Shown here: positions 1 to 40,075 of the stretch, piece by piece | Layout: each line of letters begins with the position of its first letter | Numbering within the stretch: the first letter of the stretch is position 1 | From: Nitrospirota bacterium | GTDB lineage: Bacteria > Nitrospirota > JACRHL01 | Length of the DNA stretch: 40,075 nt | NCBI GenBank assembly: GCA_029881725.1 | Contig: JAOUMB010000024.1 | Coordinates: 1 to 40,075, forward strand | Direction of reading: 5' to 3' | The notes under the pieces: generated by a model | The model's database searches: none | What the model was told of the DNA's origin: nothing | Seen by the model: the letters and a program-made list of their open reading frames with translations, nothing else | Translations under genes and position numbers: made by a program

Positions 1-2
1 CA

Positions 3-340
3 GAGGACGCAGCGCAGGACGCAGCATGGGACGCAGCATGGGCCGCAGCATGGGCCGCAGCACTGGCCGCAGCAGAGGACGCAGCACGGGACGTAGCATG
101 GAACGCAGCACGGGCCGCAGCGCGGGACGCAGCATGGGACGCAGAGGACGCAGAGGACGCAGCGCGGGCCGCAGCATGGGCCGCAGCACTGGCCGCAGCA
201 GAGGACGCAGCACGGGACGTAGCATGGAACGCAGCACGGGCCGCAGCGCGGGACGCAGCACGGGCCGCAGCGCGGGACGCAGCACGGGCCGCAGCGCGGG
301 ACGCAGCATGGGACGCAGAGGACGCAGCGCGGGACGCAGA
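3..340 (+). repeat. 12-bp coding repeats with ~94-bp higher-order copies (left end)
   Basis: The segment is built of 12-bp units (GACGCAGCATGG and variants) that encode xAAW/xAAR. Two nearly identical long blocks lie at 45-138 and 171-260. The same block occurs twice at the other window end (39833-39926 and 39974-40067). Block starts are 141 bp apart at the right end, 126 bp apart here, and 141 bp apart across the proposed CAGAG joint. Confidence 0.9.
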
Positions 341-386
341 ACGCGAATGGCAGGCTGCCCAGATTCGTATGTATTTGGAGGACTGA
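3..386 (+). CDS. Alanine-rich repeat protein, C-terminal part (gene split by the window ends)
   Basis: The open frame enters from the window edge with codons starting at position 3 and stops at TGA 384-386. It encodes about 127 residues of four-residue units such as DAAW, DAAR, AAAW and AEDA, then a short non-repetitive tail (EREWQAAQIRMYLED). It appears to be the 3' half of the gene starting at 39392. Overlapping the terminal CAGAG shared by both ends joins the two frames exactly and would give about 354 residues. The tail resembles the C-terminus of the second repeat protein at 7104-7946 (DAERQWQ and a final LE). The repeats predict one long alanine-rich helix; function is unknown. The true repeat number may be wrong if the assembly collapsed copies. 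Confidence 0.8.
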   Translation, partial: EDAAQDAAWDAAWAAAWAAALAAAEDAARDVAWNAARAAARDAAWDAEDAEDAARAAAWAAALAAAEDAARDVAWNAARAAARDAARAAARDAARAAARDAAWDAEDAARDAEREWQAAQIRMYLED

Positions 387-389
387 CCG

Positions 390-548
390 ATGACCATGCA
401 CCAAACCCTTAACCTGGAACGCATCGCCGAGGATCAAAAACGCATTTTGCGTGAATCCATCGCGATCAACGCTCGTGCACAACGCGCAATCGACCGCGCT
501 AACGCCCATATCGAACGACTACAACGCGGAAGGATCAAAAAGGGGTGA
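390..548 (+). CDS. Small basic helical protein
   Basis: This 52-residue frame starts MTMHQTLNLERIAED and begins 3 bases after the stop of the repeat-protein gene, with GGAGGA at 377-382 as ribosome-binding site. It is rich in Arg, Ala, Ile and Gln, has no cysteine and no membrane segment, and looks like one or two amphipathic helices with a basic end (GRIKKG). It resembles the short coiled-coil proteins common in phage early operons. I recognise no family. It sits between the repeat protein and a KorA-like regulator on the same strand. Confidence 0.65.
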   Translation: MTMHQTLNLERIAEDQKRILRESIAINARAQRAIDRANAHIERLQRGRIKKG

Positions 549-584
549 AAAATCAAAATAACAAACCATGTGAAGGATTACTTA

Positions 585-821
585 ATGCCCATTCCCATCA
601 AACAGGCCCAAGGCGCTCTCAATCCGCGTCAATGGACACTTGCAACCAACCGCTTGCCCAAGTTCAACCAGCGTGCTCCGTCTAACCTGGCGGCGCGTCT
701 TGTTCTTGTGAGTGGATATGGCTACACGAATGCCGGAGCCGTGCTCAACGTTCACCGGGCGAATGTGCGGCGGGCGGTCTTGCGAATTCTTACGGCGTGG
801 GTGGAATCACGGAAATCTTGA
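585..821 (+). CDS. KorA/TrfB-like helix-turn-helix regulator
   Basis: The product has 78 residues. The core (residues about 28-70) has the order LAARLVLV, then TNAGAVLNVHRANVRRAVLRI, which fits the TrfB/KorA repressor fold: a helix, then a helix-turn-helix in which an Ala-Gly turn precedes the recognition helix. KorA-type proteins repress plasmid or phage promoters as dimers. The ATG at 585 has AAGGA 9 bases upstream; a GTG at 570 would add five residues but lacks a good site. The gene ends 32 bases inside the convergent RusA gene, so it is last in the + unit that crosses the window joint. Family assignment is by pattern only. Confidence 0.6.
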   Translation: MPIPIKQAQGALNPRQWTLATNRLPKFNQRAPSNLAARLVLVSGYGYTNAGAVLNVHRANVRRAVLRILTAWVESRKS

Positions 822-1170
822 CGTCAACTCGTCCACCTTTTACAACCGGGCCACGAATCAGGCGCAGGTCATCAATCTGGCTATCGTCCACGTAGACCTT
901 GGCCACCTGGAGAGCGTCGATCGTGGATTTCTCATAATTGGCAAGGTCGCATTTGGCGCGGGTCGGCGGGGAAAGCGTGAGGGTAACGGCAAGCCTGCCT
1001 GTAAGCCTTAACCCGCCGATCCGCATGATCTGACATTGGCGCAAGACCTCCGCCCGGAAGTCCTTGCCTTTTTTGCCCAGGAATATCCTCGGCTTGCCAG
1101 CAACAATCCCGTGCCGCCAGTAGTGATTGGTGGAGGGTGGCCACGGCAACCCGATATTGATTTCCATCAT
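790..1170 (-). CDS. rusA: RusA-type Holliday junction resolvase
   Basis: The 126-residue product matches the RusA family in length and order. It opens with a strand and LPWPPSTNHYWR (residues 8-19), followed by LTLSPPTRAKCDLANYEKST (66-83) and VYVDDSQIDDL (92-102). The family cuts Holliday junctions as a dimer using acidic residues; D75, D95, D96 and D100 are the visible candidates, with N78 and K81 near. The start overlaps the preceding stop by ATGA. It is the last gene of a replication operon, where it would resolve recombination or replication intermediates before packaging. It converges with the regulator gene ending at 821. Confidence 0.92.
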   Translation of the reverse strand: MMEINIGLPWPPSTNHYWRHGIVAGKPRIFLGKKGKDFRAEVLRQCQIMRIGGLRLTGRLAVTLTLSPPTRAKCDLANYEKSTIDALQVAKVYVDDSQIDDLRLIRGPVVKGGRVDVKISVIPPTP

Positions 1171-1568
1171 ACCTCCCGCACTTCAATATTTCCGCACGAG
1201 TGGCACTTGTAGGCCGGAACCAAGGCGGTACAATCCTCGGAAAGGTGCGGAATCTTGAATGACACTCCACCGCAGGGGCCATGGAAATGGGCGGTGGTAT
1301 CCGGCATCTGGTCATAAAGCGATTGAACCTCCGCGCTCATGCTGACCAGTTCCTCCGGATCGGGTTCCAGGATCTGGGCGGAAACGCTCAACCTCTCCAG
1401 TATTTGCACCTTGTCCACTCCGAACGGGGGAGAAAGCAGCAAAACGCCCTCTTTCCCCTTGCTGGCGATAAATGTGATTTTCAGTGCGCCGTTGTCCAAC
1501 TCTTCCAGCCGGACAGCCTCAATGTTATCCACAACATCATGTGTCAGCAGATTCAGTGTGTTATCCAT
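1167..1568 (-). CDS. Hypothetical protein with C-terminal zinc-binding motif
   Basis: The 133-residue product has no family I recognise. The N-terminal two-thirds looks like a small alpha/beta domain (ALKITFIASKGKEGVLLLS). The C-terminus has histidines (TTAHFHGPCGG) and a CHSCGN pair at about residues 123-127, which could bind a metal with the earlier Cys and His. It overlaps the gene before it by 8 bases and RusA after it by ATGA, so it is translated as part of the replication operon. Function unknown. Confidence 0.75.
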   Translation of the reverse strand: MDNTLNLLTHDVVDNIEAVRLEELDNGALKITFIASKGKEGVLLLSPPFGVDKVQILERLSVSAQILEPDPEELVSMSAEVQSLYDQMPDTTAHFHGPCGGVSFKIPHLSEDCTALVPAYKCHSCGNIEVREV

Positions 1569-1818
1569 TTATCCACACCCCCAGTAAAGTTGCTACTGTC
1601 AACGCCAGCACAGCATACCGAACCCATCGAACCGGCTTGCGTCCTTGGGAGCGGATGATCGGGAATCGAACCCCGCCCAAAGCAAGGGCGCGGGCAGCAT
1701 CCTCTTGCTTTCTCGCGGCCAACTCCATCAACCGACGGCTCTGGCCACTCTCTCCCGCCCAAAACGAGATTTTCACATCCGGCTCCGTAAAAGCCCCTTT
1801 AAGCTCTTGCTCACCCAT
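1561..1818 (-). CDS. Small protein with C-terminal membrane anchor
   Basis: The product has 85 residues. Residues 1-60 are soluble, charged and helical; residues about 62-82 (WVRYAVLALTVATLLGVW) form one hydrophobic segment preceded by a basic cluster (RSQGRKPVR). This predicts a tail-anchored inner-membrane protein with the bulk in the cytoplasm. GGAGG lies 8 bases upstream of the ATG. It sits between a helicase-loader-like gene and the zinc-motif gene in the replication operon; whether it tethers replication to the membrane is speculation. No family recognised. Confidence 0.7.
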   Translation of the reverse strand: MGEQELKGAFTEPDVKISFWAGESGQSRRLMELAARKQEDAARALALGGVRFPIIRSQGRKPVRWVRYAVLALTVATLLGVWING

Positions 1819-1854
1819 AACCTATACCTCCCATAGGGTTTTACCATCTTCGTC

Positions 1855-2442
1855 TCACACGAGCATTTTCCTCACCCGTCCATTGACCACCCTGCCGACA
1901 ACCTTGCTAGTGGAGGGGTCATAGACGACAAGGCTGGGAATCCTCTCGGCTCCCTTGCATCCGTTCCGGCATGGCCCGGCGTAATGGGTGGCTCCGCGTT
2001 TCCCGTTCACTCGCACCGCCTGCAAAAGCATTAGGCCATTCCGGCAAGGGCAGTGAGCGGGATCGGCCTGCGCCATGTCGGCCACGGCGAAATTCAACTC
2101 CTCGCACGCCTCTTGCCCATCCTGGATCGCGATTACCAGCGCCGCATGCAAGGCCCCATTGGCCTTGTGCTGCACCATCGTCACCTCCTCGAACGGCTCA
2201 TCAGGGTTTTGAGCGGGCATCGCCTGGCGCGGCGGGGTAAGGGCTTCCAGCACCTCGACGAATTGCTTCTGGATCGGCAGAAACCGGCATTCGTCCAGCA
2301 GGCGGGCAACGGCCTTGTGCCAAGTGTGGCCTGGATAGCCGCACAGTCTGCCGAAGAGGTCGGTAACGTGGTCTGCGGGGTATTCCCGCCCGAAATTGCG
2401 CTCAAGGCGCTTCAGGCCCTCCAGAAATTCCGGCTTCATCAT
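1855..2442 (-). CDS. Helicase-loader-like replication protein
   Basis: The 195-residue product follows the initiator-like gene with an ATGA overlap. Residues 1-70 (FLEGLKRLERNFGREYP, then WHKAVARLLDECRFLP) resemble the small helical domain of phage helicase loaders of the G39P/lambda-P type, which recruit the host replicative helicase. The C-terminal half has CPCRNG and AGPCRNGC (about residues 131-165), a probable zinc-binding pair of knuckles. No AAA+ Walker motif is present, so it is not a DnaC-type ATPase. The role is inferred mainly from position; another helicase-interacting factor is possible. Confidence 0.6.
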   Translation of the reverse strand: MMKPEFLEGLKRLERNFGREYPADHVTDLFGRLCGYPGHTWHKAVARLLDECRFLPIQKQFVEVLEALTPPRQAMPAQNPDEPFEEVTMVQHKANGALHAALVIAIQDGQEACEELNFAVADMAQADPAHCPCRNGLMLLQAVRVNGKRGATHYAGPCRNGCKGAERIPSLVVYDPSTSKVVGRVVNGRVRKMLV

Positions 2443-3221
2443 TTCCCGCCTCCCAAAAATCGAGCATCCCGTTCGCTGGTGCCGCCAGCCTGCTGGCCCT
2501 TGATCGGGTACAGATCGGCCCAGGTATGCAGCGTGGACTGGTCAAGCACGCTTGCCGGATCGTGTCCAACCTGCCGAAGTGTGTCCAGTTTCTTTACCGC
2601 CATGCCCATCGCTCTCGGCGTGAGGGGTTTGCGGGATCGCTGCCGCATTTCGACCCACCCCTTCCAGGCTTCCTGTGGAACCCACTCAGGCAAAGCGAAG
2701 CGCATGCTTTTTTTTGACCTCGAAGAGGTTTTTTTTTCTTGAAAAGGAGATGGAGATGGAGAAGGAGAAGGGGCATTGCTGTCAGCATGCATTGAGCATT
2801 GCTCACCGCATTGCTGTCCGCAATGCTGGCAGCATGATGCGTTTTCCCTTTTCCAACGGGCACTTGCGGCAATTCTTGCTTGTGCTGAGCGTGTGCTGGC
2901 GTGCATGGCGTAGCCGTTGTGATGCGCCCAATCGTGAAGTGCCCAGGCGGTGCCCCATTGGTTCGAATGTGACGCTTCGAGAAAGCCTATTTTTTTATCA
3001 GTTACGGCAGCAAAAAACGCTCCCGGCTCACCATCCCATCCAGCCGCTTCCTCGATCTCGTCCGGCTCCATGTCGCGGAACACTCCATCCACCTTTTCAC
3101 GGGCCGCGAACGCCATCAAGCGCAGGTGTGCGACCACACCCTCATAGCCAAGCGCCCGGCGCAGTCGCTTTGTCTTGGTGTGCTCGAAATAGTGGACGGA
3201 AACGCGGAAATCCGTGTTCAT
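2439..3221 (-). CDS. Phage replication initiator-like protein
   Basis: The product has 260 residues. The N-terminal 110 residues (VHYFEHTKTKRLRRALG, LRLMAFAAREKVDG, LHDWAHHNGY) match the winged-helix domain of phage replisome-organiser proteins, which bind the origin. A low-complexity linker follows (SPSPSPSPSPFQEKK) with nearby cysteines and histidines (CCQHCGQQC, about 140-148). The C-terminal 80 residues (LPEWVPQEAWKGWVEMR) form the helical domain found at the end of many such initiators. With the loader gene behind it, this is a lambda O/P-like pair. The origin may lie within or near the linker-coding DNA, but I see no clear iterons. Confidence 0.78.
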   Translation of the reverse strand: MNTDFRVSVHYFEHTKTKRLRRALGYEGVVAHLRLMAFAAREKVDGVFRDMEPDEIEEAAGWDGEPGAFFAAVTDKKIGFLEASHSNQWGTAWALHDWAHHNGYAMHASTRSAQARIAASARWKRENASCCQHCGQQCGEQCSMHADSNAPSPSPSPSPFQEKKTSSRSKKSMRFALPEWVPQEAWKGWVEMRQRSRKPLTPRAMGMAVKKLDTLRQVGHDPASVLDQSTLHTWADLYPIKGQQAGGTSERDARFLGGGK

Positions 3222-3256
3222 GGCTCAATGAGTTGGGTAATGGTCAAGACGCTCAT
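3218..3256 (-). CDS. Possible 12-residue coupling peptide
   Basis: A 13-codon frame (MSVLTITQLIEP) starts in ATGA overlap with the upstream zinc-motif gene and ends in ATGA overlap with the initiator gene. GGAGGAGAGT lies directly upstream. It could be a leader that carries ribosomes between the two genes. It is short enough to be chance. Confidence 0.3.
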   Translation of the reverse strand: MSVLTITQLIEP

Positions 3257-3576
3257 ACTCTCCTCCACGCCGCGTAGCTCACGGCAGGCACACCTCGATG
3301 GGGCTGGGCGATTCGTTCCAGTTCCTCGCGCGGCATCTCCACTAATGGCAGATCGGGCGGTTCCGGCAAAAAGTTTTCCCATCGGATGGGTTCACGCCGC
3401 TCTGGCGGACTGTTCTTGATTCGCTCACGGGTTCGGGCGCAACTGATTGCGCGGAGTTTTCCGGAGCAGACCGGTCCGCACGACTTTCGATGCCGAAAGT
3501 TGTCCTGGATTTCTCCTGGGCGCATCGTCAGTTCGCGCCCGCAGAATTCACATTGTCTGATTTTTGCCGATGCCAT
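3253..3576 (-). CDS. Zinc-ribbon-like protein
   Basis: The 107-residue product starts MASAKIRQCEFCGREL. The CxxC at residues 9-12 and CxxxC at 33-37 (KSCGPVCSGKLRA) with nearby basic residues make a small treble-clef or zinc-ribbon domain, as in many phage HNH-related or DNA-binding proteins. No HNH catalytic histidine cluster is visible. The ATG at 3576 is preferred to that at 3582, because AAAGGAGG lies 6 bases before 3576 but abuts 3582. It is the second gene after the repressor. The C-terminal part is Pro- and Glu-rich. Confidence 0.7.
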   Translation of the reverse strand: MASAKIRQCEFCGRELTMRPGEIQDNFRHRKSCGPVCSGKLRAISCARTRERIKNSPPERREPIRWENFLPEPPDLPLVEMPREELERIAQPHRGVPAVSYAAWRRV

Positions 3577-3599
3577 CTTCATCCTCCTTTGGGTCGGTT

Positions 3600-3806
3600 T
3601 TATTCAGGCCACAAAAGGGATTCCTTCTTGAGGCGACGCCCCCGCATGTGCTCTGTGGCCTTTTCCAGTCGCATGGCAAGATCAGAGGAAGGGCGACGCG
3701 ACCTACCGGCAATGTTGTACAGGTAGCCCACTGTCGTTCCAGCGGCTTCCGCCACATCGCGGCGCTCATCCGGGGTAGTCACTTGAATCCATTTGCGCAT
3801 ATCCAT
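3600..3806 (-). CDS. Cro/YdaS-like HTH repressor, probably leaderless
   Basis: The 68-residue product begins MDMRKWIQV. Residues 10-50 form a helix-turn-helix (RRDVAEAAGTTVGYLYNIAG, then RPSSDLAMRLEKAT) like YdaS/Cro-type phage regulators: helix, AAxAGTT turn, recognition helix, and a third helix after SS. A promoter (TTGACG-17-TAGTCT) places transcription start about one base before the ATG at 3806, and no ribosome-binding site exists, as in lambda cI from PRM. A perfect inverted repeat lies just upstream of the -35 box. It probably represses itself and the divergent + promoter. A TTG at 3848 is possible but would overlap the promoter. Confidence 0.78.
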   Translation of the reverse strand: MDMRKWIQVTTPDERRDVAEAAGTTVGYLYNIAGRSRRPSSDLAMRLEKATEHMRGRRLKKESLLWPE

Positions 3807-3813
3807 AGATGGG

Positions 3814-3842
3814 AGACTACCCGAAGGAATTTTCACCGTCAA
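3814..3842 (-). promoter_or_regulatory. Promoter of the repressor and replication operon
   Basis: Read on the - strand: -35 TTGACG (3842-3837), 17-base spacer, -10 TAGTCT (3819-3814). The expected start of transcription is near 3807, next to the repressor ATG. The -35 match is strong and the -10 match is moderate. Confidence 0.6.
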
Positions 3843-3859
3843 GCACAAACTTTTTGTGC
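3843..3859. promoter_or_regulatory. Operator: perfect 7-bp inverted repeat
   Basis: GCACAAA-CTT-TTTGTGC is a perfect palindrome with a 3-base centre. It abuts the -35 box of the leftward promoter and lies 8 bases before the -35 box of a rightward candidate. It is a natural binding site for the adjacent HTH protein. Confidence 0.65.
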
Positions 3860-3867
3860 ATGGCGCA

Positions 3868-3896
3868 TTGCATTCGGCGGAAAGATGATCTAAGCT
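3868..3896 (+). promoter_or_regulatory. Candidate rightward early promoter
   Basis: TTGCAT (3868-3873), 17 bases, TAAGCT (3891-3896). It is divergent from the repressor promoter and could drive the tRNA, HNH and recombination operon. The matches are moderate. Confidence 0.4.
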
Positions 3897-3938
3897 TTGT
3901 CCGTGGTCAGCAGGTTCCCCCCATCCCTGCTGGTCGCA

Positions 3939-3977
3939 GCCCCCGGCTCGGTCTCAAACCGGTCCAGAGCCGGGGGC
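3939..3977 (+). promoter_or_regulatory. Strong GC-rich hairpin in the early leader
   Basis: GCCCCCGGCT (3939-3948) pairs perfectly with AGCCGGGGGC (3968-3977). The loop holds a second small stem, CGGT/ACCG (3949-3952 with 3958-3961). No T-run follows, so this looks more like a structured leader or attenuator than a simple terminator. A consensus-like AAAGGAGGTGA follows at 3989-3999. Confidence 0.5.
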
Positions 3978-3995
3978 ACCCTTGGGGGAAAGGAG

Positions 3996-4030
3996 GTGAC
4001 TGGCGCTTACGTTGATTTGTATAAATCAAC
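3996..4030 (+). promoter_or_regulatory. Candidate promoter with a palindrome over its -10 box
   Basis: TATAAA at 4020-4025 is an excellent -10 box, with GTGACT 18 bases upstream (3996-4001) as a weak -35. It lies inside a perfect 8-bp inverted repeat, GTTGATTT-GTAT-AAATCAAC (4011-4030). A repressor bound there would block RNA polymerase. The palindrome differs from the one at 3843, so a second regulator (for example the KorA-like or excisionase-like HTH protein) may act here. Confidence 0.5.
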
Positions 4031-4245
4031 TTGGAATCCAGTCTGGGCTTGAAAACAGACAATTACATGGCTTTCGTTTTGGGTTCTGCGCACATCTGGT
4101 TGCCGCAGATGCAGAATCCAGGCCCCACCTCCGTTTCCTCCTTTCCGGGGGTGAGGGCCAAACTTTTGTTGAACCAAATTGAAGTGCGCCTCTTATCTGA
4201 TTGAGGGCTGCCCACGCCAGCCGATGCGCACAGCGTGGATATTTT
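4031..4245. other. Structured intergenic leader before the tRNA
   Basis: I see no convincing gene in this stretch. A stem forms from TTCTG (4084-4088) with CAGAA (4112-4116), extended by CATCTG/CAGATG (4093-4098 with 4106-4111). A second stem pairs GGCCCCACC with GGGTGAGGGCC; its loop holds CCTCCTTT, which can pair with the AAAGGAGG at 3989. On the + strand a 45-codon frame starts at ATG 4067 but lacks a ribosome site. On the - strand a 21-codon, three-cysteine peptide with AAAGGAGG upstream is possible. Neither small frame is strong. Confidence 0.4.
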
Positions 4246-4321
4246 GCCTCCGTAGCTCAGATGGAAGAGCGGCTGCCTCGTAAGCAGCGGGTCGCGGGTT
4301 CGATTCCTGCCGGAGGCTCCA
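4246..4321 (+). tRNA. tRNA-Thr (anticodon CGT)
   Basis: A full cloverleaf of 76 bases with encoded CCA. The acceptor GCCTCCG (4246-4252) pairs with CGGAGGC (4311-4317). The D stem is GCTC/GAGC (4255-4258, 4267-4270) and the anticodon stem GCTGC/GCAGC (4272-4276, 4284-4288), with loop CTCGTAA and anticodon CGT at 4279-4281. The T arm is GCGGG-TTCGATT-CCTGC (4294-4310). It reads ACG threonine codons. The discriminator base is T. It lies 13 bases before an HNH endonuclease gene and may be a host-derived gene kept for translation or linked to integration. Confidence 0.93.
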
Positions 4322-4334
4322 TTAAGGAGGAACC

Positions 4335-4895
4335 ATGAAAACACGACAATGCAGTGCAGAACATGCGCACGAAATCTGGCGACCGGTTACTGGGTGGGAG
4401 GGCATTTACGAGGTATCCGATCTAGGTCGCGTCAAATCCGTGCCCCGTTGGATAGTGAATACCTTGGGTGTCCGCCGGAGAGTCGGCGGTAACATCCTGC
4501 GGTCATTCGAGGCCGGTTCGGGAGGATTTGGCGTACATATGGTGGCAACCACGCTCGAACGACCACAACAGTACGCCGGGCTTGGCCAGCTTGTGCTGCG
4601 TGCGTTCGTTGGTCCTCCACCGACCGAGGACAGTGGAGCCTTCCACCTGAACGGGAACCAAAGTGATAATCGCCTGGAGAACCTGTACTGGAAGCGACGC
4701 CCGTTGATAAATTCGTGCCGGTCTCGCGGGCAGGGGCATGGGTGCTCGAAGCTGACCGAGGACAAGGTGAAAATGATTCGCACTTTCGTGCCAACGCGGC
4801 CCGGAGAATTGGCGGATTTGGCAAAGCGGCTCGGAATCCATCCCGGAACGCTTTACAACATCCGCTATGGAAGAAACTGGGGGCATGTAACATGA
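4335..4895 (+). CDS. Free-standing HNH endonuclease (NUMOD4 type)
   Basis: The 186-residue product has three parts. Residues 14-50 (EIWRPVTGWEGIYEVSDLGRVKS) are a NUMOD4 DNA-binding motif. Residues about 85-117 hold the HNH_3 core, FHLNGNQSDNRLENLYW, with the conserved His and Asn present. Residues 140-183 (KLTEDKVKMIRTF and LAKRLGIHPGTLYNIRYG) form a C-terminal helix-turn-helix. Such enzymes nick DNA and spread as homing genes. AAGGAGGAACC precedes the ATG. It lies right after the tRNA gene and overlaps the next gene by ATGA. It looks intact. Confidence 0.9.
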   Translation: MKTRQCSAEHAHEIWRPVTGWEGIYEVSDLGRVKSVPRWIVNTLGVRRRVGGNILRSFEAGSGGFGVHMVATTLERPQQYAGLGQLVLRAFVGPPPTEDSGAFHLNGNQSDNRLENLYWKRRPLINSCRSRGQGHGCSKLTEDKVKMIRTFVPTRPGELADLAKRLGIHPGTLYNIRYGRNWGHVT

Positions 4896-5056
4896 TCTAT
4901 CCCGCATGTCACGTAGACCACGACTACGAGCGGCGCAAGGGTAGCGCCAAGTGTCTGGTCTGCAACCAGCGTCTTTTGCCAAAGACAGGAAACTCCGGCT
5001 ATGGGTCAGATGGAGTCTACAACGAGGATTTGACATGGAGGAAAGGGGAGACATGA
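4892..5056 (+). CDS. Small zinc-ribbon protein
   Basis: The 54-residue product starts MIYPACHVDHDYERR and contains CLVCNQ. C6, H7 and H10 with the CxxC at 25-28 could hold one zinc ion. ATGA overlaps at both ends fix start and stop within the operon. Cys-rich mini-proteins of this type are common in phage early regions; the function is unknown. Confidence 0.65.
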   Translation: MIYPACHVDHDYERRKGSAKCLVCNQRLLPKTGNSGYGSDGVYNEDLTWRKGET

Positions 5057-5253
5057 AAATCGACACAAGAGCGATAACTCTGGCCCTGTTTGGCGTAATC
5101 GTCGCGGGCTTCGTCCTGATGGGCGCTGGCCTGATGATGATGGACGTCGGCCAGGAGAACTATTTCACCCTCTACGTTGCTCCCATTGGGGCGTTCGCCA
5201 TGATGGTGGCGGCTGCCGCGTGGGCGCTGGTGTGGCATGGGGGGGGCAATTGA
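5053..5253 (+). CDS. Two-helix inner-membrane protein
   Basis: The 66-residue product has two hydrophobic segments, about residues 7-30 (ITLALFGVIVAGFVLMGAGL) and 39-62 (LYVAPIGAFAMMVAAAAWAL), with short polar ends. GGAAAGGGGAGAC precedes the ATG at 5053, which overlaps the previous stop by ATGA. Possible roles include superinfection exclusion, but the sequence does not show this. No family recognised. Confidence 0.68.
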   Translation: MKIDTRAITLALFGVIVAGFVLMGAGLMMMDVGQENYFTLYVAPIGAFAMMVAAAAWALVWHGGGN

Positions 5254-5363
5254 TGAACCTGGAAAACCTGAAGGCGCAATCCGAAGCCGTACTGACCGTC
5301 TGCATCGGCGCCGCTATTCTCATCATCAGCATCGCCACAGCGCATTGGCTGTGGACGCATTAA
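5253..5363 (+). CDS. Single-pass membrane mini-protein
   Basis: The 36-residue product starts MNLENLKAQSEAV and continues with one hydrophobic helix, VCIGAAILIISIATAHWLW. It begins in a TGATG overlap with the previous gene, which supports translation. The pair of tiny membrane proteins sits just ahead of the recombination genes. Function unknown. Confidence 0.6.
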   Translation: MNLENLKAQSEAVLTVCIGAAILIISIATAHWLWTH

Positions 5364-5376
5364 AGGAAAAACCAAT

Positions 5377-6216
5377 ATGGCTGGTGAAGTGACCCCCGGC
5401 ATCTATCCCGGCATTCCCGCCGAGCAGTACCACAGCGGACCCGGTACGTCACGTTCCCAATTGGAACTTGTCCGGCAATCCCCAGCGGTGTATTGGGACA
5501 GGGTGCTCAACCCCGACAAGCCGGAGGAAAAGGAAACCGACGCCATGCGCTTCGGCAGCTTGTTCCATTCGGCCACGTTGGAACCGGACACTTTGGCAGA
5601 CTTCTACCGCGTGGCCCCTCAGGTGGACCGCCGCACCAAGGATGGAAAGGCGGCATGGGCGGACTTTGAGCGTGAATGCGAAGAAAACGGACTCACCGTC
5701 GTGTCCCAGGACGACCTTGATATGGCCAGGGCTATGGCCACGGCGGTGCGGAATCACCCTCGTGCATCCCGCATGTTGGCCGGTGGCGCACCGGAACAAA
5801 CGATTTACTGGACCGATTCGGAGACGGGGCTTCTTTGCCGTGCTCGTCCAGATTATCTCGGGGAGCAAGCGCAGTTGTGCATCCCTGACCTAAAGAGCAC
5901 AAATAGCGCCCATCCGTCTGCATTCGCCCGTTCCGTGGTCAATTTCGGCTACCACCGGCAGGAGGCGTTCTATGCCGGCGGGGTCGAGGCCGTGACCGGA
6001 GATGCGTTGCCGATGGTATTTTTGGCGGTGGAGAAGGCGCGACCATTCCAAGTGGCTCTCTACACGCTGCCGGAGGATTTTGTAGAAAAGGGCCGCCAGC
6101 AGATACGCGCCGCCCTGCGCAGATTGGCCGATTGCAAGAAAAAGGATGAGTGGCCGGGTTATCCGGAAGTGATTACCGAACTGACGATGCCCGGATGGGC
6201 GTACATGGAGGACTGA
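5377..6216 (+). CDS. RecE-like exonuclease (PD-(D/E)XK fold)
   Basis: The 279-residue product matches the catalytic C-terminal domain of RecE/exodeoxyribonuclease VIII. Visible motifs are MRFGSLFHSATLEPD with H64, the metal-site Asp in CRARPDY (D159), PDLKST with D171 and K173, and YHRQEAFY with Q195. Such enzymes degrade one strand of double-stranded DNA ends to expose 3' tails. Bet follows after 3 bases, and the two would load as a pair for annealing recombination. AAAGGAAAAACCAAT precedes the ATG. It is unlike lambda Exo in sequence but has the same role. Confidence 0.9.
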   Translation: MAGEVTPGIYPGIPAEQYHSGPGTSRSQLELVRQSPAVYWDRVLNPDKPEEKETDAMRFGSLFHSATLEPDTLADFYRVAPQVDRRTKDGKAAWADFERECEENGLTVVSQDDLDMARAMATAVRNHPRASRMLAGGAPEQTIYWTDSETGLLCRARPDYLGEQAQLCIPDLKSTNSAHPSAFARSVVNFGYHRQEAFYAGGVEAVTGDALPMVFLAVEKARPFQVALYTLPEDFVEKGRQQIRAALRRLADCKKKDEWPGYPEVITELTMPGWAYMED

Positions 6217-6219
6217 CCA

Positions 6220-7107
6220 ATGACAAACGCATCAACTACCATTTCTGCCGATCTACAGACGGCGCTCACCGAACGTGGCATTGAGCCGCACGCATGGTCT
6301 GCCCTGCAAAATCTGTATCCGGGTGCCCAGCCCGAATCCATGTTGATGGTCGTGGACTACTGCAAGGCCCGCAAGTTGGATCCACTCAAGAAGCCGGTTC
6401 ACATCGTTCCCATGTACGTGGAGGACAAAAAGACCGGTGCCAAGGGCATGCGCGACGTGGTAATGCCCGGCATCTACGAATACCGGACCACGGCCTTCCG
6501 CACGGGGGATTACGCGGGACAGGATGAACCCGTGTTCGGTCCCTCCGTTGAATTTCAGGGGATCACCGTGCCCGAATGGTGCAGGATCACGGTGTACCGC
6601 ATCATCCAGGGGGAAAAATGCGCATTCTCCAACACCGCCTTTTACCGCGAGGAATACGCGACAAGAGGCCGCAATGACGATCATCCGAATGCCATGTGGG
6701 CCAAGCGGTGTCATGGCCAACTCGCCAAGGTTGCCGAGGCTGGGGCGTTGCGCAAGGCGTTCCCGAACGAATTGGGCGGGGACATGACCGCAGAGGAAAT
6801 GACCGGGAAGATCATTGACGTGACCGGCGAGTCTTACGCCGACGATCAGAAGCCCTCCGCAGCCGCGAAATTAAACGCGGCCCTGGATTCCGGGCGGGCC
6901 AATGAAGCCACCGAACCGCAAGACCCCGGCATTACCGTGGAGGATCTCATAAGCGATGCCGAGATGTCCATTGCCATGGCGGAGACGTCGGACGATATCA
7001 AAAAGATCGGAGAGCGCATCAAGACGTTCCCGAAAGAGGCGCGAGATGCGCTGCGTAGCGCATGGAAAAAGCGGCAGGAAACCATTGCGGCGGGGGGGAA
7101 AGAATGA
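6220..7107 (+). CDS. bet: Bet/RecT-family single-strand annealing protein
   Basis: The 295-residue product shows the Bet signature. Early comes DYCKARKLDPLKKPVHIVPM (about 46-65), then DVVMPGIYEYRTTAFRTGDY (about 79-98) and WAKRCHGQLAKVAEAGALRK (about 161-180). The C-terminal 80 residues are charged and variable, as in the family. It anneals complementary single strands made by the adjacent exonuclease, allowing recombination during replication, concatemer formation and repeat exchange. This is relevant here because the genome carries several long coding repeats. It overlaps the next gene by ATGA. Confidence 0.93.
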   Translation: MTNASTTISADLQTALTERGIEPHAWSALQNLYPGAQPESMLMVVDYCKARKLDPLKKPVHIVPMYVEDKKTGAKGMRDVVMPGIYEYRTTAFRTGDYAGQDEPVFGPSVEFQGITVPEWCRITVYRIIQGEKCAFSNTAFYREEYATRGRNDDHPNAMWAKRCHGQLAKVAEAGALRKAFPNELGGDMTAEEMTGKIIDVTGESYADDQKPSAAAKLNAALDSGRANEATEPQDPGITVEDLISDAEMSIAMAETSDDIKKIGERIKTFPKEARDALRSAWKKRQETIAAGGKE

Positions 7108-7946
7108 CCACCGAACTTGAACAACTGGCCGAGAAGGAAAAATATTACAAAGTGCTGGCGGCGAATGGTGCCGCCCCCTTCGGTCAAGGGATTTGGCACC
7201 TGCCACGGGGGGACAAGCCCGGAAAGTGGATGCCTTCTGTCAAGGGAAGGCTGAAGCCGTGCGAGAACGGCTACCACGTGGTCACCCGTGACGGGCTGAT
7301 TGATTGGCTGGGACCGGAGTTGTACGAGGTAGAGGTAAGCGGCGAGGGGGTACCCAAGGATGAGCACGTACTGGTGGTGCGGAGGACCCGGTTGATTCGG
7401 CGGCTACCGGAATGGAACGAGATCACCGCCCGGCTGTTTGCCGCCGACTGCGCCGAGCGGGTCCTGCCGGTTTTTGAGAAAAGCAATCCGGGGGACGACC
7501 GTCCGCGAAAAGCCATTGAGGCGGCACGCGCTTTCGCACAGGGAGAAATCAGCGAAGAAGATTTGGCCGCCGCCAGGGACGCCGCCAGGGACGCCGCCTG
7601 GGCCGCCGCCAGGGAGGCCGCCAGGGACGCCGCCAAGGTCGCCGCCTGGGAGGCCGCCTGGGCCGCCGCCAGGGCCGCCGCCTGGGAGGCCGCCTGGGAC
7701 GCCGCCTGGGACGCCGCCAGGGCCGCCGCCTGGGACGCCGCCTGGGACGCCACCTGGGCCGCCGCCTGGGCCGCCGCCTGGGACGCCGCCTGGGACGCCA
7801 CCAGGGCCGCCGCCTGGGACGCCACCAGGGCCGCCACCAGGGACGCCGCCTGGGACGCCACCAGGGCCGCCACCAGGGACGCCGCCTGGGACGCCGAGCG
7901 GCAATGGCAGACGCAACGCCTGTTGTCCTGTTTGGAGGGCGGCTGA
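7104..7946 (+). CDS. Alanine-rich repeat protein, paralogue of the split gene
   Basis: The 280-residue product has three parts. Residues 1-105 form a globular domain (GRLKPCENGYHVV, LYEVEVSG, VVRRTRLIRRLPEW) whose CENGYH motif recalls DUF7666-type phage domains. Residues 118-158 (VFEKSNPGDDRPRKAIEAAR, GEISEEDLAAARD) recall the Imm-5-like domain. Residues about 155-264 are four-residue repeats DAAW/DAAR/AAAW. The second and third parts and the tail (DAERQWQ) are shared with the gene split over the window ends. ATG 7104 overlaps the bet stop, which decides against an upstream start at 7062. The repeats predict a long single alanine helix. Function unknown. Confidence 0.82.
   Translation: MTTELEQLAEKEKYYKVLAANGAAPFGQGIWHLPRGDKPGKWMPSVKGRLKPCENGYHVVTRDGLIDWLGPELYEVEVSGEGVPKDEHVLVVRRTRLIRRLPEWNEITARLFAADCAERVLPVFEKSNPGDDRPRKAIEAARAFAQGEISEEDLAAARDAARDAAWAAAREAARDAAKVAAWEAAWAAARAAAWEAAWDAAWDAARAAAWDAAWDATWAAAWAAAWDAAWDATRAAAWDATRAATRDAAWDATRAATRDAAWDAERQWQTQRLLSCLEGG
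7566..7895 (+). repeat. 12-bp tandem coding repeats
   Basis: About 27 units of the type GCCGCCTGGGAC or GCCGCCAGGGAC encode the xAAW/xAAR repeats. The codons differ from those of the paralogue (GCC versus GCA/GCG), so this array was expanded independently. Such arrays can change in length by slippage or Bet-mediated annealing. Confidence 0.9.
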
Positions 7947-8149
7947 TGGCCGAGAAGGAACCCTATCGCAAGATCCACCCGCGCATCCACGCGGATGCCG
8001 CGTTCCGGGCGCTGCTGGATGGGTGGAAAACGATGACGCGCAGGCCGGTGAAGCCGCAGCCAACAGGCGATTGGAAAATTCAGTGCTTGTATCTCGATAC
8101 GCATGAGACCGCTGTTTGCCTGGTCCTCAAATTCAAGGGGGCGGGGTGA
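7946..8149 (+). CDS. Short phage protein with ASCH-like N-terminal motif
   Basis: The 67-residue product begins MAEKEPYRKIHPRIH and contains LLDGWKTMTRRPVKPQP (residues 24-40). This motif opens many phage ASCH-like proteins, which normally run to 150-200 residues. Here only about 27 residues follow before a TGATG overlap with the methyltransferase gene. It is either a short family member or a truncated one fused to a new end. It starts in TGATG overlap with the repeat-protein gene. Confidence 0.6.
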   Translation: MAEKEPYRKIHPRIHADAAFRALLDGWKTMTRRPVKPQPTGDWKIQCLYLDTHETAVCLVLKFKGAG

Positions 8150-9351
8150 TGCGATACGCCACCGTTTGTTCCGGTATTGAGGCCCCCTCAATGGCCTGGC
8201 GCCAGCTTGGCTGGGAACCGGTGTTTTTTTCCGAGATCGAACCATTCCCTTGCGGGGTGCTCGCCCATCATTACCCGGACGTGCCCAATCTGGGCGACAT
8301 GACGCAGATCGACGGGAGCGCGTGGCGGGGGAAGATCGACCTGCTGGCCGGGGGGACTCCATGCCAGTCGTTTTCCGTGGCCGGGCTGCGCCAGTCACTG
8401 GATGACGCGCGTGGCAACCTCACCCTCAAATTTGTAGAGATCTACCATGCAACAGAAGCTGTTTGGGGTCTGTGGGAAAACGTCCCCGGCGTCCTCTCCA
8501 CCCGTGACAACGCATTCGGCTGTTTCCTGGCGGGCCTTGTCGGAGCGGACATCCCCCTCGTCAGTCCACTTGAACGCGGACGGTGGCCGGGTGCGGGTAT
8601 GGTTGGCGGACCCCGGGCGCGAGCAGCTTGGCGGATTCTCGACGCTCAATATTTCGGTCTGGCCCAACGACGCCAGCGTGTGTTCGTTGTCGTCGGTTCT
8701 GGACCCGACGCCGATCCCGCAGCGGTACTTTTTGAGCCCGAAGGCGTGCGCGGGAATCCTGCGCCGCGCCGAGAAGCGGGGTCGGGAGTTGCCGCCCTCA
8801 CTGCGAGTGGCGTTGGAACATGTGGCGCAGACGACAACCAGGCCCAAAGCGGCCACCTGATTGCGGCGGATGTCGCGGCACCGCTTACCACCTCACCCCA
8901 TGCGGATAACGAGGCCCAAGAATCCCGGCTGGTAATCATGGCCCACGGCCAAGGCGGCGCGGAAATCAGTGACGATGGGACGACCCCTACCCTCACTTGC
9001 AATCACGAAGCGCCGATCGTTGTCCATACCCTGCGCGGGGAAGGTTTTGACGCCAGCGAGGCTGGCAAGCGGTGCGGCACAAACCCGAAGCCCGGCGACC
9101 CGTGCCACCCGCTAGCCGCTGGCGCGCACCCTCCGGCGGTGGCCGCGCAAATGTCCGTCCGCCGCCTGATCCCCCGTGAGTGCGAATGGTTGCAGGGCTT
9201 TCCCGGTGGCTACACGCTGGTTCCATACCGGAACAAACCGGCTGATCGATGCCCGGACGGCCCGCGCTACAAGGCGCTGGGAAACAGTTGGGCTGTGCCA
9301 TGCGGCCGGTGGATTGGGGAACGGATTGCAATGGTTGAGGGGGTGCTATGA
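8149..9351 (+). CDS. dcm: C5-cytosine DNA methyltransferase
   Basis: The 400-residue product has the motifs of the family in order. Motif I is TVCSGIEAPSMAW (residues 5-17), motif IV GGTPCQSFS with catalytic C72, motif VI LWENVPG (E110), and motif VIII QRRQRVFVV. A target-recognition region of about 150 residues follows, then motif IX (RRLIPRECEWLQGFP) and motif X (YKALGNSWAVP). It methylates a cytosine in a short, unpredicted site, probably to protect phage DNA from host restriction. No partner endonuclease gene is present. ATG 8149 overlaps the previous stop; an in-frame start at 8116 would precede motif I without need. Confidence 0.94.
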   Translation: MRYATVCSGIEAPSMAWRQLGWEPVFFSEIEPFPCGVLAHHYPDVPNLGDMTQIDGSAWRGKIDLLAGGTPCQSFSVAGLRQSLDDARGNLTLKFVEIYHATEAVWGLWENVPGVLSTRDNAFGCFLAGLVGADIPLVSPLERGRWPGAGMVGGPRARAAWRILDAQYFGLAQRRQRVFVVVGSGPDADPAAVLFEPEGVRGNPAPRREAGSGVAALTASGVGTCGADDNQAQSGHLIAADVAAPLTTSPHADNEAQESRLVIMAHGQGGAEISDDGTTPTLTCNHEAPIVVHTLRGEGFDASEAGKRCGTNPKPGDPCHPLAAGAHPPAVAAQMSVRRLIPRECEWLQGFPGGYTLVPYRNKPADRCPDGPRYKALGNSWAVPCGRWIGERIAMVEGVL

Positions 9352-9674
9352 CCCACTCCATGACTGTGTTTCTGGCCCAGTACGCCACCGTGCTGCTGCT
9401 GGGGATGCAAAGCCTGAACGTGAACGGGGGGCATTACGTGCTGGCGGCAGTTACCTCTTTCGGCCTGGGCGCCGGGGGGTATTACCTGACGGCGGTGATT
9501 GCCCAGGCGGGCAACGAAGGGGTTGGCAGTGGGGTGTGGATCGCGTTTGTGGCGGCCGGGCCGTGCGGGATTGTCACCGCCATGCGCATCCATCCGTGGC
9601 TGCGGGCCCGGTTGGGAAAACCGAAGGGGGCGGTGTGTGAGCGGCGGTGTGGGTGGTGGAATTTAAGGAGGTGA
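9348..9674 (+). CDS. Phage inner-membrane protein
   Basis: The 108-residue product has three hydrophobic segments at about residues 6-22, 30-52 and 60-80 (LAAVTSFGLGAGGYYL, VWIAFVAAGPCGIVTAM), then a basic cytoplasmic tail (WLRARLGKPKG). The motif around SLNVNGGHY is typical of a small membrane protein often found in tailed-phage early operons; its role is not known to me. The start overlaps the methyltransferase stop by ATGA. Confidence 0.7.
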   Translation: MTHSMTVFLAQYATVLLLGMQSLNVNGGHYVLAAVTSFGLGAGGYYLTAVIAQAGNEGVGSGVWIAFVAAGPCGIVTAMRIHPWLRARLGKPKGAVCERRCGWWNLRR

Positions 9675-9680
9675 GGGGCG

Positions 9681-9713
9681 ATGGTCTACGCTGACGCCGC
9701 CACCCGCCGTTAA
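9681..9713 (+). CDS. Possible 10-residue leader peptide
   Basis: ATG 9681 is preceded by TAAGGAGGTGA, close to the perfect ribosome-binding site, and the frame MVYADAATRR ends after 10 codons. Such a strong site ahead of a stub suggests a leader peptide or the start of a gene whose remainder was deleted. The 45 bases that follow to 9758 hold nothing else except the ribosome site of the next gene. Confidence 0.3.
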   Translation: MVYADAATRR

Positions 9714-9758
9714 TCACGCGGCTACGACAATTAGTTTGACCGGTAAGGAGAAAATACA

Positions 9759-9998
9759 ATGGCAATGATTGATTACTATTTGTGTGATCTCTGCGGAGAA
9801 AAATGCTTTTACGACGCCAATGTGCGGTGGAAAAGTACCAATGTCGGAGACATCCGTGCTCTTTGCACGGAATGTGCAAAAGAGGCCCGCATTGAAGTTG
9901 TGCGTGGAAAAGGGAGGGTCCGTGATATCGGTACTGAACGTGGTGGGCATACCTATGTGCTAACGGAGCGTGCGAAGAATAAAGAGAGGATAAAATGA
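9759..9998 (+). CDS. Zinc-ribbon protein
   Basis: The 79-residue product starts MAMIDYYLCDLCGEK. CDLC (residues 9-12) and CTEC (36-39) form a classic four-cysteine zinc ribbon. The C-terminal 35 residues are basic. GTAAGGAG precedes the ATG by 9 bases. It ends in ATGA overlap with the next gene. Nucleic-acid binding is likely but unproven. Confidence 0.7.
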   Translation: MAMIDYYLCDLCGEKCFYDANVRWKSTNVGDIRALCTECAKEARIEVVRGKGRVRDIGTERGGHTYVLTERAKNKERIK

Positions 9999-10393
9999 AC
10001 GACAAGCCCGAGTGCTGGTACGACGGATCCGGCAAGTACGAACTTCACCCGGAGGGGACGGCTGCGGAGATTGACCGGCTGCGCACCGTATGCTCCGAAG
10101 CATACCAGATGGCGGGGGCACTCGATGCCCCAGTTCCCGTTCTCGATAACCTGTCGGCTGCGGCAAACGGCCGGCCACTTCCACACGAAACCTTCCTGCC
10201 CGTGGAGACGCCGGATCTGCTTGCTGAGATTGACCGGCTGCGTACAGAACTGACTGACCTGACCGCCGGAGAAGACCAGCAGCTTGGCGCCTACTATCTC
10301 GTGGACGAGAAAACGCTGCGGGAGATGGAAGAACTCCGCACAGACGCTGAGAAGTGGCGCAGGTTTTCCGAGGGGATGGAGGGAGAGGGGTGA
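9995..10393 (+). CDS. Hypothetical coiled-coil protein
   Basis: The 132-residue product begins NDKPECWYDGSGKYEL (residues 2-17). Its first 20 codons are duplicated at the start of the broken gene at 10761. The rest alternates charged helices (AAEIDRLRTV, LLAEIDRLRTELTDL, LREMEELRTDAEKWRRF), suggesting a coiled coil; the EIDRLRT motif occurs twice (about residues 25 and 77). No family recognised. The start overlaps the previous stop and the end overlaps the lipoprotein gene. Confidence 0.68.
   Translation: MNDKPECWYDGSGKYELHPEGTAAEIDRLRTVCSEAYQMAGALDAPVPVLDNLSAAANGRPLPHETFLPVETPDLLAEIDRLRTELTDLTAGEDQQLGAYYLVDEKTLREMEELRTDAEKWRRFSEGMEGEG
9998..10056 (+). repeat. 59-bp perfect direct repeat, copy 1
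   Basis: Positions 9998-10056 are identical to 10770-10828. Both encode the start of a protein (NDKPECWYDGSGKYELHPEG). The identity includes third codon positions, so the duplication or conversion is recent. Confidence 0.95.
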
Positions 10394-10761
10394 AGCGCAT
10401 CCTCCCCATCCTGTTCCTGCTCGCCGCTTGTGGGCAAGCCGATGCCCTTACGCCGCAGCCGCCGGGGGTCTACGTTGACGAAACCTATGTGACCTATTTG
10501 GCCGCGCAGTTCGCCGAGGCACAGGATTGCGCGGACCTGCCCGCGGGTGCTTTCGCGGACCTGTCCGTGGTGCAGATGCCTCCTAAGTTCCCGTGCCGGT
10601 GGTACGTCGCCGGGTGCTCAGGCGAGTACCTGCCGCCCAACACGATCCTGCTGGGCAGCCGCGTCGCGTGGAAACATGAGGTGCTTCACTATCTGCTGTA
10701 CGTCAACACGGGTGACGCAGATGCTGGACACGCAAGTGATCTTTTTGGGAGGTGTGAGTGA
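10390..10761 (+). CDS. Lipoprotein with HExxH metallopeptidase-like motif
   Basis: The 123-residue product starts at GTG 10390, overlapping the previous stop. A signal peptide MKRILPILFLLAAC has a lipobox with Cys14. The mature part has four further cysteines and ends with WKHEVLHYLLYV, an HExxH motif at residues 96-100, followed by GDADAGHASDLFGRC with H114 as a possible third zinc ligand. This predicts an outer- or inner-membrane lipoprotein with a zinc site. It might modify the envelope of the infected cell or act in exclusion. It lacks the length of a normal protease domain, so activity is uncertain. Confidence 0.7.
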   Translation: MKRILPILFLLAACGQADALTPQPPGVYVDETYVTYLAAQFAEAQDCADLPAGAFADLSVVQMPPKFPCRWYVAGCSGEYLPPNTILLGSRVAWKHEVLHYLLYVNTGDADAGHASDLFGRCE

Positions 10762-11044
10762 TGAGCACAAACGACAAGCCCGAGTGCTGGTACGACGGAT
10801 CCGGCAAGTACGAACTTCACCCGGAGGGCACCGACGCGGAGTTGCAGGGATTTTGGAATAACGCCTGGAAGCGGACAAGAAGAAGTATCTGGAATACGAC
10901 GCGCAATTTTATACTAGATGCGGGAAACACAAGAGCAAATGTGGGACGTTCCTGTTCGATGGTGGATATGCATGGCGGGGTAAGGAGTTGTGCAACTCCT
11001 GCCACGGTAATCTGCCGGAGAACCGGCACGATTGGGGAGGATAA
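10761..11044 (+). pseudogene. Frameshifted small zinc-finger gene with duplicated 5' end
   Basis: The gene starts at ATG 10761 in TGATG overlap and repeats the first codons of the gene at 9995. In the starting frame it runs on to 11063 as low-quality sequence overlapping the integrase start. From 10862 a different frame encodes RLEADKKKYLEYDAQFYTRC, then KSKCGTF and ELCNSCHGN, a four-cysteine zinc finger, and stops at TAA 11042-11044, directly before the integrase ribosome site. Restoring one C at about 10862 joins the two into a sensible protein of about 93 residues. It is either a real pseudogene or a sequencing error; no canonical slippery heptamer is visible. Confidence 0.65.
10770..10828 (+). 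repeat. 59-bp perfect direct repeat, copy 2
   Basis: Identical to 9998-10056 and in the same coding phase. Recombination between the copies would delete the lipoprotein gene and most of the coiled-coil gene. Confidence 0.95.
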
Positions 11045-11047
11045 ACC

Positions 11048-12049
11048 ATGTCCACCTTCATAAAACGCGGCTCCCGCTGGCAGGTGCGTATCCGTGACAA
11101 CGGCATTTCCGCTTCCAGGACATTCGACACCAAGAGGGAATGTCTGCTGTGGGCGCGGCGGTACGAGCCTGAGAGCGCCGATCCAAAACACACCGTGCGC
11201 GATCTCCTATTCCTGTACACCGAAAAGGTGCTCTCCCACAAGCGCGAGAGCACAAGGCGGATTCAACTGCCGCAGATCAGTTGGTGGACGGCACAGATCG
11301 GCTCAATGGATATTTCCAATCTCCAACCATCTCACATCGGGGATGCATTGGATGCTCTGGAAGGCCGTAGCGGGGCCACCAAGCGACGATATGTGTCCGT
11401 TCTGTCCCATGCCCTTGAGTTCGCAGTTGTTGATCGCCAGTGGCTTTCCAGCAATCCGGCGAAGCGGCTGAACAAGAATGCCTTGGGACTGCGGGAATCA
11501 AAGGGAAGGTGCCGTTTCCTGTCAATGGAGGAGCGCGAAAGGCTGCTTGGAGCATGCCGATCCTCGCGCAACCCGCTTTTGCATGCTGCGGTTCTCGTTG
11601 CGCTTGCCACCGGAATGCGGGCGGGAGAACAGTTCGGCCTCACCTGGGACCGGGTTGATCTAAGAAGCGGAAGGCTGCGGCTGGAGGACACCAAGAACGG
11701 TGAATCTCGCGTATGCCACGTTTCCGGCCCGGCGCTGGATGCGCTGAGGGGAATCATCCGAAGATTGGATTCTCCCTACGTGTTTACCTCCGCTTCCGGT
11801 AGCGGCCCCATGGTGGTCCGCACCGCATGGGAATCGGCAGTCAACCGGGCTGGGCTGGGCGATTTCAGGTGGCACGACTTGCGCCACAGTTTTGCCAGCG
11901 AGTTGGCGATGAGCGGAGCCACGCTTGCGGAACTGGCGGAGGCCATGGGACACAAGACGCTGACAATGGTAAAGCGTTACGCACACCTGACAGAGGGGCA
12001 TACATCCTCGGTGGTGCGGCGGATGCAGGAAAGGGTGTTTGGAGGATAG
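11048..12049 (+). CDS. int: Tyrosine integrase
   Basis: The 333-residue product is a complete tyrosine recombinase. Residues 1-50 resemble the arm-binding domain, residues about 50-145 the core-binding SAM-like domain, and residues 155-333 the catalytic domain. Catalytic residues are visible: R191 (ATGMRAGE), K216 (DTKNGES), H276 and R279 (WHDLRHSFAS), H302 (AMGHKTL) and Y311 (VKRYAHL). It would integrate the phage at a host attachment site. GGGGAGGATAAACC precedes the ATG. A tRNA gene lies 6.8 kb upstream; no attP core can be fixed from this sequence alone. Confidence 0.95.
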   Translation: MSTFIKRGSRWQVRIRDNGISASRTFDTKRECLLWARRYEPESADPKHTVRDLLFLYTEKVLSHKRESTRRIQLPQISWWTAQIGSMDISNLQPSHIGDALDALEGRSGATKRRYVSVLSHALEFAVVDRQWLSSNPAKRLNKNALGLRESKGRCRFLSMEERERLLGACRSSRNPLLHAAVLVALATGMRAGEQFGLTWDRVDLRSGRLRLEDTKNGESRVCHVSGPALDALRGIIRRLDSPYVFTSASGSGPMVVRTAWESAVNRAGLGDFRWHDLRHSFASELAMSGATLAELAEAMGHKTLTMVKRYAHLTEGHTSSVVRRMQERVFGG

Positions 12050-12051
12050 GT

Positions 12052-12276
12052 ATGAGATTCATACATTGGCTATACGCAACATTTTTGGGCACCTTCTGGA
12101 TTCCGTGCGAAAGGTGCAAGGTGGGATTTGGAGGGCATGAGGTAGCCCACAACTCAGCCGCAACTTACGTTGAAGGCGACGATGGACTAAAACATCTTTA
12201 CATGCTGTGTCCGTGGTGTACATACGAGTTGGGAGGCGGGGTTGTGTGGCGGAAAGAAGACGGGGAGGACATCTGA
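12052..12276 (+). CDS. Small zinc-ribbon protein after integrase
   Basis: The 74-residue product starts MRFIHWLYATFLGTFWIPC. CERC (residues 19-22) and CPWC (residues 52-55) form a zinc ribbon behind a short hydrophobic N-terminus. GGAGGATAGGT precedes the ATG, two bases after the integrase stop. Position next to int could suggest a directionality factor, but no HTH or basic winged-helix pattern supports that. Confidence 0.65.
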   Translation: MRFIHWLYATFLGTFWIPCERCKVGFGGHEVAHNSAATYVEGDDGLKHLYMLCPWCTYELGGGVVWRKEDGEDI

Positions 12277-12371
12277 ATGAGCAAAGCATTGAAGCGCCCC
12301 CTCCGGCAGACCCGCTAGCTGATCTGCTTAGGCAGGGTGCCGTGGGAGGAAGAGGGGGCGCTATTGGTTAG
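12246..12371 (+). CDS. Possible 41-residue protein
   Basis: A GTG at 12246 with GGGAGG upstream opens a frame containing EQSIEAPPPADPLADLLRQG and ending at TAG 12369-12371. Composition from about 12276 on looks coding, while the alternative ATG at 12277 stops after 13 codons. It overlaps the previous gene by 31 bases. Support is weak. Confidence 0.3.
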   Translation: MAERRRGGHLNEQSIEAPPPADPLADLLRQGAVGGRGGAIG

Positions 12372-12478
12372 CCGCATTCTTTTTGCGGCAAGGATCTAGA
12401 TCATCAAGAGGTATCCACCAATCTGGTATGCTTGAGGCATGAGACAGGTCTGGTTGGAAATATCGGCAATCTTCTGGA
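12371..12478. other. Convergent intergenic region with hairpin
   Basis: GCCGCA (12371-12376) pairs with TGCGGC (12384-12389) over a T-rich loop, between the + integrase unit and the - virion unit. Neither strand has a T-run behind the stem, so termination is plausible but not certain. Two tiny frames touch the region: + MRQVWLEISAIFWIIVYALG (12439-12519, one membrane helix) and - MIQKIADISNQTCLM (12482-12396, ATGA overlap with the ejection-protein stop). I cannot choose between them. The area next to int is also where attP is expected. Confidence 0.4.
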
Positions 12479-14830
12479 TCATTGTGTACGCTCTTGGCGT
12501 GGCTCTTGGTCTCCCTTGAGATCGGTGGCGATGTCTCCGGCGGCCATGGCAGTCCACCGTAGGATGTTGTAGGGGCGCGGTGCCACATCTCCCGTTCCAG
12601 TCAGCAACCTACGCCCCCAATCCGAAGTAAATAGCCTCCCGATGGTCATGTGGCGCAACAACCCACGAATCGCCGTCGGTCTCAATTCTCCAATCGCAGA
12701 AATGGTCTGTGCAGCTTCCAGGGATGTGCCAGCATCTGCCGCACCCATACGGAACATCTCATAAAGCCGGACATCCTCAAGGATTCTGCGGTCCTCCTTG
12801 GTCAACAATTGAAGTGCGCCAGAGGACCTGTATTTGTCCAGTACCCGTGTCAGGTCGGTGGCTTCTACCACCCTCAATCCGGTGCGCCCGCGTTCCGCCG
12901 CTGGCAGCACTTTCATCACATCATCCACGATGTTGTCGATCAGACCAGCCCGCACCGATTTGCTGAAGGCGCTGTTTGCCCCTTGGGTGCGCATGAGAAG
13001 CCGCAAGTCTTGGAGGCCGCGTGTATCCTGCCGATCTACCAGTTGACGTGCAAAGGCAGCATCCCGGCTTTGTTGCTCCATGGCGCGGCGTACCCCGGAT
13101 CTTTCCAGTCGCTCAAACTGGCGCCCCGCATTGCGTAGCTGCATTTGATCGAACGGAGAGATCAGTAGGTTCAACGTCTGCTTGTCGAAGGTATCCAGAT
13201 ACTCCCCCAGCCCACGCTGCGTCCCCTTGCGCAGAATCTCTGTACGGGCCGCCTCCTGAAAGCGTCCCCACTGCTGCCCCGGCATGGCCCTCCGAAGGTT
13301 TTGCAAATTTGTGGCATTGAGTGGCTGCACCAACTGACTTGCAAGCTGTTCCGGGGTCTCCGTGCGTGCCGCATTGGTTACAATGTTTAGCTCCCGAGTA
13401 TCGAATCTCTGCTTGGCCGCTGCGCGTGCCTCACGCCAAGCTCCTACGAACTCCGGATTTGTATTGCGGACATTGTCCATTGTGCGACTTAGTTCGCCGC
13501 GCATGCGCCTTGCAAGCAAGTCGGGAGCGCGTTCTCCTCCGCGTCCAGGTTGAGAAAGCTGGAAAAGCTCCGCCATAAGAGCGTTTAGCTGACCTACGCT
13601 GTCGGTTCCACCGACTTTCGGCAGGTTCGGGTCCAAAGCGATGATCTTATCCAGTATCTTATCCAGTTCGGGGGACGGATTCTCTCCGAGGCGCATCGTT
13701 CCTTGCGGCACCTCAATATTCCGTGGGACTCCTGTACGTGGATCAACTACCCGCTCTGTGATTGTGGGGCGAGCACCACGCACTCCAGCCCTTATCTGTC
13801 TGGCAACATCCTGTGCTGGAGTGATGTCTAGTCTGGGCACTTCGACGGCACGAGCGGCGGAATATAGCCCATCCACCACAGTTTTACTGTTCTGCCACCA
13901 CTGCTCAACGCCCTCTTGGAGGGCCTGTCCGCCCTCCTGAAGCGATACCGGTGGCTTGGTGATGCGGCGGCGGATTTCCCTGTCCGCCTGATTCATGGCA
14001 TTGGCGGCTTCGCGGATAATCTGACGACGCTCCGGACCACTCATACCGCGCATGAGATCGGAAATGAAGCCCGTCTGCTCCATCTCAGATCTGGCAACCG
14101 TCGGAACGGTCGCTCTGCTTTGGCGACCGATCAGTCGGATGATTGGATTATCCGATAGCTGATGTGGCATCAAGGGCGGTGCACCAAGCCGTTCACCTGC
14201 TTGCATGGCCTCAATCGACCCGGCAGGTACTCTGGTCAATCCGGCTCCGCGCACGGTATTCGCCATGGCTACCGCGCCTTCTCCGACAACGCCACCCGCC
14301 AAGCCTTCCGCGCCAGCGCCAAGAATTGACCGCACATTTACGTCGCCCTCTGGCTTCATCACTTGCCGCGCGGCTTCTCCGGCAGCGCCTCCCCCGGCTG
14401 GGGCCAGCATCCGAATCATCCGTCCGGCACCCCGCGTCCCGACCATGGCAGCGGTTTCCCCAGCCAGTTGTGGTACCGCGCCTGCCACGTCTGCAATGTC
14501 ACCGAACAGTTCCCATACATCCGGTGTGCCAGCCGGATCCACTGGCCGCAATTGCTCGTCTGGCTTCAGGCGGAAGAACATCTGCTCGCCATACCCAGGC
14601 AGAGTAGTCAACTCTCCCTGCGGCCACCTCTTTTTGAAAATGCCACGCGCCTCATCAACGTTATCTGCCAGCATGGACATCTTGGCGCGGGTCAATGGGT
14701 TCAGGCCGGGCTGTTGCTGCTGCTGACTGGAACGGAACTGTTGGCGCTGCTCAAGGGCTTGACTGAAATCAACCTCGCCGCCGATGCGTTCCTTCTTTCG
14801 ATTTTCGAGATCGGTAAAGAAGTCTGCCAT
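12479..14830 (-). CDS. Ejection (pilot) protein, P22 gp16 position
   Basis: This is the largest virion gene, 783 residues. It begins with MADFFTDLENRKKERIGG and a Gln-rich stretch (SSQQQQQPG), followed by a Gly/Ala-rich segment at about 115-200 (GTRGAGRMIRMLAPAGGGAA, GAGAEGLAGGVVGEGA) with membrane-active character. The rest is long charged helix. Proteins of this kind are packed in P22-like heads and leave with the DNA to form a channel through the envelope. It is last in the virion operon, as gene 16 is in P22, and starts in TGATG overlap with the second ejection protein. Assignment rests on order, size and composition. Confidence 0.72.
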   Translation of the reverse strand: MADFFTDLENRKKERIGGEVDFSQALEQRQQFRSSQQQQQPGLNPLTRAKMSMLADNVDEARGIFKKRWPQGELTTLPGYGEQMFFRLKPDEQLRPVDPAGTPDVWELFGDIADVAGAVPQLAGETAAMVGTRGAGRMIRMLAPAGGGAAGEAARQVMKPEGDVNVRSILGAGAEGLAGGVVGEGAVAMANTVRGAGLTRVPAGSIEAMQAGERLGAPPLMPHQLSDNPIIRLIGRQSRATVPTVARSEMEQTGFISDLMRGMSGPERRQIIREAANAMNQADREIRRRITKPPVSLQEGGQALQEGVEQWWQNSKTVVDGLYSAARAVEVPRLDITPAQDVARQIRAGVRGARPTITERVVDPRTGVPRNIEVPQGTMRLGENPSPELDKILDKIIALDPNLPKVGGTDSVGQLNALMAELFQLSQPGRGGERAPDLLARRMRGELSRTMDNVRNTNPEFVGAWREARAAAKQRFDTRELNIVTNAARTETPEQLASQLVQPLNATNLQNLRRAMPGQQWGRFQEAARTEILRKGTQRGLGEYLDTFDKQTLNLLISPFDQMQLRNAGRQFERLERSGVRRAMEQQSRDAAFARQLVDRQDTRGLQDLRLLMRTQGANSAFSKSVRAGLIDNIVDDVMKVLPAAERGRTGLRVVEATDLTRVLDKYRSSGALQLLTKEDRRILEDVRLYEMFRMGAADAGTSLEAAQTISAIGELRPTAIRGLLRHMTIGRLFTSDWGRRLLTGTGDVAPRPYNILRWTAMAAGDIATDLKGDQEPRQERTQ

Positions 14831-15951
14831 CAGGGCGCCCCCAAAGACTTCAATTGCTGGCGCTGATCGCGCATGGATTCGATCAGGTCGATAACCGTTT
14901 CTTGTGGATATCCACGCTGGAGAAGGGAATTTCCAAAGGTGTTTGTGCCATCCTTCGTTTCAAGGTCAAACTCTGGAGGAAGCCCGGCTGTCATGCGATT
15001 TCGATCTTGGGATAGATACTCCAGCTTGAGTAGCGTGGATGTGGCGGCGATCAACTGCTTTTGTGATGCGCCGATGTTGGTGCGGAGGGTATCTTCCGCA
15101 ATTCGTCGCTCCGTGTCCGTATATCGACCGCTTTCATCACCAGTAACCTGCTTGAGACTGCGCGAAACATTCAAAGCTAGTTCTGAACGAGCCTCAGCTA
15201 CCTTCTCCGGGGTGGACCCGGATACCACGGCGGAAGTAAATTGTTCCAATGCCGGATTGATCTGACCAAGCAACCCGCCGACCGTTTCCGTTACAGCGCC
15301 GCGTACCCCAAAGGCACCGGGCGTATTCTGCGCCGAACGCAGCACACGTTCTCCAACCGCGATATCTCCGACTCCACGGCGTGCCTCTGCTCCGCTGGTC
15401 TCAATTTCCTTCTTTCCCATCCCGCCCGCTTGCCGTCCTTGCGTCACCCGCACTCTGCCGTCCGGCCCTGTTTCGATAGTCCATCCAGAGGGCGGCTTGC
15501 CGGCTTGTCCAATCGCCTGACTACGCCGCACAAAACTGGTGCCGGTCGGGCTGTTCGGGTCGAAAATCTCCTGCAACGGCCCCACCTCCTGCGGCGCATT
15601 CAACGCCGCTGCCGTTTTCAGATCCCCACCCTGTACCGCCAGCCGGGAAAGAATCGGCTGTGCAACCCCCGCCGGAGCCGGTGGACCAACCTCCGGATAC
15701 AATTGCTGTCCGGCCTGCTGGTACTGCTGCCGCAACTCATCCGCTTGAGCCGCCTGCTGCTGCGCCTGCTGCAATTCAAAATCGCGCGCGGCCAATTGCG
15801 AAAGCACATTGCGCCGCTGCAAGTCCATTTGCTGCTGCTGCATCGCCATGTTCTGCTGCCGGGCAATGGCTTCTTGCAACGGCTGCCCGCCAGCGGCACC
15901 GAGCAGGAAGCGCCCTGCGGTTTGTCCGATTTGTGAAAGCAGGCCGGGCAT
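14830..15951 (-). CDS. Ejection protein, P22 gp20 position
   Basis: The 373-residue product opens MPGLLSQIGQTAGRFLLGAAG, then a coiled-coil rich in Gln (ARQQNMAMQQQQMDLQRR) to about residue 80. A Pro/Gly segment and a helical C-terminus (ARSELALNVSRSLKQVTG) follow. The coiled N-terminus and Gln richness suit the second of three P22-type injected proteins. AGGAGGGG precedes the ATG. The exact correspondence with gp20 is inferred from order. Confidence 0.7.
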   Translation of the reverse strand: MPGLLSQIGQTAGRFLLGAAGGQPLQEAIARQQNMAMQQQQMDLQRRNVLSQLAARDFELQQAQQQAAQADELRQQYQQAGQQLYPEVGPPAPAGVAQPILSRLAVQGGDLKTAAALNAPQEVGPLQEIFDPNSPTGTSFVRRSQAIGQAGKPPSGWTIETGPDGRVRVTQGRQAGGMGKKEIETSGAEARRGVGDIAVGERVLRSAQNTPGAFGVRGAVTETVGGLLGQINPALEQFTSAVVSGSTPEKVAEARSELALNVSRSLKQVTGDESGRYTDTERRIAEDTLRTNIGASQKQLIAATSTLLKLEYLSQDRNRMTAGLPPEFDLETKDGTNTFGNSLLQRGYPQETVIDLIESMRDQRQQLKSLGAP

Positions 15952-15963
15952 AGCGTCCCCTCC

Positions 15964-16563
15964 TTAGCCGATATACATGGTGTTGGGATTGTACTGCCCA
16001 AAGCCACCGCCCTGTCCAATGGAGTTGAGAGCGCCGGGACTGGTGGGAGAAAGGCCCCCGGTTACAGGCGCGGCCCCGGCCAGCGACATCCCCCCCGTGA
16101 ACGGCGCGGCGGCAAGTGTCGTGCCCTGCTGGATCAAACCAAGGGTATTGCCAACTCCGGCGGCGGTCGCTTGGTTGGCAGCCATTGCCCGGTTCTGGGC
16201 GATGTTACCGAGATTCACCCCGGCACCGTAGCCAAGATTTGCCATATCCGCAAGGCGCTGATATTTGCGCCCGGCGTAGTTGGTGGCAAGCCCCTGTCCA
16301 TACTGCGCCAGAGAAGCGAGGTTCGCACCCGAAAGCAGGCCGCCGCGTGCTGCCGCGCCGGACTCGATCCCCTGCTGCCCCTGCTGCAACTGGAACTGGT
16401 ATTCCGGGTCCATCGCCACGGAGGACGGATCGAAGTTCTGCATCTGGGAAAGCGCGGCAGTGCCCGCCTCCTGGTAGGGGCGAATGTATCCCTGCGCCTC
16501 TGCCGCAGCCTGATAGGCGCGTCGGCGGCCACCACCCCCGGTCAGATCAGAAAGAAATCCCAT
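15964..16563 (-). CDS. Ejection protein, P22 gp7 position
   Basis: The 199-residue product begins MGFLSDLTGGGGRRRAYQAA. The middle motif DPEYQFQLQQGQQGIESGAA (about 52-71) and GRKYQRLADMANLG (about 98-111) is typical of phage DNA-transfer/ejection proteins found beside P22-like head genes. The C-terminal third is Gly/Pro rich and flexible. AGGTGAACC precedes the ATG. It is the first of the three ejection genes. Confidence 0.75.
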   Translation of the reverse strand: MGFLSDLTGGGGRRRAYQAAAEAQGYIRPYQEAGTAALSQMQNFDPSSVAMDPEYQFQLQQGQQGIESGAAARGGLLSGANLASLAQYGQGLATNYAGRKYQRLADMANLGYGAGVNLGNIAQNRAMAANQATAAGVGNTLGLIQQGTTLAAAPFTGGMSLAGAAPVTGGLSPTSPGALNSIGQGGGFGQYNPNTMYIG

Positions 16564-16570
16564 GGTTCAC

Positions 16571-16966
16571 CTATACCCTGAATGTGAGTCCGGCCAAAGA
16601 AATCAATGTGTTTCCCGCAGCGGCATCCGGCGTCACCACGCCAGCCGCCGTTATCTCCACCTGTGCCCCATCGTCCCGAATCGTAGCGGTCGGGCGCATC
16701 CCTTCCGGCAGGGTAAAGATCGCCGTTCCCGCCGTACCCCCCTGTACCGCCCCTTCCAGTCTAACCCATCCGGCCTGTTTCACTGCAGCCACCGCCTGAT
16801 AGCTTGCGTGCTGTGCCCAGCTATTCGTGTAATCGCTCGCCTCGATCGTCAGTAAATGGCGGGTCATTGCCGTTACAACGCTTGTGATCCAGTCAGCCAA
16901 GGAGCGTCCGAGTTTGCCCTGTTCGTGTGGCTGCCCCAGAACATCGGTAACGTCGCTGTGAATCAT
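16571..16966 (-). CDS. Small virion-associated protein
   Basis: The 131-residue product starts MIHSDVTDVLGQPHEQGKLG. The N-terminal half is helical and the C-terminal half beta-rich (TAIFTLPEGMRPTATIRDDG), like short tail-fibre tips or head-completion fragments. It overlaps the gp10-like gene by ATGA and precedes the ejection genes, so a structural role is likely. The closest positional counterpart in P22 would be the tail-needle region, but the long coiled coil of a needle is absent. Confidence 0.6.
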   Translation of the reverse strand: MIHSDVTDVLGQPHEQGKLGRSLADWITSVVTAMTRHLLTIEASDYTNSWAQHASYQAVAAVKQAGWVRLEGAVQGGTAGTAIFTLPEGMRPTATIRDDGAQVEITAAGVVTPDAAAGNTLISLAGLTFRV

Positions 16967-18435
16967 GCCTCGCCAACCTCCACGTCAAGGGTAGCGCCAA
17001 TCAACACTGTTTTCACCTTATCGGCTCCGGCGATACGAAATACCCGCTGCCATGCGGAGCCAAGACGACTGAATACAACCCGGTTCTTGTACTCCCCGAT
17101 CTTTCCCATGGGCCTCTGAAGTGAATTGCTCCACGTCCGGCCACCATCGTCTGACCAGTCCAGAATCACCTGCGGATCGGTATCGCTTGCATTTCCCACA
17201 CCGGCTTCAAAATCCAGGGTGAGCTTGGTAAAGAACAGCCTGCGGCTTCCTTCCGTATCCGCAATGTTCGGCGTCTTGCGCTCCCACCGGATCGCCGCGC
17301 CGTTGTCCGAGTAAGCCCCCGTGTCCAGCACGTAGATCGCACCGGAGTCGTGCGCCCCCACCAGCCGCTTGCCCGCAAAGTAGGTGGCCACGTCGGCGGT
17401 GTGTCGTTTGTAGCGGCCATTCACCAAATCCCACGCAGCCCGCCGGTGCCACTGGCCGATGGTGGCGTCGTATACCCATGTCACCCCCACCGCCACGCCT
17501 TCCTCCAGCACGCTCGGGAAGGTGATCTGGTAGAACACATGCCCATCCTGCTCATAGCAAAATCCGGTGGCGTCCGCGATGCTCGCGGTGGACTGGTATT
17601 CGGCAATGGTCTTGTCCAGCGCCTCGGTGGAAATGCGATGCAATCCACCTCCGGAATTGGTTACCACGTGCACCCCGCCAATGTGGCTCTGGGCCAGCCA
17701 GAACAGGCCGCTGGCGCTATGCGCGACAGACCACTTGGCCGCACACCCCACCTCGGTGGCCTGCACGAACGAGAACGGCATGATGGGCGCACCGGAAGGA
17801 CGCCATACCTCGGTTGTTTCCTCACCGATCAGGTACAGCGAATCACCATGCGCGGCGGGAGCCACCAGCGCGTCGGCATGCTGCTCCGCCGTTGCCCATG
17901 CCAGCCCGGATGCACCCACCCATGACGATACGGTTGGGCTTGTGGAACTCGCCACAAAGCGCCCCGCATAGGCAGGGTCGTCCACCACAAGCCTGCCACC
18001 GAGGAACGTGACCACGGTGGCATTCGGCATGTTGGCATCGGTGATCGGGGCCAGCGTCGTCCCATTGAAAATGTATCCCTTGGTCCCATCCGCAATGTGC
18101 AGCAACAGTCCCAGGTGATCCGCCATCGAAACCCGGCCACTGGTGGTGGTGATCGTCGTGGAATCGATCAGCGTCTTGACGCCGTTGCTGTCGATCTCGT
18201 AGAAGTCGCCACCCTCAACGGCGTACAGCTTGTCGTTCAGATGTCCAAATCCTCGAATGGCACCGGTTCCCACTGTGGTCCAACTGGTCAGGCCGGGAGA
18301 GCGGTACAGCGCCACCGGCTTCTTTCCCTGAGGGCCGCCAGCCACCACATACATATTGACCAGCGTCTGCGTATTGAGGGGCAGAGAAGCCTCCTGGTAA
18401 GCACCACCGATGATATTGAATGATTGGGGTGACAT
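16963..18435 (-). CDS. P22 gp10-like packaged-DNA stabilisation protein
   Basis: The 490-residue product matches the gp10 head-completion family in length and beta-propeller-like pattern. It starts with SFNIIGGAYQEASLPLNTQT and LVNMYVVAGGP, continues through repeated blade motifs (GFGHLNDKLYAVEGGDFYEI, HGDSLYLIGEETTEVWRP) and ends with DWSDDGGRTWSNSLQRPMGK, all recurrent in this family. In P22 it forms the hub under the portal that closes the head and holds the tailspikes. The two receptor-binding proteins upstream in the operon fit that role. Confidence 0.85.
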   Translation of the reverse strand: MSPQSFNIIGGAYQEASLPLNTQTLVNMYVVAGGPQGKKPVALYRSPGLTSWTTVGTGAIRGFGHLNDKLYAVEGGDFYEIDSNGVKTLIDSTTITTTSGRVSMADHLGLLLHIADGTKGYIFNGTTLAPITDANMPNATVVTFLGGRLVVDDPAYAGRFVASSTSPTVSSWVGASGLAWATAEQHADALVAPAAHGDSLYLIGEETTEVWRPSGAPIMPFSFVQATEVGCAAKWSVAHSASGLFWLAQSHIGGVHVVTNSGGGLHRISTEALDKTIAEYQSTASIADATGFCYEQDGHVFYQITFPSVLEEGVAVGVTWVYDATIGQWHRRAAWDLVNGRYKRHTADVATYFAGKRLVGAHDSGAIYVLDTGAYSDNGAAIRWERKTPNIADTEGSRRLFFTKLTLDFEAGVGNASDTDPQVILDWSDDGGRTWSNSLQRPMGKIGEYKNRVVFSRLGSAWQRVFRIAGADKVKTVLIGATLDVEVGEA

Positions 18436-18438
18436 CCG

Positions 18439-20358
18439 TTACTCTACAAATATGGTCGTAACGACGACCTGCCCATCTCCACCGTCCCCGGCGTTATCCC
18501 CTACACCAACAGGAAGTGCTTCCGATCCGCCGCCGCCGCCGCCAGGCTGCGACCCATTTGTGGCGACAACGCCACTCTCGTTACTACTACCGGTTCCACC
18601 ATTGCCACCCATTACAGACAAGCCACCAGCAGAACCGGTCCCACCCGTACCGTTTCCACCACCACCACCCCCGCCGCCCCAAAACGACGCGCCGCCAACA
18701 CCTGTGGTACCCGAAGTTCCAGCACCACCGCCCCCGCCGCCCGTGAAGGAAGCTCCGCCCGGTGCTGTAGTGTTATCGCCGCCGCCGCCGCCGCCATGTC
18801 CAGCATTCGATGTAGCTGCCGCTGAAGCCCCAGGCTCACCTCCAACTCCGGCTATCGAAGTCCCGGCCACTGTCCCTGCACCACCAGCGGACAGAGCCCC
18901 ACCACCGCCACCACCTGCCCCTGCTACTGACAGACTGGTACTTGCACCACCACCACCACCACCGTAGGCAGTTAGGTGCGCTCCAAACGTGGTATTCAAA
19001 CCAGACGCCCCGGCAGTCCCGCCACCACCAGCGGCACCGGCCCCTCCTGCCCCAATGGTAACCGTCTCTGTCGCACTTAATGTGGATGCGTCAAATTCAA
19101 CTTCAACAAAAGCTCCACCACCACCACCACCTCCTGCCTTTGCGCCACCAGCAGTCTGAATCCCTCCCCCTCCACCCCCCCCCCACGCCCGTACACGCAC
19201 CATTTTAATAACCCCCCATGTGGGCTTGGTCCATGTGCCGGAGGCGGTAAATGTCTGGGTATCCACCTGCGGTGTAATGCGTGATGTGACCCGCCATTCG
19301 CTGGTGCCATCGAAAATCAGCGTCAGTGTGTCATTGTCCGCAGACAACGTAGCCGAGGTGCCGTACCTGTCAATGGTATTCGTTCCACCGCGTGTAATAG
19401 TCAGCGTGTTGGTGGCATCCGTTCGCACAATAAGGTATTCGGTGCCGCCTGCTGGGTCTGTAGGGAGTGTCAGCGTTACCGCCCCTCCGCTGGTGCCCAC
19501 CAGAATCAGCCCCTGATCGTCTACAGACAACGTTGCGCTCGCTGTTAGCGTTTGCACTCCTGGTATCCGTAAATCGGCATCACGAACCACGCAGTTGTCG
19601 AACCAGGTTGTCCCCGCCGTGGTGTTGTCGTCGATGCAGCCGTACACATAAATTGCCGCGTGCCTAGCTGTGGAAGGAGGGGTTAGCGCAGACCGGTACA
19701 GCGTCCAACTTGTAGGGTTTCCGCCATTTAGATCGAATAACGTGCTGGACGAAAGAAAGCTTCCGGCAGCGGTGAAAAACCGCATTTCGGCCTTGGAGTG
19801 AACCCCAGCCACACTGCTCTTGGTTTCTACAGAAGCCAACACGGCTACGTTCTCGCTCACCGCAAACTGGTCACCGCTCGCCCAGCCCCCGCCGTTGCCG
19901 GTTCCACCGGGTGAAGTGCACTTCAGGCTTGCCGCGCCGTGCGCATTCTCGGCGGTGTCGCGGGCAATGGTCCCGTTGGTGTACGCCGTGAGCGTCCAGT
20001 TGTCCGGCGTGCCGTCGCTGTCGGAGTCGGCCTCAAATGAGCCGTTGACGACCTTGTTGTCGCTGGGGTTTACCGCGTCCTCTACCTGCGGATCGAACGG
20101 ATCAATCGTATCAATCGTTACGTCGGAACTGTCCTTGATGATGATCTTGTAGTTGCCGGTGCCCCAATAAATCTGTTCCTCTCCCCGCGAGTCCAGAATG
20201 ATCGGGTTTGCGTGGGGAGTGGCGGCGGCGGAATCCTTGTAGGTCGCCTTCAGATCGGTGGTGCCCGGAGCGTAGGTGTAAACAAGTCCGCCGACCAGCG
20301 CGTCTCCGTTGGCATCGACGGCGCGGAATACGGGGTTGGGGTGGAGCTTGGCGGTCAT
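18439..20358 (-). CDS. Receptor-binding tail protein with glycine-rich adhesin domain
   Basis: The 639-residue product has four parts. Residues 1-90 form a virion-anchor domain (NPVFRAVDANGDALVGG, HANPIILDSRGEEQIYWG), shared with the other tail protein at 20518. Residues about 100-255 (NKVVNGSFEADSDSDGTPDN, TTWFDNCVVRD) look like a carbohydrate-binding module. A beta segment follows to about 375 (TLTLIFDGTSEWRVT). The last 260 residues are glycine-rich, with runs of 6-8 Gly broken by short loops. Such polyglycine sandwiches form the tip of some phage adhesins. It probably recognises the host surface. Confidence 0.82.
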   Translation of the reverse strand: MTAKLHPNPVFRAVDANGDALVGGLVYTYAPGTTDLKATYKDSAAATPHANPIILDSRGEEQIYWGTGNYKIIIKDSSDVTIDTIDPFDPQVEDAVNPSDNKVVNGSFEADSDSDGTPDNWTLTAYTNGTIARDTAENAHGAASLKCTSPGGTGNGGGWASGDQFAVSENVAVLASVETKSSVAGVHSKAEMRFFTAAGSFLSSSTLFDLNGGNPTSWTLYRSALTPPSTARHAAIYVYGCIDDNTTAGTTWFDNCVVRDADLRIPGVQTLTASATLSVDDQGLILVGTSGGAVTLTLPTDPAGGTEYLIVRTDATNTLTITRGGTNTIDRYGTSATLSADNDTLTLIFDGTSEWRVTSRITPQVDTQTFTASGTWTKPTWGVIKMVRVRAWGGGGGGGIQTAGGAKAGGGGGGGAFVEVEFDASTLSATETVTIGAGGAGAAGGGGTAGASGLNTTFGAHLTAYGGGGGGASTSLSVAGAGGGGGGALSAGGAGTVAGTSIAGVGGEPGASAAATSNAGHGGGGGGDNTTAPGGASFTGGGGGGAGTSGTTGVGGASFWGGGGGGGGNGTGGTGSAGGLSVMGGNGGTGSSNESGVVATNGSQPGGGGGGSEALPVGVGDNAGDGGDGQVVVTTIFVE

Positions 20359-20516
20359 TTCTTCCCGGTTTTATCTTCTGGCGACGGGGAGCGGGTCATG
20401 GCACGCAACCCCTCAACCTCTTTCCGAAGTGCCTCGTTGTCCACGGATAAGCGCATGTTCGTGAGCACAAGATCACCAATATAACGGCGGATGCTGTCGT
20501 TAAATTCTTCGTCCAT
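20355..20516 (-). CDS. Small coiled-coil protein between tail genes
   Basis: The 53-residue product starts MDEEFNDSIRRYIGDLVL and contains the heptad stretch DNEALRKEVEGLRAM, then a polar tail. It starts one base after the tailspike stop and ends in ATGA overlap with the adhesin gene, so it is surely translated. A chaperone or trimerisation helper for the tail proteins is possible. No family recognised. Confidence 0.68.
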   Translation of the reverse strand: MDEEFNDSIRRYIGDLVLTNMRLSVDNEALRKEVEGLRAMTRSPSPEDKTGKK

Positions 20517-20517
20517 G

Positions 20518-22440
20518 TTATGTTCCTATCAGTCCGTGACCTGCGGTGCCGTGCAAATCATCAATCAGTGCCTTTACGCGCTCCGCAAGCTGCGGTAGCG
20601 TAACGGTTGCCGTGTTGAATGTTGTGCGGGTGGCGGTGCCTGTGGCTGTGGCCCATCCGGTTATACGGCTTTTAACCACCTGCGTACCACCGATTTGTAA
20701 GACTCCAGTCAGGTTTGTTATTGCAGCAGCGATTGAAATGGTTCCTTGACCAATAGTTCCAGACCCTCCTGATGCGCTGATCCTTGAATCATAATCAATG
20801 TTGTTCCCAGAAGAATGGAAATCAATATGAGGGGAATTGGCCGCACCAAGTGACCCGATTTCAATACCAAATCCGCTTGAGTATGCAGTGAACGCACCAG
20901 GTTTGATATCAATTGACACTGATCCAGATGCAAAAGACAATACTGACCCTGTGACACTGGTGGTAATGCTGATCGCATTTGTGATGGAAGTAGTCTGCGC
21001 AACCTTAATCGCAGTCCCGTCTGTGCCGATGGTAGTTCCAGTACCGCCTAATGGTCCAATATTTATCCCCGTCTTTATATCAATTGTTGCACTGTTAAGA
21101 TTGTATAAGGCGATTCCAATATCTTGGGATGATCCTCTAACATCACCCCCCATTGCAACCTGGATTCCGGTTCTGTAAAGGGTAGACGCTCCGGTGCTTA
21201 CAACTGTATTGAATTCTGCCGCCGTAGCGTTAAGTGTGTTGGTACATCCGCTATTTAAACCGCAATACCCGTTTATACCAAAATAAGCCCCCTTTTCGGT
21301 GCCCGGCCCACCGCCATCCCCTGTAGATGAAAGCACTTGGCCGATAGTGGCTGCATAATTTCTATCTGAATTTGCGGAATTAGTTGCCCCAGATTGGATC
21401 AGCCTCCCCATCAATGCGTGCCGACCGCCTTTTGTGTTGGAATCCCCAAACCGCAGATCAACCATCAACGCATTAGCTTTAGACCCGCCACCTGCGGTAG
21501 CGTCAGCTACGTCATTATCCACTTTGAAATGGTTGTACATGATCTCTTGCGGAGTTGTTCCTGACAAGGTATTTCCGCCGAGAACGTATACCCCAATACC
21601 CCGAATATCTCTATCCGAGCCTGAGTCTCCAACACCCCCACCCATCAAATAATAATGTCTACCTGTGTCGGTAATCGTACCTGCCCCAGAAGCATAAATC
21701 CGTGCTCCTGGAGCATAAACAAACCTAGCAGTTCCAGTAATTGTCAGCGATGTTGTAATAGCGTAATCGCCGCCATTATGATCGTTAGGGACAAATATTT
21801 CTGACCCTGAAGCAGCCGTAATTGCAGCACTAATAGGGGCGGCGTTGTCGGTAGTTCCGGCGTCTCCAACAGCCCCAAACCATCGAATATTTATTCTCTC
21901 CCCTCCAAATGTCCCTGCCGTCGTCCCGGTCCCGGTGAAGATTTGCCGATGAATATCCCCCACCGGTGCACTGTTCAGCGTCACCGTCACCCCTGGCGAG
22001 CGGTTGATCACACCCGAACCAATGAAATCCAGCGTCATGGTTGAGGGTACGGTTACATTAGCGGTTGCCGGAAGTGCCGTATGCACACGCAGCGTAACAG
22101 TGTTCACCCCCGCTGCCGTCACCGCCTCTTGCAGCGTGGCGTAATCGGCGGAATCCAGCACGCCGGACAGGATCGGCTCATATCCGTAGGGGCGGAAGTT
22201 GTCCACGGTCTTGACCGTCGCACCACCGGCATTTTTGTACACCAGCTTGTAAGACTGGGCCTGCCAGTAAATGACCGCCTCGCCGTTACTGTCCAGCACC
22301 ACAGGGTTGGCATGGGCGGCAGCCATAGCCGCGTCGGTATACGTTGCCAGCAGGTCCGTGGTGCCCGCCGAGTAGGTCGTAATCGACCCCAGTGGGAGAT
22401 CGGTTCGGAAAACCGGATTTCCTTGAAGTGCGAGGCTCAT
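20518..22440 (-). CDS. Tailspike-like protein with pectate-lyase-type beta-helix
   Basis: The product has 640 residues from ATG 22440, which overlaps the previous stop by ATGA; an in-frame start at 22506 is rejected. Residues 1-90 are the anchor domain (GNPVFRTDLPLGSITTYSAG, HANPVVLDSNGEAVIYW). Around residues 200-230 comes IRWFGAVGDAGTTDNAAPI, the signature that opens pectate-lyase-3-type beta-helices in phage depolymerases. The following 350 residues are Gly/Ser/Thr/Ile-rich beta-helix. It probably binds and may cleave a surface polysaccharide. The substrate cannot be read from sequence. Confidence 0.83.
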   Translation of the reverse strand: MSLALQGNPVFRTDLPLGSITTYSAGTTDLLATYTDAAMAAAHANPVVLDSNGEAVIYWQAQSYKLVYKNAGGATVKTVDNFRPYGYEPILSGVLDSADYATLQEAVTAAGVNTVTLRVHTALPATANVTVPSTMTLDFIGSGVINRSPGVTVTLNSAPVGDIHRQIFTGTGTTAGTFGGERINIRWFGAVGDAGTTDNAAPISAAITAASGSEIFVPNDHNGGDYAITTSLTITGTARFVYAPGARIYASGAGTITDTGRHYYLMGGGVGDSGSDRDIRGIGVYVLGGNTLSGTTPQEIMYNHFKVDNDVADATAGGGSKANALMVDLRFGDSNTKGGRHALMGRLIQSGATNSANSDRNYAATIGQVLSSTGDGGGPGTEKGAYFGINGYCGLNSGCTNTLNATAAEFNTVVSTGASTLYRTGIQVAMGGDVRGSSQDIGIALYNLNSATIDIKTGINIGPLGGTGTTIGTDGTAIKVAQTTSITNAISITTSVTGSVLSFASGSVSIDIKPGAFTAYSSGFGIEIGSLGAANSPHIDFHSSGNNIDYDSRISASGGSGTIGQGTISIAAAITNLTGVLQIGGTQVVKSRITGWATATGTATRTTFNTATVTLPQLAERVKALIDDLHGTAGHGLIGT

Positions 22441-23630
22441 GCGGTCACTTGCTCCATCTGCCCTTGCGCCATGGCGAACGGGTAAACGGTAAGCGACCTG
22501 ATCCACCCGCCAAGATTAAATGTCCCTGTGTAGGCGCAGCCGATGTATCCCGTGGTGAGCGACAAGGGCATGGACCCGGCGGTATCCGAATCCTCTTGTG
22601 CGCCATCCAAGTACAGACGGAAGTCATTGGCTCTGGCAGACACCGCGATGGTATGAAATGCATCCAGCGTAGGCGTCGTTGCGGCACTTGCAAACGTGGC
22701 CTGAGTCACCCCGTTGGATGCGATCAATGTGCGGTGGGGGCGGGCGGCGGTGTTGAGCAAATAAATGGTGATCCGGTTGGTGGCCGTCCCGAAGTCAAAT
22801 ACCGTCCGGGAGGTGCGCAGATCGCCGATCGGCATGTACTCCACCGCGATAGTCAACTCGTCCAGTGTGACGAGTCCCGTTGCATTATAAGACACGGCAT
22901 CGGCGTTGCGGGTGCCGGTGGCCCCGCTGGTAATGATCGGCGTGGTGCACGCTTGACCGGCCTCCAATCCCACCAGCACCACCCGGATGGTCACCCCCGC
23001 AGGGATGGTAAACGTCACCACCTCCCCGCCCACAGCGGAAATACCCTCACTCAAATACCGCGCATAGGCCGTGCCGGAAATAGCGGTGGAACCCAACGCA
23101 CCAAGGGCGAAGCTGGCCCCGGAACCTGTCACATGCCGCGCGATGCACTGCATGGAATGGGTGGCCGCCGATGCGGCACCCGTCACTGTCACCGTCCCCC
23201 CGCTGCCTCCACCCTGCATGTCGATCGCGTAGGTGCAGATACCGGAGTCCACCAGCGCAGCAAGGGCCGTTGCGTCGTCTACCACCGAAACACTTGCGGT
23301 GCCGGTAACGCCATACCCGGTAGTCGGGCTTCCCACCCCGGGAGCGTTGTAAACCGTCACCTTGTTGATCGCGGCGGCTTCTGTCATCAGACCGTTGGTT
23401 GTGTTGATCCGTGCCGCGCCCGAAGCAGCCTTGGTCCAGATACCAGCAGCATCCGGGTACAGGGCCTCTGTGGCACGGACGAGAGCAACGGTTCCACCCC
23501 ACCCCTGCCCGTTCAGGCCATATCGAAGGTCGCGGGAGAAGGCATACCCGTTCGAGTACGGAGCGAGAGCGTTCCCATCACGGGTTCTCGCATCGACCGT
23601 GGAGGCGGTAATGGCGATTGCGTCGGTCAT
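22437..23630 (-). CDS. Virion protein with lectin-like C-terminal domain
   Basis: The 397-residue product starts MTDAIAITASTVDARTRDGN. The last 160 residues have the rhythm of a LamG/concanavalin-like jelly roll, especially LDAFHTIAVSARANDFRLYL and the closing GYIGCAYTGTFNLGGWIRSL. The N-terminal part is Gly/Ala/Thr-rich beta. A sugar-binding role at the head or tail surface is likely. It overlaps both neighbours by ATGA. Confidence 0.7.
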   Translation of the reverse strand: MTDAIAITASTVDARTRDGNALAPYSNGYAFSRDLRYGLNGQGWGGTVALVRATEALYPDAAGIWTKAASGAARINTTNGLMTEAAAINKVTVYNAPGVGSPTTGYGVTGTASVSVVDDATALAALVDSGICTYAIDMQGGGSGGTVTVTGAASAATHSMQCIARHVTGSGASFALGALGSTAISGTAYARYLSEGISAVGGEVVTFTIPAGVTIRVVLVGLEAGQACTTPIITSGATGTRNADAVSYNATGLVTLDELTIAVEYMPIGDLRTSRTVFDFGTATNRITIYLLNTAARPHRTLIASNGVTQATFASAATTPTLDAFHTIAVSARANDFRLYLDGAQEDSDTAGSMPLSLTTGYIGCAYTGTFNLGGWIRSLTVYPFAMAQGQMEQVTA

Positions 23631-23935
23631 TTGCTCTGGTAGGCCGTAACGGTTCCCGTGTTACCGCTCCAATTCAGGCGGGTCCAGTTGAACGTGCCGG
23701 GCACCGTGAAAGCGGCACTGGCTGTATATGTCCCAATCGTTTTCCATGCGGGCGTCGCCGGGGTGGTGTGCGCATCCGGGTGATTGCTCACCTGCACCAG
23801 CACCGTGGCGGCGGCGGAAATATCCAGATCAGTGCCAAGCCCTTCGTCAGGGACCGGTTGAACGCTGCTGGTCGATGACGCAGTGGCGTCTGCATTTACC
23901 CATACGGTCGGCGGAGGATTTTTCTGATAGCTCAT
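23627..23935 (-). CDS. Small virion-associated protein
   Basis: The 102-residue product starts MSYQKNPPPTVWVNADATAS and is beta-rich (DISAAATVLVQVSNHPD, WKTIGTYTASAAFTVPG), with a pattern like small Ig-like or fibronectin-like modules. GGAGAACGA precedes the ATG. Expression with the tail genes suggests a structural part. No family recognised. Confidence 0.62.
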   Translation of the reverse strand: MSYQKNPPPTVWVNADATASSTSSVQPVPDEGLGTDLDISAAATVLVQVSNHPDAHTTPATPAWKTIGTYTASAAFTVPGTFNWTRLNWSGNTGTVTAYQSK

Positions 23936-23945
23936 TCGTTCTCCA

Positions 23946-24290
23946 TTATTTCTTCAGGTCCAGATTGAACTGGGTTTCAAATTGACTTCCATTCGCATAC
24001 ATGGCGTCATACACGGTCACCCGCATCTTCCACCGCTGTCCGTGCTCGCTCTCATCGGTGAATATCTGACCAAGGTTGATTTTGAACTGCTGTTTCAGAA
24101 GTCCGCCGGTAACCCCGACCGTGAACAGGGATGCATGGGTAACGCTATCCTTGTCCCGGTCGGTTTCCCCGTCCCGGTCGATTTCGCACAGAATCTTGGT
24201 GGCGGCATCCAGATCAACAGCGGTCGTTCCGATATTCATATCGAACTGGTGCCAATCGTCTGTGCCGATGCGGACGGTGACTACCGACAT
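23946..24290 (-). CDS. Virion-associated hypothetical protein
   Basis: The 114-residue product starts MSVVTVRIGTDDWHQFDMNI and is beta-rich and acidic, with CEIDRDGETDRDKDSV at about residues 35-50, possibly an Asp-rich metal-binding turn. It overlaps the preceding 56-residue gene out of frame by 10 bases. It lies between the large tail protein and the lectin-like protein. No family recognised. Confidence 0.65.
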   Translation of the reverse strand: MSVVTVRIGTDDWHQFDMNIGTTAVDLDAATKILCEIDRDGETDRDKDSVTHASLFTVGVTGGLLKQQFKINLGQIFTDESEHGQRWKMRVTVYDAMYANGSQFETQFNLDLKK

Positions 24291-24451
24291 GGCGTTACAG
24301 TCCTCCGCTCCGGCACATAGACTACACGGCGGCGCTCAGGGATATGCCGCACTGTTCTCCGCTCGCGCAAGTAGGTAATGGTGGCATTGCATCCACTCAG
24401 AAGCGCACTGGACAGCGGCCCGCCGGACATCCAGAAGAAAATCATGCTCAT
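24281..24451 (-). CDS. Small Arg-rich protein with possible lipobox
   Basis: The 56-residue product starts MSMIFFWMSGGPLSSALLSG, then Cys21, which would suit a lipobox (LLSGC), and continues as a basic repeat: ERRTVRHIPERRRVVYVPERR. The unit ERRxVxxxP occurs three times. It starts in ATGA overlap with the previous gene and overlaps the next by 10 bases. Similar Arg/Val-rich mini-proteins occur beside phage head-tail genes; function unknown. Confidence 0.62.
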   Translation of the reverse strand: MSMIFFWMSGGPLSSALLSGCNATITYLRERRTVRHIPERRRVVYVPERRTVTPCR

Positions 24452-26388
24452 GCCGGATCAATCCCAACAAGGGTTTTGGCGGTCACATCGCGCGTGACGG
24501 TCCCCGTGAAACTGGCGGTTGTATCGTCCTCCTTGTAAACCACCATCGTGGTATCTCCGACAGAAATTTTATTTCGCAAGGTTCGCAATGCCTGAAGTAC
24601 CGTGCGCCCACTGGCCCCACCACCATCTGCCACCGACATGTCGCGGGTGAGAAGCGCGTCTGCAATGGCAACGATAGTCGCAGAGGGCAGGGCTACCCCG
24701 TCCGTTCCGGTATCCAGGAGGATCGCGGCCACGTCGGTCACGATCGTTGCCACATCGGAGCCCTTGATGGCGGAATCGGTTACCGTGGGCGAGCCGGTCA
24801 GATTGTTCACCAGTGCCTTGTACTGACCACGGATTTCCACGGTAGCATCCGCGCCATTTAACGTAATCGTTCCCAATTCCTCACCGCCAATAGTTACCAC
24901 ATCACCGGATTCCAATCCGTTCAAGGTCAGGCCGCCAGACCAATACCGGATTTCCAGTGAAATTGTCTGTCCGGCGGTCTTGTTGATCACGGGAGATGCG
25001 GCTCCAGCGATACCCGAATGGGAGCGTATGAACCGGTAATCGCCAGCCAGAGTCAGCGTTAGCGGTCCGACAATTGTGCAATTGTACAGGTGCGCCTTCT
25101 GGATTGACGCGGTGCCGAATTCGCAATCGTGGAACTCCATTTCGTTGGCTGCCGTGCCGATTCCGGACACCGACATGTCCTCGAAATGGCAATAATTTAC
25201 TGATTGCCCGCCGAGCGCTATGGTGCCTCCGTGCCCTGAGAACAGGGTGCTGGTGTATGTGGAGGCAAGGGTGTAGGTGGACCCAGGAGTAACATTAATC
25301 CCGTTGAGATTTGTAGAGGCCAGAAGCGTAACAACGGCAGCGGGGGTGGATACCGGGTTTCCCGCCGTGCCATCCACCCCCACAACGGTGTTGGTGTTGG
25401 CCACGCTGTCGTCGTACCACACTTGGGCGTTGACGTAGGTATCTGCGCCGCGCGAAAAGGCCACGAAAATCTGATCAACCGCAAGCGTCGCTGTGGTCAG
25501 TCCGGACGCGGCATAGAACCGAATGCGGGCAAGGCCCTTATTCGCACCGCTCCCGGTCATGTCAACAAACATATCGTAGGAATTCACGTTGTTGGACGCG
25601 CTGGACCCGTCGAGCGTTCCGATCTGGACCCATGCCGCTGCCACCCAGTCGTAACCATACACGCCGAGCGTGTCGTTAGTGCTTGACAGATAGCCTGTCA
25701 TCTGAACCGATGACGCGGCACCCGAACCGATATTGAACTCGTAATACAGATCCATCGCCCCAGCGGTGTCCGTATGTTCGTGCCGAATCCCGTCCAAGGC
25801 CGCCGTGGACGTGTAGGTGTTTGCAGATTGCGTGCCGGTGGTGAGCGTATATCCCTGCGCTGGGCGGTGAATAGCAGACCCGACGTTCGCGATGCCGGAA
25901 AGCTGCGACTGCGTGGACGGGAAGGTGTCACCTGTCAGTCCGGTGGTATCGTATTGCAATTCCAGATTGTCGGCGGCCACTGAATCGTTGCTGATCTGCG
26001 CCACATTCACGTCGGGTGCGGTGGAGTTCAGGTCGAAATCCGTCAACTGCACCTCCAGCGTCGTGTCTTGCATGCTGGCTGCGCCACGGAGGAAAAACGT
26101 GACTGAATCGGCTCCGGTTGCCAGTGCCGCATCTGGCGGGTGGAATTCATACAGGCCGGGTGCGTTGGTGGCGTCGATCTCCTTGAATCCGCCAGTCTCC
26201 CACGTCCCGAGCGTCGTAATCGTCGCCAGCGTGATCGCCGTGGCCGCTGTAGCGCCTTCCCGCATGTAATAGGCGGTAAGGCCGGCGCTGTTGTAAACCA
26301 ACCCGGAAAGGCCCACGCCGGTGCTTGAATTGGTAATGAACACCCGCAGGATTTTGCTGGTGGACGCCTTGGCAATCTGCTGGAACAT
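24448..26388 (-). CDS. Large beta-rich virion protein
   Basis: The 646-residue product starts MFQQIAKASTSKILRVFITN. Residues 1-130 (GLVYNSAGLTAYYMREGATA, NAPGLYEFHPPDAALATGAD) form an Ig-like baseplate/tail module. Residues about 385-510 (HGGTIALGGQSVNYCHFEDM, EFHDCEFGTASIQKAHLYNC) have the spacing of parallel beta-helix rungs. The last 100 residues are helical then beta. It directly follows the gp4-like adaptor and precedes the other tail proteins, so it probably decorates the head-tail junction or tail. No exact family recognised. Confidence 0.7.
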   Translation of the reverse strand: MFQQIAKASTSKILRVFITNSSTGVGLSGLVYNSAGLTAYYMREGATAATAITLATITTLGTWETGGFKEIDATNAPGLYEFHPPDAALATGADSVTFFLRGAASMQDTTLEVQLTDFDLNSTAPDVNVAQISNDSVAADNLELQYDTTGLTGDTFPSTQSQLSGIANVGSAIHRPAQGYTLTTGTQSANTYTSTAALDGIRHEHTDTAGAMDLYYEFNIGSGAASSVQMTGYLSSTNDTLGVYGYDWVAAAWVQIGTLDGSSASNNVNSYDMFVDMTGSGANKGLARIRFYAASGLTTATLAVDQIFVAFSRGADTYVNAQVWYDDSVANTNTVVGVDGTAGNPVSTPAAVVTLLASTNLNGINVTPGSTYTLASTYTSTLFSGHGGTIALGGQSVNYCHFEDMSVSGIGTAANEMEFHDCEFGTASIQKAHLYNCTIVGPLTLTLAGDYRFIRSHSGIAGAASPVINKTAGQTISLEIRYWSGGLTLNGLESGDVVTIGGEELGTITLNGADATVEIRGQYKALVNNLTGSPTVTDSAIKGSDVATIVTDVAAILLDTGTDGVALPSATIVAIADALLTRDMSVADGGGASGRTVLQALRTLRNKISVGDTTMVVYKEDDTTASFTGTVTRDVTAKTLVGIDPA

Positions 26389-26741
26389 CAGAAGTATTCC
26401 GCCTTCACTGGCTCACCGGACGATGGGGAAGCGGCACGCTTGCGGAACTCGATCCGTGCCCGCTGTGAATCCTCCCGCAGGTCCGCCGTGCGTGGTTTCG
26501 AGAAGTATGGAGCCAGATCGTAGGCCAGCATCGCCTTCAGGCCGTGGACGAGCGTATCATCCAGTGCCTCTTTCACGAAGCCGATGTCTCCCCGCTCATA
26601 GGCATCGTCGATCATCTCATCCAGCACCAGACCGGCCAGCACGGAATCCTCGGGGGAAGCCGTGTTGCCAGCCCCGACAATTCCAAGGCGCTGGAGTGCG
26701 CCATTTTTGATGTTGGTCGCAATGGCGTCTGGGGAGGCCAC
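26388..26741 (-). CDS. P22 gp4-like head-tail adaptor
   Basis: The 117-residue product starts at GTG 26741, immediately after the TAA of the previous gene. The order ALQRLGIVGAGNTASPEDSV, LVLDEMIDDAY and LKAMLAYDLAPYFSK matches the helical gp4/gp6-type connectors that bind the portal ring and close the head. The C-terminus is charged (RARIEFRKRAAS). It sits between the capsid genes and tail genes as expected. Confidence 0.75.
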   Translation of the reverse strand: MASPDAIATNIKNGALQRLGIVGAGNTASPEDSVLAGLVLDEMIDDAYERGDIGFVKEALDDTLVHGLKAMLAYDLAPYFSKPRTADLREDSQRARIEFRKRAASPSSGEPVKAEYF

Positions 26742-26924
26742 TTACTTCACTTCCTTGAAATGGCTGTTTCCACGCAGCTTGATCGCCATTCGACGCCCAT
26801 GTTCCCCTTCAGGGATGGTCACCGCCGGGCCGTTTTTACGAAAGGTAAAACCGAATTTGGTCACCGTTTCCGGGCCTGAAAACCCGTCGTGTGGATCGCC
26901 AATGAATTTGAATTTCCACGCCAT
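26742..26924 (-). CDS. Small virion-region protein, paralogue of the next gene
   Basis: The 60-residue product starts MAWKFKFIGDPHDGFSGPET. The block TKFGFTFRKNGPAVTIPEG and the ending LRGNSHFKEVK closely match TKFGFTFKKNGPPVEVPE and LRNCGHFKEVS in the 106-residue gene just upstream in the operon. The two are tandem duplicates that have diverged. AAGGGATAATCCG precedes the ATG. The fold looks like a small beta barrel; function unknown. Confidence 0.72.
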   Translation of the reverse strand: MAWKFKFIGDPHDGFSGPETVTKFGFTFRKNGPAVTIPEGEHGRRMAIKLRGNSHFKEVK

Positions 26925-26928
26925 CGGA

Positions 26929-27249
26929 TTATCCCTTCGGTCGTCCCGGACGACGCGGCTGAATCGAGTGGGGTGCAGCCTGTGGTCCGCCCACAGAAAC
27001 TTCCTTGAAGTGGCCGCAGTTGCGCAGCTTGTCGAGTACCCGCTCGTTGTTCTTATCGCCGGGAATTTCGGGAACCTCAACGGGAGGCCCGTTCTTCTTG
27101 AATGTGAATCCGAACTTGGTGATCTTGTCCGGACCATCCCCGGCGCTCGCGGAAAGCGATGTTTCCAAACGCTGGGCGCGGGTGCCTTTGTCAACGACCT
27201 TTTGCCGAAAGCTATCTTCCGGCTGTCCTACAAACTGAAAACTTGGCAT
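26929..27249 (-). CDS. Small virion-region protein, longer paralogue
   Basis: The 106-residue product starts MPSFQFVGQPEDSFRQKVVD. A 25-residue insert and a Pro/Arg-rich tail (SIQPRRPGRPKG) distinguish it from the 60-residue tandem copy. GGAGGAAAC gives an excellent ribosome site; a start at 27285 is rejected because it would lie inside the terminator hairpin. Because of that hairpin it is probably made in smaller amounts than the decoration and capsid proteins. Confidence 0.72.
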   Translation of the reverse strand: MPSFQFVGQPEDSFRQKVVDKGTRAQRLETSLSASAGDGPDKITKFGFTFKKNGPPVEVPEIPGDKNNERVLDKLRNCGHFKEVSVGGPQAAPHSIQPRRPGRPKG

Positions 27250-27257
27250 GTTTCCTC

Positions 27258-27283
27258 CAAAAGAAGGCCCCCCGAAGGGGGCC
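27258..27283 (-). terminator. Intrinsic terminator with UUCG tetraloop
   Basis: On the - strand a 7-bp stem GGCCCCC/GGGGGCC closes the stable TTCG loop and is followed by TTCTTTT. It lies 15 bases downstream of the decoration-protein stop and just before the ribosome site of the next gene. It probably attenuates the operon after the abundant capsid proteins. Confidence 0.75.
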
Positions 27284-27296
27284 ATTCAGGTTAAGG

Positions 27297-27767
27297 TTAC
27301 GGGGTGAGATACAGGGCGACCATCGTGATCTGTCCGGTGCCACCGGCATTGGCGGCAACGTTGAAGGTCACATCAAGGGTCGTTTCGGCGTTGAACGTCT
27401 TGGGACCGGCGGTTTGCAGTACCCCGGCGAACGGGAGAAAAATACCCGCTACCGGAAGATGTACCGAAACGTCGCCGGTAACCACGCCATGGTTGCCAAA
27501 CCCATCAGGATCCGCAACCTCATCGCCATTCGCCAACCAGCCAACGTCAAAATCCAGGGTTTCAGTCCCGGTGTCGATGTCGGCGGCCTGAATCCACCCA
27601 CCAATCACGGTGGCATTCGCAGGCACCTTGCAGGCGCTCCAAATGTCAGCCGCAGTGGGATTGGCCGCGATGGTGTACGTTCCATACGCGGCCTGCAAAG
27701 TGCCGCCACCCGCCCCGACGTAAGCCGGGAACGTGGAAGCCGCACGGGTTGATGCAATGTCAGCCAT
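27297..27767 (-). CDS. Probable capsid decoration protein
   Basis: The 156-residue product starts MADIASTRAASTFPAYVGAG and is a beta-rich, Gly/Ala/Thr-rich protein ending TGQITMVALYLTP. Size, composition and position directly after the major capsid gene suit a head-decoration or stabilising protein. AGGAGAACGAA precedes the ATG. The terminator behind it suggests high expression together with the capsid protein. Confidence 0.65.
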   Translation of the reverse strand: MADIASTRAASTFPAYVGAGGGTLQAAYGTYTIAANPTAADIWSACKVPANATVIGGWIQAADIDTGTETLDFDVGWLANGDEVADPDGFGNHGVVTGDVSVHLPVAGIFLPFAGVLQTAGPKTFNAETTLDVTFNVAANAGGTGQITMVALYLTP

Positions 27768-27785
27768 TTCGTTCTCCTAGTGTTA

Positions 27786-27819
27786 TTGATATAACTGATT
27801 GATATCAGTTAACTATCAA
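27786..27819. promoter_or_regulatory. AT-rich extended palindrome between capsid genes
   Basis: TAACTGAT-TGAT-ATCAGTTA (27792-27811) is a perfect 8-bp inverted repeat. It is flanked by outer arms TTGATA (27786-27791) and TATCAA (27814-27819), which overlap the capsid stop codon. It is an AT island in GC-rich DNA. It could be an mRNA-stabilising stem, an internal promoter or an operator. I see no fully convincing -35/-10 pair. Confidence 0.5.
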
Positions 27820-28901
27820 GTATCAGCCGCCGAGGCAGAGTACAGAGTCAGGATTCCGTTGTCCTTCAGATCCGCCGTATCGGTAGCGCCGGAGCCAAAC
27901 ACCAGCTTATCGACACCGCGAATCTCCTGGATTCCCACGCCGTGCTGGAAGTCGAAATCATCGACATCCACGGTGGTCTTGGTGCGCTGCGCCCAAGCCA
28001 GTCCGAGGGCCTGCGCCCCGCACAGGTAGTTGGGCCGGATGACAGCCGAGGAAGCGCCGACCGCCCCGAGGGAAGCGATTTCCGGCAGTTCCTTGATAAT
28101 CATCCCGTCCCACAGCAGATCGCCACTGTTGAACAACGGATTCGACATCACGTCACGCGGACGCGCTTCCCGGTTGGTCTGCGCCAGCGAAGCCTGCATG
28201 TCGCGGAACGAGTAGGTGTTGGCCCACCAGATGTACCACTCCTGCTCGCCTTCGCTGCCTTCTACCCGGATCGGCTTGATGCGCGGGTTCGCTTGGGAGG
28301 CAAACCGCTTGGCGATCGAAGCCTGGCCGGTATCGAAGATTTCCGTCGAGGCGATCACCCCGAGCGAAGCACTGTGATCTGCACCGTCGTTGTTGTCCAG
28401 CGTGTCGCCGAACATGGTGCGGTCGGCGTTGTCCACCAGCCACGCATCCTTCTGGGCCTCGGTGGCGCTGGCATGAGCAACACCGTTGATATTGCCCATG
28501 GCGGCCACCAGATCGTTCCGCAACGTGTCCATGGCCCAGGTCTTAAGCTGGGTACGGGCGGCGTCGCGCAGGGCGATCGCGGACTTCTGCTCTTCCCACG
28601 CAGTCATGGTGACCGCGTGACGAAGCACATCGACCGTGATCGCCATTGAGCGGGAATCGAGCGATTCCTCGTTCCCCTTCAGGGTGGTGTTGCCAGTTAC
28701 ACCGGCATTCGCCAGAGAGCGAACGGCGGCGTAGGTTACCTTGTTTCCGGGCTTCACGGTCAGGTCGGTCTTGACCTGAATCATGGCGTTTTCGTTCTTG
28801 CCCATGTACTTGTTGAAGCGGCTGGCACTCACATACTCAGTGAAGAACTTGGAGTCCCACTGTTGTGGAGTCAGTCCGGTTGCGGCGGAAGTAACGGCCA
28901 T
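27816..28901 (-). CDS. Major capsid protein, N4-gp56 family
   Basis: The 361-residue product matches the N4-gp56/DUF4043 capsid family. It shows SAATGLTPQQWDSKFFTEYV at the start, then QVKTDLTVKPGNKVTYAAVR, GVTGNTTLKGNEESL and RHAVTMTAWEEQKSAIALRD, in the order and spacing of that family. It would form the HK97-fold shell. P22 itself uses the gp5 family, so the capsid is a mosaic partner of the P22-like portal. GGAAAGAAAA precedes the ATG. Confidence 0.9.
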   Translation of the reverse strand: MAVTSAATGLTPQQWDSKFFTEYVSASRFNKYMGKNENAMIQVKTDLTVKPGNKVTYAAVRSLANAGVTGNTTLKGNEESLDSRSMAITVDVLRHAVTMTAWEEQKSAIALRDAARTQLKTWAMDTLRNDLVAAMGNINGVAHASATEAQKDAWLVDNADRTMFGDTLDNNDGADHSASLGVIASTEIFDTGQASIAKRFASQANPRIKPIRVEGSEGEQEWYIWWANTYSFRDMQASLAQTNREARPRDVMSNPLFNSGDLLWDGMIIKELPEIASLGAVGASSAVIRPNYLCGAQALGLAWAQRTKTTVDVDDFDFQHGVGIQEIRGVDKLVFGSGATDTADLKDNGILTLYSASAADT

Positions 28902-28921
28902 TTTTCTTTCCTATTTCTTTC

Positions 28922-29818
28922 TCACCCAAAATGCTTGGGCAGCGCCGCGTCCAGCGGATCGACGGGTTCACGAGCTTTCGCCATGGCCCCGCCTGGAGCC
29001 GCGTGGTCACTTAGGCTGCTCGGCAATTTGGGCGTCGGCGCAGTCTGCGCCTGTTGAGTAGTTGCCTGTTGCACTTGTGGCACCGTTTGTGTGTTTGCTC
29101 CCTGCGGAGCGACTTGTGGAGCGCCAGCAACCAACATGCCAATTCGATAAGCGAACTCACCCGGATTCGCATGCTCGCGCATCTGGCGGACAAGATCGGG
29201 GTTCACCAGCGCGGCATTCTGGAATCCGGTCATGGCATGATCGAAATCATGATATTGCGCACGGGCTTCCTCTTCGCTTTTTTCAATGGCCTGTTTTTGG
29301 AAGGCTTCAATCTGCGCCTGTAGGGGCTGCATCGCTTGCCTCACCGCGTGGTTCGGGTTTGCGACCTGTACAAGATTGCCTTCCGCGTCGTAAAGATTGA
29401 ACATCTCCGGTTCGGCGGGTTGGTTTGCCTGTTGAGTCTGAATGCCGTTCTGCGGCATCGGCTGTTGAGTCCGTTGCTGCTGACCGGCTTGTGGCTGTGC
29501 CCAGATGGGCGGCGGCACATTCAGAACCTCGCGGGCGGCCTTATCCGCTTCATAGGCACGGTTTTTTTCGCGAATCCGCGCCAACTCCGCCTTCAGGGCG
29601 GAAACCTCGGAATTTTCAGATGAATCACCCTCGGCAGGCGGCGACCCTACCGGCTCTTTTTCGCCCGTTTCCGCCACCGCATCCGGTGCCACCGCTTCAT
29701 TTGAAACGGCCTGTTCCGGCACGGCAGGAGTTTCAGCGGATTCCTCCGCAGGCTCCTGTGCCCCGTGTTTGGGCATGGCTGCATCCAGTGCGTCCATCTC
29801 TTCTTTTACGTCGCTCAT
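28922..29818 (-). CDS. Scaffolding protein
   Basis: The 298-residue product from ATG 29818 (AGGAG 8 bases upstream) is acidic and Ala/Glu/Pro-rich in its first 90 residues, then has a coiled coil (SALKAELARIREKNRAYEAD) and a Gln-rich middle and end, as in phage scaffolds that leave the procapsid. It lies between portal and capsid genes. An unusual point is that the N-terminal DALDAAMPKHGA is echoed at the C-terminus as DPLDAALPKHFG, so both ends may bind the same partner. Confidence 0.8.
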   Translation of the reverse strand: MSDVKEEMDALDAAMPKHGAQEPAEESAETPAVPEQAVSNEAVAPDAVAETGEKEPVGSPPAEGDSSENSEVSALKAELARIREKNRAYEADKAAREVLNVPPPIWAQPQAGQQQRTQQPMPQNGIQTQQANQPAEPEMFNLYDAEGNLVQVANPNHAVRQAMQPLQAQIEAFQKQAIEKSEEEARAQYHDFDHAMTGFQNAALVNPDLVRQMREHANPGEFAYRIGMLVAGAPQVAPQGANTQTVPQVQQATTQQAQTAPTPKLPSSLSDHAAPGGAMAKAREPVDPLDAALPKHFG

Positions 29819-29870
29819 TGCTTTTGCTCCTGTCAACGCCCGTTACAGTCGGCGACACTGAACGCCCGGT

Positions 29871-31769
29871 TCACCCGGCGACGGTGGGCGGACCACCACT
29901 TTGGAGTTCCGCCAAAATCTGCATTACCTTTGCGCGGTCGAGATCGGCTGAGGCGCTGGACTTATCCGCATCCTCAACAGCCTTCTCCGTCTTGGCCTCG
30001 CGTTCCTTGATCTTGGATATCGCATCCTCAATCTGGATGCGCATCTGCTGTTCCTGCTCCTGGGCGCGTTTCTGCTGTTCCTCGGGAGTCCCTTCAAGCA
30101 GCTTGATAATCTCGTCCACCTCGGGCACGCCAGACAGTTTGAGCAGCGCCTTCCCTTCCGGGGAATTGAGTTGAACCCCGGACTTGGCCAGTTCGGCGAG
30201 AGTTCCAAACTGCTCCTGCTTCAACGTGGCATAGTCAGGGGAGTCGCCGATGATGATGTCCACGTCCAACTGGGCCAAGTCGTTTTCACGCCGAACGATC
30301 TCGTCTAAACGCGGATCAGCCGCATATTCGGGTGGAAGCTGCCCACCGAACTGGCTCATCAGTTCGTCGCGCATTGTCACCGGGCGATTCAGTACGATCC
30401 ATTTCGGGCTTTCCGGATTGTCGGTCACTCGAATGGCACGCTCATCTGTCCAGAACTGGTGAATGCGATTCCACGCTTTTCGGTAGGTGCGTTTCTGCCA
30501 ATCGCGCAGGGCGTCAAACACCGGGCCGAGTTCCATCTGTCCGCCTTGCTGGCGGACCTGAATGGCGCGGCCACTGTCACGCTCGCCACCCTTTCCTTGC
30601 AGTGCGGCATTCGCACCCACGGCGTCGATCTCGCTCTTCGCTTCCTGGAGCAGGTTGAACTGAGAGGCCGCCATGTCATTGGTGTCGAGTACCTGAAACT
30701 GCAATCCGGGTAAGGTTTCGATCCACCCATCGGGCCGGGCAAGCTCTTTACGCGCCTTGTTTACATCCTCGACCGCCCCCTTCTCGGATTGAACCTGCCG
30801 CACGGAAAGCAAGTGCAGAGCTTTGGAGCGGCGCTTGTTGATCTCGTCCTGAATGGCGAGCAGTGGACGAACCACTCCGTATCTATGCCCTTGACGGTTG
30901 ATCTTGGGGGACATGCAGATATACGGATCTTCAAGGACTCCGCTCTCGTCCCTGTATGGGCTTTCGTCCGGACCTTCCAGAATCCCGCCTCGGGTGAACA
31001 CCCCACGGAAAATCCGCCCATCCTCGCGATACCAGATTTCGACCACCCGTACCCGATTGCGGTTCGTGTCGATCCATACAGTCGGCTTATCCGCGTAGGT
31101 GTCCTCGCTCTTGGCTTCTCGCCAGGTGGTTTCCAGCAAATCCTCGCTGCCCGGCCACATTCTCAATGCTTCGTCACGGTCTTTCCAGATAATCTGCCCG
31201 CGATAACGGGCGTCCTCGAAGTCCCGACGCCGTGCATATGGATCGTAGAAAAACCGATCCCACGGAATGCCGGTGATCTTGACCTCGATCGTTCCCTTGG
31301 TGGATGGTTTGGCAATGACTTCTGCAAACCCGGAACCTTCGATAATCAGGTTCTCGTTTACCTCGGAACGCACCTTGTCGAACTCGTTGTTCAGGACAAC
31401 GAACCGCAGAGCTTCGGTGGCGGCGTCCGCCGCAGCCTGATCCGATGGATTGCGCGGCATGACCTTCGGCTGCGTCCGTTGCTGACGCTCCGCTCCCAGC
31501 AGGTAATCCACCTTGGGGGCAATGCGGTTGAATACGCCGTCGGGCTGACCCCGCGCCTTGAGTGTCGTCACCTCTTCCGATGTGCGCTGGATTCCGTCGT
31601 AGTAGTCTCGGTCTTTTTCCGAGCTTTTCCGCGCCGTTTCGCTGGAATCCTCGGAGTCCCTGAACCACTTGACCCACTGTTCGTGTAGAGTGGTCCGCGC
31701 AGCATGGCGGGCAGCGATCTCTTCCGGGGTTTCGTCCAGGATTTCCATTTCCTGCCCGTGCATCGCCAT
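29871..31769 (-). CDS. P22-type portal protein
   Basis: The 632-residue product starts in TGATG overlap with the terminase stop; an upstream ATG at 31784 is less likely. Signature stretches include WFRDSEDSSETARKSSEKDR, DYYDGIQ, PDGVFNRIAPKVDYLLGAER and IQDEINKRRSKALHLLSVRQ, typical of the P22 gp1 portal family. The C-terminal 80 residues form the long helical barrel (TPEEQQKRAQEQEQQMRIQI). It forms the dodecameric DNA channel and motor docking site. Confidence 0.93.
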   Translation of the reverse strand: MAMHGQEMEILDETPEEIAARHAARTTLHEQWVKWFRDSEDSSETARKSSEKDRDYYDGIQRTSEEVTTLKARGQPDGVFNRIAPKVDYLLGAERQQRTQPKVMPRNPSDQAAADAATEALRFVVLNNEFDKVRSEVNENLIIEGSGFAEVIAKPSTKGTIEVKITGIPWDRFFYDPYARRRDFEDARYRGQIIWKDRDEALRMWPGSEDLLETTWREAKSEDTYADKPTVWIDTNRNRVRVVEIWYREDGRIFRGVFTRGGILEGPDESPYRDESGVLEDPYICMSPKINRQGHRYGVVRPLLAIQDEINKRRSKALHLLSVRQVQSEKGAVEDVNKARKELARPDGWIETLPGLQFQVLDTNDMAASQFNLLQEAKSEIDAVGANAALQGKGGERDSGRAIQVRQQGGQMELGPVFDALRDWQKRTYRKAWNRIHQFWTDERAIRVTDNPESPKWIVLNRPVTMRDELMSQFGGQLPPEYAADPRLDEIVRRENDLAQLDVDIIIGDSPDYATLKQEQFGTLAELAKSGVQLNSPEGKALLKLSGVPEVDEIIKLLEGTPEEQQKRAQEQEQQMRIQIEDAISKIKEREAKTEKAVEDADKSSASADLDRAKVMQILAELQSGGPPTVAG

Positions 31770-33229
31770 CAGGCCACCTTCCATGCTTCTACACCGGAAT
31801 CGCTATCTCTGGCAAACGCACGATCCCACCGGTCCGGCAGGACGGCGGCTGTCTCGGCTGCCACTGCCCACGGTCGGCTCATGCAGGCATACCGAGCCTC
31901 GTCATACGCGTGGTCCTCCTGCCGGGTATCCACCTGTTCCGGATCGCGCACGTCCATGACCAGTTCTGGAACGGTGCGGATAAATCCATCGGTGCAGGTG
32001 TCGAACACGTACATCATGGGCCGATCGTCCACGCCGATGAGGCGGGAGCGAAATTCATCGTGTCCGGCCTTCCGCGCATTCGTCTTGTTGTTCTGCGACT
32101 GGGCGCGGCTGATGGGAACGCCGACGCGGGCCATCTTCTCCGCGATCGTCGGGCCATCATGGGTACTGAACATGGCGGGATCGCCAACGGTATAGCGAAT
32201 GCGCTCGCTCTTGTCCTCCTCGGCCAGGATTTGCGCCGCCACCTGCTCGCTGGTCAGTTTCAATCCCGTATCGGGTTTTCCCGTCCATCCGTACCACTCC
32301 CGGTAACGGATCATGGCACCAGAAGGGTACTGCCTCCCATCCGGCAACTGCTCGCCATCGGAAATGGCCCACCAGCCGACGGAAAACGGCTTGGCACTGC
32401 CCCAGTCGATCGAGCGGAACCGCATCCAGTGAACTGGAATTTCAAAGGGATCAATGACGTGCTTTTCCCGCCGCCACATTTCAAGCGCCTGCCCGGCCAT
32501 GATGTCCCAATCGCCATCACGCATGGCCCGCACCAGTTCAGGCGTGCTCAAGCCCTCCAACTTGGCGGCATAATCAGGATCGGTTTCCATCATGGTCGGA
32601 TTATCGTCGAGCCGCGCCGGGATGTACTGGCGCGGCATGCCACCTTCCTCGCGTGGAGCCACATGAATTTCCATTGCAGGAGCGGCGCTCACAAACGCCC
32701 GCTTTACCCACTGGTGACCGACAGACCCTGGATTGCTCCCGCAGACAATGCGAGGCAGAAGCTCTTTGTACTCATCCGGAATCTGGAGTCCACCCAGACG
32801 AACACGGGAGCGCAGAAAGCGGTACTGGTGCTCGGTGAAGTGGGTCAACTCATCCATCAGCAGCACATGAATTTGCGCACCCTGATACTTGATGAGGTCG
32901 CCGTCGTTCTGCAAATGGCAAAGCCGCAGGCGGGAACCATTGGGAAACGTGAACTCTCCGTCCGACACCACCCACTTGACCGCCCCGGAATCAATCTGAG
33001 GACCAAGCAACTCCAAAAAATTGGAAGGCCCGCGCAGGTGGTTCGACACTAGATCGGGGTACGATTTGCGAAACAGATAAACGAGCACTCCTGGAACCAG
33101 AAGGCACCAGCGGATGGCCTCGATGCGGAGGAAGTAGCTCTTGCCTCCGCCGGCAGCGCCGCCATACAGGATTTCCCGTGCGGGGCTGTTGAAGGCCAGG
33201 GTCTGCTTTTCGTGCAGCGTTACCTGCAT
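31769..33229 (-). CDS. Terminase large subunit
   Basis: The 486-residue product has a Walker A motif GAAGGGKS (residues 24-31) and Walker B VLLMDELTH with D126 and E127. The C-terminal RNase-H-like nuclease carries acidic residues at D275 (SIDWGS), D350 (TVGDPAM) and D443 (HAYDEARYA). It cuts concatemers and powers packaging. Together with the P22-like portal it suggests headful packaging, which would fit a circularly permuted genome. TGATG overlaps bind it to terS and portal translation. Confidence 0.95.
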   Translation of the reverse strand: MQVTLHEKQTLAFNSPAREILYGGAAGGGKSYFLRIEAIRWCLLVPGVLVYLFRKSYPDLVSNHLRGPSNFLELLGPQIDSGAVKWVVSDGEFTFPNGSRLRLCHLQNDGDLIKYQGAQIHVLLMDELTHFTEHQYRFLRSRVRLGGLQIPDEYKELLPRIVCGSNPGSVGHQWVKRAFVSAAPAMEIHVAPREEGGMPRQYIPARLDDNPTMMETDPDYAAKLEGLSTPELVRAMRDGDWDIMAGQALEMWRREKHVIDPFEIPVHWMRFRSIDWGSAKPFSVGWWAISDGEQLPDGRQYPSGAMIRYREWYGWTGKPDTGLKLTSEQVAAQILAEEDKSERIRYTVGDPAMFSTHDGPTIAEKMARVGVPISRAQSQNNKTNARKAGHDEFRSRLIGVDDRPMMYVFDTCTDGFIRTVPELVMDVRDPEQVDTRQEDHAYDEARYACMSRPWAVAAETAAVLPDRWDRAFARDSDSGVEAWKVA

Positions 33230-33687
33230 CAGACCTTTGTCCCCGCCACGGTGGTCAGAACGGTGAAGTTAATCTCCGCCCCGTTCTTGCCCGTCACCTC
33301 ATGCCGGACGCTCTTGCGCTCCATCGACGCCAGATGCTTGAGTTCGTGGATCATGTTATCCAGCGTCATCTTCAATTCTTGGGGATTCATAGCGCCCCGG
33401 TCTTCCCCGTCATCACCCTTCGCACCAGGCAGAATCATCGTACTTCGTACTTCGGCGATCAGCTTCCGAAGCCTTCCGATCTCGTTCTTGATCCCGATCG
33501 CCTGGGCCAATTCCAGCTTGATCCCGAAGTCTTCCGGAGCATCCAGCATCCAGCCCTTGACCACCCGCCACCCGGGGATTCCATCCTTGCCGCACACGTC
33601 CTCCGGATTCTTACCATCCATGACGGCAAAGCAAATCTCGCGCCCAACTTCCTCGTCGTAGGGAATGTCAGCCTTGCGTTTTGCCAT
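33229..33687 (-). CDS. Terminase small subunit
   Basis: The 152-residue product begins MAKRKADIPYDEEVGREICF. The helix-turn-helix DVCGKDGIPGWRVVKGWM (about 30-47) recognises packaging DNA, and the central helices (KNEIGRLRKLIAEVRS) fit the oligomerisation region. It starts in TAATG overlap with the holin-like gene and ends in TGATG overlap with the large subunit. The pac site is not visible from sequence. Confidence 0.88.
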   Translation of the reverse strand: MAKRKADIPYDEEVGREICFAVMDGKNPEDVCGKDGIPGWRVVKGWMLDAPEDFGIKLELAQAIGIKNEIGRLRKLIAEVRSTMILPGAKGDDGEDRGAMNPQELKMTLDNMIHELKHLASMERKSVRHEVTGKNGAEINFTVLTTVAGTKV

Positions 33688-33884
33688 TACTCACTCTTCC
33701 GGTCCTGGGCGATGCGAAGAATGCCCCAGACAATTGAAATCCCGGCGGCGATTATCGAACCCACCAGTGAAAAGAACTCCAGAATGGGGGTGGCCGTCTG
33801 GATGAACTGCGTGATCCACGCAATGCATGCGCCCCCGATTATCCCGACACAATCCATGACCGCTTTCTGATTTGGCCCGCTCAT
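33687..33884 (-). CDS. Probable holin (two membrane helices)
   Basis: The 65-residue product has two hydrophobic segments, about residues 9-26 (VMDCVGIIGGACIAWITQ) and 36-56 (FFSLVGSIIAAGISIVWGIL), and a charged C-terminus (RIAQDRKSE). This is the layout of class II holins. It lies at the end of the lysis cassette, overlapping its neighbours by 4-5 bases. The three other small membrane proteins nearby also compete for the holin role. Confidence 0.65.
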   Translation of the reverse strand: MSGPNQKAVMDCVGIIGGACIAWITQFIQTATPILEFFSLVGSIIAAGISIVWGILRIAQDRKSE

Positions 33885-34069
33885 CGACTGACGAACCGCC
33901 CCCGATTATCCCTCTCCGGCTTCCGCTTTCGCTCCAGGCGCTCCGTTTCCTTCTGGATGGCTCTCCGTACCCACATGACGATGCCGAAGGCCGCAAACAG
34001 GCAAATAATCGCTCCCACCGTCAGGATGAGAACCGCTCCGGTTACCGGTGGCATGGGTTGGCCTGTCAT
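33881..34069 (-). CDS. Small membrane protein with basic tail, lysis cassette
   Basis: The 62-residue product starts MTGQPMPPVTGAVLILTVGA. One membrane helix (residues 11-34) is followed by a strongly basic helix, ETERLERKRKPERDNRGRF. It starts in TGATG overlap with the o-spanin stop. It could be a pinholin, antiholin or accessory. No family recognised. Confidence 0.62.
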   Translation of the reverse strand: MTGQPMPPVTGAVLILTVGAIICLFAAFGIVMWVRRAIQKETERLERKRKPERDNRGRFVSR

Positions 34070-34293
34070 CACACCCCTCCCCGACAGAGTTCATCGTAGA
34101 CCGCGTTGTTCCGGTTCACGTCGTCGCGCTCCGAGCCGTAGATCGGCTCATAGAACGAGCAGTAGTCATCGATCACCATCGTTCCCCTTGTATTTCTCCC
34201 GCACCCGGCGGCGTTCATCAGCATCAGCATCAAAACGATCGCGCACGTCCCTGACGGTCCCAGCCCGGTTAATCGCTTCACGGTACTGCTCAT
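34069..34293 (-). CDS. Rz1-like outer-membrane spanin lipoprotein
   Basis: The 74-residue product has a signal peptide ending in the lipobox MNAAGC, with Cys31. The mature 44 residues contain DDYCSFYEPIYGSERDDVNR and NAVYDELC, the conserved pattern of o-spanins (CxxFxPI, S, D, a final YxxLC). It is encoded in another frame over the 3' half of the i-spanin gene, an overlap typical for Rz/Rz1. It joins the i-spanin across the periplasm to fuse the membranes in the last step of lysis. Start choice (34293) is inferred from signal length. Confidence 0.82.
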   Translation of the reverse strand: MSSTVKRLTGLGPSGTCAIVLMLMLMNAAGCGRNTRGTMVIDDYCSFYEPIYGSERDDVNRNNAVYDELCRGGV

Positions 34294-34405
34294 TCTCAGC
34301 CTCCGCACGTCCAGCCTCACGGTCCCGTTCACGCTCCAGGAAACCGAACCATTTCCCAAAACCATCGGCGATCGCCGACAGTAGCGTAAGGATGGAACCG
34401 AACAT
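34166..34405 (-). CDS. Rz-like inner-membrane spanin
   Basis: The 79-residue product has an N-terminal hydrophobic/amphipathic anchor (MFGSILTLLSAIADGFGKWF) followed by a continuous charged coiled coil (EREAGRAEAENEQ-type) to the end. This is the i-spanin layout, though shorter than lambda Rz. The o-spanin gene begins inside it. It starts in TAATG overlap with the preceding membrane gene. Confidence 0.78.
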   Translation of the reverse strand: MFGSILTLLSAIADGFGKWFGFLERERDREAGRAEAENEQYREAINRAGTVRDVRDRFDADADERRRVREKYKGNDGDR

Positions 34406-34581
34406 TACTTCGCGGCAATCGTGTCACGGGCGAACATCACCATGATCGAACCAATGGCCGACTGCACCGCAGTCACCTTGTCGATCTCACCGGTCATAAA
34501 CGCACCAGCCGTGGTAATCAACGCCACCACCACCGTCCAGAACGTCTTACTCGTCGCGTTCCGCTTCAGAAACTCACTCAT
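34405..34581 (-). CDS. Single-helix membrane protein, holin candidate
   Basis: The 58-residue product begins MSEFLKRNATSKTFWTVVVA. One membrane helix (residues 14-32) is followed by an amphipathic helix (DKVTAVQSAIGSIMVMFARD). GAGAGGGATCGTC precedes ATG 34581; the longer in-frame start at 34680 is antisense-like noise over another gene. It lies between the endolysin and spanin genes, a usual holin position. Confidence 0.68.
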   Translation of the reverse strand: MSEFLKRNATSKTFWTVVVALITTAGAFMTGEIDKVTAVQSAIGSIMVMFARDTIAAK

Positions 34582-34592
34582 GACGATCCCTC

Positions 34593-34742
34593 TCAAAGAA
34601 ACCCACCCAATGCAAACCCCACCACCATCAACCCAAAAACAGCCGCCGCCAGCGGATACAGAACCCACCCCGGAACCCACCTCGACACCGCCCGGCCACG
34701 AATGGCCAGGTACAGGTCAGAGGGATTCACGCGGAAAGACAT
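34593..34742 (-). CDS. 49-residue membrane protein after endolysin
   Basis: The product starts MSFRVNPSDLYLAIRGRAVS and has one hydrophobic helix near its end (LYPLAAAVFGLMVVGFALGG). Its ATG overlaps the endolysin stop (TGATG), which strongly supports translation. It is a further holin or antiholin candidate. No family recognised. Confidence 0.65.
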   Translation of the reverse strand: MSFRVNPSDLYLAIRGRAVSRWVPGWVLYPLAAAVFGLMVVGFALGGFL

Positions 34743-35149
34743 CAGTAGCTCCAAAGCCAAGGACGGGGATGCCGACCATCGGCCTCCAGGTTGTCCAGAT
34801 GCAAAAACCGGCTACCGATCTCCCCACGCTGGGCAACACCAATCCCGGCCATTCCCACCATCCCAGCAATCTCAATCAGCCGCCGGGCATGTCCGCCATA
34901 CACCAGCACATCCACCGCCCTCCCAGTCGTATGCACCGCAGCACCCGCCCGCCCCCTCGCCCTCCCAATCGCCTCATCGTGGACAATGCACCGGTAAGCC
35001 GAAGTCAGCACCATGGGCCGCCCATAAATCTCCCGCACCCGCTCCAACAACGCCATGAACCCCCGATCCATTGCCACCTGCCCACACCCACAACGGCACA
35101 CAAGCTCATTGCGGGTGAAGTGACGGCTGAATTCCAAGGCGTCAGACAT
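34742..35149 (-). CDS. Endolysin, peptidase M15 family
   Basis: The 135-residue product is an M15-type peptidase. It opens with FTRNELVCRCGCGQVAMD and MVLTSAYRC, followed by the zinc-site motif AVHTTGRAVDVLVYGG with H73 and D80, and FLHLDN with H117. These residues bind the catalytic zinc. It cleaves peptidoglycan peptide bridges during lysis. No signal peptide is present, so it needs a holin. GGAGGAAGTC precedes the ATG. It is the first gene after the proposed late promoter. Confidence 0.9.
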   Translation of the reverse strand: MSDALEFSRHFTRNELVCRCGCGQVAMDRGFMALLERVREIYGRPMVLTSAYRCIVHDEAIGRARGRAGAAVHTTGRAVDVLVYGGHARRLIEIAGMVGMAGIGVAQRGEIGSRFLHLDNLEADGRHPRPWLWSY

Positions 35150-35379
35150 GACTTCCTCCCAGAAGAAAAATGCTCAAAAAATTTGCAGAGCCGAGACTGG
35201 AAAACGGGGAAAAAATATGGGGGGTGGAGCACGACCGCTTCGGCAAAGAGGGGGGGCCTCGCTGCATGGGGGAACCGGGGGGGGGTGGGGGTCGAAATCA
35301 GCCGCTCTCCCATCCAGCTCTGTCCCCGTTGTGTCCCAAGCGTACTCATTGTGCCACTCAACCCCTGTGTTATCGGCCA
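35150..35379 (-). other. Long pyrimidine-rich late leader without a clear gene
   Basis: Between the proposed late promoter and the endolysin gene lie about 220 transcribed bases. Their 3' two-thirds (35161-35295) read on the - strand as runs of C and T with little G. That composition suits a Rho-loading (rut) site. A frame from GTG 35378 (MADNTGVEWHNEYAW) starts well but turns into low-complexity Pro and has no ribosome site. I call no gene here. Confidence 0.45.
35250..35291 (+). other. G-quadruplex-capable G runs
   Basis: Four G runs of 7, 5, 9 and 5 bases (35250-35256, 35268-35272, 35277-35285, 35287-35291) with loops of 11, 4 and 1 base; a fifth run of 6 lies at 35219. The G-rich strand is the template of the late transcript. 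Long homopolymers are also prone to sequencing error. Confidence 0.7.
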
Positions 35380-35408
35380 CTTAGACCCATGATACATCAG
35401 ACTGCCAA
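35380..35408 (-). promoter_or_regulatory. Probable late promoter
   Basis: On the - strand: TTGGCA (35408-35403, five of six consensus bases), 17-base spacer, TCTAAG (35385-35380, four of six). Start expected near 35373. It lies downstream of an HTH gene and upstream of lysis and virion genes. Confidence 0.55.
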
Positions 35409-35426
35409 TCCGATGCATGGTCTGAT
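35396..35426. promoter_or_regulatory. Operator-like inverted repeat at the late promoter
   Basis: ATCAGAC (35396-35402) and GTCTGAT (35420-35426) are perfect inverted 7-bp arms 17 bases apart, centred on the -35 box. A dimeric regulator bound here could activate or block the promoter; the HTH protein encoded just upstream is a candidate. Confidence 0.5.
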
Positions 35427-35574
35427 TGCTGCGCCCCTTGGCCACTCTGGATGGACGCGCGCAGGTGCTGCCCCGAAGCGAGCGGCAAGCGGCCAGCCCA
35501 CCACACCTATACCACCATTCGCGCCACAATGATGCACGCTTTGCCCCTTATTGTGCGTTACGCCCCGCAAATAC
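35427..35574. other. Intergenic region upstream of the late promoter
   Basis: No firm gene. On the - strand a GTG with AAGGGG upstream opens a 46-codon frame (MHHCGANGGIG) that would run into the promoter; composition does not favour it. No other structure stands out. Confidence 0.35.
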
Positions 35575-35799
35575 TTATGTGTCTGCTGTCCCTCTACCGG
35601 CCTCGTCCCACCAGGCTTGCAGGTGGACCAGGTAGATGCGGCGTTGCACTCCCAGCCTCAGGTGGCCCAGGCGTCCGGAGTCGCACCATCGGCAGATAGT
35701 CTCCCTCGCGACACCGGCAATGCGTGCAACATCACCGGTGCGATACCATTCCAGCACTTCCAAGCCGGCCCCCTCGATCTGGCTCTCAAGCGTGACCAT
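35575..35799 (-). CDS. MerR/excisionase-type HTH regulator
   Basis: The 74-residue product starts MVTLESQIEGAGLEVLEWYR. Residues 20-65 form a winged helix-turn-helix of the HTH_17/excisionase type: WYRTGDVARIAGVARETICR, then SGRLGHLRLGVQRRIYLVHL, with W35 and the R-rich wing. It may be the excisionase or a transcription factor for the promoter directly downstream. GAGGGGAGC precedes the ATG, which overlaps the previous gene by 14 bases; an upstream start at 35829 is rejected. Confidence 0.78.
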   Translation of the reverse strand: MVTLESQIEGAGLEVLEWYRTGDVARIAGVARETICRWCDSGRLGHLRLGVQRRIYLVHLQAWWDEAGRGTADT

Positions 35800-35980
35800 G
35801 ACTGCTCCCCTCTTCGCTGGCGGTCTCAATGGCTCGGCGTTGTGAACTCACCATCTCGGTCATAGTACGCAGGAGCCAGACGCTATCGGTTCGGGCTGGC
35901 TTGCGTTTGAATTGCATGGACTGGCCGATGCGGATCAGTTCGGATTCAATTGCGTCTAGAACATCGGTGTGGCTGGACAT
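35786..35980 (-). CDS. Small helical protein before the HTH gene
   Basis: The 64-residue product starts MSSHTDVLDAIESELIRIGQ and is helical and mixed-charge (LLRTMTEMVSSQRRAIETAS). GAGGGAGAAATC precedes the ATG. The 14-base overlap with the HTH gene suggests coupled translation. No family recognised. Confidence 0.62.
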   Translation of the reverse strand: MSSHTDVLDAIESELIRIGQSMQFKRKPARTDSVWLLRTMTEMVSSQRRAIETASEEGSSHGHA

Positions 35981-36149
35981 GGTTCGATTTCTCCCTCTAC
36001 TTGGCTATCTATTCTCCCCCTTAAGACACTCCCCCCTATAATCCCCCACTCGCCAGCCTCATGTGGACCAGGCATGGTATCGGAGCCGGGGTTGCGGCGG
36101 TCATCAAGTGGACTATCGGACAGTTCCAAAGCCAAATTTAGCCGTTGGA
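35981..36149. other. Intergenic remnant behind the methyltransferase
   Basis: The stretch contains a 42-bp fragment (36047-36088) copied from the end of the gene at 36866. In the frame of that gene it would read PIPCLVHMRLAS, with 14 codons missing. A long alternative frame on the - strand (stop 35956) has only a poor TTG start. I regard the region as degenerate. Confidence 0.5.
36047..36088 (+). repeat. 42-bp fused duplicate of 36871-36954
   Basis: Bases 36047-36071 equal 36871-36895 and bases 36067-36088 equal 36933-36954. The two source segments share ACCAG, and the copy contains it once. The copy therefore arose by a 42-base deletion between 5-bp repeats. It flanks the methyltransferase gene on the far side from its source. 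Confidence 0.9.
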
Positions 36150-36866
36150 CTAAAAGAAGCAAGGCCCTCCAGTAATCCGCTCACTGGCTAATTTGAAATA
36201 GTTAACATCCATCTCGATACCGATGAACGATCGCCCGGTATTGTGCGCCGCCACCCCTGTCGTGCCTGACCCCATAGTGAAGTCGAGGACGGTTTCACCT
36301 TCGTTGGTGTAGGTGCGGATTAGATATTCCATCAGTGTGATCGGCTTCTGTGTTGGGTGGAGACTCGTTTCCGCTTTGAATTTCTGAATTGATCGCGGGT
36401 AGTTTGTGTGGGTTTGGGTGTAGGGCTTACGGACACAGTGCCCCAAATTGTTCTTCTCAGGTTTATGAACTCGCCGATCTGAAGCCGGGATTTCTACCAG
36501 ATTTTGCGGGTGATACATTGTGTGATGTGCGTTAAATACAACGATGTCTTCGTGCATTTTCAAAGGTTGTTTTTTAGCCAACTGTGGGTTGCTTGGCCGA
36601 CCCTTCTCCCACACCCAGCAATACTTAAACATTGCCATATTCGACGCGATCAGCGTGGTCGTGAACGGCTGGCTTGCCGTCATTACGATCGCGCCATTCG
36701 GTTTTATCACCCGTCGCAACTGCTCCCACATCGGGGCCAGGGGTACCACAGCATCCCACTTACACGCCGTGGTTCCGTATGGCGGATCGGTCAACACCAT
36801 ATCCACTGACCCCGATTCGATCTCTTTCATCCGCTCGAGACAGTCGCCAAGCATCAAGTTAATCAT
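36150..36866 (-). CDS. Beta-class DNA methyltransferase (N6-adenine or N4-cytosine)
   Basis: The 238-residue product has the catalytic motif DPPYG (residues 27-31) early and the AdoMet motif FTMGSGTTG (about 197-205) late, which is the beta-class order. HPTQKPITLMEYLI precedes motif I. The DPPY sequence allows either adenine or N4-cytosine methylation. The target-recognition part (about 90-170) is short. It starts in TGATG overlap with the preceding gene and is flanked by a duplicated fragment of that gene, as expected of a recently gained cassette. Likely role: masking restriction sites. Confidence 0.92.
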   Translation of the reverse strand: MINLMLGDCLERMKEIESGSVDMVLTDPPYGTTACKWDAVVPLAPMWEQLRRVIKPNGAIVMTASQPFTTTLIASNMAMFKYCWVWEKGRPSNPQLAKKQPLKMHEDIVVFNAHHTMYHPQNLVEIPASDRRVHKPEKNNLGHCVRKPYTQTHTNYPRSIQKFKAETSLHPTQKPITLMEYLIRTYTNEGETVLDFTMGSGTTGVAAHNTGRSFIGIEMDVNYFKLASERITGGPCFF

Positions 36867-37216
36867 CAGTCACTCGCCAGCCTCATGTGGACCAGTGTAG
36901 CTGCATTCGCGGCGTCGTCAACGCCGTAGAGTACCAGGCATGGTATCGGAGCCGATGGATAGGGCGAGCGCTCTTTGCAGCGGGTGGAGCGGACAATGCG
37001 TATCACTATGATCGGGCGTCCGTAGTCATCCAGCACGGTGATGTCGGGTCGGATGGAATCCATCTGGCCCCTACGCCTTGGGAGCTTCACATCTCCGCGC
37101 ACGTGCCTAAACGCTTGTTTTAATGCGTGATATGCCTCTGCCTTGAGTTCGAACTCGGTCGGTTGGCGGCTGCGCAAGCTGCGGGTGTGCCTGTAGCTCA
37201 TATCTTTTTTTGACAT
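36866..37216 (-). CDS. HsdR-N-like nuclease-fold protein lacking the usual catalytic residues
   Basis: The 116-residue product starts MSKKDMSYRHTRSLRSRQPT. Residues about 23-80 (ELKAEAYHALKQAF, VRGDVKL, RPDITVLDDYGRPIIVIRIV) follow the helix and strand order of HsdR-N type restriction folds, which normally read RPDIVV...PIVVIEVK. Here the Glu and Lys of the ExK motif are replaced (VIRIVRS), so the site looks dead. It may be a decoy, a DNA-binding remnant or simply a divergent protein. It is the first gene of the leftward unit. Family assignment is tentative. Confidence 0.6.
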   Translation of the reverse strand: MSKKDMSYRHTRSLRSRQPTEFELKAEAYHALKQAFRHVRGDVKLPRRRGQMDSIRPDITVLDDYGRPIIVIRIVRSTRCKERSPYPSAPIPCLVLYGVDDAANAATLVHMRLASD

Positions 37217-37221
37217 TGCCC

Positions 37222-37250
37222 TTGACGTCCCCTGCGTAGTCCGATAAGGT
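37222..37250 (+). promoter_or_regulatory. Candidate rightward promoter
   Basis: TTGACG (37222-37227), 17 bases, TAAGGT (37245-37250). A second, upstream TTGACA (37210-37215) has no good -10. It would drive the pentapeptide and repeat-protein unit. Confidence 0.5.
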
Positions 37251-37313
37251 ATGTAGGTGGGGCGGCAACAAGTGTAACATGTGGAGCTTTACCCTTCGGC
37301 ATATGATGATGCG

Positions 37314-37335
37314 AGGGCGTTATTTGACGCCCTTT
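37314..37335 (+). promoter_or_regulatory. Leader hairpin, possible attenuator
   Basis: Seven perfect base pairs, AGGGCGT with ACGCCCT, six-base loop TATTTG, then TT and CC. The T tail is short, so attenuation is only possible. Confidence 0.4.
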
Positions 37336-37429
37336 CCAAATACGGCGCCTGACCCCTCCCCGTGCCCCCCAGCCACATGGGGGTCACGCTTGAGGCGTTG
37401 GACACATTAACCGAAAAGGAGACCAGACC

Positions 37430-37801
37430 ATGACACAGTGGACAGACTGCACAGGTGACGTTGTAACGGGCGACACAATCGAGTTCACCGAAGGCGTCTT
37501 CGGCGGAAGCTACCGCAAGCCGACGTACATAGGCGACCGGACCATTATCGCCCGCGTGACTGGCGACAGCTACGGTCACGACAAGCAGCAACACACGTTC
37601 TCGCTGGTCATCATATCCGCCACCGGATGCGAGCCGCTGACACCGGGCACAAAGACGCGCCGGAAGGGCCGGAACGTCTACCGCAACGGCACCATGCGCT
37701 TGGTCTGGGACGATGAGACCACACGCCCGGCGGTGGCCGACGAAAAGCACACGCGCGGCCATGCCGCACGCACACAACGCGCCATGCGCATCGCTCATTA
37801 A
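37430..37801 (+). CDS. Hypothetical early protein
   Basis: The 123-residue product starts MTQWTDCTGDVVTGDTIEFT. The first 85 residues are beta-rich, with GDTIEFTEGVFGGSY and IGDRTIIARVTGDSYG suggesting a small barrel. The tail is basic (KTRRKGRNVYRNG). The ribosome site AAAAGGAGACCAGACC is part of a leader sequence repeated before the next two genes. No family recognised. Confidence 0.68.
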   Translation: MTQWTDCTGDVVTGDTIEFTEGVFGGSYRKPTYIGDRTIIARVTGDSYGHDKQQHTFSLVIISATGCEPLTPGTKTRRKGRNVYRNGTMRLVWDDETTRPAVADEKHTRGHAARTQRAMRIAH

Positions 37802-37819
37802 CCGAAAAGGAGACCGACC

Positions 37820-38188
37820 ATGTACCTGAATGACCAAAAGAACACCATCTACTTCCCCCGCACCCGGCGAAGCGGTAGAACGATTGAGCCGGTGGTGGAT
37901 ATCCACACCATAACCGCCGGACTACGGGTATCGCATGCCGGGGGTGAACGCACCCGTGCCATCGTGGTGGAGGAACCCAACGGTTGCGAGCGATGGATCA
38001 CCGTAGACCCCGGCGAGCGGATCACCAAGGACCGCCTGCAAAAGGAAATCACCCAAAGCATCCATGACTTGCGATTGCATGGATGGGTGACCGATATAGT
38101 GGCGGCTTGTACCAAGGCCGAAGAGTTGCGCGATATACGTGTTTCGGCTGGGGAAAAGGAGACCAGACCATGGACCAAACCAAGCTAA
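37820..38188 (+). CDS. Hypothetical early protein
   Basis: The 122-residue product starts MYLNDQKNTIYFPRTRRSGR. The middle is beta-rich and the C-terminal 50 residues are helical (ERITKDRLQKEITQSIHDLR). It uses the repeated leader (TTAACCGAAAAGGAGACC), and its last codons overlap the first pentapeptide gene by 19 bases. No family recognised. Confidence 0.65.
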   Translation: MYLNDQKNTIYFPRTRRSGRTIEPVVDIHTITAGLRVSHAGGERTRAIVVEEPNGCERWITVDPGERITKDRLQKEITQSIHDLRLHGWVTDIVAACTKAEELRDIRVSAGEKETRPWTKPS

Positions 38189-38322
38189 ACGAAGTCATCC
38201 GCCTGCACGCTCTATACCTCGCGAGCGATGGGGCGGAAGGTGAACGGGCGAACCTGTCTGGTGCGGACCTGCGCCGGGCGGACCTGTTCGATGCGGACCT
38301 GTCCGGGGCAATAAGGAGCTAA
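38170..38322 (+). CDS. Short pentapeptide-repeat protein, copy 1
   Basis: The 50-residue product begins with a helical cap, [20 protein letters not shown], shared almost exactly with the next two genes. About five pentapeptides follow (ANLSG, ADLRR, ADLFD, ADLSG), and it ends AIRS. It is too short for a stable dimeric beta-helix by itself, so it may be a shortened copy or pair with the 195-residue version. AAAAGGAGACCAGACC precedes the ATG. Its last codons (ATAAGGAGC) double as ribosome site for the next gene. Confidence 0.7.
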   Translation: MDQTKLNEVIRLHALYLASDGAEGERANLSGADLRRADLFDADLSGAIRS

Positions 38323-38327
38323 CCCCC

Positions 38328-38915
38328 ATGGACCTGAATGAGCTAAATGAAGTCATCCGCCTGCATGCCCTTTACCTTGCGAGCGATGGGGCGGAAGGTA
38401 AGCGGGCCGACCTGTCTGGTGCGAACCTGTCTGGTGCGAACCTGTCTGGTGCGAACCTGACCGAAGCGGACCTGCGCGGTGCGAACCTGACCGGTGCCGA
38501 CCTGTCCGGTGCCGACCTGTCCGGTGCGTACCTGTCTGGTGCGTACCTGTCTGGTGCGTACCTGTCTGGTGCGTACCTGTCTGGTGTGTACCTGTCCGAT
38601 GCGAACCTGCGCCGCGCGAACCTACGATGGGCCGACCTGTCTGGTGTGGACCTGACCGGTGCGAACCTGCGCCGCGCGAACCTACGATGGACCGACCTGT
38701 CTGATGCCGACCTGTCTGATGCCGACCTGTCTGATGCGGACCTGCGCCGGGCGAACCTGACCAAAGCCGACCTGTCTGATGCGAACCTGACCGAAGCGGA
38801 CCTGCGCCGGGCGAACCTGCGCGGTGCGAACCTGTCTGGTGCGAACCTGTCTGGCGCGTACCTGACCGATGCGGACCTGACCGATGCGGACCTGACCGGT
38901 GCAGTAAGGAGCTAA
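38328..38915 (+). CDS. Pentapeptide-repeat protein, copy 2 (full length)
   Basis: The 195-residue product has the same cap ([20 protein letters not shown]), then about 33 uninterrupted A(D/N/Y)LxG/R pentapeptides and the ending AVRS. The repeats form a right-handed square beta-helix. Known members such as Qnr and MfpA mimic DNA and bind gyrase, but most phage members have no known role. The DNA contains runs of identical 15-bp units (GGTGCGTACCTGTCT four times near 38520-38590), so copy number is probably unstable. Confidence 0.88.
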
Positions 38916-38919
38916 CCCA

Positions 38920-39117
38920 ATGGACCAAAACGAGCTAAACGAAGTCGTCCGCCTACATGCCCTTTACCTTGCGAGCGATGGGGCGGAAGGTGAACGGGCG
39001 AACCTGCGCTGGGCCGACCTGTCTGATGCCGACCTGTCTGATGCGGACCTGGCCGGCGCGAACCTACGCGGCGCGTGCCTGCGCGGTGCGAACCTGACCG
39101 ATGAACACAGAACTTAA
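38920..39117 (+). CDS. Short pentapeptide-repeat protein, copy 3
   Basis: The 65-residue product again begins [20 protein letters not shown] and has about eight pentapeptides ([25 protein letters not shown]), then leaves the pattern as LTDEHRT. The ribosome site lies in the last codons of copy 2 (GTAAGGAGC). It looks like a tandem duplicate cut short. Confidence 0.75.
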
Positions 39118-39130
39118 AGGAGGCAGTAGG

Positions 39131-39388
39131 ATGAGACCCAGTGAAGGAGCTATGCGGGCAGTTAGAGCTATCCACGCAGCATGCTGTGATGCCGAGCCGA
39201 TGAGCGTCGACGTAGTCCACGAAGCCCGCATCATTGATCGTGAGACTGCCGCCCCTGATATGTACGACACGCTTATAAAGGCGCTGGAATACCTGCCCTA
39301 CGTGTCGGAAGATGATCCGATGGCGTCGGCGCTGGTGGAACTGTGCAGAGATATCCGCGTTGCCATCGCCAAAGCGAAAGGAGACTGA
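39131..39388 (+). CDS. Hypothetical helical protein
   Basis: The 85-residue product starts MRPSEGAMRAVRAIHAACCD. Helices include MRAVRAIHAACCDAE, MYDTLIKALEYLPY and ALVELCRDIRVAIAKAKGD. AAAGGAGG lies 7 bases before ATG 39131, which is preferred to an in-frame ATG at 39101 inside the previous gene. It precedes the repeat-protein gene by 3 bases. Similar short acidic-helical proteins occur in many phage early operons. Confidence 0.68.
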   Translation: MRPSEGAMRAVRAIHAACCDAEPMSVDVVHEARIIDRETAAPDMYDTLIKALEYLPYVSEDDPMASALVELCRDIRVAIAKAKGD

Positions 39389-39391
39389 CCG

Positions 39392-40075
39392 ATGAAACCG
39401 TACGAACCGACTCCGCCGACCAAACAGTATCACCTAACCACAACCCTGAGGCGGCTGCGCGAGCACCGTGCTTGCTCGGAGGGATATACCAAATTAACCG
39501 CGCACCTCGGACCCGAGTGGCCGGATGACAGGTCGATTAATCTTCTGACCATCCTCGAATCAAACGGCGTTGAGGATTGTCTGTGGTCCTTCCGGGCCGC
39601 TATTGAGGAGGCTGCACAGGTTACACGTTTAATTGCTGCGGATCTTGCAGAACACGTTCTGCATGTTTTCGAGGGTAAACATCCGGCAGATCAGCGCCCA
39701 CGGATGGCTATTGATGTGGCGCGAGCCTATGTACGTGGTGAGGCCACAGAAGAAGAAATGGCCGCAGCGCGGGACGCAGCATGGGCCGCAGAGGACGCAG
39801 CGCGGGACGCAGCATGGGACGCAGCATGGGCCGCAGCATGGGCCGCAGCACTGGCCGCAGCAGAGGACGCAGCACGGGACGTAGCATGGAACGCAGCACG
39901 GGCCGCAGCGCGGGACGCAGCATGGGCCGCAGAGGACGCAGCGCGGGACGCAGCAGGGGACGCAGCATGGGCCGCAGCATGGGCCGCAGCACTGGCCGCA
40001 GCAGAGGACGCAGCACGGGACGTAGCATGGAACGCAGCACGGGCCGCAGCGCGGGACGCAGCATGGGACGCAGAG
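39392..40075 (+). CDS. Alanine-rich repeat protein, N-terminal part (continues at window start)
   Basis: The frame is open to the window end (228 codons). Residues 1-75 (HLTTTLRRLREHRACSEGYT, LESNGVEDCLWSFRAA) form a helical domain. Residues about 92-130 (HVFEGKHPADQRPRMAIDVA, ARAYVRGEATEEEMAAARD) match the Imm-5-like lead-in of the paralogue at 7104. Then four-residue repeats continue to the edge. AAAGGAGACTGACCG precedes the ATG. Joining by the 5-bp terminal overlap gives an intact protein of about 354 residues. It could act as a long spacer helix or scaffold; function unknown. Confidence 0.82.
   Translation, partial: MKPYEPTPPTKQYHLTTTLRRLREHRACSEGYTKLTAHLGPEWPDDRSINLLTILESNGVEDCLWSFRAAIEEAAQVTRLIAADLAEHVLHVFEGKHPADQRPRMAIDVARAYVRGEATEEEMAAARDAAWAAEDAARDAAWDAAWAAAWAAALAAAEDAARDVAWNAARAAARDAAWAAEDAARDAAGDAAWAAAWAAALAAAEDAARDVAWNAARAAARDAAWDAE
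39768..40075 (+). repeat. 12-bp coding repeats with ~94-bp higher-order copies (right end)
   Basis: Two identical 94-bp blocks lie at 39833-39926 and 39974-40067, 141 bp apart. The same 94 bases occur at 45-138. The repeats encode xAAW/xAAR/xAED units. Confidence 0.9.

Follow-up and report, generated by a model that had tools for sequence, protein, structure and literature searches.

The closest described relatives of the two phage genes reported here, which we call A and B, are Imm5 (PF14423) and Imm5_like (PF21805). Imm5 is a mostly α-helical family of predicted immunity proteins, and polyimmunity loci usually come without linked toxins (PMC3482391). Genes A and B share with these families a lead-in motif, its position in the profile and a mostly α-helical make-up. 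They differ in that no linked toxin was found, their second half is a minisatellite of four-residue units (tetrads) and an extra N-terminal domain is fused in front. In gene A, that extra domain has the fold of DUF7666 (PF24703) and of the C-terminal domain of T4 RIIB, with the motif C-x2-G-x-H and a profile alignment running the length of the domain, but the N-terminal part of RIIB (HTH-like in T4) is missing. TAL effector repeats are, like those of PRDM9, homogenized coding repeats with diversified specificity codons. In the zinc-finger minisatellite of PRDM9, diversity is mostly nonsynonymous change at the DNA-binding codons (PMC3890296). Homogenized coding repeats, diversity at a few specificity codons and a variable copy number (PMC3890296) recur in the phage arrays, the signature being present in 70 of 70; the phage unit, however, is a nonhomologous helical one of four residues, and the likeness lies in the signature and implies neither common descent nor a shared ligand. 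Diversity-generating retroelements likewise target defined bases in a phage protein.

Two genes on one phage contig

The window, meaning the whole 40,075-bp stretch analyzed, is IMG/VR record 3300022204_000008, and the same DNA is a contig (C47) of a metagenome-assembled genome. With integrase, portal and terminase genes all present, the contig most likely represents a temperate phage. Its ends share a single overlap of five bases (CAGAG), and a circular contig is plausible because collapsing that overlap restores the frame of gene B. Gene A (7104..7946, + strand, 280 aa) encodes a DUF7666/RIIB-C-like N-terminal domain, an Imm5-like core, a tetrad array and a DAER-WQ tail. Its ATG overlaps, as ATGA, the stop codon of a RecT annealing protein gene (6220..7107, +), which is preceded by a RecE-like exonuclease VIII gene (5377..6216, +); both identities were confirmed. 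Gene B is split across the contig ends. The 5' part (39392..40075, +, 228 aa), with a small helical N-terminal domain, an Imm5-like core and the start of an array, runs off the contig, and the 3' part (3..386, +, frame 3) supplies more array and a DAEREWQ tail. Upstream of gene B are pentapeptide-repeat genes (38245..39102, +).

A sequence-only reading of this DNA had coupled gene A to the RecE/Bet pair and placed gene B after pentapeptide genes. Both statements describe the window correctly, but neither arrangement is conserved among relatives, where pentapeptide genes occur in only 5 of 50 contigs and integrase genes in 11 of 50. Nor did a conserved partner gene emerge, no family being found in more than 2 of 104 neighbors; several neighbors were replication or recombination genes. 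The window also has two DNA methyltransferase genes, one C5-type (8116-9351, near gene A) and the other type II-like (36150-36866, near gene B), and an HNH endonuclease gene at 4335-4895. PADLOC gave no match for gene A or gene B.

The two whole proteins match PF21805 at 43.7 (A) and 40.5 bits (B), against a curated cut-off of 25. The same sequence-only reading had regarded them as paralogs with a common lead-in, array and DAER-WQ tail behind unrelated N-terminal domains, and had proposed a profile search with the lead-in by itself. That search found Imm5_like twice, at 51 bits for the lead-in of gene A (7425..7574, +; E 1.8e-13) and 41.3 bits for that of gene B (39626..39772, +; E 1.7e-10). 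We regard the common lead-in, on the strength of these sequence matches, as homology and not alanine composition, because each lead-in alone matches PF21805 and the array alone matches no profile. Gene A also clears the cut-off of Imm5 itself (25.8 versus 25 bits). The paralogy and the unrelated N-terminal domains thus stand, and the Imm5_like core, the DUF7666/RIIB-like domain and the two-base diversity pattern described below go beyond that reading. Solved structures offered no convincing sequence match, and Foldseek matched none of them at E below 0.2; the structural match to SsdAI, an immunity protein (7jtu_B; prob 0.60 over 54 columns), was rejected as too weak.

The N-terminal β domain of gene A (7140..7418, +; residues 13-105) belongs to the DUF7666/T4 RIIB C-terminal superfamily, with both a shared fold and a collinear profile. 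Foldseek against BFVD matched it to viral DUF7666 proteins with prob 1.00, to a RIIB at 0.99 and to several RIIB proteins in all. The corresponding domain of a relative, L022, passes the PF24703 cut-off (36.3 bits versus 27, E 8.3e-9), and the gene A domain aligns to it at E 5e-12; the gene A protein itself falls below that cut-off, with no PF24703 match reported. Its profile is collinear with residues 219-315 of T4 rIIB (L098), with an hhalign score of 34.7; the best of 60 column shuffles scored 18.1 and reversed profiles about 11. That C-terminal stretch is the one part of RIIB that aligns, and gene A does not have the complete RIIB architecture. The N-terminal domain of gene B is short and helical in a weak model, and its type also occurs in phages AF, Bcep176, PPpW-3 and P26059A. 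A fold search with this model, which is too poor for naming the domain, matched nothing beyond phage proteins of its own kind.

A 12-bp array and its two variable bases

The array of gene A (7566..7895, +) has 27 units of 12 bp, GMC-GCC-GCC-WGG, which translate as [D/A]AA[W/R], and is followed by a conserved tail, ERQWQTQRLLSCLEGG (7896..7943, +), ending DAERQWQ. That of gene B (39760..40075, +) is made of GCA-type units, contains an internal 141-bp duplication and is cut by the contig end. The repeat pattern matches the window 64 times and its shuffled sequence not once. All 59 alanine codons in the gene A array are GCC, and those in gene B are mostly GCA, against a phage background of 38% GCC and 16% GCA, which agrees with the earlier suggestion, made from codon usage, that the two arrays expanded separately. 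A CCWGG (Dcm-type) site recurs in nearly every unit of array A (7578-7889); these sites are probably incidental, because array B has none. The array had also been called helical, and AlphaFold2 concurs, predicting for gene A not disorder but two long array helices (residues 151-211 and 216-277) after a confident β domain (residues 14-100) and two core helices. In this model, built from a modest alignment, mean pLDDT is 86 and drops to about 52 at the turn. The two array helices may pack as a hairpin.

What sets these arrays apart is where they vary. Two adjacent codons each carry one variable base: base 2 of the codon we call x0 (GMY, Asp or Ala) and base 1 of the codon we call x3 (NGG, Trp, Arg or Gly). 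With the relevant bases left free and five perfect units required per locus, a scan for the DNA pattern yielded at least 120 stretches from viral contigs. In the host phylum, the pattern occurred in just 3 of 396 genomes, including the one that the window comes from; a control with the reversed pattern did not come out clean, since DAAG/AAAG-type arrays of the same class, in another register, made up most of its 25 loci. Among the 70 arrays with at least eight units, mean within-array diversity was 0.50 and 0.56 at the two x sites and 0.02-0.04 at synonymous sites. The x sites were the more diverse in all 70 (p 3.6e-13, an optimistic value since arrays can share ancestry, yet third bases reset between arrays). 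A separate set of 23 arrays, chosen by protein homology, gave 0.51 at x0 base 2 and 0.59 at x3 base 1, with the remaining positions at 0.05-0.10; third bases in this set were homogeneous within arrays and different between them (0.52-0.76). Base 2 of x0 was almost exclusively A or C. Either selection or a targeted mutator must keep the x sites variable, because neutral concerted evolution should homogenize x and synonymous sites alike.

Some 80 viral loci, on about 80 contigs, share the core and, a few exceptions aside, the array, which ranges from 17 to 126 residues in these metagenome assemblies, whose virus contigs may be incomplete. In 17 of the 80 the contig ends at the array gene; such frequent contig ends inside array genes suggest that short-read assembly breaks at the repeats. 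The window has two copies, and at least two also occur on the contig of L039 and, it seems, in L051's phage and in that of L059/L225. Two relatives from bacterial assemblies, L094 and L097, have similar heads and a nonrepetitive middle, and because of them the array looks like a derived state. Some relatives are nonrepetitive or carry Tyr/Ser arrays, so the array is not required for membership of the family.

Close pairs give a view of the turnover itself. L059 and L060/L061 come from phages about 99% identical, with arrays 33 bp apart. L044 and L045 come from otherwise unrelated phages that share the array gene (765 bp at 91.5%) and one 55-bp match only. Outside their arrays, pS is about 0.2 and pN about 0.04, which is purifying selection; inside, nonsynonymous differences (21) far outnumber synonymous ones (2), and almost all the changes lie at unit positions 0 and 3. 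The heads of L224 and L225 are 99% identical, and 12 of 18 x sites differ. The array of L225 (IMGVR 3300008110_002927) is also read in another frame (LPQGMPQG), through a frameshift or an assembly error.

The array is not tied to Imm5-like proteins. Seventy-two heads were long enough to compare and fell into ten sequence clusters, with 30 Imm5-like members, 21 of a MALDWLIRVHTPAWL type, then 6, 6 and 4, and five singletons; tails differ as well. Going by this clustering, the array is a module behind at least ten unrelated heads, because ten unrelated head clusters carry the same array, and the window genes are one instance of it. Seven representative non-Imm5 heads matched no Pfam family. The second large head family (MALDWLIRVHTPAWLDLAGL..., 21 members including L245, L253, L259 and L261) has the same arrays and no Pfam match, and one member searched against 50,697 phage records found no match. 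A single 28.6-kb phage contig, L307 (IMGVR 3300045580_000204), holds four genes of this kind; their short heads (TAWADLPNATHIDWVLASLKSDPQKW) are related and their arrays differ. In the literature searched, which included few subscription-journal papers, AAWDAA-type sequences were not printed as a protein motif; the lone text match was a QTL-mapping paper.

A proposed changing surface and its competitors

Our preferred explanation, which we put forward tentatively as quite possible though short of probable, is a coding minisatellite that is mobile, evolves under diversifying selection with a PRDM9-like signature and probably forms a variable binding surface on phage accessory, Imm5-like proteins. 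Genes A and B would then be phage accessory genes in three parts: a variable N-terminal module, a helical Imm5-like core and, at the C terminus, a helix array for which a 12-bp minisatellite codes. On this reading, the array may fold as a long helical hairpin in which Ala-Ala dyads pack the helices together and the x3-x0 di-residues point outward. Selection would keep altering this surface because the bound partner also changes, and that partner would most likely be a host or rival-phage protein in a setting of phage conflict. The Imm5-like core would fit a role in immunity or counter-defense without a linked toxin. Some points pull the other way: Imm5_like is itself a predicted family of immunity proteins, neighboring genes offer no recurrent family and selection on charge or solubility could contribute.

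The data favor a changing surface over a fixed binding face and over a balanced stalk, because tryptophan is unclustered, the order of units is random, their composition is overdispersed and charge balance is weak. The stalk is the strongest competitor, if on the unlikely side. Here, the array would be a mere helical spacer subject to ordinary minisatellite turnover, with uniform arrays (all Trp or all charged) lost as insoluble or misfolded, so that a mixture of residues would persist with no part in recognition. Net charge is indeed near zero in most arrays, with a weak correlation between positive and negative residues (rho 0.37), and the span of array lengths and the existence of nonrepetitive relatives suit a spacer too. 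A tight balance, however, predicts the opposite of what the x sites do. Their states follow one another at random, their composition is overdispersed and runs are not suppressed, all of which argues against tight balance of composition and, with no positive autocorrelation at lags 1-6, against block copying of polymorphic units. Even between the close relatives L044 and L045, the number of Asp in 70 residues changes from 3 to 9.

Improbable, in our judgment, is the view that the repeat is selfish and neutral, a coding sequence that phage genes tolerate at their ends. Such a repeat would break assemblies, alter its length and join many heads, as this one does, and a frame-shifted array exists (L225). 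It should also be equally diverse at x and synonymous sites, but in all 70 arrays the x sites are the more diverse, by a mean factor above ten. We give slightly less credence still to the sequence-only proposal of a regular tryptophan face for binding or self-assembly. Tryptophan does recur at one slot of the four-residue unit, but it shows no clustering on a side of the helix (27 arrays, permutation test, Fisher p 0.43), and in relatives the slot is also filled by Arg, Gly, Tyr, Ser, Met or Lys. The weakest candidate is a targeted mutator that rewrites one base in each of two codons, as diversity-generating retroelements do: the changes do concentrate on two defined bases, and the strings they produce look random, but an RVT_1 reverse transcriptase occurs in 0 of 100 array contigs (which may be incomplete), the window has no template repeat, its pattern matches being the two coding arrays only, and the base spectrum is wrong, x0 base 2 being nearly always A or C and not any base.

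Implications for phage biology

Returning to the changing surface, there is a bolder form of it, which we consider rather unlikely. The [D/A]AA[W/R/G] array would be a general phage recognition module, with one variable di-residue per four-residue repeat, swapped between unrelated heads, in which the order of the di-residues specifies the target during phage-host or phage-phage conflict, much as a code, in parallel with zinc-finger or TAL arrays. Without strong selection for diversity, it would be difficult to account for variation limited to two amino acid-changing bases in nearly every array, behind many unrelated heads. The finding points to many phage proteins, as yet unnamed as a group, that present a variable surface, and the named isolates among the carriers are Pseudomonas phages AF and PPpW-3 and Curvibacter phage P26059A. 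Gene A, for its part, links a phage Imm5-like gene to the RIIB C-terminal domain and may provide a handle on the function of RIIB.
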